Of a stretch of 40,146 nt of DNA, positions 1 through 40,146 are shown piece by piece (position 1 is the first letter of the stretch; every line of letters begins with the position of its first letter). A program made the translations under genes and the position numbers. Below the pieces are notes generated by a model. That model had not been told where the DNA came from, searched no databases, and saw only the letters and a program-made list of their open reading frames with translations. Source of the DNA: an uncultured Bacilli bacterium (lineage in GTDB: Bacteria > Bacillota_I > Bacilli_A > RF39 > UBA660); NCBI GenBank assembly GCA_944332725.1, contig CALVKO010000007.1, forward strand, positions 1-40,146. Reading direction: 5' to 3'.

Positions 1-69
1 ATCTTGCCTTTTTGCGTATAGCAAACTACCACGTGTTTTGACTTTTGCTCTATAACTTTCCTATTATAC

Positions 70-96
70 AAAAAAAGAACCAGCCGAAGCTGGTCC
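70..96 (-). terminator. Rho-independent terminator of the late operon
   Basis: On the minus strand an 8-bp stem (GGACCAGC / GCTGGTTC, one G:U pair) closes a UUCG tetraloop and is followed by seven T. It starts three bases after the holin stop codon and marks the end of the late transcript. The plus-strand reading also has a T-run but carries an A:C mismatch, so termination should mainly be leftward. Confidence 0.9.
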
Positions 97-99
97 TTT

Positions 100-354
100 T
101 TATTTATCTTTTATTCTAATAGCATCGTAACCGCCACCAACACCAAGAGATATTGCTAAACAAGTTACAATTGCTATTGGTGCATTTGCAAATAGATTAA
201 AACCTAATGCAACTATTCCTGAAATAATTCCAATAACAATATTTTGAATTGGAATCCATTTGCTAGGTATTACACTATCTTTTGTAAGTACACCTAATAT
301 AGCAGTTATTATTGCTTGCACTAATAAGAATATTAATTCTACATTGATTTCCAT
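100..354 (-). CDS. Phage holin, 84 aa
   Basis: A small membrane protein likely to form the membrane lesion that releases or activates the endolysin. Two hydrophobic segments are visible, about residues 5-23 and 36-56, with a further hydrophobic Gly/Ala-rich stretch at about 58-75 and a short charged tail (RIKDK). It is the last gene of the late operon, directly after the endolysin gene and before a strong terminator, which is the usual place for a holin in phages of low-GC Gram-positives. Its start is 12 bases from the endolysin stop, with GGTGGTGG upstream. The exact holin family was not determined. Confidence 0.8.
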   Translation of the reverse strand: MEINVELIFLLVQAIITAILGVLTKDSVIPSKWIPIQNIVIGIISGIVALGFNLFANAPIAIVTCLAISLGVGGGYDAIRIKDK

Positions 355-365
355 TCTACCACCAC

Positions 366-1418
366 CTATCTTTTAAAAATTCCAATTATAAAATCAATAA
401 TGATTTTTATAATTTTTACAAAAATATTTTCTTTTGTAGTTTCTTCTAATTCTTGTCCTATTTCTTCATTATCTTGACCATTTCCGTTAGTTTCTTCATT
501 TGGAGTATTATTTATCGTTTCATCAGGTTTGTCCTCTATAACCGGCTCTTTTTCGATATTATCTTCATCTTCTTTTGGTGTTTCTTCAATAATTGGAGGT
601 TTAACTTCTTCAGTAGGAGTTTCAATTGGCTTTTCTTCAACTTCTTCCTTTGGTGGCTCTACTTCTTTAATGACATTATCCGCAGGATTTATCCATGCAC
701 CTGCTTGTCCTTTAGTTTTTGTAATATTGATCATTCCATAAGCCTCATTAAATATGTAATAAGTTCCTTTACTCCATGTTCCTACACTAGATTTATTATT
801 TTTAGCATTGCTTGAATTTGTATAAACTGGAATTTTATCCACAATAATTTTATATTGTTTAACTTCTTCAACTTCTTCTTTTTCATAAGTTATGTAAGGC
901 AATTTACCATGTTTTGTCCATGTTCTAGAATTATAACCACTCTTTTTACCTATATTGGCAACAGCAGTTATTTGAACACCATTTTTCCATATTGGAGTGC
1001 ATTCAACTGCTAAACCATCTCCTATGTAGATTCCACAATGACCTGACATCCATAAATATTCTCCAATTTCTATGTTACTAAAGTTAGTTGAAACATTTTT
1101 ACATTTTGCCAACATTCCTTCGGTATTAACGTCTGGAACTCCATTACAAGCATAACCTGCTCCGCCATAGATCTTATTGCTTCCATTCCAACCCCAAAGA
1201 ATACCTTTAATTAAACCTACGCAGTCGAACATAAAATAGCCTTTGTCAATCACTTTCGATATTGTTTTGACTTTTGAACTTGTCCACCATGAACTTTCTT
1301 TAACTTTTCTATCAATAGCTGATTGAGTTACTACCCAACCCCACGTACCCATGCCGTATATTGTTTTATAATTGTTAACAATATCTAACAATTTATTTTT
1401 TAATTCTAAATTTGTCAT
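366..1418 (-). CDS. Endolysin: NlpC/P60-like peptidase, SH3-like region, C-terminal cationic helix
   Basis: A lysis enzyme expected to cut peptide bonds in peptidoglycan. Residues about 1-175 resemble an NlpC/P60-type cysteine peptidase: a nucleophile candidate at C66 in FDCVGLIKG and a His candidate at H127 in SGHCGIYIGDG, followed by AVECTP. Residues about 190-250 look like an SH3-type wall-binding unit (KIIVDKIPVYT...AWINPADN). A long Pro/Glu/Thr-rich acidic linker follows, about 255-328. The protein ends in a basic, strongly hydrophobic segment (NIFVKIIKIIIDFIIGIFKR). That C-terminal helix is unusual for an endolysin and might hold the enzyme at the membrane. The start has a GAGGTGAT ribosome site. 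The gene lies between a small membrane-protein pair and the holin. Confidence 0.85.
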   Translation of the reverse strand: MTNLELKNKLLDIVNNYKTIYGMGTWGWVVTQSAIDRKVKESSWWTSSKVKTISKVIDKGYFMFDCVGLIKGILWGWNGSNKIYGGAGYACNGVPDVNTEGMLAKCKNVSTNFSNIEIGEYLWMSGHCGIYIGDGLAVECTPIWKNGVQITAVANIGKKSGYNSRTWTKHGKLPYITYEKEEVEEVKQYKIIVDKIPVYTNSSNAKNNKSSVGTWSKGTYYIFNEAYGMINITKTKGQAGAWINPADNVIKEVEPPKEEVEEKPIETPTEEVKPPIIEETPKEDEDNIEKEPVIEDKPDETINNTPNEETNGNGQDNEEIGQELEETTKENIFVKIIKIIIDFIIGIFKR

Positions 1419-1542
1419 TACTTATCACCTCTTTTGAAATATAAATTCTATGACCTATAACTAAAATTTCATCATTTTTTAATTTATCAGTATATTTAAT
1501 AAAATATTTTTTACCTAAAAATAATTTAATAATCCATATCAT
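1393..1542 (-). CDS. Small hypothetical protein, 49 aa, translationally coupled
   Basis: A short open frame starting MIWIIKLFLGKKYFIKY. Its ATG overlaps the TGA of the preceding membrane-protein gene (ATGA), and its end overlaps the endolysin start by 26 bases. The coupling and its fit in the only gap of the lysis cassette support a real gene. It is basic, has a short hydrophobic N-terminus and contains LVIGHRIYISKE. No family is recognised; a lysis accessory role is inferred only from position. Confidence 0.5.
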   Translation of the reverse strand: MIWIIKLFLGKKYFIKYTDKLKNDEILVIGHRIYISKEVISNDKFRIKK

Positions 1543-1853
1543 TTCATCAATCGTTCCCATTTATCGTGTATATATGAATTCTGCTTTAAATCTTTTGTAT
1601 AATGTTCGTAAACATCATAGGCGCGTTTAATTTCAATATCATCCATCTTTTGACCACGCTCAACATCAGCAAGAAATCTTACTAAAAAGTTTTTACATTG
1701 ATGAATATCAATTACATCTATCTTTTTTTGTATTGGTTGCATCGATTTATCTAATATCTTTTTGAAAGCAAATAGAATAGTGCAAATAGACCCGCCAAAA
1801 GTGACGAGCCATTTTAAAAATTCTGCTATTTGATTTAATGTTAATTCTTGCAT
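1539..1853 (-). CDS. Holin-like / lysis-cassette membrane protein, 104 aa
   Basis: One N-terminal hydrophobic segment (about residues 8-30, FLKWLVTFGGSICTILFAF) is followed by a charged cytoplasmic-type domain containing IDIHQCKNFLVRFLADVERG. Proteins of this build, with the QCKNFLVRFL...DLERG-like signature, are common between tail-fibre and endolysin genes in phages of Firmicutes, where they are usually annotated as hypothetical or holin-related. The two-segment protein at the end of the operon is a better primary holin, so this may be a second holin, antiholin or helper. The start has TAAAGGTGAA upstream. Confidence 0.65.
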   Translation of the reverse strand: MQELTLNQIAEFLKWLVTFGGSICTILFAFKKILDKSMQPIQKKIDVIDIHQCKNFLVRFLADVERGQKMDDIEIKRAYDVYEHYTKDLKQNSYIHDKWERLMK

Positions 1854-1863
1854 TAATTCACCT

Positions 1864-3792
1864 TTACGCTACTGCTTTAACAGTAAATATAAAATAATTA
1901 TATACATTTCTTGCTATTTCATCATTTTTAGTACCATAAGCAAAAAGCATTATTTTATCTCCTTCAACTACATCAATTAACACTTCTCCACTATCCATAA
2001 AAATTCTATAGTTTTGCGTTCCTGATGTAGAAAAGGTTGATTTAGAAACCATTCTATATGCATTATCAATTTCATTTTTAGATAGTCTTACAAATTTACT
2101 ACCAACACCACCATTACCATCATACATTAAACTAAAATTTGCAATTACTTTAGATATGCCTTTTCCTATAACAATAGCATTATCTACTAAAGATAAATCA
2201 CTACCTAATTGATTTTCAATAACTAGATTTTGTATTTGTTCGTATACATTTGTTTCTTTTAATATATATTCAGAAGAATTAGTTACACAAATTATGTTTT
2301 GATTTGGATAAACATTTTTTCCATTAATAGTAAAATTTCCTTGCACATCTGAATTTCCATATAATTGAATTGGTATATCACGTCTACTTTCATCATATTT
2401 ATTGTGTAATGCGATCTTATTTCCAAATATTGCTATTGCTGGCTCTCCAGCAATCAATTCTTTAGTATTAGGTTTTGATGATAATTTATCACTAACTATT
2501 ATTCTGATATTATAAGAATTAGAAATATTAAAGCCATTTCCAGTGTCACCAACAATATATTGTTCACAACTAAATTTATTTGTTTCAGTAGTATCAATTG
2601 TAATTGGCGTTGTTCCATTTATCCATTCTCCGCTGCCAGTTTGATATTGATAATTTGCTACTAATTCATTGTTTACTGCACCAAAATTATTTTGCCACCA
2701 AGTACCATCAAATTTAATTTTAACTTTTTCTCCAATTTCATCTTCACGACTAACTTCACAATTTAGAATTACTAAATCTGTATAATTAATGAAATTATCA
2801 GTAAATAATTTCGTAATTGATTTAGAATTACCACGACTATCAACTGCCGATACTACAATATTTTCGCTTGAATAATTTGGTATTTCTTTTACTACATCTG
2901 TACTATCAGAATAAGCAACTGAATAATTTCCAATATTATAACCACTAATTGTTGCTCCTTTTTGTCCTATCGCTTTATCTTCAACAGGTATTGTTACTTT
3001 TAGTGTAGAATATCCTTGAACTATCTTATTACTGTTATTAGTTAAAGCAATTGTAGTTGAATTGCTATCTTCGTATTCAAAATTACTAAATATTGGATTG
3101 GCGTTTATTATTGTATAAATTACACTTAACACCGATGGTTCACCAATTGGAACTTCTTTTGTACTATCTTCATATGTGATTAACCTTAATTCATACATTC
3201 CATAATTTAAATACGTTAGCAAATCAAACGTTTCATTTAACTCTTCTTGGGTAAATGTCAAAATATATTCGCCGTCTTGAATATTCTCTCTATAATAGGT
3301 TTTATCAACAAATATAGATTTTATTTCTAATGTATTATAAAAATTATCGTTTTCTTTGTTGATATATAAAGATCTACTTGTTTCAAAAGGTATTGTGTCA
3401 GTATTACTTTTTGATAAATCAAATTCACTCGCTCTATTTATCTTTGTCAATTCTTTTGTTCCACTATCTTTAATTGTTCCTAATACACTTGTACCTGTTG
3501 CACAAGACCAAGACCAAGATACACTTTTTGAACCATCACTGTTATGTTTTATATTATTAAAAGTAAATGAAACACTACAGCTTCCACCTTTTGGATGAGA
3601 TACATCTTTCGTTTGCGTAACGCCATTACAAGTACATTTTAATGGATAATCGATAAAAAATGTAGAACTATTGTTAGCACTAAAATAAATATTAATTGTT
3701 AATGATGAAGTGTTTTTTTCTTCATTTATATTACTTTCATTAAATGTAGTACTTTTTGATACTGCAAATAATTGTATATTTAGTTTCATCAT
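1864..3792 (-). CDS. DUF859-like tail fibre / receptor-binding protein, 642 aa
   Basis: A long Ser/Thr/Asn-rich beta protein. The N-terminal part, with an SVSFTFNNIKHNSDGSKSVS stretch and a later GTIKDSGTKELTKINRAS, matches the style of DUF859 (PF05895) proteins, which are receptor-binding or tail-tip proteins of streptococcal and related phages. Several Ig/fibronectin-like beta repeats follow, then a terminal knob-like region after IAIFGNKIALHNK. The chosen start (ATGATGAAA after GGGGTGTAATT) gives an N-terminus of MMKLNIQLFA. An upstream ATG at 3813 has no ribosome site and overlaps the previous gene. The KLNIQLFA-type N-terminus recurs on structural proteins of Gram-positive phages. Receptor unknown. 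Confidence 0.7.
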   Translation of the reverse strand: MMKLNIQLFAVSKSTTFNESNINEEKNTSSLTINIYFSANNSSTFFIDYPLKCTCNGVTQTKDVSHPKGGSCSVSFTFNNIKHNSDGSKSVSWSWSCATGTSVLGTIKDSGTKELTKINRASEFDLSKSNTDTIPFETSRSLYINKENDNFYNTLEIKSIFVDKTYYRENIQDGEYILTFTQEELNETFDLLTYLNYGMYELRLITYEDSTKEVPIGEPSVLSVIYTIINANPIFSNFEYEDSNSTTIALTNNSNKIVQGYSTLKVTIPVEDKAIGQKGATISGYNIGNYSVAYSDSTDVVKEIPNYSSENIVVSAVDSRGNSKSITKLFTDNFINYTDLVILNCEVSREDEIGEKVKIKFDGTWWQNNFGAVNNELVANYQYQTGSGEWINGTTPITIDTTETNKFSCEQYIVGDTGNGFNISNSYNIRIIVSDKLSSKPNTKELIAGEPAIAIFGNKIALHNKYDESRRDIPIQLYGNSDVQGNFTINGKNVYPNQNIICVTNSSEYILKETNVYEQIQNLVIENQLGSDLSLVDNAIVIGKGISKVIANFSLMYDGNGGVGSKFVRLSKNEIDNAYRMVSKSTFSTSGTQNYRIFMDSGEVLIDVVEGDKIMLFAYGTKNDEIARNVYNYFIFTVKAVA

Positions 3793-3794
3793 AA

Positions 3795-5327
3795 TTACAC
3801 CCCACTTATCCAAGATTGATTTCCTACTTTTTGAGTTATTACGCCGCCAATCGTTCCTTTTTCAGCTTCTACTTTTTTAAACTTTCCGCCTTCGTCCGTT
3901 CCTTCCATAACAGATTCTCCAGTAGATTTATTTGTTACTCTGAACCCGTCGCTGTCCATTTTTGCCTTTGTATTTGTTGTATTTGAATTAACTGTTATTC
4001 CTTTAGAAATATTTACCGTATCACTTGTGCTTTCATTTGCATTTTGTGTCCAAGGTATTGAAACTTCGCCGATATTTATCATTAGATTATAAATTTCATA
4101 TCCATCATCATAATCACAATCAATTCTAAACTCAAATTTACCAGAATTAACTTGTTCATTCGTTTCGATAGTACCTTCTTCATCTAATTCAATAGTTTTA
4201 CCATTAAATTTAATACTTGCAGTTGCTGCTAATAATAAACGTTTATATTTAAATTTAATAGCATATGTGTTAGGCGATAAATCAATTGTTTGTGACAATG
4301 TTCCATTTTGAAGTAATAAAGCAAACCCACTAACACTATTAACTTCTTTCATTTGTTTAACATTGCCCTCCCAATATTCTGCTTCGTTATCATTACTCAT
4401 AAAAAAAGGAGCGGTATTTCTTAATAAATTGCTCCCTCCACTTTTTAAAAATGTATTTGTTAATCCAGTTTCGGCATTTTGGATTAATTCATTCACTTTT
4501 TGAATACTATAATAATTAGTATCTATATCATTTTGAATGCTTGATACAGTATTTTGAATTTCAGTTGTTGTCTGTTGTACTTCAGTATATTGTTGTCCTA
4601 AAATTCCAATTTCTTCACCCTGCTCATTTACTGCTGTTTGAGTTTGAGTAATTAAAGTTGTATGTTCATCAACATCATTTTTAATTTCCAAAACACTACC
4701 TGACAAAACTATCAAATTTTGTCCTACTTGATTAGCAACAGTATCATCAGTATATTTTAAATTATTTATAAAATCATTCTCAGCAAAAGTTTCACCTTGT
4801 CCTTTACTAATCTGACATATATAAATTTCATTATTTTTTATCCACATATCACCATTTTCATAAGGTGGTTCTGGTTGTTCTAAAAAAACTCTTCTTTTAC
4901 TATCTGCTGTATCTTTAGCCGAATTTGCAATTGCTAATGCTTCAGTTACATCAGAATCGGTTAGTTTAATCCAATTATAAATATTGTTCTCTAAAGAAAA
5001 GCGATAAGCATAACCTGTCTCTTTATTGTAGTACAAATCACCTAAATGATTATTTTTTTCTTCTTCTGTAGTCCAATTAATAGCCGGTTCATTTTGAAGT
5101 GTAGGAACTCCAGAATAAAACCAGGTCGTAATGTTTCCATCAACCTGGTCTTGAAGTTCTCCAATAGTTTCGGTAACCGAATTAACAAATTCTTTTAATT
5201 CATTATTTACAGATTTTATTTCTTGATTTTGGGAATTATAATTTTTCTTTAATTGTTCTATTCCTGCAAGGTCATATTTTTGTTCTAAATCTTGTGCTGT
5301 TCTAACACCGTTCATATCTTGTTTCAT
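3795..5327 (-). CDS. Tail fibre/spike-type structural protein, 510 aa
   Basis: Residues about 15-65 form a coiled coil (LKKNYNSQNQEIKSVNNELKEF is part of it). Next come two short modules with GDLYYNKETGYAYRF and PPYENGDMWIKNNEIYIC, seen in tail spikes of streptococcal and enterococcal phages. A second long heptad region at about 200-300 is rich in Thr/Gln. A galactose-binding-like beta domain (about 310-430) and a Gly-rich end (GTDEGGKFKKVEAEKGTIGG) complete the protein. This suggests a trimeric fibre attached to the short tail. The start codon overlaps the stop of the giant upstream gene (TAATG), with AGGGTGT as ribosome site. Confidence 0.65.
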   Translation of the reverse strand: MKQDMNGVRTAQDLEQKYDLAGIEQLKKNYNSQNQEIKSVNNELKEFVNSVTETIGELQDQVDGNITTWFYSGVPTLQNEPAINWTTEEEKNNHLGDLYYNKETGYAYRFSLENNIYNWIKLTDSDVTEALAIANSAKDTADSKRRVFLEQPEPPYENGDMWIKNNEIYICQISKGQGETFAENDFINNLKYTDDTVANQVGQNLIVLSGSVLEIKNDVDEHTTLITQTQTAVNEQGEEIGILGQQYTEVQQTTTEIQNTVSSIQNDIDTNYYSIQKVNELIQNAETGLTNTFLKSGGSNLLRNTAPFFMSNDNEAEYWEGNVKQMKEVNSVSGFALLLQNGTLSQTIDLSPNTYAIKFKYKRLLLAATASIKFNGKTIELDEEGTIETNEQVNSGKFEFRIDCDYDDGYEIYNLMINIGEVSIPWTQNANESTSDTVNISKGITVNSNTTNTKAKMDSDGFRVTNKSTGESVMEGTDEGGKFKKVEAEKGTIGGVITQKVGNQSWISGV

Positions 5328-8300
5328 TAGCTATACACCCTACCATTTCTAACTGTAAAGCCTAACTCTTCTAACATCTCGGTTTTTTCTTGTAATGTAA
5401 TATTTAACGACTTTATATGATTAATTATATAAGTATCATAACTATTAATACCAAACTGTTTTAATATAGACGCCTTTTCAAATTTAGTATAATTCATGTT
5501 ATTAATATAATTGATTATTTGACTATCATATCTATCATAACTTGAATATTCCATTTTTATTAGCATTGCTTTTTGAGGTATAGATAAATTTAAACTGTTA
5601 ACATAATTAATAACCTTATTTTTTCTTGAATTAGGCACTGCCGTACCATTAGAATAATAATCCGTTGTAAATTCTTGACTATTAAATCTAATAAAATCTT
5701 TAACTGGTATTTTAGCATCCATAACATTTTTTAGAGCTTCTTCACTAGAATAATATTTTTCATATAAATACGCTAGCTGTTCATCATTCAAATTAGAATT
5801 TGCCATTAGTTTTGAAATCTCGCTTTTTTTATTTATGCTATCAATATCATCATCATTTTTTATTGAAGAGGATAGTTTATTCAAACTAACATATTCAGCA
5901 ATTTGAGTATTATTCATATTAAGTTCTTCAAATGCTTCTAAATCTTTTAAAACATCACTACTATATTCGATATTTTGGCTTTCAAAGTATTCTTCATTAG
6001 CTTTGGCAGAAGAATATTTATACATTTGTTCTATCATTGTAGCTTTTTCCTCGTCACTAGCATTTTTGTAATTTGAGTTACCAATTAATTGCTTTAGATA
6101 TTGATTTGCTATTGTTCCGTAAGTTTTCTTATATTTTGTATATTCTTCTGCTGACATATAATAAGTTTCATCTTTGTATTTTAAATATCCTTGTGGAATA
6201 CCTGGAATAACACCAGTTTCGCCGGTTTTATTATAAATGTTTTTTAATTCTCTATCAAGATAATCAGTAGTATCATTCTTAGCAGTATAAGGAGCTAAAA
6301 AGTTTTCAACAGCACGCATGACTATATTCTCATTTTGTTTAATTTCATTTCCCCATATATCTGTGCTTGCTTCAAGTTGATTTCGTAATCCAGGAATTTT
6401 ATACATAATTTTCCTGATAGTCTCTTCACCAAACTTCCACGGACTATTTTTTGATGCTGATGTACTTCTTTTTGTATCATCTAATGTACTAGCTAGTTGA
6501 CTAAATAATGTAGGGAAAAATTGGCTAATATAATTTTGAGTAATATTTTGTCCCATTTCAGAAATCATTTGTGCCGAACCCATTTGATATGATTGCAAGA
6601 CATCAGTCAAACTCGATACAAATGACATTTCACTTAACGGATCAAGTGTTTGAGCCAAAGTATCGACTATAACATTCATATCCCAGTCTTCTCCTTCTTC
6701 TAATTTTTCATAAGCATTTGCTCCTACCAATAATGGCATAGCAACTGGAGATAGCCAAGAAATTGAAAAGGTTTTACCACCAACTTTTAATGAATAGCTT
6801 TGTTTTCCTAAATAGTAATCATATTTTCCTTCTTTATCATCGTCACCAGCTCCATTTAAAATTCCAGCCTTTGCTAGAGCGTATCCCAGTAATGCCAAAG
6901 ATGTTCCAGTCATTCCTTGAGCTAGATTATCGATAAATTGACTAGCCTCTATATTTCCTCTTTTTAATTGAAATGCATCATAACTAATTGATTTTATTAG
7001 ACCTATAGGTGAATATTTAACACCTGCTTTAGCTACATTTATTGGTGTCTTCTTAAAAGGTAGCATTGAACCAACCAACAGTTTAGTCCCTGCATTTTTT
7101 CTTTCAATTTTACCAATTTGATTTGCTAGCCAACTATATTGTCTAAATGTTGCTATTTCTGATTGTTCTAGTGCATACATTTTAGCTTTTTCAACTATTT
7201 GAGAATTATTTTCTATATCGGTTTGCGTTTTTATTCCTTGAGCCGTCAAATATTCTCTTAATGAGCTTTCAAATGCTCTTTTACTAAAAAACCAGTCTTC
7301 AGCCGATAAAGCATTACTATTAAAATCACTTAACTTTTCTAGCGTTTTACTTTTAAAAATTTGTTTTTTACTTTCAATAGAGCCTTTTTCACTATATTTT
7401 CCCTCGCCAGTTATAATATCTTTCATTTCTGCTGTTGTTTGTTTAGCAAAATCACTAACTACTTGTGTTGGCTTTTTCCATGTTTTTGTTCTACTTTCAG
7501 CTGGTAAAGCCATTTCCATAGTCCTAGCCATTGCATTTTTTACTTTAGTAGTTCCCATCATCGCAACATTTGATAATAAATTTCTTATATGTGTTTTAGG
7601 ATTGCCTAACATACTCAAATATCTCCAAGCATTAATTTTTTCAGCTTTAGAAGTAGTTAATTGGTCAGCTACTTTTTGTTTAAACTGTTCTACTCTACTA
7701 TTTAAATCTGCTTGATCATAAGTTCCATCTTGATTATAAGCTTTCAAAATTAAATCTACCATTTCTGGAGTAATTTCTACATTTTGAAAACTTTTTTCAC
7801 CTTTAGCTTTAGCTCTTTTAACAATTTTCTGAAAATGTTTTAATTGTCCTTCTGGCGTTAATCTTTGAATCATGGATAAAATTTGAGTTTTTCGTCCCAA
7901 TTCTGTTCCTAGTATCGCGGTATCCATGATTAAATCCGCTGCCAACATCGTATCACCATGTTTAGCACTTTCTTGAATAAGTCTTTCAGCCAATGCAATA
8001 TCTTCTAAAGAAATACTACTATCATTTAACTTTGATTGTATATATTCTACTGCTTTATCATATCCTAGGTTATCCAATTTACTATTAGCTTTTTCTAATG
8101 TTGTTTTGTTACTAATAGGAACATAATTTATTTTAGAAGTGTCTAAATCTTTAATCAATACTTTATTCTTTAATACATCACTTTCAGTAGAAGTTTCAAC
8201 CCAACTTCTTTGTTTTGTACTTATAACATCTGATTGTATCGTTTCATTTAGTTTTTGAGCAATTTCTTTGGACTCATTGCTTATATGATTATTTTTTGTA

Positions 8301-10429
8301 TTATTTAATGTTTTTCTAGTTGGTAATTTGGTATCTTTCAATTCCATTTTCCTTATATCTTCTTGAGTTGGTATTTTTTGTGTATTATTTAAATTATTTT
8401 GCATAGAATATTTAGTAGATATATCCGATTTGACATTATTGTTAGATTGTGGTATATTGTTATTGAATGAGTTGTCCCTTAACGCAATTGGAGCGTCGAG
8501 CGGACGACTCTTTTTTTGCATATCATTATCAATATCATACACTATATTTTCTATGTTTTGTTCCATATATCCTTTTATATTAGGATTATCATTCCCATCA
8601 TATTGTTCTTTTCCATAGATAGAAACTATTCTATTTTGCTTACCATTTACATCGATTTCGATAGGAACAATGACAATATCTCCATATTTATCACTTAATT
8701 CAGTTACTATAACAAATCTATTACGATAATTTGGATTTTTTATGACATTTAATGGATTTGAAATTGCATAAGGCAATTGCTCTATGACCTCTCTTGTTAT
8801 TCCGTGTTGATTCAAGCCTTCCTTGACCACTTTCTTATCACTCATTATTGCTTGTAATTTTTTCATATTTATTACAAGTGGACCATCTATGTTATAACCT
8901 AAATTGTAAAAATATTCTGGAATAGTATCCAAAACCGTAAGCGTATCATTAGTTGTATAATTACCGCTTTCAAATTTTCTCATATCATCGTCGAAACTAG
9001 AGCTTTTGTAGTTGTTCCGTACATTAATATTAGAATTAACTCTATTTCCATTATTATCTACTATTGGTAAATTAGCATTTTGACTATTTTTTTCTTGTTG
9101 TACCAAGTCATATACTGTCTTTGGCGTATTTTGTGTCGTATTAGACTCGATATTCTTTTGTAGCTCCCCAATATATTCAGTACCATTTTTAACAGCATTA
9201 ACAGTACTAGGAACTTGCATAATAGCTGATGTTAATGTACCCATAACAAATTGTTCTAATAAATTTTCATCTTGTACTATTTTACCAAATTCTTCATCGG
9301 ATAAATAAGTTAGTTTTTTAGCTATAGCACTTCCTAACCCACTTATTACTTCTTCAGCACCTTCACCAACTGCTTTTAATCCACTTTGTGCAAGTGTTCT
9401 CATAGTACTATTAGTTATTTTTTTAGTAACATTTTTAATTAGTACATCATCTAATGCACCACCGCCATATACGTTAGCAAATTTACTGCCTAACCCTCCG
9501 AATAGCGACTCGCTAAAACCTTCTGCAAAACCACTTCCTAAGCCATAAAGCCAAGCTTCTGTATCTGTAGCTCCGTTGTTATAGGCTTCAGTCATTCCAC
9601 CACCCATACTACTAACTATTGATGTAGTAGGTATTTTTAATGGTATATTGAATGGCTTTACATTTATATTTATACTTCTCATTGATTTAGGCAATACGCC
9701 TCCACCGTAAGCCATACCTAATACATTGCCGACGCCCTCGGCTACTTGAGTAGTTGTCTCACCAGCAACAGAATTTTTGCCATATAAATTTTCAGCTGGA
9801 CTAAATATCATAGAAGTTACGTCTTGTTGGGCATTCTTTCTTAATTGGTCAGCAAAATCATCTGCCCCTAACCAGTCACTAGCTTGAGCCACACCATATT
9901 GAGCTAAATCTCCTATTCCTTCGCCAAGACTAAAAATTCCTTTTGTAGTTGATGCTCCTAAATCTAGAATTGTGGAACCTGCTGTTTTAGTAATATCTCC
10001 GAATTGATATCCATCTTTAAAGTTTTCTGGAACTTTTACAATTTGACTAATATCTAAGCCTTTCCAGCCTTTTGTATTAGTGACATTTTTGTTGGCTTCC
10101 TCTATTACATTTTGATTATAATTTGTTGGTAATTTACTTGTTGTTGGTAATGTATAATTCATAGGTAATTCTTTTTTAGATTCTTTTATTAATGTATTTT
10201 TAACATTAACTGGCGTAGATAAAACCTTGTTTTGTTCTTCTTTTATTTTATTCCAATCTACTGGTGTTGACTTCTTTTCTTCTTTCTCTTCTTTTTCAGG
10301 AGTATAAGGATTATCTTTTCTAAATTGCTTTATTTTATCTAATGCTGATAATCCGCTTGTATTTAAATAATTCAAAGGATTTGTTTGTCTATCTTTATAT
10401 GCTTTTATTTTATCTAAAGCACTTGCCAT
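5327..10429 (-). CDS. Giant putative ejection/internal virion protein with BECR nuclease-like region, 1700 aa
   Basis: By size and place, after the nozzle and Gln-rich protein genes, this is probably a protein packed in the capsid and ejected with DNA. Layout: Lys/Gln-rich start (1-130); Gly/Ala-rich amphipathic helices (150-420, e.g. LGEGIGDLAQYG and KAVGEGAEEVISGLGSA); a compact region at about 510-610 (INMKKLQAIMSDKK, ITREVIEQLPYAISNP, FVIVTELSDKYGDIVIVPIEI, RIVSIYGKEQ) resembling phage BECR-fold nuclease domains (PBECR/MuF-C type); an Asn/Ser-rich linker; a helical domain with WRYLSMLGNPKTHIRNLLSN near 935; a hydrophobic segment near 1170-1190; and three about 33-residue C-terminal repeats (1608-1690). 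Similar large polyproteins occur in clostridial phages. No lytic transglycosylase motif was found. The ribosome site is GAGGTGAT. Confidence 0.7.
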   Translation of the reverse strand: MASALDKIKAYKDRQTNPLNYLNTSGLSALDKIKQFRKDNPYTPEKEEKEEKKSTPVDWNKIKEEQNKVLSTPVNVKNTLIKESKKELPMNYTLPTTSKLPTNYNQNVIEEANKNVTNTKGWKGLDISQIVKVPENFKDGYQFGDITKTAGSTILDLGASTTKGIFSLGEGIGDLAQYGVAQASDWLGADDFADQLRKNAQQDVTSMIFSPAENLYGKNSVAGETTTQVAEGVGNVLGMAYGGGVLPKSMRSININVKPFNIPLKIPTTSIVSSMGGGMTEAYNNGATDTEAWLYGLGSGFAEGFSESLFGGLGSKFANVYGGGALDDVLIKNVTKKITNSTMRTLAQSGLKAVGEGAEEVISGLGSAIAKKLTYLSDEEFGKIVQDENLLEQFVMGTLTSAIMQVPSTVNAVKNGTEYIGELQKNIESNTTQNTPKTVYDLVQQEKNSQNANLPIVDNNGNRVNSNINVRNNYKSSSFDDDMRKFESGNYTTNDTLTVLDTIPEYFYNLGYNIDGPLVINMKKLQAIMSDKKVVKEGLNQHGITREVIEQLPYAISNPLNVIKNPNYRNRFVIVTELSDKYGDIVIVPIEIDVNGKQNRIVSIYGKEQYDGNDNPNIKGYMEQNIENIVYDIDNDMQKKSRPLDAPIALRDNSFNNNIPQSNNNVKSDISTKYSMQNNLNNTQKIPTQEDIRKMELKDTKLPTRKTLNNTKNNHISNESKEIAQKLNETIQSDVISTKQRSWVETSTESDVLKNKVLIKDLDTSKINYVPISNKTTLEKANSKLDNLGYDKAVEYIQSKLNDSSISLEDIALAERLIQESAKHGDTMLAADLIMDTAILGTELGRKTQILSMIQRLTPEGQLKHFQKIVKRAKAKGEKSFQNVEITPEMVDLILKAYNQDGTYDQADLNSRVEQFKQKVADQLTTSKAEKINAWRYLSMLGNPKTHIRNLLSNVAMMGTTKVKNAMARTMEMALPAESRTKTWKKPTQVVSDFAKQTTAEMKDIITGEGKYSEKGSIESKKQIFKSKTLEKLSDFNSNALSAEDWFFSKRAFESSLREYLTAQGIKTQTDIENNSQIVEKAKMYALEQSEIATFRQYSWLANQIGKIERKNAGTKLLVGSMLPFKKTPINVAKAGVKYSPIGLIKSISYDAFQLKRGNIEASQFIDNLAQGMTGTSLALLGYALAKAGILNGAGDDDKEGKYDYYLGKQSYSLKVGGKTFSISWLSPVAMPLLVGANAYEKLEEGEDWDMNVIVDTLAQTLDPLSEMSFVSSLTDVLQSYQMGSAQMISEMGQNITQNYISQFFPTLFSQLASTLDDTKRSTSASKNSPWKFGEETIRKIMYKIPGLRNQLEASTDIWGNEIKQNENIVMRAVENFLAPYTAKNDTTDYLDRELKNIYNKTGETGVIPGIPQGYLKYKDETYYMSAEEYTKYKKTYGTIANQYLKQLIGNSNYKNASDEEKATMIEQMYKYSSAKANEEYFESQNIEYSSDVLKDLEAFEELNMNNTQIAEYVSLNKLSSSIKNDDDIDSINKKSEISKLMANSNLNDEQLAYLYEKYYSSEEALKNVMDAKIPVKDFIRFNSQEFTTDYYSNGTAVPNSRKNKVINYVNSLNLSIPQKAMLIKMEYSSYDRYDSQIINYINNMNYTKFEKASILKQFGINSYDTYIINHIKSLNITLQEKTEMLEELGFTVRNGRVYS

Positions 10430-10439
10430 ATTATCACCT

Positions 10440-11495
10440 CTATTTAATACCTAGTGCATAAAGTATAATTGTTGCTTCATCTTCTGTCATAGTTTTATTT
10501 TTTAAACCATTTTCAACCGAATCAATTATAAGATTTGTATCTTGCTGTCTTTCAGATTTTTTACCATATCCACCATTAGCCCATCTAAATAATTCTTTTA
10601 TTTGATGATTTGACCAATTATATGTACTGTACAGTTTTGAAAATTCTTCTGCTGATAAAGAATCTAAATTAAGTCCTTCTGTTAAATCATTACCATTTCC
10701 ACCATTGCCACCAGAATTAGCTTGTTGTTTTGCTAAAGCATATTCTTTTTCCCATTGTTGTTGTGCAATTCTATCTTGTTCTTTTTGATATTCTAATTGT
10801 TCTCTTTGTAAAGCCATTTGCTCATTATATTGTCGTATTGCTTCAGCTTGCTCATTTTCATAATTAATTTGGTCTAAAACATTTTGATAACGATTATAGT
10901 AGTCACTATTTATTTGTTGTTGCCAATTTAATTTGTTTTGTGTAGCTGTGTCTTTGTAATTAAATGCCTCTAATGAAATTTGTAATTTTTGTTGTAATGC
11001 TGTTAAAGCATTTTCTGCTTTTGTGACATCATTAGTAAGTTGTGCCTCTCTAATCGCATTATCAAATTCTAAATATGCTTTATCCATACTTTCTTTTGCA
11101 GTAGCTAATCTATTTTGATAAGTATTATACATACTTACTTTTGAACTTTCGCTATAACCAGTATTTCCTAATCCGTTAGCAACTTGTTGTTCTCTTGACA
11201 CACCATACCTATCAACTTCTTTTTGATAATCAGTATAAGCTGATTTTGCTTCTTTTTCATATGCTTTTTCAGTTTCAGCTTTTTGTTGATTGATTAAATC
11301 TTGTTGAAATTGAAATTGTTTATCAAGATTTTCATTTTGTGTTTGTTGCCATTGTTCTACCAAACCTTGTTGTTGATTTGTTAAATCTTCTCTTTCCGCC
11401 ATTAAGTTATCATAAGTTTGATTATACTGATTCAATTGTTCTTGTTTTTCATTTTCTACTTGTTGAAATCTATCATCATCATAATTTACTGCCAT
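10440..11495 (-). CDS. Gln-rich coiled-coil virion protein, 351 aa
   Basis: Residues 1-100 and about 160-260 are long charged heptad helices with about 48 glutamines in the protein (WQQTQNENLDKQFQFQQ, REQLEYQKEQDRIAQQQWEK). Between them lies GLGNTGYSESSKVSMYNTY followed by DNAIREAQLTNDVTKAE, a pattern seen in proteins next to head and tail genes of gut Firmicutes phages. A Gly/Asn hinge (NSGGNGGNGN) leads to a small C-terminal helical domain. It sits between the nozzle protein and the giant protein, so it may be an ejection protein or inner core. The ribosome site AGGAGGAG is very strong. The assignment rests on position and composition. Confidence 0.55.
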   Translation of the reverse strand: MAVNYDDDRFQQVENEKQEQLNQYNQTYDNLMAEREDLTNQQQGLVEQWQQTQNENLDKQFQFQQDLINQQKAETEKAYEKEAKSAYTDYQKEVDRYGVSREQQVANGLGNTGYSESSKVSMYNTYQNRLATAKESMDKAYLEFDNAIREAQLTNDVTKAENALTALQQKLQISLEAFNYKDTATQNKLNWQQQINSDYYNRYQNVLDQINYENEQAEAIRQYNEQMALQREQLEYQKEQDRIAQQQWEKEYALAKQQANSGGNGGNGNDLTEGLNLDSLSAEEFSKLYSTYNWSNHQIKELFRWANGGYGKKSERQQDTNLIIDSVENGLKNKTMTEDEATIILYALGIK

Positions 11496-11504
11496 AAGCT
11501 CCTC

Positions 11505-13190
11505 CTATCTTTTAACATATCCACCAACGAAAGCCTCTATAGTACTGCTATAAAGTTTCATTGTTTTATTTGATGAAAATTCTATTTGCAATTCTTTAAA
11601 TTTCTTTTGTTTTATTCGATATACGATATATCCCTTAGTTTCTTCGTAAGTATTAATAGTTATATAATCTCCATTATCTTTTTTTACTTTTACAGTAATA
11701 TCACCATCACAAACTGCAGTACCACCTCTTTTATTAGTAGTTTTTAAAAATTGTGGTGCGTTAAAATCTTCTTTAGGTAAAGTCCAAACTGAACTTACAT
11801 TACCGTCAGTTTTCGTTAAAGTATAAATTTGATTATTCATACCTAAATAAAGCATTCCATCTTTTACACGAGTACAAGTGACCTCGTAAGGTAATTCCCA
11901 ATAATACCATTCATATTCAATACTAACTCCCTGATATTTTTGTCTTGAATCGGCTAAATAAACATGCTTACCAATAAATACAAGTAAATAGCCTTCCCAT
12001 TCTTCTAAAATCATATCTTTGTAATTGGTTTCTGATAATAATTTGCTATCAACCATTGAACTTCTGTGACTTAATACTTGTTCAGTTGTTACATCACTAC
12101 TTATTGCTTCCATACCTCTATCGCTAAAAAAACATATATCATCGTTAAAATTAATTCCCGTTGCTACACATCCAGTTGAAATACTTGAGTGCGTACTAGG
12201 ATAAATTTTTCCATATGTATTGTCTATTACTGGATTATGATAATAAATAGTTGTATTAGCTTGTGAAGGTTCTTTAAATACCCATAAAGCATTGTTACCT
12301 GCTACCATTGATTTGACTGGAGATACATCTAATCCTTCATTATAATAATCTAAATCACTAACATATTCTGGGTCTTCCAATGAGCTATGAAAGACAACAT
12401 TAGGATAATTTTGATTACCACTAAAAAACACACGGTTGTCAAATTCGGTTAAAAGAGTACATTTTAAAATTCTATCTCTATAACCTTGTACTGTTTTACT
12501 AAATGTAATTACCACATTGTCTTGTCCTGATGTTGTTGGTTTAGCTGGTGCTGTATTAAATGTTACTTTACCAGCAGTTCTATCTACAGTTAATCCCATA
12601 CCTTCAACTATTGTTAAATCATTTACAACAGCCGTAACAGTATAATTTGTGTCTAAATTATCCGTGTCTAACTGATAGACTGTACTTGTTCCGTCAGCTA
12701 CAAAAGAATTTTTTCTAATACCCGTTAATAAATTGACATCTTGATAAGTCGTTCCAGCCCCACTAGGAGCTTTTCCAGTCGATGTAATAGGAATAGTGCC
12801 CTCAACACTTTTAACCTCTGTACCGTCGTATTTTAGATAATTTATACCGTCTTTTATATATAAAATTTCATTAAATACAAAATATTGACTTTTAGTAATA
12901 TTCATACCTACAAATATTTGTTCACTATTGTCATATAATTTAGTACCACAATGAACAATTTTATGAAGAGTATCACTTTTAGTATAAAAAAACATACCAT
13001 AAATAACATTATCGTATGTTTCTTTTAATTCAATATCCGGTCTTGTTTCTACGCAACGAGCATTTTCTTTATAATTTTTCCACATATTCAAAGAAAAAGG
13101 ACTTCTTGAAGTGACAATTTCTCCATCGTTGAAATCTACACCTCTAAAGTCCTTGTATTCTCTTCTTACTAAATCGCCACTAGAAGCCAT
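11505..13190 (-). CDS. P22 gp10-like tail nozzle / DNA-stabilisation protein, 561 aa
   Basis: The protein opens with DFRGVDFNDGEIVTSRSPFSLNMW, typical of phage stabilisation proteins that close the portal channel and form the nozzle of short-tailed phages. The remaining sequence is a run of beta blades (YGMFFYTK, FNEILYIKDGINYLKYDG, NRVFFSGNQNYPN, ALWVFKEPSQANTTIYY, DICFFSDRGMEAISSD, YLLVFIGKHVYLADS), consistent with a beta-propeller-like fold. It lies directly after the connector gene. The start chosen is the ATG at 13190 with GGTGAGG upstream; it overlaps the connector stop. Upstream GTG codons at 13199-13202 lack a ribosome site. Confidence 0.75.
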   Translation of the reverse strand: MASSGDLVRREYKDFRGVDFNDGEIVTSRSPFSLNMWKNYKENARCVETRPDIELKETYDNVIYGMFFYTKSDTLHKIVHCGTKLYDNSEQIFVGMNITKSQYFVFNEILYIKDGINYLKYDGTEVKSVEGTIPITSTGKAPSGAGTTYQDVNLLTGIRKNSFVADGTSTVYQLDTDNLDTNYTVTAVVNDLTIVEGMGLTVDRTAGKVTFNTAPAKPTTSGQDNVVITFSKTVQGYRDRILKCTLLTEFDNRVFFSGNQNYPNVVFHSSLEDPEYVSDLDYYNEGLDVSPVKSMVAGNNALWVFKEPSQANTTIYYHNPVIDNTYGKIYPSTHSSISTGCVATGINFNDDICFFSDRGMEAISSDVTTEQVLSHRSSMVDSKLLSETNYKDMILEEWEGYLLVFIGKHVYLADSRQKYQGVSIEYEWYYWELPYEVTCTRVKDGMLYLGMNNQIYTLTKTDGNVSSVWTLPKEDFNAPQFLKTTNKRGGTAVCDGDITVKVKKDNGDYITINTYEETKGYIVYRIKQKKFKELQIEFSSNKTMKLYSSTIEAFVGGYVKR

Positions 13191-13725
13191 AATCCTCACC
13201 ACTTATATAAAATGATCCCGTTGAATATCTTGGATCAATTCTCTGTATCATACTTTCATATCTATTAGCATAAACTTGACCGTAATTTGCCGAAATATCA
13301 GACTTCAATAAATCTCCAGCTACACCGTAAGGTAAAACTTGCATTAAATCGATAGGTAATTCAAATTCATATGCACTAGCATTTTCATCAGTTATTAAAG
13401 TCGGATATTTGTAATAAAAAACATTAGCTGTACCATCTTCTTCAAATATAACAGTATTATCAACAATATTGTGCTTAACTCCTCGAATCATATTTAATTG
13501 AAATAAATCATCAGCCAGTTCTGTAAATGATTTTACTTCATTTTCTTTTACTTCTATTGTTTTATTAGTTGGTAATTTCTTTAATCTTACTAATTCAATC
13601 ATAATTTGATTGATAACATAATTTATTTTAGCTGAAATATCAGGGTCATCAGTTAACAATTCACTTTCTGGGTTCAATTCTTCTATCATTGCTAAAATTT
13701 GCTTTTTTACATCAGTTAAACTCAT
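13180..13725 (-). CDS. Head-tail connector / adaptor, 181 aa
   Basis: A small helical protein starting MSLTDVKKQILAMIEELNPE, with PDISAKINYVINQIMIELVRL, and ending with DLLKSDISANYGQVYANRYE and a Pro/Arg turn (RIDPRYSTG). This pattern matches head-completion adaptors that bind the portal ring (P22 gp4-like or HK97 gp6-like in role). The chosen start has GGAGGG six bases upstream; longer in-frame versions starting further upstream would overlap the previous gene. Its gene order, decoration - connector - nozzle, is that of short-tailed phages. Confidence 0.7.
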   Translation of the reverse strand: MSLTDVKKQILAMIEELNPESELLTDDPDISAKINYVINQIMIELVRLKKLPTNKTIEVKENEVKSFTELADDLFQLNMIRGVKHNIVDNTVIFEEDGTANVFYYKYPTLITDENASAYEFELPIDLMQVLPYGVAGDLLKSDISANYGQVYANRYESMIQRIDPRYSTGSFYISGEDYGF

Positions 13726-13726
13726 A

Positions 13727-14092
13727 TTATCCCTCCATTGCTTTTTTAGTTCCATCTTCAATTGGTTTTGTAATATCAACTATTTTAGATAACAATTCTT
13801 TTGCTTCTTCCGGTTTTACCATATTATAGTTTGGAATTATATATCCATTAGTTTCATCCCATAATAATACAGTTCCTAAAGGTACTTGTGTTTCCATTTT
13901 ACTTGTTTCAGTTGATTTTATATCATTATAATTTAGTTCTCTTTTAATATGAGTTGTTAAAACACCTTTATTAAAAACTTGATGAACTGTTTTATCATCA
14001 TTATAAACATCAAATTTAGTATTTTTATCTACTTTTATACCTCCGAATGTCTTTATACTTGGCTGTACTACAAAATATTCTAATTTTTCCAT
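13727..14092 (-). CDS. Head-associated hypothetical protein, 121 aa
   Basis: A mainly beta protein starting MEKLEYFVVQPSIKTFGG, with a PLGTVLLWDETNGYIIPNY segment and a helical end (KPEEAKELLSKIVDITKP). It lies between the decoration protein and the connector, so it is likely part of the capsid (head fibre, or vertex or decoration protein), but no family was recognised. The start at 14092 has AAAGGAGA at the right spacing. A longer frame running back to 14146 would translate through the tRNA-like hairpin at 14106-14148 and has no ribosome site, so it was not used. Confidence 0.6.
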   Translation of the reverse strand: MEKLEYFVVQPSIKTFGGIKVDKNTKFDVYNDDKTVHQVFNKGVLTTHIKRELNYNDIKSTETSKMETQVPLGTVLLWDETNGYIIPNYNMVKPEEAKELLSKIVDITKPIEDGTKKAMEG

Positions 14093-14105
14093 ATATAATC
14101 TCCTT

Positions 14106-14148
14106 TCATGTTTTCGAGAATCGAACTCGAACAATACCTTTAACATGA
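14106..14148 (-). ncRNA. tRNA acceptor/T-arm-like minihelix upstream of the capsid-region gene
   Basis: Read on the minus strand this 43-nt element folds without loose ends: a 7-bp stem (TCATGTT / AACATGA), a 10-nt 5' bulge in place of the D and anticodon arms, then a 6-bp stem (TTCGAG / CTCGAA) closing the loop TTCGATT. The 5-bp T-stem plus 7-nt loop is the hallmark of a tRNA T-arm and shares AGTTCGATTCT with the real tRNA-Gln in this phage. No CCA follows; AAAGGAGA, the ribosome site of the next gene, comes instead. It may be an mRNA processing signal or the remnant of a tRNA. Confidence 0.5.
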
Positions 14149-14149
14149 T

Positions 14150-14170
14150 GAAAAGGGCTATTTTGCCCTT
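14150..14170 (-). terminator. Hairpin after the decoration gene, possible weak terminator
   Basis: The minus strand reads AAGGGC-AAAATA-GCCCTT followed by TTC, a 6-bp stem that begins at the stop codon of the decoration gene. The short T-run suggests partial termination or 3' end protection of the abundant coat mRNA, with read-through into the connector and tail genes. Confidence 0.5.
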
Positions 14171-14522
14171 AAAATTCTACTACTACTGCTTTAATAGCTG
14201 CATTTTCACTATCGAAAGTGACTTTTTTGGTAACAGCATCCATATATTTAGCAGTTTCAACTGGTACAACAGCGATTTTACCAGCACCAATTTCTACTAC
14301 CTTATCAGCTACTGCTCCAGCATAACATTTATTAACTGGAGCTTTAATAGTTAAATCATATGGATTAGAAGCATCAGTATTTTCAACAATTAAAAGTGTT
14401 CTTTCATCTTGTTTTTCTACTGTATACTCTAAACCGTCAGTAGTTGAAGCAGTTAAAGTGCCAACATTAACTTCATTGTATTTTGCTTTAATTTTGGCAC
14501 TATCTAAATTTACAATTGCCAT
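14169..14522 (-). CDS. Capsid decoration / coat-associated protein, 117 aa
   Basis: A small beta protein directly after the major coat gene, Ala/Val/Thr-rich, with YTVEKQDERTLLIVENTDAS, NKCYAGAVADKVVEIGAGK and IAVVPVETAKYMDAV. Proteins of this size and composition following a coat gene usually bind the outside of the capsid. A hairpin sits on its stop codon, as often seen after highly expressed coat genes. No named family could be confirmed by eye. Ribosome site AAAGGTAAGG. Confidence 0.6.
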   Translation of the reverse strand: MAIVNLDSAKIKAKYNEVNVGTLTASTTDGLEYTVEKQDERTLLIVENTDASNPYDLTIKAPVNKCYAGAVADKVVEIGAGKIAVVPVETAKYMDAVTKKVTFDSENAAIKAVVVEF

Positions 14523-14541
14523 ATTTTCTTACCTTACCTTT

Positions 14542-15372
14542 CTAATAAATTGGGAATAAATAAATTTGTTCAGGGCGTACAATTTTTGCACCAAAAACAT
14601 ATAAACCTTTAATAGCATCACTAAATGCATCTTGTGGACGATATGCTTCCACTTTATCAATTTGACCAGCAAATGCAATGGCTTTATTAGTACGTAACAT
14701 TGCTAATTTGCAATCACGAGTACCATCATGCCATGTTGCTAATAGATTTTCAATAGAAATTAACGCATTACCATATTTACCTACATAACCTTTTTTAATT
14801 AATTCGCTATTATTAGTATCTAATTCGATAATTGAAGGGCGTAAATGAGTATACCATTCTGGAGTTAATTCTAAATGATAAGTATCTGTAATTTTACAGT
14901 TGTTTTCATATAGAGTTTTAAATCCAGTTTCGATTAATGCAATACCACCGTCAGCTTCTTCTGAAATATCAGTTGAAGGTGCTGATGCCAAATCATTTTT
15001 ATTTGTTGCTGTTAAACTTGCAACATACTTGTCAGCTTCCTCTGATAATCCTAAAGTAGCTTCTTTAGATAAGTTTTCAATTAATCCAGGTTTTGCTTGT
15101 GCTTTTTCTACATCGTCTACTTCAAAATCGAAATATTTGAATTGATCAATGTCTAAAAATTGACTGTTGTCTGTTCCACCTTCACGAACTAATGGTGTAC
15201 CAGGTACATAAGTACGAATTGTAGGTCTATTAACTCCTAAAATTTTAATGCGTTCTGCTTGTTTTACTTCTCCTTCAAATTGAAAATCACAATGGTCTTT
15301 TAATGATGTTATGGTTTCTAATTGGTGTTGAATTTTTGCACTCCAGACAGTTTGTTTGAAATTTGCTATCAT
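14542..15372 (-). CDS. Major capsid (coat) protein, 276 aa
   Basis: Forms the icosahedral shell (expected HK97 fold). Features include an N-arm (MIANFKQTVWSAKIQHQLE), a spine-like region with ERIKILGVNRPTIRTY, a small-helix region (SKEATLGLSEEADKYVASL), and a C-terminal segment with NKAIAFAGQIDKVEAYRPQ and GLYVFGAKIVRPEQIYLFP, typical of coat proteins of short-tailed phages of Gram-positives. It follows the scaffold gene and precedes the decoration gene. The ribosome site GGAAGGAGAAG is strong. No internal cleavage site or protease domain is visible. Confidence 0.8.
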   Translation of the reverse strand: MIANFKQTVWSAKIQHQLETITSLKDHCDFQFEGEVKQAERIKILGVNRPTIRTYVPGTPLVREGGTDNSQFLDIDQFKYFDFEVDDVEKAQAKPGLIENLSKEATLGLSEEADKYVASLTATNKNDLASAPSTDISEEADGGIALIETGFKTLYENNCKITDTYHLELTPEWYTHLRPSIIELDTNNSELIKKGYVGKYGNALISIENLLATWHDGTRDCKLAMLRTNKAIAFAGQIDKVEAYRPQDAFSDAIKGLYVFGAKIVRPEQIYLFPIY

Positions 15373-15400
15373 ATTTCTTCTCCTTCCATTTTAGGAAGTA

Positions 15401-16264
15401 CTATTTGTGACTATTGTTATAGTTAATTTGCATTGATTTTTCGACTGCTTTCATTATTTGAGGATTTTTTAATTGAGCAGGTGTTAACCTATCAATCTCT
15501 TCATCCGTATAATAATCCTTAACAGTTGAATTATCAGTGTTCTTCATACTTCCTATTGTATTTACTTCCGGTTTTGGTTGAGTTTTTTTGTATAACTCAT
15601 AAACCGTTTTAATAGGTGTGTTTTGATTAAATTGACTAACAAAATCTTTAAATTCTTGCTTGTCAAATAAAGCAGTACTTACACCTAATTTTTGTAACTC
15701 TTGTTTATTCTTTTCATCTGTTAAAGCCTTACCAAGAATTACGAGTTTTTCTTTGTCTCTTTTAGACAACTTATCATAGCCAATATCAGCTAAACGATTT
15801 GCCTCTTCTTGCATATCGTCAAAACCTAATTTAATGATTTCATTAGCTTCAAATTGACCTAAAATTTTCTCTTCACTATCTGAATAGTTCGATTTTTGAA
15901 ATGCTGGTATTTCAATGCCTTGTTCTTTATAAAACTGACGCATTTTTTCATTAGATTCTGAAATATCTTTAGTACCTAAACCAGCTTGTAATATACTTTC
16001 GGTTTCTTCGTATTTCGATAGCTTATCTTTATACTGTCTTTCTATCTTCCTTGTTGCTTTTGCAATTTTAGAAGGTAAAATGTCATTTACTCTTTGATTA
16101 ACTATCGTTTCCAATTCTTCCTCTGTATAACTTTTAACTTCTTTTTTTTCTTCTTGTGAAGTGGTATCAGTTAACTCTATACCTTCAACAACATTTTCTA
16201 CTGGTTGTTCCACAGTATTTTCAGTTACATCTGTAACAGGTTCTTGAACTATATTCTCGTTCAT
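15401..16264 (-). CDS. Scaffolding protein, 287 aa
   Basis: Highly charged and almost entirely helical, with an acidic Val/Glu/Thr-rich N-terminus (residues 1-45), a central coiled coil (IAKATRKIERQYKDKLSKYEE) and a basic tail with DYYTDEEIDRLTPAQLKNPQ. This is the normal make-up of a scaffold that guides coat assembly and then leaves the head. It sits between portal and coat. No prohead protease gene is present, in line with scaffold exit rather than cleavage. Ribosome site GGAGGAAAA. Confidence 0.75.
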   Translation of the reverse strand: MNENIVQEPVTDVTENTVEQPVENVVEGIELTDTTSQEEKKEVKSYTEEELETIVNQRVNDILPSKIAKATRKIERQYKDKLSKYEETESILQAGLGTKDISESNEKMRQFYKEQGIEIPAFQKSNYSDSEEKILGQFEANEIIKLGFDDMQEEANRLADIGYDKLSKRDKEKLVILGKALTDEKNKQELQKLGVSTALFDKQEFKDFVSQFNQNTPIKTVYELYKKTQPKPEVNTIGSMKNTDNSTVKDYYTDEEIDRLTPAQLKNPQIMKAVEKSMQINYNNSHK

Positions 16265-16342
16265 AATTTTCCTCCTATTTTCTTAATAAGTGTTTGACTT
16301 CACTTCCATATTCTTTTTAAGTCATGCAATGCTTGGACTAAC

Positions 16343-16371
16343 AAAAAAGCAATAACTATTGAGCCATTGCT
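16343..16371 (-). terminator. Weak terminator overlapping the portal stop codon
   Basis: The minus strand reads AGCAAT, a 12-nt loop region, ATTGCT and then five T. The 6-bp stem includes the end of the portal gene. The gap downstream to the scaffold gene (16265-16355) holds only this hairpin and the scaffold ribosome site. Likely partial termination, so that portal and coat levels differ. Confidence 0.4.
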
Positions 16372-18059
16372 TGATTGTACATTTCAGTACCCATTTGTCC
16401 CATTGCTGTTATATCTTGCTGTTCACCTACAAATTTATTAGCCATCATCTGTAATGTTTGAGCTTGACTATTAATTTGACTAATTCTTTCTTGTTTAGCT
16501 TTCATTATCTTGATAGCCTCTTCTAATTTTGTCTTTGGCATAGATGAATCATCTTCTAATAATGAAACATATACCTCTAATTCTGATAACTTTTGATTAT
16601 TGAAATAACCCGCCTTTAACATATTCTCAATACTCATTTCTTGAGCATATTTGTCAAATGGACTTCTTGGTGTTATATCTACTTTAACATCAGCCTGTAA
16701 TTGTTCTAATACTTCGTATGGTATTTGTACCAATTCAGTTGTGGTTTGTCCAGTTAATTCATCGGTTGTTTCATTTTCAATCATTAATCCATCTACTGCA
16801 TATGTTTTCCACATATCTAACCAGATTTTAGCTAATTGATCGATTGAATCTTTTAATGTTTCTAATTGTTCAGTCATTGGTTGCTTACTAGCATTTTGTA
16901 CAGCTAATATCGCTTTACCACTAGCACTTTCTGGATTAACCTCACCAGTAGCAATGTCTCCTGCACCAGCTAATTCTCTTGTAGTCGAAATAAGTTCATT
17001 TTGTACTTTTTCAACATCGGTACTCATTTGAGCTGGTGTTGTAGTACTAAATATTTTTCTTACATCTTCTACATCTTGTGACTCTGTTTCGATAGTAGCT
17101 CCTACTCGATTAATCGCTTGAGGATTGCGTACTTTAGCAATATTTACAACTTTTTGTGGGTATGCTGTATTTTTAGCAACTAATACTCTTCTCATCATTG
17201 TTTTGTTAATTTCTAACTGATTAGATATTAATTGTCTTACTTCCCCTACACCTCTTGAATAACCTGGTTTTTCTTCCCACGGCATATGCACTAAAGGATA
17301 TAATGTTAAACGTGTATTTGTAGGTTTCGTAATATCAACAAATTTAGTAGCCTGTGCAAACCATACTTGACCGTCTTTTTTCCACATTTTTGTTACTAGC
17401 CAGCACATATCATTGACTTCATATTGTGAATCGTCTCCGGTCGCATCATAGTTATCATTATCGCCAACAATGTATTCTAATTTTTTTTTAGATACACCTT
17501 TTTTTAATGCTATGTTTTGTACTTCTGATATAGGCTTTCTTTGACGAATTATAATGTATGGTTGGGTTTGTATCTCATCACTATTTTCATTACCATAACC
17601 AACATCATTTTTATAAATAATTTCATTGATAGGCATATTAGTTTCAGTATCATAATCAGTATAAATAACACCTTCATCGTTGATAGCTGAATCTTTAGTA
17701 TATTTTCTTAACTTTTTATCAAACCTATCTTTTTCCCACACTTTTCTTGCTTTTTTATTTAACAATTCACACGTTTTTACAGCTATTTCTTTAAACTGTG
17801 GATTATCTATATTTTCAGCGCTATAATTAATCGCATAATCGTTTGAATGAATTACTGATAATTTGTATTTAACTATCGGCTTTATGATATTTAAAGAAAC
17901 AGTTTCTACTCCTTCTACTTTTAAACCATACCATTGATCACCATTATACATACGATAATTTCTATCAGTATCGGCATATACATTCATTAAATTGTTAAAA
18001 TTTCGCATTTTTTCATAAAGACACCAAATACTGGTCTTTTCTATCTCTTTTTCATTCAT
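16356..18059 (-). CDS. Portal protein, 567 aa
   Basis: Forms the ring at one capsid vertex through which DNA is packaged and ejected. The N-terminal half contains NYRMYNGDQWYGL, followed by VSLNIIKPIVKYKLSVI, and a wing with DVGYGNENSDEIQTQPYI; the conserved core has NKTMMRRVLVAKNTAYPQ and GAGDIATGEVNPESASGKA, strongly typical of portals. The C-terminal end is helical and Gln/Met-rich (QAQTLQMMANKFVGEQ), a barrel-like tail. The length and gene order (TerL - portal - scaffold - coat) fit. Ribosome site GGAGGTACC. Confidence 0.88.
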   Translation of the reverse strand: MNEKEIEKTSIWCLYEKMRNFNNLMNVYADTDRNYRMYNGDQWYGLKVEGVETVSLNIIKPIVKYKLSVIHSNDYAINYSAENIDNPQFKEIAVKTCELLNKKARKVWEKDRFDKKLRKYTKDSAINDEGVIYTDYDTETNMPINEIIYKNDVGYGNENSDEIQTQPYIIIRQRKPISEVQNIALKKGVSKKKLEYIVGDNDNYDATGDDSQYEVNDMCWLVTKMWKKDGQVWFAQATKFVDITKPTNTRLTLYPLVHMPWEEKPGYSRGVGEVRQLISNQLEINKTMMRRVLVAKNTAYPQKVVNIAKVRNPQAINRVGATIETESQDVEDVRKIFSTTTPAQMSTDVEKVQNELISTTRELAGAGDIATGEVNPESASGKAILAVQNASKQPMTEQLETLKDSIDQLAKIWLDMWKTYAVDGLMIENETTDELTGQTTTELVQIPYEVLEQLQADVKVDITPRSPFDKYAQEMSIENMLKAGYFNNQKLSELEVYVSLLEDDSSMPKTKLEEAIKIMKAKQERISQINSQAQTLQMMANKFVGEQQDITAMGQMGTEMYNQAMAQ

Positions 18060-18070
18060 CGTGGTACCTC

Positions 18071-18322
18071 CTATCGTGGTATATCTTTTTGCCCTAATCC
18101 AGTTCCGTCATAAGAATCAATATTGTCAAGCATAGCATTCAATTTAGTTTCTGTTTCTTTTATTTGTCGCTTTACTTCTTTTTCTTCTTTATATTCGTCG
18201 ATAGCTCTAACTGGATTCAATCTAATTGGTTCATCATTATTGACTTTTTGACCAATTCTTACTCCAATAACAAACGAAAGTAAAATAAAAACACCAAATA
18301 CGGTGCATAATAATATTTCCAT
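18071..18322 (-). CDS. Small membrane protein, 83 aa
   Basis: An N-terminal hydrophobic helix (residues 2-22, ILLCTVFGVFILLSFVIGV) is followed by a charged region (EYKEEKEVKRQIKETETKL) and a Gly-rich end. It lies between the terminase and portal genes. No family is recognised; it may be a moron-like or morphogenesis accessory protein. The start has GGGGG eight bases upstream. Confidence 0.55.
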   Translation of the reverse strand: MEILLCTVFGVFILLSFVIGVRIGQKVNNDEPIRLNPVRAIDEYKEEKEVKRQIKETETKLNAMLDNIDSYDGTGLGQKDIPR

Positions 18323-18325
18323 TGA

Positions 18326-18565
18326 TTAAACCCCCAATAAAGCAATAATATCAGCCTTTTTCATTTTGGCGATGTTTGGTATATTAATGCTATGACTAAA
18401 GACATATTCAATTAGTTCTTTCTTTGTATAATCTTTTAATTCTTTATTATCAATTTGTGGTACATCAACTTTATTAGCATTTTTATCTTCTTCTATTCTC
18501 TTATTTAAAATTCTTAATGATTCATAATATTTAGCTTTCATTTCTCTTATTTTCTTCTTTTTCAT
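18326..18565 (-). CDS. Small basic protein with HeH/Rho-N-like C-terminus, 79 aa
   Basis: The N-terminal half is a charged helix (MKKKKIREMKAKYYESL). Residues about 45-79 (YTKKELIEYVFSHSINIP, then AKMKKADIIALLGV) have the two-helix pattern of HeH/LEM or Rho-N-type nucleic-acid-binding modules, which are common on phage proteins near the packaging genes. It may bind DNA during packaging. The strong ribosome site GGAGG sits inside the end of the preceding gene, and the two overlap by 35 bases. Confidence 0.55.
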   Translation of the reverse strand: MKKKKIREMKAKYYESLRILNKRIEEDKNANKVDVPQIDNKELKDYTKKELIEYVFSHSINIPNIAKMKKADIIALLGV

Positions 18566-18752
18566 TGCTTTCCTCCTCCGTATTAAATATTAGTCCTATA
18601 AATGGACTATTTATTGAATGTGAAGTTATTTGAACATTGTCATCAATAACAATCAATCCTTCTTCCATTTCTTTAATTAATTTTGTTCTATACATTTCTC
18701 TTGACTTATCATCAATTATTCCTTGTAATTTAACTACAATTAATGTTAGCAT
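18531..18752 (-). CDS. Hypothetical protein, 73 aa
   Basis: Starts MLTLIVVKLQGIIDDKSREM and contains MEEGLIVIDDNVQITSHSIN, then an acidic Glu/Asn-rich end. The beginning is beta-like and the end looks disordered. It is coupled to the terminase: its ATG overlaps the TAA of the large subunit gene (TAATG). No family is recognised. Expected to be a packaging or head accessory protein from position alone. Confidence 0.5.
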   Translation of the reverse strand: MLTLIVVKLQGIIDDKSREMYRTKLIKEMEEGLIVIDDNVQITSHSINSPFIGLIFNTEEESNEKEENKRNES

Positions 18753-20242
18753 TATATAACTTGTATCTCCTCTCCATAATCTAAATTATTTTGTTTTTCA
18801 AAATTGAAATTAAATACTTGTTGAATTGTTATAGGCTCTTCATAATAAACAACTTGATTTCTTGCATAATAAGCAATAGCTAATCCCATAACCAAGTCAT
18901 CGTGTGCCCCTTCTTGTGCTTCTGGTCTACCTTTCTCATTTCTAACAAAAGTTAACATTTCTTCTAATGTCAATTTGTCATTGATTAGTTCGACATTTTC
19001 ACGCACAATTTTAACTAATTCAGCTATTATAACTGGTCTTGTTATGCTAGTAGTTTTAAAACCATACGACTTGTCCATAATACCAGTAAACCTATCTTCT
19101 TTTTCTCTAACATACAAATTAGGGTATCCTATTCTTGCTAGTTCTTTGTTAGGATAACTACTAAAATTGCTTTCTATACAAATCAAGGCTGGTTTTGTCT
19201 TACCTTTATTATTGCTACTGTAATAGTAGCCTAGACAATACATTTGTCTAACATACAAATCTTCGTCCATTTGATGTCTTAACCTAGCAACCTGTTTCCC
19301 AGTTTTAGCATTTAAAACATGACCAGTAAACCAATCCGACCCCTCGCCAGCAGTATCCCCACCAATACAGTAATGGTTCAAATTTGGCGTTTCATATATT
19401 TCTATATAACCATTTTTATCATTTATCCATCTAATATCAGTTATTTTTTTACCAATAGGTTTTGTATCATCATATTTATATTCAAAATATCCTATTTTTA
19501 ATGGTTTAGTTATCTCTGATAATCTTTTGCTTACTTGTCTTGCATCGAATACAGTCTTACCTAACACACCCCATTGACCCAAACAATAAACATTGTAATA
19601 ATATTCATCTGTATCTTTATAACTTTCAAGCAATTTTTTATAATCTTCATCCAAAAATTCATTATCTTTATAAGTTGTATGACATATTGTTACATTATCT
19701 CTTAAAATATCAAAAAATCTTTTTTTCAACCAATGATTTATGTCTATCGGATTAAATGATAAAACTATTTGTTTCTTTGTTCCTTTACCACGCAAACGAA
19801 CATCTAATTGATTAAAGTCACTTTCTAATATTTCGGAAGCTTCTTCTATCCATATGTCCGTAAGTTCACCTTTACTAAAAGTAACTGATTTTAGTTTTTC
19901 TACATCGTCCAATCCACTAAAAATAATCTCATTACCATTTAATAATGATTTTATTCTTAAGTCACTTTCATTTATCTTAAAATATTTACTCAATTTCCAT
20001 TTATTTATTACTTGTTTAAATAAAGCGAATGTTGAATCTCTATTACTTTTACCAGTAGCACGAACTACTAATAAGTTCATCATTTTTTGCTGTAGTATCT
20101 TTTTGATATATCTTTCTACTACAAAATAGGATTTGCCACTACCAGCACCACCATAAAATATTAAATATCTATTTAAATTATCTAAATATGGTAGATAAAC
20201 TTTATTAAATACTTTACTAGGAATTTTAATTGTTATTTCCAT
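18752..20242 (-). CDS. terL: Terminase large subunit, 496 aa
   Basis: The packaging motor and headful nuclease. Residues 31-38 form the Walker A motif (GGAGSGKS). Walker B with the catalytic Glu is DIWIEEASEI near 133-141, and the coupling motif is VLSFNPID near 160. The C-terminal RNase H-like nuclease carries its first acid in GGDTAGEGSDWFTGHV (about 291-306), ESNFSSYPNKELA in the middle, and ends with HDDLVMGLAIAYYA. This is the Terminase_3/PBSX-like family, full length. It is coupled to the small subunit: the end of that gene and this start share one base (TAATG). Confidence 0.93.
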   Translation of the reverse strand: MEITIKIPSKVFNKVYLPYLDNLNRYLIFYGGAGSGKSYFVVERYIKKILQQKMMNLLVVRATGKSNRDSTFALFKQVINKWKLSKYFKINESDLRIKSLLNGNEIIFSGLDDVEKLKSVTFSKGELTDIWIEEASEILESDFNQLDVRLRGKGTKKQIVLSFNPIDINHWLKKRFFDILRDNVTICHTTYKDNEFLDEDYKKLLESYKDTDEYYYNVYCLGQWGVLGKTVFDARQVSKRLSEITKPLKIGYFEYKYDDTKPIGKKITDIRWINDKNGYIEIYETPNLNHYCIGGDTAGEGSDWFTGHVLNAKTGKQVARLRHQMDEDLYVRQMYCLGYYYSSNNKGKTKPALICIESNFSSYPNKELARIGYPNLYVREKEDRFTGIMDKSYGFKTTSITRPVIIAELVKIVRENVELINDKLTLEEMLTFVRNEKGRPEAQEGAHDDLVMGLAIAYYARNQVVYYEEPITIQQVFNFNFEKQNNLDYGEEIQVI

Positions 20243-20718
20243 TAATCATCACTAACTTCTACCACTATAGTCATTTTTTCATTGTTGGTAGGTTCTCCTA
20301 GTGATAAGGCTCGTTTATCGTATAAAGTTCCCATTGCTGTTGTTAATTCTGATAGACTATTTAATTGCATTCTTGATATTTTATTAACTATTGTTTTCTT
20401 TTGAGTTTCATTTAACTCTTTTTTGTCTTGTTTCCAAACCATTTGAATTATGCTTTCTAATTCACTTTGATTATGCATTGCTGTATCAATTCTATCTTCA
20501 ATTAATTTTAAAGATTTATTTATGATACGGTTGGCACTTTCTGAAAATAATTCTTTTTTCTTTTCGTATTCCTTCGGATTATTTTCGATAATCTTTTTTA
20601 CGGTCTTATCAGATATACCACATTCGTGAGCAGTCTTGTTATAACTATTAGTAAGTGCGTAACTGGCAATTACTTCTGCTATTTTTTCGTTGTTTATTGG
20701 TACTCCTTTTTTTGCCAC
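20242..20718 (-). CDS. terS: Terminase small subunit, 158 aa
   Basis: DNA-recognition subunit of the packaging enzyme. A helix-turn-helix lies at the N-terminus (SYNKTAHECGISDKTVKKII). A central oligomerisation helix pair (LFSESANRIINKSLKLIEDR) and a beta/acidic tail (MTIVVEVSDD) follow. It directly precedes terL. A GTG start at 20718 (VAKKGVPINNEK...) has AAGGTG six bases upstream; the frame is open to a GTG at 20736, which would add six residues but lacks a ribosome site. Confidence 0.82.
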   Translation of the reverse strand: MAKKGVPINNEKIAEVIASYALTNSYNKTAHECGISDKTVKKIIENNPKEYEKKKELFSESANRIINKSLKLIEDRIDTAMHNQSELESIIQMVWKQDKKELNETQKKTIVNKISRMQLNSLSELTTAMGTLYDKRALSLGEPTNNEKMTIVVEVSDD

Positions 20719-20809
20719 TTTCTTCACCTTCTTCACAAATACGATTTTTAGGACAATTTTTGCATTTATACCTAAAACAATAATAAATATCCTTTTTATT
20801 CTTTTTCAT
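20648..20809 (-). CDS. Small Cys-rich protein overlapping terS, 53 aa (tentative)
   Basis: Begins MKKNKKDIYYCFRYKCKNCP and has four cysteines spaced as C-x4-C-x2-C-x5-C, suggesting a small zinc knuckle. It then runs basic into another frame of the first part of terS. The ribosome site is weak (AGTGATTG). The cysteine-rich part lies before the terS start, which supports coding there. The end may be longer than the functional part. Confidence 0.4.
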   Translation of the reverse strand: MKKNKKDIYYCFRYKCKNCPKNRICEEGEESGKKRSTNKQRKNSRSNCQLRTY

Positions 20810-20813
20810 ACAA

Positions 20814-20900
20814 TCACTTTTTTCTAAATTGTAAATACCTGTAGAAAATATATATTGCTAATAAAATAAAAATGACTTTAAATCCGTCATCATATGTCAT
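20814..20900 (-). CDS. Very small membrane peptide, 28 aa
   Basis: MTYDDGFKVIFILLAIYIFY plus a basic end (RYLQFRKK): one membrane helix with a positive cytoplasmic-type tail. GGGTGAT precedes the start at good spacing, and the frame begins five bases after the HNH stop, so a real small gene is likely. Function unknown. Confidence 0.45.
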   Translation of the reverse strand: MTYDDGFKVIFILLAIYIFYRYLQFRKK

Positions 20901-20905
20901 ATATA

Positions 20906-21322
20906 TCACCCTTTTATCCTTTTAAAATAACTATCTTTTATTAATAATTTTCCTTTTTTGTTTCTATCGTGATAATGCTCTCTTTCGAATGTTTTTAATA
21001 TATCATTTATTCTTCTTAAATTATCTATATCTAAATAGCCTTTTATGTTTTGGTCTATCATTTCGCTAGTAATTGCAAGAAAAATGTCGTAATCTTTAGA
21101 TTCGATTAAATGTAGATAATCGTGCGATGTATCTTGTCTTAATATCGCACCGTTCCAGAATAGATAGCCTTCGCCTAAACCACATTCTTTACAATTTCTT
21201 CTTGGTACTATAAGATGATGAAAGCTTAAACTATTCTTTTTATCTACTTTGTAGCCCATAAAGTCGTAACCTAATTTCATTATCTTAAATTGGTTTATCA
21301 TTATCTTTGTTATTTCTCGCAT
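20906..21322 (-). CDS. HNH-like endonuclease next to terminase, 138 aa
   Basis: Contains SFHHLIVPRRNCKECGLGEG, then FWNGAILRQDTSHDYLHLIE and KDYDIFLAITSEMIDQN. HHL, N and HxxxH elements in this order match the HNH-like phage proteins often found beside terminases, where in HK97-type phages an HNH protein assists terminase cutting. CKEC may be half of a zinc site. It starts 15 bases after the tRNA-Gln 3' end, with GGTGAT as ribosome site. Whether it acts in packaging or as a free endonuclease is unknown. Confidence 0.65.
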   Translation of the reverse strand: MREITKIMINQFKIMKLGYDFMGYKVDKKNSLSFHHLIVPRRNCKECGLGEGYLFWNGAILRQDTSHDYLHLIESKDYDIFLAITSEMIDQNIKGYLDIDNLRRINDILKTFEREHYHDRNKKGKLLIKDSYFKRIKG

Positions 21323-21336
21323 ATAATCACCACATT

Positions 21337-21411
21337 TGGTTCTCGAGGCTAGAATCGAACTAGCACATTATAGGTTCAAAGCCTATTGCCTTACCGTTTG
21401 GCTACTCGAGA
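21337..21411 (-). tRNA. tRNA-Gln (anticodon TTG)
   Basis: A full cloverleaf is present on the minus strand: acceptor stem TCTCGAG/CTCGAGA, D-arm GCCAAACGGTAAGGC, anticodon arm ATAGG-CTTTGAA-CCTAT with TTG at positions 34-36, T-arm GCTAG-TTCGATT-CTAGC, discriminator A and an encoded CCA. It reads CAA codons, the preferred Gln codon in this AT-rich phage. It lies inside the late transcript between a hairpin terminator and the HNH gene. Confidence 0.96.
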
Positions 21412-21415
21412 ATAT

Positions 21416-21441
21416 AAAAAAAGAAAAGAGGTATTCTTTTC
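21416..21441 (-). terminator. AT-rich terminator after the GIY-YIG gene
   Basis: The minus strand reads GAAAAGA-ATACC-TCTTTTC then seven T, just upstream of the tRNA. The stem is weak in G+C but the T-run is good. Another 8-bp inverted repeat, TTTATGAA-AATG-TTCATAAA (21446-21465), precedes it. The rest of 21442-21542 is AT-rich without an open frame; a promoter or activator site for the late genes could lie here, but no clear -35/-10 pair was seen. Confidence 0.6.
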
Positions 21442-21542
21442 CGAGTTTATGAAAATGTTCATAAAATTAAAAGGGGTTTTACATTAATCTGAAATAATTC
21501 TTTTTTTAATTATCTCATAATATCATTTTATAATACTATTTA

Positions 21543-22268
21543 CTATACTTTCACTGGACTTTTTTGTTTTTTTTCATATTTTGTTAATTTTCTCCAAAAA
21601 TCTATATCGGCTCCCATAAAAACAACAATTCTTTCGTCTCTAATTCCTTTTCTTAATAAAAAATTGTATAGATAATGATCAACTTTGCTAATATATAATA
21701 GTTTAGCTTTATAATAATCATCTAAAAATGCCCATTCATTTAAACAACCATATTCAAAGTAATAATCATAGCACCATTCTTTTTTACATCTTTTTGAAAT
21801 AGTATTTTTTGATTTTTTTGTAATTTTAGCTGCCTCTGATATTGATTTATATATTTTTATTTCTAATAAATTATCTTCATCATCAAGTATAAAATGTACC
21901 ACTTTTTTTCCTAATGATTCTATACACTTTTCTTTTATAATTTTGCATTGTTGTTCTGTTCGTTTTAAACCAATACATCCATCTTCACCACCAAAAGAAA
22001 CATTATATCCATTTTTTCTATTAGTCGTGTTAAACATTCTTATTAATTCTTTTTCTTTATCGCAAGCCTGTTCTTTTGTTAAATTTTCATATAAAATTAT
22101 ATGTTTTACATTATTCCAACCATACTTTTTAATTGCGTGATAAATAACTGGTTGTTCTCTATATCCAACTCCATAATTCCATCGTTTCTTTGGTTCTTTC
22201 GATGTAATACCAAAATACTTCTTATCATTTGGAAATATATGTACATATACACTATAACAATTATTCAT
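21543..22268 (-). CDS. GIY-YIG homing endonuclease with NUMOD-type tail, 241 aa
   Basis: A free-standing homing endonuclease. The N-terminal GIY-YIG domain shows YSVYVH, then KKYFGIT, the Arg in PKKRWNYG and a catalytic Glu candidate in EKELIRMFNT. Next come NGYNVSFGGEDG, a DNA-binding linker, and a NUMOD1-like unit with KIYKSISEAAKITKKSKNTI. Such genes spread by cutting phages that lack them. It lies between the late regulator and the tRNA, and its ATG overlaps the regulator's stop by eight bases, so it has come to share the host transcript. Codon use looks like its neighbours. Confidence 0.88.
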   Translation of the reverse strand: MNNCYSVYVHIFPNDKKYFGITSKEPKKRWNYGVGYREQPVIYHAIKKYGWNNVKHIILYENLTKEQACDKEKELIRMFNTTNRKNGYNVSFGGEDGCIGLKRTEQQCKIIKEKCIESLGKKVVHFILDDEDNLLEIKIYKSISEAAKITKKSKNTISKRCKKEWCYDYYFEYGCLNEWAFLDDYYKAKLLYISKVDHYLYNFLLRKGIRDERIVVFMGADIDFWRKLTKYEKKQKSPVKV

Positions 22269-22758
22269 AAATTTTTATCACTTCCTCTTGTATCTTTTTA
22301 AACTCTAATATTTCTTTTTTTACATTAGGATAATATTTTTTCCAGATTATAGACTCGTCTTTTATTTTTTTATTATTAAAATAATTTTCTTCGGCAATTT
22401 CTTTAATAGCTTTACTAATATTAATACCATTAATAATTTTAAAAAACAATTGATATTCTATTCCTTGCAATTGAGATAAATTATATTCTATCTTTTTTAA
22501 ATAGTATGATAACCTATTAATAAGATTTCTTTTTTCTTGAATTTTTTCGAAAATTTGCTCTTTTTCTAAAGCTATCATATAAGCATCATAATTTTCATAT
22601 TTTTTATTAGTTTTTGAACTGCTATTTGACGGCTGTGATGTTGTTTTGAAATATTGATTTCTTATTTTTTCTTTTCTATCTTCTAAAATACTTAAATTTA
22701 CTTTTTCTATTTCGTAATATCGATATAAATTATTATAATTAACAAGAACTTTATTCAT
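22261..22758 (-). CDS. RinA/ArpU-like late transcription regulator, 165 aa
   Basis: A helical, charged protein placed exactly where RinA/ArpU regulators sit, last of the early genes and just before the packaging cluster. Residues 1-75 form a coiled coil with a Ser/Lys-rich break (QPSNSSSKTNKKYENYDAY), then IQEKRNLINRLSYYLKKIEY. The C-terminal part (EYQLFFKIINGINISKAIKE) resembles the sigma-like helix-turn-helix of ArpU-type activators, with a basic end. It would switch on late genes. Sequence support is moderate, so the call leans on position. Confidence 0.55.
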   Translation of the reverse strand: MNKVLVNYNNLYRYYEIEKVNLSILEDRKEKIRNQYFKTTSQPSNSSSKTNKKYENYDAYMIALEKEQIFEKIQEKRNLINRLSYYLKKIEYNLSQLQGIEYQLFFKIINGINISKAIKEIAEENYFNNKKIKDESIIWKKYYPNVKKEILEFKKIQEEVIKIYE

Positions 22759-22775
22759 TCCAAGATACCACCTCT

Positions 22776-23201
22776 TTATTCTTCAATAATTTCTTCGATT
22801 TTTTCAACTGGTGCTTGATGACATTTGTTTGTAGAATATAATCCTACTCGTTCACCATATTCTATTCTTACATTTTTGCCGATTAATAATTTTGCTTGTT
22901 CTACGATGTTGTTGTTTTCAATGCAATATTTTTCTTGCGTTGTTTCACTTGTTTTTATATATAACGCTGTAGTACCAAAGAAATTTTTATCTACACTTGT
23001 AATTGTTCCTATTGTAGATCCACTACCTTTATCTAAAACAATAAAATATAATGGTGTTATGGCTACCCATATTAAAATAGATAATGATAAAAAGATTCCG
23101 AAAGCTAAATCATCCTCTTTAGCATACCACACTAATACAACTATTGCTCCTATAAAAATAATAATTGCTAAAATAATCATTATTATATCTAACCAATTCA
23201 T
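22776..23201 (-). CDS. Membrane protein with small C-terminal beta domain, 141 aa
   Basis: Two membrane helices (about residues 5-26 and 33-55) are followed by a soluble beta domain starting SGSTIGTITSVDKNFFG, with KNVRIEYGERVGLYS and an acidic tail. The second half has an OB-like rhythm (IGTITSVD...LIGKNVRIEYGERV). Function unknown. It could interact with host membrane proteins during early infection. Ribosome site GGGAGG. Confidence 0.5.
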   Translation of the reverse strand: MNWLDIIMIILAIIIFIGAIVVLVWYAKEDDLAFGIFLSLSILIWVAITPLYFIVLDKGSGSTIGTITSVDKNFFGTTALYIKTSETTQEKYCIENNNIVEQAKLLIGKNVRIEYGERVGLYSTNKCHQAPVEKIEEIIEE

Positions 23202-23543
23202 TTATTTATCTTCCCTCCTATTAATATAATCTATTACTTCGTTTAATTTATTAACTATTAAATTCATATGTAAATTAACACCAGCAGTAAATAATTCCAA
23301 ATTCCATTCATTTGGTATTTCGTTAATCTTTAATTTTTCTATTATAGATTTGTCTTCTTCTAGTATTTCTACTTTTTCGTTTAATAATGCTATTATATTA
23401 CCTTGATATTCGTTTATAAGTTGTCCTAATACTGCATTACCATCATAAACATAAATTTTATTTTTATATTTTATTTTTCTTGGCTGTTTTATTGACTTTG
23501 CGTAACTATTAAATAATTCTAATATAGTTATTTCTTTATTCAT
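23202..23543 (-). CDS. Hypothetical early phage protein, 113 aa
   Basis: Begins MNKEITILELFNSYAKSIKQ, with KIKYKNKIYVYDGNAVLGQL, then an acidic helical second half. The start at 23543 is preceded by GGAG at good spacing; an upstream ATG at 23564 overlaps the previous gene and has no ribosome site. Similar small proteins are frequent in early regions of Gram-positive phages, but no function is known. Confidence 0.5.
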   Translation of the reverse strand: MNKEITILELFNSYAKSIKQPRKIKYKNKIYVYDGNAVLGQLINEYQGNIIALLNEKVEILEEDKSIIEKLKINEIPNEWNLELFTAGVNLHMNLIVNKLNEVIDYINRREDK

Positions 23544-23730
23544 AATCAAATCTCCATTCCACATATTTTTTTAGGTGTCTTATCTGTATATTTATTGGAA
23601 CACCATTATATAAAACTTTTCCAATTTCTATTTTCCCAACATAATTTGTTTCTTCTTTAGTTTGCGTTACTTCATCTATTATTTGTCCTATTTCTTTATA
23701 GGATAAATTAGTATTATTTATTATTTTCAT
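23536..23730 (-). CDS. Hypothetical early phage protein, 64 aa
   Basis: MKIINNTNLSYKEIGQIIDE at the start, then VGKIEIGKVLYNGVPINIQI, ending HLKKYVEWRFDYE. A helix followed by a beta hairpin. It overlaps both neighbours by a few bases, a typical packed early cassette. Ribosome site TTGGAGG within the previous gene. No family recognised. Confidence 0.5.
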   Translation of the reverse strand: MKIINNTNLSYKEIGQIIDEVTQTKEETNYVGKIEIGKVLYNGVPINIQIRHLKKYVEWRFDYE

Positions 23731-23986
23731 TATCTAATTCCTCCAACCATTTTTTTAACTTTAGCCAATTTTGATAATCGCATTCATCATCAGCATACCA
23801 ATAATTTCTTTTACTTTCATATTCAAGTATATCTTTCAACATTATATTTTTAATTCTTTCATCTATTAATTCTTTATGTTCCATAATATAATTTGCAACT
23901 AAAGAAGTTATGTATGTTCTTCCACCTAGTGCATATCTTAAAGCACATATTAATATGTCTTTTAAGTCTCTTGATACTTCTATCAT
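23714..23986 (-). CDS. Conserved-looking phage protein, 90 aa
   Basis: The first half, VSRDLKDILICALRYALGGR followed by TYITSLVANYIMEH, is a pattern repeatedly seen in small proteins of Gram-positive phages; the rest is charged and Trp/Tyr-rich (RNYWYADDECDYQNWLKLKK). Function unknown. The start follows an AAAGGAGAA ribosome site that encodes the last codons (KGE) of the upstream gene. Confidence 0.55.
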   Translation of the reverse strand: MIEVSRDLKDILICALRYALGGRTYITSLVANYIMEHKELIDERIKNIMLKDILEYESKRNYWYADDECDYQNWLKLKKWLEELDNENNK

Positions 23987-23988
23987 AT

Positions 23989-24213
23989 CTATTCTCCTTT
24001 ATCTATATTTGATATTTCCTTTTTAAATAAACAATTTTTACATAGATATTCTTCACATTTGTCCTCGTCTACTATGTTTTCTAAGGAATTATAAAAATGA
24101 TATTTTTTCAAATCTAGTTCATTCATCTTTCCACAAGTATAATAATCACAATAATTAGTATCTTCGACATCATCACCATTACATTTTTCTAAATATTTAC
24201 ATTTAGGTTTCAT
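23989..24213 (-). CDS. Small Cys-rich protein, 74 aa
   Basis: Nine cysteines in 74 residues: KCKYLEKCNGDD, NYCDYYTCGKM, then DKCEEYLCKNCLFKKE. The spacing suggests one or two small zinc sites. It ends in DKGE, where the last codons AAAGGAGAA double as the ribosome site of the next gene. Function unknown; a nucleic-acid or protein adaptor role is possible. Confidence 0.55.
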   Translation of the reverse strand: MKPKCKYLEKCNGDDVEDTNYCDYYTCGKMNELDLKKYHFYNSLENIVDEDKCEEYLCKNCLFKKEISNIDKGE

Positions 24214-24215
24214 AT

Positions 24216-24575
24216 TTATTCTCCTTTATTATCTAAAAACATTTTTTCATAATTTTCTTTATCTATTGCTTCTACTAAATAATTATCTTCATTCATTAAC
24301 ATTACTTGCAATACAATTATTTCTTTTAAAGTATAAAAATATCCATCGTATCTTTCTTCATCTTCTCGTTTAGTGTTTAAATATGTATCTCTTTTATCTA
24401 GTATTCTGCAAGGTCTATATTCTCTAAAGTAAAAATGTTCCATTGGACTTCCTTTTTGAAATCTAACAAAATAACTGTCTTTATATGTTTTTGTCAAAGT
24501 ACCACTAACTGCATTAATTTTTAAACTATTATTTGTTACTGGATTAGCTTCATAATGATTATATAATAAACCCAT
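24216..24575 (-). CDS. Hypothetical early phage protein, 119 aa
   Basis: Beta-rich N-terminus (LKINAVSGTLTKTYKDSYFV) with FYFREYRPCRILDKRD, then a helical Met/Leu segment (LKEIIVLQVMLMNEDNYLVE). It ends in DNKGE, again reading through a ribosome site. Its ATG overlaps the stop of the methyltransferase-like gene (TAATG). No family recognised. Confidence 0.5.
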   Translation of the reverse strand: MGLLYNHYEANPVTNNSLKINAVSGTLTKTYKDSYFVRFQKGSPMEHFYFREYRPCRILDKRDTYLNTKREDEERYDGYFYTLKEIIVLQVMLMNEDNYLVEAIDKENYEKMFLDNKGE

Positions 24576-25078
24576 TATTTTCCATCTCCTTTAGAATTTA
24601 ATAATATATTTTCATTCCAATCATCTTGAAATGATGCTATCCAACCACAATGTACTGCTTTTATATTTCCATCTGGTCTATAAAATTTTTGTGCATCCCA
24701 ACCTTTATAGATGGGGACACCAAAGTTTGTTTTACCATTTTTAATACTATATCTTAGAACATCACTAACAATAATTATGAAATCTATTTTTATAGATACT
24801 AAATATCTAATAAACTCTCTAACTTGACTAAAAGGCGGGTTAGTAATTACAATATCATATTTAGAGTAATCTATTTTTCTCCATTCTTTAGAGTCACATT
24901 TAACGTCATAGTAACAGTGTTTTAAATATTTATATATATTACTATCTTTATTGTCGCAAGGACAGATAATCTTTTTACCTCTTAAATCATATTTATGTAA
25001 TTCTCTAACACAATCTTTATACATAGTAAAAAATTCATCATCCATTGTTTTTCGTTTACATGTTTTTAATTGTTGCAA
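24575..25078 (-). CDS. Small EcoRI-type adenine methyltransferase-like protein, 167 aa
   Basis: Likely modifies adenine in DNA, or is a relic of such an enzyme. Residues 13-60 (DDEFFTMYKDCVRELHKYDL, then ICPCDNKDSNIYKYLKHC) and YDIVITNPPFSQVREFIRYL, with the catalytic NPPF at 80-83, follow the order in the EcoRI_methylase family. The later FIIIVSDVLRY and HCGWIASFQDDW also fit. At 167 residues it is clearly shorter than typical members (about 250 or more), with much of the target-recognition part missing. The start is TTG with AAAGGAGAA seven bases before it. No restriction enzyme is nearby. Confidence 0.65.
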   Translation of the reverse strand: MQQLKTCKRKTMDDEFFTMYKDCVRELHKYDLRGKKIICPCDNKDSNIYKYLKHCYYDVKCDSKEWRKIDYSKYDIVITNPPFSQVREFIRYLVSIKIDFIIIVSDVLRYSIKNGKTNFGVPIYKGWDAQKFYRPDGNIKAVHCGWIASFQDDWNENILLNSKGDGK

Positions 25079-25080
25079 TT

Positions 25081-25356
25081 TTATTCTCCTTTATTAACTA
25101 ATATTTGTATAATTTCTTTTAAATCAGTTTCATCTAGCATGTAATCTGTTTCATTAGAATATCTAATTACTTTTAATTCTAAATGTTCTTTTGATTTATT
25201 TATAATCTCTTCTTTTTGTTGTAATTGTTCTTTTAATTTTAAATTTTCTTTTTCAAGATTACTAATATACTTAAATATAATTGCACCATCTAATCTTTCA
25301 TTTATAAAATTATCAAAATCATCTGCTATCATTTTTTTAATTTCTTCTTTATTCAT
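25081..25356 (-). CDS. Coiled-coil early protein, 91 aa
   Basis: Residues 28-60 form a heptad coil (YISNLEKENLKLKEQLQQKE). The ends are acidic, and the last residues (VNKGE) are coded by the next gene's ribosome site. Its coil shares LKEQL-QKE with the next gene upstream, suggesting descent from a common cassette. Function unknown. Confidence 0.5.
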   Translation of the reverse strand: MNKEEIKKMIADDFDNFINERLDGAIIFKYISNLEKENLKLKEQLQQKEEIINKSKEHLELKVIRYSNETDYMLDETDLKEIIQILVNKGE

Positions 25357-25664
25357 TACTTATCACTCTTTTCTATTTTAGATAATATTTCCTCGTAAGC
25401 ATACTTTGACATATAACAATCTTGACCTAATAATTCTATATCTTTATCTCTTTCTTTTATTTTTTCTTTTAAATAATTTATTAGTTCCTTTTCTTTATCT
25501 TCTTTTTGATGTAGTTGTTCTTTTAGTTTTTGATTTTCACAATCTAATTTTTTATACTCATCTACTAAATTACCTACTTCATCAGTTAACTCATAATCAA
25601 GACCAAAATATGCCATTTTTTCGTTTATCCTAATTTGTCCTCTAAATACTTCTAATTTAACCAT
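25356..25664 (-). CDS. Coiled-coil early protein, 102 aa
   Basis: Starts MVKLEVFRGQIRINEKMAYF; residues 40-75 form a coil (LKEQLHQKEDKEKELINYLK). It ends with EEILSKIEKSDK, nearly the same as the end of the upstream gene (DILSKIEKSDN). A 29-bp perfect direct repeat covers both ends and frames this gene, so it looks like a duplicated or inserted cassette. The ATG overlaps the upstream TGA (TGATG). Confidence 0.5.
   Translation of the reverse strand: MVKLEVFRGQIRINEKMAYFGLDYELTDEVGNLVDEYKKLDCENQKLKEQLHQKEDKEKELINYLKEKIKERDKDIELLGQDCYMSKYAYEEILSKIEKSDK
25360..25388. repeat. 29-bp direct repeat, copy 1
   Basis: Perfectly identical to 25668-25696 (starts TTATCACTC, ends GATAATAT on the plus strand). 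It covers the last codons of the 102-aa coiled-coil gene. The two copies lie 308 bp apart and frame that gene exactly. Confidence 0.9.
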
Positions 25665-26419
25665 CAATTATCACTCTTTTCTATTTTAGATAATATATCT
25701 TTTATTAACTCTCTTTTAGCTCTAAATCTATGTAATGTTTTTAAATATGAATTATAGTAAAAACTATCATGAGATGTGTTTCTTAATTTTTCCTCAAGAT
25801 TTACAACATTTTCTTTTAAGTCTATATCTTCATTTTTTAAATAATTTATTAGTTCTTGTTTTTCTTCTAATAACAAATCTCTTTCAACTTGTGCTTTATT
25901 TCCATAATCTGCTTTTAATTGTTGATTTTCTTCTAATAATTCGGTGTTTCTATGTGTCATATCAATAAATTCTTTATCTTCTTTTGACACTTCGTTATAA
26001 TCTACAACGTGCTGTAACATATCTCTTTCAAATCTTAATTGATTGTAGTATTCACCACTTCTTAAATAACTTAATTGTGATTGTAATTCTTTAATTTCTT
26101 TTAGCAAACAAACAAATTCATCTTTCGGTATTAAGTAATGATCTGAACCTTGTATATAATATTGTGAACAATAATCTATGTTTTCTTCTTTAGCGTTAAA
26201 TTCGTCTATCTCGCAAGGTAGATTATAATCGCTTAATAATTGCAATGCTTTATTGTATTTTCGAGCTAAATCGATACTTTCATTATGTGTTTTAGTAAAT
26301 TGTTCAATCCATTGTTTTCTGTCTTTTTGTAAGAAATCTATTATTTCTAATAATTCATCTTTATCAATGTTTGATAATTCTCTTACATCTTTAAATGCAT
26401 ATTCTTCAATTTCATTCAT
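25664..26419 (-). CDS. Long coiled-coil early protein, 251 aa
   Basis: Almost wholly helical and acidic: FLQKDRKQWIEQFTKTHNES, then LLKEIKELQSQLSYLR, LEENQQLKADYGNKAQ and DLKENVVNLEEKLRN, with a basic end before LSKIEKSDN. Probably an oligomeric scaffold or adaptor; no enzymatic motif is present. The ATG at 26419 has GAGG nine bases upstream and overlaps the previous stop (ATGAATGA). Confidence 0.55.
   Translation of the reverse strand: MNEIEEYAFKDVRELSNIDKDELLEIIDFLQKDRKQWIEQFTKTHNESIDLARKYNKALQLLSDYNLPCEIDEFNAKEENIDYCSQYYIQGSDHYLIPKDEFVCLLKEIKELQSQLSYLRSGEYYNQLRFERDMLQHVVDYNEVSKEDKEFIDMTHRNTELLEENQQLKADYGNKAQVERDLLLEEKQELINYLKNEDIDLKENVVNLEEKLRNTSHDSFYYNSYLKTLHRFRAKRELIKDILSKIEKSDN
25668..25696. 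repeat. 29-bp direct repeat, copy 2
   Basis: Second copy of the repeat at 25360-25388. It covers the last codons of the 251-aa coiled-coil gene. Recombination between the copies would delete the intervening gene cleanly and keep the upstream gene's ending. Confidence 0.9.
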
Positions 26420-26774
26420 TACTATCAACCTCGTATTTCATTGAATTGAATTGCTCTTTTGTAACAATGTCTTTAATATCTTCTACTCTTAAAGTTTCAT
26501 AATAAACATCGTCATCTGCATTAATACAGGTTTGTTCTAAAAAGCCATATTCATTTATAAATACTGGTCTACCATTAACATAATCTCCTACTTGTATTAA
26601 ATCTATTATGTTTTTACTTGCTTTAACAACATCATTTCTTAATATTACTTGACCATTATCAATTTTTATTAAATCTTTATCAGAACAATCTATTATTTTT
26701 GCAATTCTTGGTGGTACATAGCCATTAACTGCACCCCTCGTGTATTTAATATACATTCCTTCTTCTAATTTCAT
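26412..26774 (-). CDS. Hypothetical phage protein, 120 aa
   Basis: Beta-rich, with two related halves: EGMYIKYTRGAVNGYVPPRI and VGDYVNGRPVFINEYGF, each an SH3-like barrel pattern, joined by KNIIDLIQ, and an acidic helical end. Proteins with the LIQVGDYVNG pattern are common in early regions of phages of low-GC Gram-positives. Function unknown. It starts four bases inside the preceding poly-Glu gene (ATGA overlap). Confidence 0.55.
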   Translation of the reverse strand: MKLEEGMYIKYTRGAVNGYVPPRIAKIIDCSDKDLIKIDNGQVILRNDVVKASKNIIDLIQVGDYVNGRPVFINEYGFLEQTCINADDDVYYETLRVEDIKDIVTKEQFNSMKYEVDSNE

Positions 26775-26962
26775 TCTTCTTCCTCTTCCTCTTCTTCCTC
26801 TTCTTCTCTATATTCTTCGAAGTGTGTTTCTTGGCAATAAGGACACATATAAATCATTTCTCCACAAGAATAATCAAATAGATCACTAACACCATAAAAA
26901 CTTTCAGCACTTTCACTTATTGGTTCATCAAATATTTTATTACATACATTACATTTATACAT
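26771..26962 (-). CDS. Zinc-ribbon protein with poly-Glu tail, 63 aa
   Basis: Two CxxC pairs, MYKCNVCNKIF and MIYMCPYCQETHF, form a likely zinc ribbon. The protein ends in a run of eleven Glu (residues 53-63), coded by a GAA/GAG tract prone to slippage. It could be a DNA mimic-like tail or simply a drifting microsatellite. Function unknown. Confidence 0.55.
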   Translation of the reverse strand: MYKCNVCNKIFDEPISESAESFYGVSDLFDYSCGEMIYMCPYCQETHFEEYREEEEEEEEEEE

Positions 26963-26964
26963 AT

Positions 26965-27144
26965 CTAATCATCTACCTTTACTAAATATCTCCTGTTTTT
27001 CCCACTACCCCTATTTTGATAAGTAGGCGTCCTATAAAAATCTAGCGTTCTTTTTTTTACATTCATTTTCTTTGCAATTTCTTCTTTTGTTCCAAATGCT
27101 AATTCAATATCACCTTTATATAACGAATAATAAACTTTTTTCAT
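26965..27144 (-). CDS. Small helix-turn-helix-like protein, 59 aa
   Basis: MKKVYYSLYKGDIELAFGTK, then EEIAKKMNVKKRTLDFYRTP, a helix-turn-helix pattern seen in small phage proteins with the ending NRRYLVKVDD. It may bind DNA. An upstream TTG at 27153 is an alternative start with AGGAA before it. Confidence 0.5.
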   Translation of the reverse strand: MKKVYYSLYKGDIELAFGTKEEIAKKMNVKKRTLDFYRTPTYQNRGSGKNRRYLVKVDD

Positions 27145-27326
27145 ATTTTCCAAATTCCTAATTCTTTTAGTAATTTAATTTTTTCATTTTTAGTTAAGTT
27201 CCAATTTGACCAAATACTGTTTTGTAATTCTAATAATGTATCTTTATCATTTAATAATTTTGCTTTAAAAATAGCTCTTTTATAGTTTGGTAAAAAATAT
27301 TTTTTAAACGATTCTAAATATTTCAT
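27141..27326 (-). CDS. Hypothetical protein, 61 aa
   Basis: Basic and helical: MKYLESFKKYFLPNYKRAIF, then LLELQNSIWSNWNLTKNEK. No family recognised. It overlaps the resolvase stop by four bases (ATGA), so it is translated with it. Confidence 0.45.
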   Translation of the reverse strand: MKYLESFKKYFLPNYKRAIFKAKLLNDKDTLLELQNSIWSNWNLTKNEKIKLLKELGIWKI

Positions 27327-27781
27327 TTTACTCTATCTAAATATGTAATACCAACCGCATAAGCTGACCAAATATCTTTTTTAAATCCATAAAACCAACC
27401 TGGATTTTTCTTAATACCAACTACGCCGAACCTATCTATTAAAGCCTGTCTTATATTGCTATCTTTTGCTTTCATCGAATTACATAAATTGATTTTTACA
27501 TCTTTTCTAAATACATATTCTATTTTTGGATTTTCATTTGTATCACAATATAGTTGTACGAACCTACCGTACCACTCACAAGTATCGAAAACTTCTTTGC
27601 CTACTGCCATACCATAACTAGCTACTTTTTCAATTACAATACAGTCAATATTTTTAAACAAACCTATTTGTTTCAATAATTTATAATTATCTATTTTTCC
27701 GAACTCAATAGGCTTATATGTTTCCTTTTCGATTATGCAATATGCACTTTCTATATTACCTGGATCAATCGCTAATATCAT
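27323..27781 (-). CDS. RuvC-like Holliday junction resolvase, 152 aa
   Basis: Resolves branched DNA during recombination and before packaging. RNase H-like fold: first acid in MILAIDPGN (D6), second in CIVIEKVASYGMAVGKEVF, then CEWYGRF, SMKAKDSNIRQALIDRFG and the final acid in KDIWSAYAVGITYLD. This matches the short RuvC-like resolvases of Gram-positive phages. The ATG at 27781 has GAGGTGG upstream; a GTG three codons earlier is open but falls inside the ribosome site. Confidence 0.85.
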   Translation of the reverse strand: MILAIDPGNIESAYCIIEKETYKPIEFGKIDNYKLLKQIGLFKNIDCIVIEKVASYGMAVGKEVFDTCEWYGRFVQLYCDTNENPKIEYVFRKDVKINLCNSMKAKDSNIRQALIDRFGVVGIKKNPGWFYGFKKDIWSAYAVGITYLDRVK

Positions 27782-27792
27782 AATTACCACCT

Positions 27793-28596
27793 CTAAAATA
27801 ATTTTTGTTGAATTTCAATGTTACTTAACATTTCTTCTTTTGCTCTTTTAACAAAATCTCTTTTTATTTCAAATCCATAACAATTTCTATTTAATTCTGC
27901 GCACGCTCTTAAAGTTGAACCACTACCAGCAACTGGGTCTATAACCACATCTCCCTCATCAGTAAAAATTTCAATTAATTTTTTTAATAAATTTACTGGC
28001 TTTTGTGTTGGATGAATTTTTGGATATTCTTTAGAGTTATCTCTTTTCCATTCGAACCAATTGAAAATCATTTTGTTATTTCCATAAATATCCTTATTAT
28101 TAAATTTTGGAAGTTTATCTCTATAAAGCACCACAGCGTATTCAGTTGCACCTACTATTTTCATATTTGCTTTTAATACTTGACTAGAATAATTTTTAAT
28201 AAATACTAATGGATAATTCTTCATTAAACCGTGCTTTTTGCCTTGTTCTATAACCATAGGTATTTGTTCAAAAGCACAAAATATTATCATTGCTGGTGCT
28301 CCACTACTTTTACCTCTTTCTCCACCTTTTTTAGGTTCTTTTTTCAAGTATCTAGTACAAAAATCAAAAAAATTATTTATTTTGAAGTCATTATCTGTAT
28401 CAAAAAAACTTTTTCCTGCTAATTTACTTTCTCCATTTTTATTATCACCATCAATATACCATTGTGGATTACTTGCATAGGCATTATTTCCTAAATTATA
28501 TGGAATATCAGCAATAATTAATTGCGCATGAGGAATTCCATAAACTTTCGCATTTTCAAAATGATCGTGATACAATTCAATTTTTATTTTATTCAT
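27793..28596 (-). CDS. DNA methyltransferase (beta-type N6/N4), 267 aa
   Basis: Transfers methyl from S-adenosylmethionine to DNA. The catalytic motif IV reads ADIPYNL (D30-Y33), a DPPY variant with Ile. The target-recognition part lies between. HPTQKPVNLLKKLIEIF, then VIDPVAGSGSTLRACAELNR (motif I, near 218-226) and CYGFEIKRDFVKRA close the protein. Motif IV before motif I makes it beta class. Length is typical. No partner restriction enzyme is seen, so it is an orphan enzyme, probably masking phage DNA. Confidence 0.9.
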   Translation of the reverse strand: MNKIKIELYHDHFENAKVYGIPHAQLIIADIPYNLGNNAYASNPQWYIDGDNKNGESKLAGKSFFDTDNDFKINNFFDFCTRYLKKEPKKGGERGKSSGAPAMIIFCAFEQIPMVIEQGKKHGLMKNYPLVFIKNYSSQVLKANMKIVGATEYAVVLYRDKLPKFNNKDIYGNNKMIFNWFEWKRDNSKEYPKIHPTQKPVNLLKKLIEIFTDEGDVVIDPVAGSGSTLRACAELNRNCYGFEIKRDFVKRAKEEMLSNIEIQQKLF

Positions 28597-28947
28597 TTAA
28601 TTACCCCATTTCTTATAAACTAACTTTGATTTATCCCAATTTGGATAAAGACTCTTTAAATAATTTTCCATTATTGATAACATTTCTTTTCGTAAGTTTT
28701 GATTACCATTGTCTAACAAATGATGATGATATCTACATCCTTCAACACCATTTTCTTCAATTCCTAAACCTAGTTTAGATTTTGGTATAAAGTGCATAAT
28801 ATCGTGGACTATAAAATCCATCTTATTAGGATCGAACTCTTCACAATAGTATCCAATTCTACAAAAAAGACACGAATAATTATCTCTTTGTTGTATGGTC
28901 CTTATTGTGTCTTTATTAAATTGTAATAATTTTGTATAATTTGGCAT
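28597..28947 (-). CDS. HNH endonuclease-like protein, 116 aa
   Basis: RDNYSCLFCRIGYYCEEFDP gives one zinc pair region, then FIVHDIMHFIPKSKLGLGIE and NGVEGCRYHHHLLDNGNQNL, the H-N-H signature with H in VHDIMHF and HHHLLDNGN. It probably cuts or nicks DNA. It lies between the methyltransferase and a NinB-like gene. It could serve in recombination or be a free-standing mobile nuclease; context favours a phage recombination role. Confidence 0.75.
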   Translation of the reverse strand: MPNYTKLLQFNKDTIRTIQQRDNYSCLFCRIGYYCEEFDPNKMDFIVHDIMHFIPKSKLGLGIEENGVEGCRYHHHLLDNGNQNLRKEMLSIMENYLKSLYPNWDKSKLVYKKWGN

Positions 28948-29403
28948 TTAAGCCACCCCCTGACATTTTATAATTTCTTCCAAATCTGCTAATTCTTGAG
29001 GACTTAATGTTTCAATTCCTTGCTGTCTACATTCTTCACATAATCCTTTTAAAAGGATAGCAAATTCAGCTGTATTTAATTCATGGCTAGGAGTATACAC
29101 ATGATACACATAAAATTCCTTGCCATTTTTTACTATTTTTGATTTTTTTTCATAATATTCAATACCTCTAATATTACTTTCATTCGGCACTAAAATTTCA
29201 TATCTAGGACTATAAGATTTAAGCATTTCAAAATGTAATTCTTCTATTCCTATTTTTGTCTTTAATGATAATTCTCCTAATAATTTCCAATACTTTTTAT
29301 TTTGATTTTTATTTCTTTTTTCTTTATATTCTTTTATTTCAAATAATTTATTTTTGTCTTGGTCATACAACCATTGAATTATTTTTAAAACATTGCCAAT
29401 CAT
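28948..29403 (-). CDS. NinB-like recombination protein, 151 aa
   Basis: IIQWLYDQDKNKLFEIKEYK, then KRNKNQNKKYWKLLGELSLK and ELNTAEFAILLKGLCEECRQ. The Asn-Gln-Asn-x-x-Tyr-Trp motif and the helical end agree with NinB/Orf-type proteins that load recombinases on SSB-bound DNA. It directly follows ssb (TAATG overlap) and comes after the Sak4-like gene, as such factors often do. The family assignment is by pattern only. Confidence 0.5.
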   Translation of the reverse strand: MIGNVLKIIQWLYDQDKNKLFEIKEYKEKRNKNQNKKYWKLLGELSLKTKIGIEELHFEMLKSYSPRYEILVPNESNIRGIEYYEKKSKIVKNGKEFYVYHVYTPSHELNTAEFAILLKGLCEECRQQGIETLSPQELADLEEIIKCQGVA

Positions 29404-29813
29404 TAATCTAAAAAGTTATCATCAATAGACACACTTTCGCCAAAATCTGCAAATGGATCTTTTTCAATTTCTGGTACTTCTTCTTTTGTTTCTTCTTTCT
29501 TATTTCCACCAAGAAATTCAATTCTTTCGCAAACAACAACTGTTATATATTTTCTTTCACCATCTTTGTTTGTATAATTATCTGTTTGAATTCTACCTTC
29601 AATAGAAACCAATCTACCTTTATCTAAATATTTGCATACATTTTCAACTTGTTTTTTCCAAACTCTAATTTGAATAAAATCTGCATCTTTTGTTCCATCT
29701 TCTTTTGGTGGTCTATCAACTGCTAAAGAAAAATTTGTAAAAGCAATATTTGAATTTGTATATTTTAATTCAGGTTTAGCAGTTAATCTTCCTATTAAAA
29801 TTACTTTATTCAT
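29403..29813 (-). CDS. ssb: Single-stranded DNA-binding protein, 136 aa
   Basis: Coats single-stranded DNA at forks and breaks. The OB fold (MNKVILIGRLTAKPELKYT, FTNFSLAVDRP, DFIQIRVWKKQVENVCKYL, KGRLVSIEGRIQT, ITVVVCERIEFLGG) covers residues 1-105. An acidic linker and tail follow. The tail ends DDNFLD rather than the usual DDDLPF, so contact with host SSB partners may be altered. It overlaps its neighbours on both sides, in an operon with the recombination genes. Confidence 0.93.
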   Translation of the reverse strand: MNKVILIGRLTAKPELKYTNSNIAFTNFSLAVDRPPKEDGTKDADFIQIRVWKKQVENVCKYLDKGRLVSIEGRIQTDNYTNKDGERKYITVVVCERIEFLGGNKKEETKEEVPEIEKDPFADFGESVSIDDNFLD

Positions 29814-30180
29814 TATTTTCCTCCTTTTCTATTAAAATTAATGGTTCAAAATCGGAAACTGGATATGTTTCTTCTTTAGTAAGTGTTCCTTTATATCCAT
29901 CAAATTCAAGTTCTTTTTGTAATGTAATTTTTACTTTCAATTCTGATTTTCCCTTTTCAAAATCAAAAAAATGTTCTTCAATTTCTTTTTTTAAATCACC
30001 CAAACGATAATCTTGTGTTTTATCATCATATCTCCACAATTTTTCAATTGCTTTTTTTAAACTTTTAGTTGCTCCAAACCACTCTGTTTCTGGAGTCCCA
30101 CCACAAATATTCCAATTTCTAATTAAATAAATATCTTTATAAATTTTATGTCTATATAAAATTATTTCTGTTTTGTTCAT
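29806..30180 (-). CDS. Hypothetical early protein, 124 aa
   Basis: MNKTEIILYRHKIYKDIYLI, WFGATKSLKKAIEKLWRYDD and VKITLQKELEFDGYKGTLTK can be seen: an alpha/beta N-terminal half and a beta end. No family recognised. Strong ribosome site AAAGGAGG. The leader upstream (30182-30258) can form a long-range stem that begins close to this site. Confidence 0.5.
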   Translation of the reverse strand: MNKTEIILYRHKIYKDIYLIRNWNICGGTPETEWFGATKSLKKAIEKLWRYDDKTQDYRLGDLKKEIEEHFFDFEKGKSELKVKITLQKELEFDGYKGTLTKEETYPVSDFEPLILIEKEENNE

Positions 30181-30197
30181 TTATTTTTCCTCCTTTT

Positions 30198-30252
30198 TTT
30201 GTGTATTAATTTCATATAGTTGTAGCGAGAATATAAAATGTTTATACACAAA
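30198..30252 (-). promoter_or_regulatory. Inverted-repeat leader before the 124-aa gene
   Basis: A perfect 9-bp inverted repeat (TTTGTGTAT / ATACACAAA) with a 37-nt AT-rich loop lies between the 29-aa frame and the AAAGGAGG ribosome site; its 3' arm touches that site. It may affect translation or hold a promoter or binding site. The loop shows no clear promoter. Confidence 0.3.
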
Positions 30253-30258
30253 CAAATT

Positions 30259-30348
30259 CTAGTTTTTATTCCAAAGTTCTCTATCTAAATAATTTTTTAT
30301 TATAAAACTATAATCAATTTCATATTGCTTAATAATTAATTCGTTCAT
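30259..30348 (-). CDS. Very small peptide, 29 aa
   Basis: MNELIIKQYEIDYSFIIKNY then LDRELWNKN. The start is preceded by GGAGGGG five bases upstream, a strong site, right after the zinc-ribbon gene stop. The gap 30182-30350 holds only this frame and the inverted repeat. It could be a leader peptide or a small functional protein. Confidence 0.45.
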   Translation of the reverse strand: MNELIIKQYEIDYSFIIKNYLDRELWNKN

Positions 30349-30350
30349 AA

Positions 30351-30539
30351 TTACCCCTCCATTACATTTTTCAATTTATCTCGAAATTCTTCTTTTTTGT
30401 TTTTATAAACATAGTTTCCACACCAAGTGCATATTTTTTTATTAATAAAATTGGGAATAGTTATTGAGTGTCCGCATTTGCACTTATATGTGTTATCTGC
30501 ATACATTTTAAATTTTTTAGTATCTGACTTAAAATCCAT
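30351..30539 (-). CDS. Small zinc-ribbon protein, 62 aa
   Basis: YKCKCGHSITIPNFINKKIC then TWCGNYVYKNKKEEFRDK: a CxC...CxxC zinc ribbon of rubredoxin-like type. It sits next to the Cas4-like nuclease and could be its partner or a DNA-binding adaptor. Function unknown. Confidence 0.55.
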   Translation of the reverse strand: MDFKSDTKKFKMYADNTYKCKCGHSITIPNFINKKICTWCGNYVYKNKKEEFRDKLKNVMEG

Positions 30540-30546
30540 ATTCCTC

Positions 30547-31122
30547 CTAATATTTACTTTGCCATTTATCTTTATAAATTGTTAATAAATCATATTTTTC
30601 TAACCATTTTATGAATTTATAAATTTCCTCTTTTAAATTCATTTTTAATTCTTCACGATAATATTCTTCTTTAAAAATTCGTAATTTTGTTTTGTCTTCT
30701 TCCCAATCGTTTACCATATTCTTTTTCTCAAAATTATTACAAATTATATATTGCATTTTATATGCCTCTGGTACTAATTCCATATAAACTGCTGTTTGAT
30801 AACTTCCGTAAAATTTGCCAACATCATAATTGCTAGTGTGCTTATAATCAGAAATAACTCCAGCTTTTAAGCAATCAATTTTTCCGTAGACAATGAAATT
30901 ATCAATGTTTTTATATACTTTAACTTGATAGCATCCATTTTTTGTTTCAGGATAATGAGCAACCATATACTCTTCAAACTCATTACCCTTAACAAATTTA
31001 CTTACATCTTCAGCTTCTTCTTTTTTTAAAATTTTAATAAAATCTTCCAAATTACCATATTGATTCTCAACACAGTATTTCCAACTATTCAGTAGTGTCG
31101 GCGTTATTAGATATCTTTTCAT
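30547..31122 (-). CDS. PD-(D/E)XK nuclease, Cas4/RecB-like exonuclease, 191 aa
   Basis: Likely trims DNA ends for single-strand annealing or strand exchange. Catalytic residues follow the Cas4/RecB order: H in YMVAHYPETK, D in YGKIDCLKAGVISDYKHTS (D-x(n)-D-x-K with the acid pair and Lys), then YGSYQTAVYMEL as the QxxxY motif. It is paired with the Sak4-like ATPase gene, which it overlaps. The ATG at 31122 (MKRYLITPTLLNSW) has GGTGAG upstream; another ATG lies at 31140. Confidence 0.75.
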   Translation of the reverse strand: MKRYLITPTLLNSWKYCVENQYGNLEDFIKILKKEEAEDVSKFVKGNEFEEYMVAHYPETKNGCYQVKVYKNIDNFIVYGKIDCLKAGVISDYKHTSNYDVGKFYGSYQTAVYMELVPEAYKMQYIICNNFEKKNMVNDWEEDKTKLRIFKEEYYREELKMNLKEEIYKFIKWLEKYDLLTIYKDKWQSKY

Positions 31123-32038
31123 ATTCTTTTTTCTCACCATTCCATTGATAACCTAATTGTGCAACCTTTTCTTTAAATTTGTGTTTTAATTCTTTTTCAC
31201 TCGTTAAAATATGATTAGTTTCCTTGATTAATTTTGTAATAGTTATTAAATCTTCTTTAGTTTCCATTTTTTCTATTTGTGGTACTATTTCATTCATTAA
31301 CTTTTCATATTCTTGTTTTTGTTCTTCAAAGAACACAGCTTCTTTTTTTATATTGTTATTAGCTAATTGAAATAGTTTTGTTAAAAAATCATTTGGTTTA
31401 GTTCCATCTAATTCAGGGACTTCCATAACACCTTTAATTCCAAAACTTGCTTTAGCAAAATATCTTTCACAATTATCGAATCCAATAGTTTTCTTTTTAC
31501 CGATAATTTCCATAAATCCACCAATTTCAACATTTTGCCATACAGTATTTTTGGTAGATCCTTCTACTAAAATTCTTAACTTTGTTTGTTCTTCGTCTTT
31601 TTCTTCAACTGCGTGGAAAACTATAACAATATTTTTTCTTAAATTGTAGTAGCAATTATCCATAAATCTTGAAAATTCTCTTGCCACAGCTCCATAACCT
31701 TGTAATGACAAACTGCCATCTTTTTTAGCATTTTTAACATCATTTTTAATAACATAATTTTTCATTAATTCTAATAATTTACCACCAGTATCAATTACTA
31801 AAGTTTCATAATCACTTAAATCGCCTTTTAAATCTTCAAGTAATTCTTCATAATTGTTTGGTTGTATAAAATCTTTTCTAGCACTAGCCATTACACGATT
31901 GATACCTAAATCTACATCTACCAATAATGGTTTTGGTGCAGATAAAGCTAATGTTGTTTTTCCTATTCCCGGATATCCAGCTATTAACATCCTTATTTTT
32001 TGATTTTCACTAATTAATTCATTTGGTTTTTTTATCAT
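31085..32038 (-). CDS. Sak4-like AAA_24 ATPase (recombinase), 317 aa
   Basis: An ATP-binding protein of the RecA-like AAA_24 family (PF13479). Walker A is GYPGIGKTT (residues 21-29, K27); LLVDVDLGINRV follows, and Walker B is ETLVIDTGGKLLEL. NIVIVFHAVEEKDEEQTKLR fits sensor strands. A Lys/Glu-rich helical tail (about 235-317) is an added domain. Members help phage homologous recombination together with SSB and exonucleases, both present here. The start overlaps the previous stop (ATGA), with AGGAGG upstream. Confidence 0.8.
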   Translation of the reverse strand: MIKKPNELISENQKIRMLIAGYPGIGKTTLALSAPKPLLVDVDLGINRVMASARKDFIQPNNYEELLEDLKGDLSDYETLVIDTGGKLLELMKNYVIKNDVKNAKKDGSLSLQGYGAVAREFSRFMDNCYYNLRKNIVIVFHAVEEKDEEQTKLRILVEGSTKNTVWQNVEIGGFMEIIGKKKTIGFDNCERYFAKASFGIKGVMEVPELDGTKPNDFLTKLFQLANNNIKKEAVFFEEQKQEYEKLMNEIVPQIEKMETKEDLITITKLIKETNHILTSEKELKHKFKEKVAQLGYQWNGEKKEYEKISNNADTTE

Positions 32039-32355
32039 AAATTCATTCCTCCTATTTTACTTTTCCATTCCATAATTTTTGTAGTTCTAAACATTTGATT
32101 TGCTCTATGTTTAGTATTATTTATCGTTTCTTCTACCTCTTCTTTTGTAGCACAAATATAAAAGCCACCTAATTTACCTGATTCGCTTCCAACCAGTTTT
32201 TCATACTGCTTGTCCTCTCTAATGTTTTGAATAATTTTTCTCATTGATTTATCACTATTCACATTAAAGATTTTTCGTAAGTCTTTGTTTTTAATTAAAT
32301 TAGCCTTGCCTAAATGATTCTTGCACAAATATTCGTAAACTAATTTTTCACGCAT
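32035..32355 (-). CDS. Winged-helix-like small protein, 106 aa
   Basis: LVYEYLCKNHLGKANLIKNK, DLRKIFNVNSDKSMRKIIQN and GKLGGFYICATKEEVEETIN form a winged-helix-like pattern (helices, then beta hairpin GGFYICAT). Basic end. Likely binds DNA, perhaps at the replication origin. Not otherwise recognised. Ribosome site GTGAGG. Confidence 0.5.
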   Translation of the reverse strand: MREKLVYEYLCKNHLGKANLIKNKDLRKIFNVNSDKSMRKIIQNIREDKQYEKLVGSESGKLGGFYICATKEEVEETINNTKHRANQMFRTTKIMEWKSKIGGMNL

Positions 32356-32525
32356 TTAATCAACCTCACTTTTTTATGTTTGAATCGTTCTTGTAATTCT
32401 TTTGCTCTTTTTTGCGTAAATATCTTTGCCTCACTAATATCTCTAACAATGTGATACATTGGTATTCTAGGTTTAGCCCACTTTAAATACACTTTTTCGT
32501 TTAAAACTTCAATTTCTACAATCAT
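32340..32525 (-). CDS. Hypothetical protein, 61 aa
   Basis: MIVEIEVLNEKVYLKWAKPR, then YHIVRDISEAKIFTQKRAKE and a basic end. Small alpha/beta protein of unknown function; overlaps the next gene by 16 bases. Ribosome site AAAGGAG nine bases upstream. Confidence 0.45.
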   Translation of the reverse strand: MIVEIEVLNEKVYLKWAKPRIPMYHIVRDISEAKIFTQKRAKELQERFKHKKVRLIKCVKN

Positions 32526-32546
32526 CTTCCTAACTCCTTTTCAAGT

Positions 32547-33107
32547 TTAACTTTGCGTTCCATTTAGAATCCCTTTACTTATTTCTTGTATAAAAGCCAC
32601 ACCATCAACTTCTTGTCCATAGTGAGACAAAATAGCATTTCGTAATGATAATTTTTCTAAATTACTTAATTCTTGTACATCCACTAATTTTTTACAAAAC
32701 TTCCAATACTTATCTTCAAACACTTCATCAGATAATTCCCATAGTTTCTGTTTGTTAAGAACTTGTCCGAAATATTTTTTACTGCTTCTACAAATGTAAT
32801 CAATAGAACTGCATCTTGAAAAATGGTTATCGTAATTGCTTAAAGATTCTTTTCTACCACAAATTGTACAGTTAATGCTGTTGAAATCTTTTTCAATTCG
32901 AATAAATTCATTTATTAAATCAACAACTTTTGGTGGTTCATCGTGTTGCTCTTTTAGGTATCTATCAAAATTGTCAAAAACACCATTCGCTTTATAATCT
33001 TGTAATCTTCTACACCATTCATCAAATACATCTTGGTCTTTAGATTTGAAAGTATTGTAATGAACTTTTATTCTTTTAAATAAGGTTTTTACTTGTTCTC
33101 TGTTCAT
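32547..33107 (-). CDS. Replicative helicase loader/inhibitor-like protein with zinc site, 186 aa
   Basis: The N-terminal 65 residues (MNREQVKTLFKRIKVHYNTF, VFDEWCRRLQDYKANGVFDN) fit the G39P/loader type used by phages such as SPP1. Two Cys pairs follow (CTICGRKES, then a more distant RCSSIDYIC), possibly binding zinc. The C-terminal half is helical with no ATP-binding motif. It follows the DUF6291-like gene, as in many replication modules that recruit the host helicase. Start at 33107; an ATG at 33122 lacks a ribosome site. Confidence 0.6.
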   Translation of the reverse strand: MNREQVKTLFKRIKVHYNTFKSKDQDVFDEWCRRLQDYKANGVFDNFDRYLKEQHDEPPKVVDLINEFIRIEKDFNSINCTICGRKESLSNYDNHFSRCSSIDYICRSSKKYFGQVLNKQKLWELSDEVFEDKYWKFCKKLVDVQELSNLEKLSLRNAILSHYGQEVDGVAFIQEISKGILNGTQS

Positions 33108-33108
33108 A

Positions 33109-33741
33109 TCACACCAACTCATCTATCTCATCAAAGATAGATTTTTTTTCTTTCTTATTTTCGCTAATCGGATACAAGTCTTTCCATTTTCCATTTATTG
33201 CATTTCCTAACATTTGTTTTTTAACTTCATCATCATATGGTTTCAATTTATTCCATAAACGGTTTATAACAGTTTCACTTGTACTCATTTTCTCTTTTTG
33301 TCTTAACTCTACATATTCGTTAAACAAGCTATCTAATTCGTTTAAAAAAGGTTTTTCTTCCTCACACTCTATTTTTTCTAAAATATTATTAGAAATAGAA
33401 TAAGAAGTAGAAGTAGAAGTAGAAGATGTTTGATTTTGTTTTGATTTTTTTTGTTTTGATTTTGATTTTGTTTTGATTTCATTTTGATTTTGTTTTGATT
33501 TCATTTTGTTTCTTTTGTTAAAACTTCTATTTTTGCTTGTATTTAAACTGTTTTCGATACCCATCCAAGCAAATTTTTTTTCTCCAACAAACGATGGACA
33601 TTCATCTTTAAAAATATAATTTAATATTGCAAGTGCGAAATCTTTTTTATATTCTTCGTTTTCAAATTCATCAATAATTCTGAAATAATTATCAAAAAAA
33701 CTAAATTTTTCTACTTTATATTTTTTCATATTATCTTTCAT
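33109..33741 (-). CDS. DUF6291/replisome-organiser-like replication protein, 210 aa
   Basis: The N-terminal domain (FSFFDNYFRIIDEFENEEYK, LAILNYIFKDECPSFVGEKK, AWMGIENSLN) has the usual pattern of DUF6291-type replication proteins. A Lys/Gln/Ser/Thr low-complexity linker follows (about residues 78-113), coded by a microsatellite. A C-terminal domain (VELRQKEKMSTSETVINRLW, then GNAINGKWKDLYPI) is common in phage initiators. It probably binds the phage origin and brings in the loader. Ribosome site GAGGTGAG. Confidence 0.65.
   Translation of the reverse strand: MKDNMKKYKVEKFSFFDNYFRIIDEFENEEYKKDFALAILNYIFKDECPSFVGEKKFAWMGIENSLNTSKNRSFNKRNKMKSKQNQNEIKTKSKSKQKKSKQNQTSSTSTSTSYSISNNILEKIECEEEKPFLNELDSLFNEYVELRQKEKMSTSETVINRLWNKLKPYDDEVKKQMLGNAINGKWKDLYPISENKKEKKSIFDEIDELV
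33403..33512. repeat. Microsatellite inside the replication gene
   Basis: GAAGTA-type 6-mers (33403-33426) followed by TGATTTTGTTT-type units (33431-33512) on the plus strand. They code for the Ser/Thr and Lys/Ser/Gln-rich linker of the DUF6291-like protein. Replication slippage can change linker length. Confidence 0.8.
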
Positions 33742-33886
33742 AACTCACCTCAAGCAAATAATAATAGCTGTTTAATATATCTTCAATTTGACATAATCTA
33801 ATTTTTAAGATATACTTAAAGAGTAAATTTTTATTTACAACTTGATTGGAGCACCCCCGTGACCAATCTTTTTTTTGTACAATCAT
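33731..33886 (-). CDS. Small hypothetical protein, 51 aa
   Basis: MIVQKKDWSRGCSNQVVNKN then KYILKIRLCQIEDILNSYYY. The start at 33886 has GGGGGTGATG upstream; an earlier start at 33928 would overlap the preceding gene and has no site. Function unknown. Confidence 0.5.
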   Translation of the reverse strand: MIVQKKDWSRGCSNQVVNKNLLFKYILKIRLCQIEDILNSYYYLLEVSYER

Positions 33887-33902
33887 TTTTACATCACCCC
33901 CT

Positions 33903-34139
33903 TTATAAATTAACCAAGCAATAATCATAATCGTGATTTTGTGTGCATCTTTCCATTGCTTTTGAATTTTGCAAATAACCTAAATAAAATATACCTACTA
34001 AAATTGCACCTATTAAAAACATTCCTATAATTATTTCTTTTTCTTGTCTTTTCTTTTCTTTTAAATGTTCTTGCCATATTTTTTCTCGATTTTCGTCTAA
34101 TACTTCTTGTAATGTTTTTCCTTCTTTATTTTTTTTCAT
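33903..34139 (-). CDS. Small membrane protein, 78 aa
   Basis: A charged N-terminus (LQEVLDENREKIWQEHLKEK) is followed by one membrane helix (about residues 38-56, IIGMFLIGAILVGIFYLGY) and a short tail with two Cys. Likely inner-membrane with a long cytoplasmic N-terminus. Unknown early function. Ribosome site AGGAGG. Confidence 0.5.
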   Translation of the reverse strand: MKKNKEGKTLQEVLDENREKIWQEHLKEKKRQEKEIIIGMFLIGAILVGIFYLGYLQNSKAMERCTQNHDYDYCLVNL

Positions 34140-34171
34140 AAATTCCTCCTAGCTTGTCCTTTCTTTTTTTA

Positions 34172-34309
34172 CTATGATTTAGTTTTAATTTCATAGTTTA
34201 TTTTTATATTTTCTTGTCTTTCATATAGATAAATTAAATATTCAATCATATTAATTGGATCTATATTTTTAAAAATGTTTTCTTGTTTTGCAGACTTATT
34301 TTTTTTCAT
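34172..34309 (-). CDS. Very small early protein, 45 aa
   Basis: MKKNKSAKQENIFKNIDPIN, then MIEYLIYLYERQENIKI. AGGTGAT precedes the start. It is the first minus-strand gene left of the plus-strand accessory gene. No function known. The stretch 34310-34369 between it and that gene's promoter is AT-rich and held no clear leftward promoter. Confidence 0.5.
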   Translation of the reverse strand: MKKNKSAKQENIFKNIDPINMIEYLIYLYERQENIKINYEIKTKS

Positions 34310-34369
34310 TTTTATCACCTACTAAATAATATTTTTTTAGTGTTTGTCCTTATTCTTTTAATTATTTTA

Positions 34370-34398
34370 TTGACTTGTCTTATGTTCTCCTTTACAAT
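34370..34398 (+). promoter_or_regulatory. Sigma-A-type promoter of the 179-aa accessory gene
   Basis: TTGACT, 17-bp spacer, TACAAT, 23 bases before the GTG start and with AAAGGAGG between. A near-consensus, apparently constitutive promoter that does not share the switch operators, so the gene can be expressed from the silent prophage. Confidence 0.75.
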
Positions 34399-34421
34399 GT
34401 TTTTGAAAGGAGGTATGCATT

Positions 34422-34961
34422 GTGAATGTATCTGATTGGATTCAACTTCTTGTTGGAATAATTACTGGATGTAGTGCATTAATATCAATCTATATATCTG
34501 TCAAAACTTTAAAACAAAACTCACAAATGATTGAAGATAATACTAGACCAAATATAATAATTTATAAAGATGTTATAGATATAAATTCTCCTATGGAATA
34601 TTTAGTAATTAAAAATATAGGAAATTCTCTAGCACATATTATTTCAATTACTTTTGATAACAATAAATTAGATAAATTAAATAAAACTTATTCTCAAATA
34701 CCAAATGCTTTAGAAAAATTAAGCAACGGAAATCTTGCACCACAGCAAGTTTTTAAAATTCCTATAAAAACTGCAAATATTGATTTTGATGAGATTAATT
34801 TTGAAATTTTTTATTGTAGTAATGTTAAAAATTATCGTGAAATATTTACAATAAACGCTAAACAAGATCACGGAATTAAATTTACAAAGCAACATATACA
34901 AAATAATGACTTACGAGTTATATCTAATGCACTACAAGAATTAATAAAAAGAATTACCTAA
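34422..34961 (+). CDS. Membrane-anchored accessory (moron-like) protein, 179 aa
   Basis: One N-terminal membrane helix (residues about 6-28, QLLVGIITGCSALISIYISV) and a short coil (TLKQNSQMIEDNTRPNIIIY) precede a beta domain with YLVIKNIGNSLAHIISITFD, the hallmark of a widespread family of small membrane-anchored Ig-like proteins of unknown role. The gene lies opposite to the surrounding early genes, has its own near-consensus promoter, and ends tail to tail with the 55-aa gene. This makes it a likely lysogenic-conversion gene, perhaps excluding other phages. GTG start; an ATG seven bases earlier is in a closed frame. Confidence 0.6.
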   Translation: MNVSDWIQLLVGIITGCSALISIYISVKTLKQNSQMIEDNTRPNIIIYKDVIDINSPMEYLVIKNIGNSLAHIISITFDNNKLDKLNKTYSQIPNALEKLSNGNLAPQQVFKIPIKTANIDFDEINFEIFYCSNVKNYREIFTINAKQDHGIKFTKQHIQNNDLRVISNALQELIKRIT

Positions 34962-35121
34962 TAATGTTATTATTTAAGCTATCTTTAATTTCATCAAGTA
35001 TCATATATGCGATAGCATATGTGATATTTTTTTCTTTTAATATTTTAATAATTTCTTGAACAATCTCATTAACTTTATTTTTTTCAATTTCGAATCCATT
35101 AATATCAATTATTTCATTCAT
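34954..35121 (-). CDS. Small early protein, 55 aa
   Basis: MNEIIDINGFEIEKNKVNEI then VQEIIKILKEKNITYAIAYM. Helical. CAGGAGTAGATAAG is upstream of the ATG, like the AGGAGTAG before the next gene to the right. It ends by overlapping the stop region of the plus-strand gene by eight bases. Part of the Cro-like operon; unknown function. The stretch 35122-35178 is a short gap. Confidence 0.5.
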   Translation of the reverse strand: MNEIIDINGFEIEKNKVNEIVQEIIKILKEKNITYAIAYMILDEIKDSLNNNIIR

Positions 35122-35178
35122 CTTATCTACTCCTGTTCGTTGTTTATTGAAATGCTATGAAATTTGCAAACTACATTG

Positions 35179-35340
35179 CTATTTCACAAATAAAGGCTTA
35201 TCACCAGTGGCTTTTAGAGCATTTTGATATTGTTCCAAAAAAGTAGATTTATCTGCTTTTTTCATATCTTTTAAAATTTCTCTAATAAGTTCTTTTTTTT
35301 CTTCATCTGATAATTGTTTATACATTTCTAATAAGTTCAT
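35179..35340 (-). CDS. Small early protein, 53 aa
   Basis: MNLLEMYKQLSDEEKKELIR then EILKDMKKADKSTFLEQYQN: a charged helical protein. AGGAG sits at the right distance from the start at 35340; a longer frame would overlap the Cro-like gene. Unknown function, second gene of the leftward early operon. Confidence 0.5.
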   Translation of the reverse strand: MNLLEMYKQLSDEEKKELIREILKDMKKADKSTFLEQYQNALKATGDKPLFVK

Positions 35341-35344
35341 ATTT

Positions 35345-35560
35345 CTACTCCTGTTCTTTGCATTTTTGTGTAGATATAAAATAATTAGCATCTACGCCTA
35401 AAGCAATTATTATTTCTACAAATTCATCAGCATCCATTTTTCTTTTTCCGTTTAAAATCATTGATAAAGTATTTTCAGCGATTCCTGTTTTTTCAGATAT
35501 AAATTTTTGTTTTATACCATTTTCAATTATGTATTGAGATACTTTTTGATAAACTTTCAT
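35345..35560 (-). CDS. Cro-like XRE-family regulator, 71 aa
   Basis: A helix-turn-helix protein: MKVYQKVSQYIIENGIKQKF, then ISEKTGIAENTLSMILNGKR (recognition helix) and MDADEFVEIIIALGVDANYF. It is divergent from the repressor across a region of repeated operators and is the first gene of the leftward lytic operon, the usual place of Cro. The start at 35560 follows AAAGGAG. A longer frame to 35632 would run through the -10 element and operators and is not used. Confidence 0.85.
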   Translation of the reverse strand: MKVYQKVSQYIIENGIKQKFISEKTGIAENTLSMILNGKRKMDADEFVEIIIALGVDANYFISTQKCKEQE

Positions 35561-35580
35561 ATTTTCTCCTTTCTTAATTC

Positions 35581-35667
35581 CAATATTCTTGAAATCTATT
35601 TTGATTATATTCCAATATTTTTGAAATGTCAATACTTTTTTGAAAAAAAATTCAATTTACTTGAAAT
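35581..35667. promoter_or_regulatory. Switch operators: four copies of a CAATATTNTTGAAAT-like site
   Basis: Copies in the same orientation: 35581-35595 (CAATATTCTTGAAAT), 35613-35627 (CAATATTTTTGAAAT), 35630-35646 (a longer variant, CAATAC...TGAAAA) and 35653-35667 (CAATTTACTTGAAAT). The second fills the spacer of the leftward promoter; the fourth lies just upstream of the rightward promoter. Likely bound by the repressor and the Cro-like protein with different affinities. Confidence 0.75.
35604..35632 (-). promoter_or_regulatory. Leftward early promoter (consensus)
   Basis: On the minus strand TTGACA, 17 bp, TATAAT, both hexamers perfect, 44 bases before the Cro-like ATG. An operator copy covers its whole spacer, so bound repressor would block it. 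Confidence 0.9.
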
Positions 35668-35672
35668 TTTTA

Positions 35673-35701
35673 TTTACTATTTTGAATTTTTATGTTATTA
35701 T
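35673..35701 (+). promoter_or_regulatory. Promoter of the lysogeny operon
   Basis: TTTACT, 17-bp spacer, TATTAT, then AAAGGAG and the repressor ATG at 35725. Weaker than the divergent early promoter; an operator copy ends six bases upstream, so repressor might activate or limit it. Confidence 0.55.
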
Positions 35702-35724
35702 TTTTTTAGAAAGGAGAACTGCTT

Positions 35725-36075
35725 ATGTCTGTAGGAGATAATATAAGAACTGCTAGAATAAATAAAAAATTAAATCAAAAAGAGCTAGCAGAATTACTAG
35801 CTTCAAGAAATATCAATATTGGAAATACAACAATTAGCAATTGGGAAAAAGGTATTTCTAAACCAGATCCAGACACAATTGCTATTCTATGTGAAATATT
35901 AGACGTGGATGCTAATTATATATTAGGATTTGATAATAAAGAGTCAAATAACAATATTAAAGATATTGAGGTATTATTAGATGCTTATAAAGAACTATCA
36001 GATAGTGATAAAGAATTTATAAAGAATATTATAATAGAGCGAAAAAAGCAGATAGATAAAGAATTAGGAAATTAA
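35725..36075 (+). CDS. XRE-family prophage repressor, 116 aa
   Basis: Keeps the prophage silent. HTH_3 domain at about residues 5-62 (IRTARINKKLNQKELAELLA, then TISNWEKGISKPDPDTIAIL). The C-terminal tail (VLLDAYKELSDSDKEFIKNI) is short and helical and has no LexA-type self-cleaving peptidase. Release of repression is therefore more likely through the ImmA-like peptidase encoded next to it. It lies divergent from the Cro-like gene with shared operators. Confidence 0.88.
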   Translation: MSVGDNIRTARINKKLNQKELAELLASRNINIGNTTISNWEKGISKPDPDTIAILCEILDVDANYILGFDNKESNNNIKDIEVLLDAYKELSDSDKEFIKNIIIERKKQIDKELGN

Positions 36076-36130
36076 AAAAATAAAGTATGCTAGTATAGAT
36101 ACTTAATTAATAAAAAAGGGGTTAAGTATT

Positions 36131-36442
36131 ATGATTAAATTACTATTAGATAACGAAATTGATATAGATGAAGTGTTAAGATATTATAATGCTAATATAA
36201 GTTATATAGATTTACCATTATCAATTAGAGGTTGTGTTTATTATTATAAAGGTATATATGATATTTTAATAAATAAAAACTTATCGCATTATAAAAGAAA
36301 AAAGACTATTTTGCACGAATTAGCACATATTGAATTAAATCAATTGTGTCAAACTAATAATGATTTATTTGCTTTTTACATTGATAAATACGAAGATGAA
36401 GCAAATAGATATATTAATTTTTTAATTGAGAAGGTGGAATAA
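36131..36442 (+). CDS. ImmA/IrrE-type metallopeptidase, 103 aa
   Basis: A zinc-peptidase motif HELAH lies in KKTILHELAHIELNQ, with a third ligand candidate in YEDEANRYINFLIEK. Short for the family but with the complete core. In other systems such as ICEBs1, ImmA cleaves the neighbouring repressor after DNA damage or similar signals. Here it follows the repressor gene by 55 bases in the same direction. Ribosome site AAGGGG. Confidence 0.82.
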   Translation: MIKLLLDNEIDIDEVLRYYNANISYIDLPLSIRGCVYYYKGIYDILINKNLSHYKRKKTILHELAHIELNQLCQTNNDLFAFYIDKYEDEANRYINFLIEKVE

Positions 36443-36443
36443 T

Positions 36444-36755
36444 ATGAAAAATATTTTAGTAATTTTATCTGCAGTTATAATAGTTACTGGTTGTGCTAAC
36501 AAAAACACTTATAAAGTCGAATTAACTAATCAAAAAATATCAATTTGTGGCGAAGAAAAATTTATAACAGATTATGCTTATAATAATGAAATTGATATTG
36601 AATCATTAATTAATGATATAAGAAATTGTAATGAAAAATTAGTAAATGATAAAGATTTTTACAAACAAAATTATATTGATTTAGCAGAAGATTATAATAA
36701 TAGATTACAAGAGTTAGGTATAGATGAATATATCCTAACTGATACAAGTAGATAG
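36444..36755 (+). CDS. Lipoprotein in the lysogeny operon, 103 aa
   Basis: A signal sequence (MKNILVILSAVIIVTGCANK) ends in a lipobox with Cys after VTG; the mature part is soluble and helical (LINDIRNCNEKLVNDKDFYK), with two Cys. Expressed from the silent prophage, such lipoproteins can exclude other phages (as Ltp of streptococcal phage TP-J34 does), but similarity was not tested. The start at 36444 has AAGGTGG; an earlier frame from 36426 overlaps the peptidase gene. Confidence 0.65.
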   Translation: MKNILVILSAVIIVTGCANKNTYKVELTNQKISICGEEKFITDYAYNNEIDIESLINDIRNCNEKLVNDKDFYKQNYIDLAEDYNNRLQELGIDEYILTDTSR

Positions 36756-36765
36756 GAGTTCTTTT

Positions 36766-37563
36766 ATGAAAAGATTTATAATTGCTTTTGGATTATTACT
36801 AATATTATATGCAAGTGCCTGTGGTAGTTACATTAATTATGGTAATACAGATAATATATATTTTTTAGGATTAATAGATGTTTTAATTATAAGTTTAATA
36901 ATGATGATAGCACCATTTATTTTAAAAATTTCGAATAAACTTAATAGTCAAAATTGCAAAAAAATATGTAAATATAACAGTTTAATCGCATTTATTATTT
37001 CTGTTTTAATTACTGCAATTACAGATAGTTCAAATTTCGTAGGTATTGGTGGGTTAGGTGCTTTATTTTATTATTATATTAACATTAATATGTTTGGTAA
37101 TTTTGACGTTAATACGAATGAAAAGAAACAACAGGAAAATGAGAAGTACAAAAAAAAAGAAAAACATCTTACACGCAAATTAAATTTTGAATTTCTTAAC
37201 ATAAACAAAGTGTTTATTATTGTAATAACAATTTTAACAATCATAATTATTATTGAAAGCGTATTCATAATAAAAAAGCAAAATTATGCTGATGAATTAA
37301 AAAAAGAAATTGAATCTTTAGAAGAAACAATACAATCTGACAATGAAGCTTATTTTGATTTGTTGAAAGAAAATATTCACTTAACTAGCAAATCAAATTT
37401 TATGGATGAATATATCGTATTTGTACTAGATGGATATGGAAATTATTATTACAGTTATGATTGCATGAAAGAAGTTACTGAAGGAAAAAAATATGCTTTT
37501 TGGGTTTATAGTATAAATAGTGCTGTTGCAAAAGGATACAAACCTTTTAATTGTTCTAATTAA
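36766..37563 (+). CDS. Four-helix membrane protein with C-terminal Ada-like domain, 265 aa
   Basis: Membrane helices at about residues 4-20, 32-54, 69-88 and 148-169. A basic cytoplasmic loop (EKYKKKEKHLTRK) comes before the last one, then a coiled coil (ELKKEIESLEETIQSDNEAY). The C-terminal piece (YGNYYYSYDCMKEVTEGKKY, then SINSAVAKGYKPFNC) follows the pattern of small Cys domains (C...I.A.A.GY.PC.C) on many phage and surface proteins, with one of the two late cysteines replaced (PFNC). Follows the lipoprotein gene by ten bases. Likely a lysogenic-conversion protein at the membrane. Confidence 0.55.
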   Translation: MKRFIIAFGLLLILYASACGSYINYGNTDNIYFLGLIDVLIISLIMMIAPFILKISNKLNSQNCKKICKYNSLIAFIISVLITAITDSSNFVGIGGLGALFYYYININMFGNFDVNTNEKKQQENEKYKKKEKHLTRKLNFEFLNINKVFIIVITILTIIIIIESVFIIKKQNYADELKKEIESLEETIQSDNEAYFDLLKENIHLTSKSNFMDEYIVFVLDGYGNYYYSYDCMKEVTEGKKYAFWVYSINSAVAKGYKPFNCSN

Positions 37564-37580
37564 TATTTAAAAATGTTTAT

Positions 37581-37606
37581 AAAAAAAACTACCGCGCCAA
37601 CGGTAG
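37581..37606 (-). terminator. Leftward terminator inside the lysogeny region
   Basis: The minus strand reads CTACCG-TTGGCG-CGGTAG followed by eight T. It blocks transcripts moving left, antisense to the integrase, from reaching the lysogeny genes; in the circular phage these could come from late read-through across attP. On the plus strand there is no T-run. Confidence 0.75.
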
Positions 37607-37643
37607 AAATTGAAAACAAGTCTGCAAAACTTTTAAATACAAT

Positions 37644-37673
37644 ATAATTGTACGTGTTTTCACGTATAATTAT
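37644..37673. repeat. 30-bp inverted repeat before the integrase
   Basis: Arms ATAATTGTACGTG and CACGTATAATTAT pair over 12 of 13 positions around TTTT. The right arm holds a TATAAT (37665-37670). It lies 33 bases before the integrase ATG. Could be an operator or an RNA hairpin. The gap 37564-37705 otherwise holds only the leftward terminator and the AAAGGAAG ribosome site. Confidence 0.7.
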
Positions 37674-37705
37674 AGCATAAAATTTAGTAAAAAGGAAGTG
37701 CTATA

Positions 37706-39088
37706 ATGGAAACAATAAAAAAAATAATTAATGCTGCAATATATATTCGTGTTAGTACAGAAGAACAAGTTAGACACGGTTACTCTTTGAATTCTCAAAA
37801 AGAAAGATTAATTGATTATTGTAAGCAAAAAAGTTATAAAATAACTGAAATATACGCTGACGAAGGAAAGTCTGCTCGTTCAAAATTAAATAGTCGAAAA
37901 GAATTACTACGACTAATTAATGATGCAAAATTGAAAAAATTTGATAGAATAGTTTTTTGGAGATTAGATCGTTGGTTTAGAAACATTTCAGATTATTATA
38001 AAATTCAAGAAATACTTGAAAAAAATCACATTGACTGGGAATGTTCTGATGAAGAATATAATACCACTACATCTAACGGAAGATTACATTTAAATATAAA
38101 ATTATCAATAGCTCAAAACGAATCAGATCAAACATCAGATAGAATAAAATTTAACTTTGATAATATGGTAAAAAATAAAAGAGCAATCCAAGGTTCACAT
38201 TGTATGCCACTAGGATATAAGGTTGTGGGAGAGGAGAAAAACAAACACGTCGTTAAAGATGAAGATACAAAAGATATAGTAAATGATATGTTTGAACATT
38301 TTAAAATATTTAATTCTATGCGCCAAACTATGTTATATATAAATAATAAATATAATTTATCAATCAATTATTATAGTATATGCCATTATTTTAAAAATGA
38401 ATTATATACCGGTATTTATAGAGGAATAGAAAATTATTGTGAGCCATATATAACAAAAGATGAATTTTTAGAAAATCAAAAGAGAATTAAAAGAAATGCA
38501 AAATCTAATCACGCTAAATATGATTATATCTTTAGAGGATTATTAAAATGCAGCGAATGTGGTCATAATTTAGCTGGATTTACTCACGCAACAACAAAAC
38601 CTAAATATAATAAAAAATATAAAAGTCCTGCCTATCGGTGCAACAAAGCATATAATTCTAAATTATGTACAAACAGAAGTCCTATTCTTGAATCTTCTCT
38701 TGAAAAATATTTACTAGCAAATTTTAAAGAGCATATTAAAGATATGATTATTAAATATTCATCAATTGAAACTAAACAAAAATTAAAAAAAATTGATACA
38801 AATAAAATAGAATCGAAAATAAATCGTGTAACAGAACTATATATTGAGGGAAAAATAAATAAAGAAAAATTTGATGAAAATTATAAACTTTTTTCACAAG
38901 AATTAGAAAATGCAAAAAAAATGGAAAATAATAAAAAAGATTTAAGTATTTATAATGAACTACTTGAAACTGATATAAATGAATTATACGAAAAATTAGA
39001 TAATGAATCTAAAAGAGCTTTTTGGCTTAAATATATTGATTATATTGAAAGAAGCAAGGATTTACAATACATAATACATTTCAAATAA
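37706..39088 (+). CDS. int: Large serine integrase, 460 aa
   Basis: Catalyses site-specific integration between attP and attB. The resolvase domain (residues about 9-155) has the nucleophile S17 in YIRVSTEEQ, further Arg in DRIVFWRLDRWFR, and the QNESDQTSDRIKF helix. The recombinase domain (about 165-270) contains CMPLGYKVVGEE. The zinc ribbon has LKCSECGHNL and YRCNKAYNSKLC, followed by a coiled coil (about 350-410) and an end resembling other such enzymes. Its stop is a few bases from the host junction, as usual. Controlled separately from the lysogeny operon, by the region with the inverted repeat. Confidence 0.95.
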   Translation: METIKKIINAAIYIRVSTEEQVRHGYSLNSQKERLIDYCKQKSYKITEIYADEGKSARSKLNSRKELLRLINDAKLKKFDRIVFWRLDRWFRNISDYYKIQEILEKNHIDWECSDEEYNTTTSNGRLHLNIKLSIAQNESDQTSDRIKFNFDNMVKNKRAIQGSHCMPLGYKVVGEEKNKHVVKDEDTKDIVNDMFEHFKIFNSMRQTMLYINNKYNLSINYYSICHYFKNELYTGIYRGIENYCEPYITKDEFLENQKRIKRNAKSNHAKYDYIFRGLLKCSECGHNLAGFTHATTKPKYNKKYKSPAYRCNKAYNSKLCTNRSPILESSLEKYLLANFKEHIKDMIIKYSSIETKQKLKKIDTNKIESKINRVTELYIEGKINKEKFDENYKLFSQELENAKKMENNKKDLSIYNELLETDINELYEKLDNESKRAFWLKYIDYIERSKDLQYIIHFK

Positions 39089-39125
39089 TGTTTGAGTACT
39101 ATTTATATAGCACCATTCAGCGCTC
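39089..39125. other. Right attachment junction (attR)
   Basis: Coding for the conserved ABC Walker B/D-loop segment PFSALD begins at 39110 (CCATTCAGCGCT), while the two codons before it (ATA GCA) do not encode the expected Asp-Glu. The crossover should therefore lie at or just before 39110. The exact core cannot be set without attL, which is outside the window. Confidence 0.7.
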
Positions 39126-39391
39126 TAGATTATCAAACAAGATTAAAAGTATCAGATGATGTTTATAATATAATTAAAAAAGAAAAAAAATCAGCAATAA
39201 TGGTAACTCATGATATTGCCGAAGCAATAAGTATGGCTGATAAAATAATTGTATTATCAAAAAGACCTAGTAAAATTAAAAAAATAATTGACATTAATTT
39301 AACTGACAAAAGTACGCCAATTAATAATCGAAAAGCAAAAGAATTTGCTTATTATTATGATTTAATATGGAAAGAGATTGATTATGACTAA
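39108..39391 (+). pseudogene. 3' part of NitT/TauT-type ABC transporter ATPase, cut by the prophage
   Basis: Host gene fragment starting within the Walker B/D-loop (PFSALDYQTRLKVSDDV). The H-loop is intact in MVTHDIAEAISMADKIIVLS, and SKRPSKIKKIIDINL is typical of SsuB/TauB/nitrate importers. The catalytic Walker A, the signature and the acidic pair are missing, so no active ATPase can be made from here. A TTG at 39092 could start a short peptide, but without function. The 5' part should lie left of the prophage. Confidence 0.85.
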
Positions 39392-39995
39392 GGAACATAT
39401 AAATTATTTAAAAAAAATTAAAAGAAATAATCTTTTAATTAAATTAACGCAAATTAGTATTTTAATTTTATTTATTATTATTTGGCAATTATTATCTGAT
39501 TATAAAATAATTAATCCATTTATTTTTTCATCTCCTAAAAAAGTAATAGAATGTCTAATTAGTCTACATAATGCTAATAATTTGTATAATCATATCTTTA
39601 TAACTGTTTACGAAACTTTTATAAGTTTTTTATTAGGTACTTTATTAGGTATTTTAATAGCAAGTTTAATGTGGTGGAATAAATTCTTTGCGAAAGTAAT
39701 TGATCCTTATTTGACAGTTTTAAATAGTCTACCTAAAGTAGCACTAGGTCCAATATTAATTATATGGGTAGGTGCTGGTATGCAATCAATCATTGTTATG
39801 GCTTTATTAATATCTACTATTATTACTATTATAACTGTTTATCAAGGGTTTATTAGTGTCGATCCTATTAAATTAAAATTAATGAAAACATTTAAAGCAA
39901 ATAAACGACAAATATATACAAAATTAATATTACCAGCTACTTTGCCTAATATAATAAGTTGTTTTAAGGTTAACATTAGTATGTCCTTAATTGGA
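39384..39995 (+). pseudogene. NitT/TauT-type ABC permease, truncated at its 3' end
   Basis: Membrane permease of the same importer: FIFSSPKKVIECLISL, several helices (LGTLLGILIASLMWW; ILIIWVGAGMQSIIVMALLI), and the cytoplasmic coupling EAA loop near KLMKTFKANKRQIYTKLILP. Similarity to the family stops after ISMSLIG (39995), where homologues continue with an Ile/Val-Gly-Glu-Phe run; here the frame continues as LLPPVGENLS to a stop at 40067. The last helices are lost. The cut lies 32 bases before the stop of a serine recombinase on the other strand, so insertion, not mutation, explains it. The ATG overlaps the ATPase stop (ATGACTAA). Confidence 0.78.
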
Positions 39996-40026
39996 CTATT
40001 ACCCCCAGTGGGAGAAAATTTAAGTT
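39996..40026. other. Attachment junction of a second element
   Basis: Lies between the end of permease similarity and the stop of the second serine recombinase. It contains CTATTACCCCCAGTGGGAG. The crossover is expected here, but the other end lies outside the window. Confidence 0.55.
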
Positions 40027-40146
40027 CTAATAAATATTGTAGTAAATACTTATCTCATTATCTTTAACCACAACTTTATCTATTAAATGTTCAATAATTC
40101 TTCTTTGCTCATCAAAGTCCATATCAAACCAAGTTGTTTTTAAGCT
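40027..40146 (-). CDS. C-terminus of a second large serine recombinase (partial, runs off the window)
   Basis: The minus strand is open from the window edge to TAG at 40027: 39 residues with WFDMDFDEQRRIIEHLIDKV then VVKDNEISIYYNIY. The F-x-E-x-R-x-I-I...ID-K-V-x-V-x-D...I-x-Y pattern is the usual end of large serine recombinases. It differs from the end of the 460-aa integrase (SKRAFWLKYIDYIERSKDLQ), so it is a separate enzyme of another element to the right. Only this end is visible; the rest of the element is unknown. Confidence 0.75.
   Translation of the reverse strand, partial: SLKTTWFDMDFDEQRRIIEHLIDKVVVKDNEISIYYNIY

What the first reader, a model, noticed from the sequence alone, without database searches (positions are those of the whole stretch)
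14106..14148. A 43-nt tRNA acceptor/T-arm minihelix lies directly before a capsid-gene ribosome site
Seen: 7-bp acceptor-like stem, 10-nt insert, 6-bp T-arm-like stem with TTCGATT loop, all contiguous, followed by AAAGGAGA. The D and anticodon arms are absent. Known: acceptor plus T-arm minihelices are minimal substrates for RNase P and related enzymes. Inferred: it could mark a cut that separates the coat/decoration mRNA from the connector/tail mRNA, or be a shortened tRNA. The real tRNA-Gln in this phage likewise lies just before an ORF ribosome site (HNH gene).
Basis: partly seen in the sequence, partly recalled or inferred. Interest (0 to 1): 0.75.

Follow-up and report, generated by a model that had tools for sequence, protein, structure and literature searches.

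The report
Conserved phage mini-tRNA after capsid genes
The 43-base hairpin is one copy of an apparently undescribed, widely conserved family of stripped-down tRNAs (only the acceptor stem and T arm) that gut and rumen phages keep between their head and connector genes and have repeatedly exchanged for whole tRNAs, probably so that a host tRNA-trimming enzyme can cut the phage messenger there.

Summary
The helix is real (minus strand, 14106-14148), and its relatives make the case. Of 50 loci encoding capsid relatives, 43 carry the same element in the gap after the capsid (or capsid plus decoration) gene; 5 carry a complete tRNA there instead (Met, Met, Met, Gln, Pro); 2 have neither. On a capsid tree the 5 full-tRNA loci are separate lineages. 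In a plain sequence alignment of 35 elements, 10 of 11 base pairs show two-sided compensatory change (97% of cells paired, 73% after shuffling). Over 56 elements the invariant letters are those of a tRNA elbow (G53, U54, C56, A58, C61, plus an A-G in the insert), with A(-2)U(-1), a favoured RNase P cut site, at the 5' end and an encoded CCA in many. A terminator-type hairpin lies directly upstream and a Shine-Dalgarno site directly downstream. Outlying copies sit in a phage tRNA array, after a tmRNA gene and inside a bacterial tRNA operon. Rfam has no match; I found no report. Best explanation: a tRNA-like RNase P substrate that separates head mRNA from connector/tail mRNA. Cleavage itself is inferred.

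The parts
14106..14148 (-). Mini-tRNA: U(-1) 14148; C1-U6 14147-14142; A7 14141; insert AAGGTATTGT 14140-14131; T stem 14130-14126/14118-14114; T loop TTCGATT 14125-14119; acceptor 3' strand 14113-14107; A73 14106
14153..14170 (-). Terminator-type hairpin AAGGGCAAAATAGCCCTT at the end of the upstream mRNA; its U tail runs to position -1 of the mini-tRNA
   Evidence: same arrangement in 35/35 elements. The consensus scanner did not score it as a terminator in the window
14099..14105 (-). Shine-Dalgarno-like AAGGAGA, starting directly after A73
13727..14092 (-). Downstream ORF, 121 aa, unknown function, conserved in L016/L017/L015
   Evidence: no PHROG hit and no Pfam hit above cut-off
13180..13779 (-). 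ORF of phrog_13046 (function unknown; next to tail/tailspike genes in Bacillus phages Page and Pavlov), first gene of the presumed connector/tail part
14169..14522 (-). Small head-associated (decoration-like) gene directly upstream (phrog_16194, annotated 'tail protein')
14542..15372 (-). Major capsid protein gene
   Evidence: phrog_267, E 3e-29
21337..21411 (-). Complete tRNA-Gln (UUG) with encoded CCA, also between ORFs; comparison only

Best explanation
The element is a member of a conserved family of natural mini-tRNAs: a coaxial acceptor/T-arm helix whose T loop is met by an A-G (here G-G) from the short insert, imitating the G18/G19 elbow of tRNA, with no anticodon. In the late transcript it is most likely recognised by host RNase P and cut between U(-1) and C1. 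The head-gene mRNA is thereby released with a 3' end made of a stem-loop plus U tail, the same end that termination at that hairpin would give. The downstream connector/tail mRNA begins with a base-paired 5' end immediately before its ribosome-binding site. This is tRNA punctuation done with the smallest possible tRNA, letting the abundant head mRNA and the connector mRNA be stabilised separately. SHOWN: conservation, covariation, position, exchange with full tRNAs, A(-2)U(-1), elbow letters, frequent CCA. INFERRED: cleavage, the enzyme, and the effect on mRNA levels. UNKNOWN: whether the 3' end is also processed (RNase Z or exonucleases) to release a free 45-nt RNA.
For: (1) 43 of 50 capsid-relative loci have the mini-tRNA in the gap after the head genes; 5 have a complete tRNA there and no mini; the tree forces at least 5 separate exchanges. 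Met, Gln and Pro tRNAs are interchangeable with an anticodon-less element, so the shared need is the acceptor/T-arm end and not decoding. (2) Covariation: 10/11 pairs with two-sided changes, 89 such cells vs 19.7 shuffled, collapsing when the partner is slid; RNAalifold finds the same structure by itself. (3) Over 56 elements: U(-1) 55, A(-2) 49, G53/U54/C56/A58/C61 56 each, insert A-G 53 and 54. RNase P favours A(-2)U(-1), pairs with 3' RCC and contacts the T loop (PMC10731613), and stacks on the G19-C56 pair (PMC4810234). A(-2)U(-1) also holds in copies that do not follow a U tail (L077, L179, L138). (4) Terminator-type hairpin 4-7 nt from C1 in 31/35, Shine-Dalgarno within -4..+6 nt of position 76 in 34/35. 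(5) A different capsid family (L116-L118, phrog_1357) has the element at the same boundary, before the same phrog_13046 gene. (6) Copies lie in known RNase P contexts: the phage tRNA array of L077, after tmRNA in L179, between tRNA-Phe and tRNA-Ile in L180.
Against: No RNA-end data. The window copy lacks the CCA (AAAG; 12 of 35 elements have NCCA). C1:G72 is the usual first pair, whereas G1:C72 is commoner in tRNAs. A stable stem-loop close to the 5' leader can slow RNase P about 10-fold (PMC10731613). Nothing shows that head and connector mRNA levels differ. Capsid relatives in mycobacteriophages and other isolates lack the element.
Confidence: 0.63

Rival explanations
1. The mini-tRNA is cut out at both ends and acts in trans as a free, CCA-ended 45-nt RNA: a decoy for tRNA-handling enzymes or host defences, or an aminoacylated donor for a non-ribosomal reaction. 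Its place in the operon is only how it is made.
For: CCA is encoded in many copies, most often in those outside capsid loci. It occurs as a tRNA-operon member (L077, L180) and after tmRNA (L179). T-loop letter 55 is G in 54 of 56 copies, which would avoid TruB (inference).
Against: Acceptor sequences vary freely apart from C1:G72, so no amino-acid identity set is visible; no conserved single-stranded stretch for pairing; strict placement at the head/connector boundary; exchangeable with ordinary decoding tRNAs.
Confidence: 0.2
2. A cis element that is not cut: a structured 5' leader or spacer controlling translation or stability of the downstream gene.
For: It directly adjoins the ribosome-binding site in nearly all cases. 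The Shine-Dalgarno is predicted freer when the leader is removed (0.46 to 0.69).
Against: A shuffled leader gives the same occlusion (0.45), so that effect is not specific. A plain hairpin would not need a tRNA elbow, U(-1) or CCA, and would not be exchangeable with full tRNAs.
Confidence: 0.12
3. A decaying remnant of a tRNA gene that has lost its D and anticodon arms.
For: Full tRNAs occur at the same place in 5 relatives, one with a reduced D arm (L052); damaged tRNAs exist in these phages.
Against: Compensatory changes in 10 of 11 pairs, 97-99% paired cells and invariant elbow letters across capsids only 28-76% identical exclude decay. Minis are the majority state and full tRNAs are scattered tips.
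Confidence: 0.02
4. Chance hairpin, or part of an N-terminal extension of the downstream ORF (MLKVLFEFDSRKHERRLYM-).
For: The ORF is open through the element from ATG 14146 in the window; the descriptor has a chance rate of 0.155 per window.
Against: Conserved in dozens of loci; insert length varies without keeping frame; downstream proteins align from the ATG that follows the Shine-Dalgarno.
Confidence: 0.01

Closest known systems
tRNA-like RNAs that recruit RNase P to an mRNA or lncRNA 3' end (MALAT1 mascRNA, MEN-beta RNA; named from memory, tRNA mimicry by lncRNAs for RNase P end maturation noted in PMC4810234)
   Same: A tRNA-like element directly after a 3'-end-protecting structure; the RNase P cut makes the upstream 3' end; CCA-type tail
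   Different: Those keep a cloverleaf with a degenerate anticodon arm; this has no D or anticodon arm, is from phages/bacteria, and lies between cistrons of an operon. Cleavage is not shown here.
tRNA punctuation of animal mitochondrial transcripts (from memory)
   Same: tRNA folds between protein genes mark the cuts; five relatives use complete tRNAs at this site
   Different: Here mostly a mini-tRNA, one main site per phage, in bacterial operons with Shine-Dalgarno sites
Acceptor/T-arm minimal substrates of RNase P used in vitro (minimal substrates mentioned in PMC10731613)
   Same: Same minimal architecture of coaxial acceptor and T stems with T loop and RCCA
   Different: Those are engineered; this would be a natural, conserved gene family, and it adds a conserved A-G insert that can complete the elbow
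Armless or hairpin-like mitochondrial tRNAs of nematodes, mites and spiders (PMC7730189, PMC12221289, PMC6706885)
   Same: Natural, strongly shortened tRNAs
   Different: Those keep the anticodon and lose D and T arms; this keeps the T arm and loses the anticodon, so it cannot decode
Staphylococcal peptidoglycan tRNA-Gly with GUGC in place of GTPsiC (from memory)
   Same: T-loop GUGC, as in 54 of 56 minis
   Different: Full-length tRNA with an anticodon arm

Membership tests
tRNA gene (cloverleaf, Rfam RF00005) | Acceptor stem and T arm with T loop, coaxial 12-bp length | tested here: met
   (position 7:66 is usually A/A)
tRNA gene (cloverleaf, Rfam RF00005) | Anticodon arm | tested here: not met
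   Insert of 8-12 nt, no arm
tRNA gene (cloverleaf, Rfam RF00005) | D arm | tested here: not met
   Absent as an arm; only an A-G or G-G dinucleotide remains
tRNA gene (cloverleaf, Rfam RF00005) | Detected by tRNA models | tested here: not met
   ARAGORN and Rfam miss it; none of the minis in 8 relatives is matched at E <= 5
tRNA-like RNase P substrate | Elbow able to present a G19-C56 type pair | tested here: met
   By sequence only: C56 56/56, G at the 19-like place 54/56; letters 18 and 55 change together (A/G to G/U) in window and L046. 3D contact not shown
tRNA-like RNase P substrate | Favoured cleavage-site letters A(-2)U(-1) | tested here: met
   49/56 and 55/56; window has A(-2)U(-1)
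tRNA-like RNase P substrate | 3' RCCA | tested here: inconclusive
   Encoded in many copies, not in the window (AAAG); also missing in about a third of B. subtilis pre-tRNAs (PMC10731613)
tRNA-like RNase P substrate | Cleaved by RNase P in vivo or in vitro | not testable with these tools
   No RNA data
tRNA pseudogene | Loss of pairing and of conserved letters over time | tested here: not met
Any described Rfam RNA family | Covariance-model match | tested here: not met
Intrinsic terminator (upstream hairpin) | Stem-loop followed by a U run | tested here: inconclusive
   Stem-loop with U-rich tail in 35/35 loci, but the window copy has only 4 consecutive U and was not scored by the scanner

The most novel reading that the evidence does not exclude
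Anticodon-less, CCA-ended mini-tRNAs are a real class of cellular RNA made by phages and some bacteria from structural operons, tRNA arrays and tmRNA loci. They are matured by the tRNA-processing enzymes and work as free RNAs (as decoy, aminoacyl donor or regulator), with RNase P punctuation as their first use.
Probability: 0.25. Interest if true: 0.93.

Novelty: new variant of a known kind. Interest (0 to 1): 0.8.

Why it matters
Acceptor/T-arm minihelices have been laboratory models of RNase P recognition and a proposed ancestor of tRNA; a conserved natural gene family of them would be new. It would show tRNA punctuation working in phages, explain why some phages hold single tRNAs between structural genes, and give a natural test of what RNase P needs. 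The mini/full exchanges separate the processing role of a tRNA from its decoding role. A covariance model built from these alignments can be run on phage genomes now; neither ARAGORN nor Rfam sees the element.

Tried and rejected
Protein-level search with the downstream gene found no isolate phage and only the loci already held in IMG/VR. Rfam at E <= 5 on 8 relatives: no match to the element. blastn of a consensus element against isolate phages and plasmids: nothing credible. Capsid relatives in isolates (Tweety, AP45, phiSASD1, Javan262, prophiGD22-1, AGM3) and human-gut contig L121: no element. SD release by cleavage: apparent in folding but equal with shuffled leaders, rejected as evidence. 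N-terminal ORF extension and tRNA decay: rejected (see rivals). Very lax ARAGORN settings gave only noise. Pattern scan 62 also returned ordinary phage tRNAs with a TGCAA T loop and chance matches; only those the model supports were counted. Literature searches found no description; subscription papers and supplementary tables were not searchable.

Full report
WHAT IS THERE. The window is a prophage contig in a small low-GC Bacilli-type genome (G000:C7; the nearest named relative of the phage is in 'uncultured Bacilli bacterium'): serine integrase at 37706-39088 (+), terminase, portal, scaffold-size ORF and capsid running leftwards. Order around the element: capsid 14542-15372, small decoration-like gene 14169-14522, hairpin AAGGGCAAAATAGCCCTT (14170-14153), mini-tRNA, Shine-Dalgarno, 121-aa gene 13727-14092, then a phrog_13046 gene. 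By itself the helix is only mildly unlikely (0.155 descriptor hits per shuffled window), so relatives decide.

RELATIVES. Capsid relatives came from genomes of the same family and order (772 searched by then, with overlap between the draws), IMG/VR and GTDB contigs. The first four neighbours already settle the matter: L046, almost the same phage, keeps both stems and differs by an indel in the insert; L015 has TCATGTTAAGAGTAAATGTAGGTGCAACTCCTACAAACATGA; L017 has TCATTCTAAAAGTGTAGCAAGTGCAAATCTTGCAAGAATGA; L016, whose capsid and next gene are close to those of L017, has a complete tRNA-Met instead. Printing every gap after the capsid gene showed the element in nearly every relative, and an automatic extraction gave 35 distinct sequences.

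COVARIATION. On the MAFFT alignment A3 (sequence only, not fitted to structure), 97.4% of cells pair (72.9% in shuffles), 10 of 11 pairs change on both sides, and the covariation score is 0.660 against 0.185; sliding the partner by 1-3 columns drops pairing to 33-51%. RNAalifold returned the same 11 pairs unprompted. One bias to state: the extraction step chose the place by pairing and T-loop letters; the conserved insert, the U(-1) and the CCA were not used in the choice.

ANATOMY. A covariance model R1 finds at most one strong hit per phage and one in the window. In 56 aligned copies: A(-2) 49, U(-1) 55, A7 50, insert ...A-G-U/A... with A 53 and G 54, closing pair G53-C61 56, U54 56, C56 56, A58 56, U60 56, A73 43, C74 45. 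Letter 73 varies (A 43, U 9, G 4) while U(-1) does not, so U(-1) is kept as a base, not as a pair. Insert letter 18, loop letter 55 and letter 57 are A, G, A in nearly all, but G, U, G in the window and L046, i.e. the letters of ordinary tRNA; 18 and 55 pair in the tRNA elbow. This is one evolutionary event and therefore suggestive only.

LAYOUT. All 35 elements follow a stem-loop whose U-rich tail ends at position -1 (4-7 nt in 31), and in 34 of 35 a Shine-Dalgarno begins within -4 to +6 nt of position 76. Thus a cut at C1 would leave the upstream mRNA with the 3' end that termination at the hairpin would give.

EXCHANGE WITH FULL tRNAs. Complete tRNAs lie at the same site in L016 (Met), L019 (Gln), L032 (Met), L038 (Pro) and, with a reduced D arm not accepted by ARAGORN, L052 (Met). 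R1 finds no mini in any of these five. On a capsid tree the five are separate tips, and well-supported branches force at least five changes. L051 has another hairpin without a T loop; L044 is very distant.

BEYOND THE CAPSID FAMILY. A DNA pattern scan that used no protein gave 25 contigs; of the ten not already held, eight lie right after a capsid relative, one (L091) is cut short, and one (L077) is a 161-kb phage contig in which the mini follows tRNA-Lys at the end of a 19-tRNA array. A family search with R1 found three prophages with a different capsid (L116-L118; phrog_1357 tested on L116) carrying the element at the same boundary before a phrog_13046 gene. In a draw of 295 genomes over the phylum, the two hits besides our own are one directly after tmRNA (L179) and one between tRNA-Phe and tRNA-Ile in an 11-tRNA operon (L180); both were singletons among their relatives. 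Others: L119 before a scaffold-like gene, L120 beside a ribosomal-protein-S21-like gene, L138 and L174; L146, inside what looks like a split tRNA-Pro, is weak (27.9 bits).

HOW IT PROBABLY WORKS. Bacterial RNase P measures the acceptor/T stack, contacts the T loop, prefers A(-2)U(-1) and pairs with 3' RCC (PMC10731613); the exposed G19-C56 pair is a stacking platform for RNase P (PMC4810234). Nearly everything conserved here falls on those contacts, and the anticodon half is missing. With the exchange for full tRNAs of different identity, that points to processing rather than decoding. RNase P cleavage is therefore the likeliest function (inferred). Whether the 3' end is also cut is open: CCA-bearing copies should resist RNase Z (knowledge), leaving the helix as a 5' cap of the connector mRNA; CCA-less copies such as the window's might be cut.

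LIMITS. No RNA data; E-values of R1 are rough; most sequences are metagenomic; isolate-phage and plasmid collections gave nothing by blastn. Absence from the literature was tested only in open-access full text and without supplementary tables.

Noticed in passing
L146:6338-6384 (minus): A mini-tRNA-like sequence (27.9 bits) seems to sit inside the anticodon loop of a tRNA-Pro-like gene in an 81-kb phage contig, as if inserted in it or acting as an intron.
   Followed up: partly
L077:1-237 and L146:5159-5674 (minus): Two large phages with mini-tRNAs in their tRNA arrays carry a similar-looking downstream gene (LSAPWVTYYRKLEALF / LTTPWVEHYNKIEAFF); no PHROG match.
   Followed up: partly
L180:1501-1548 and L179:1501-1549: Mini-tRNAs inside a bacterial tRNA operon and directly after a tmRNA gene; absent from the related genomes searched.
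   Followed up: partly
window 21337-21411: At the place of the window's tRNA-Gln, the sister phage in G180 (L045, about 18737-18816) has a 5'-truncated tRNA-Ile-like sequence, so tRNA genes turn over quickly there.
   Followed up: partly
   Followed up: partly
L182 about 2420-2480: A GC-rich human-gut phage has a divergent minihelix (UCACG...CGUGA, inner hairpin with a 7-nt GGCAGTG loop) after a terminator in a comparable gap; not found by the model.
   Followed up: no
L119:10716-10764 (minus): A mini-tRNA lies upstream of scaffold and capsid genes rather than after the capsid, followed by a T-rich tract.
   Followed up: no
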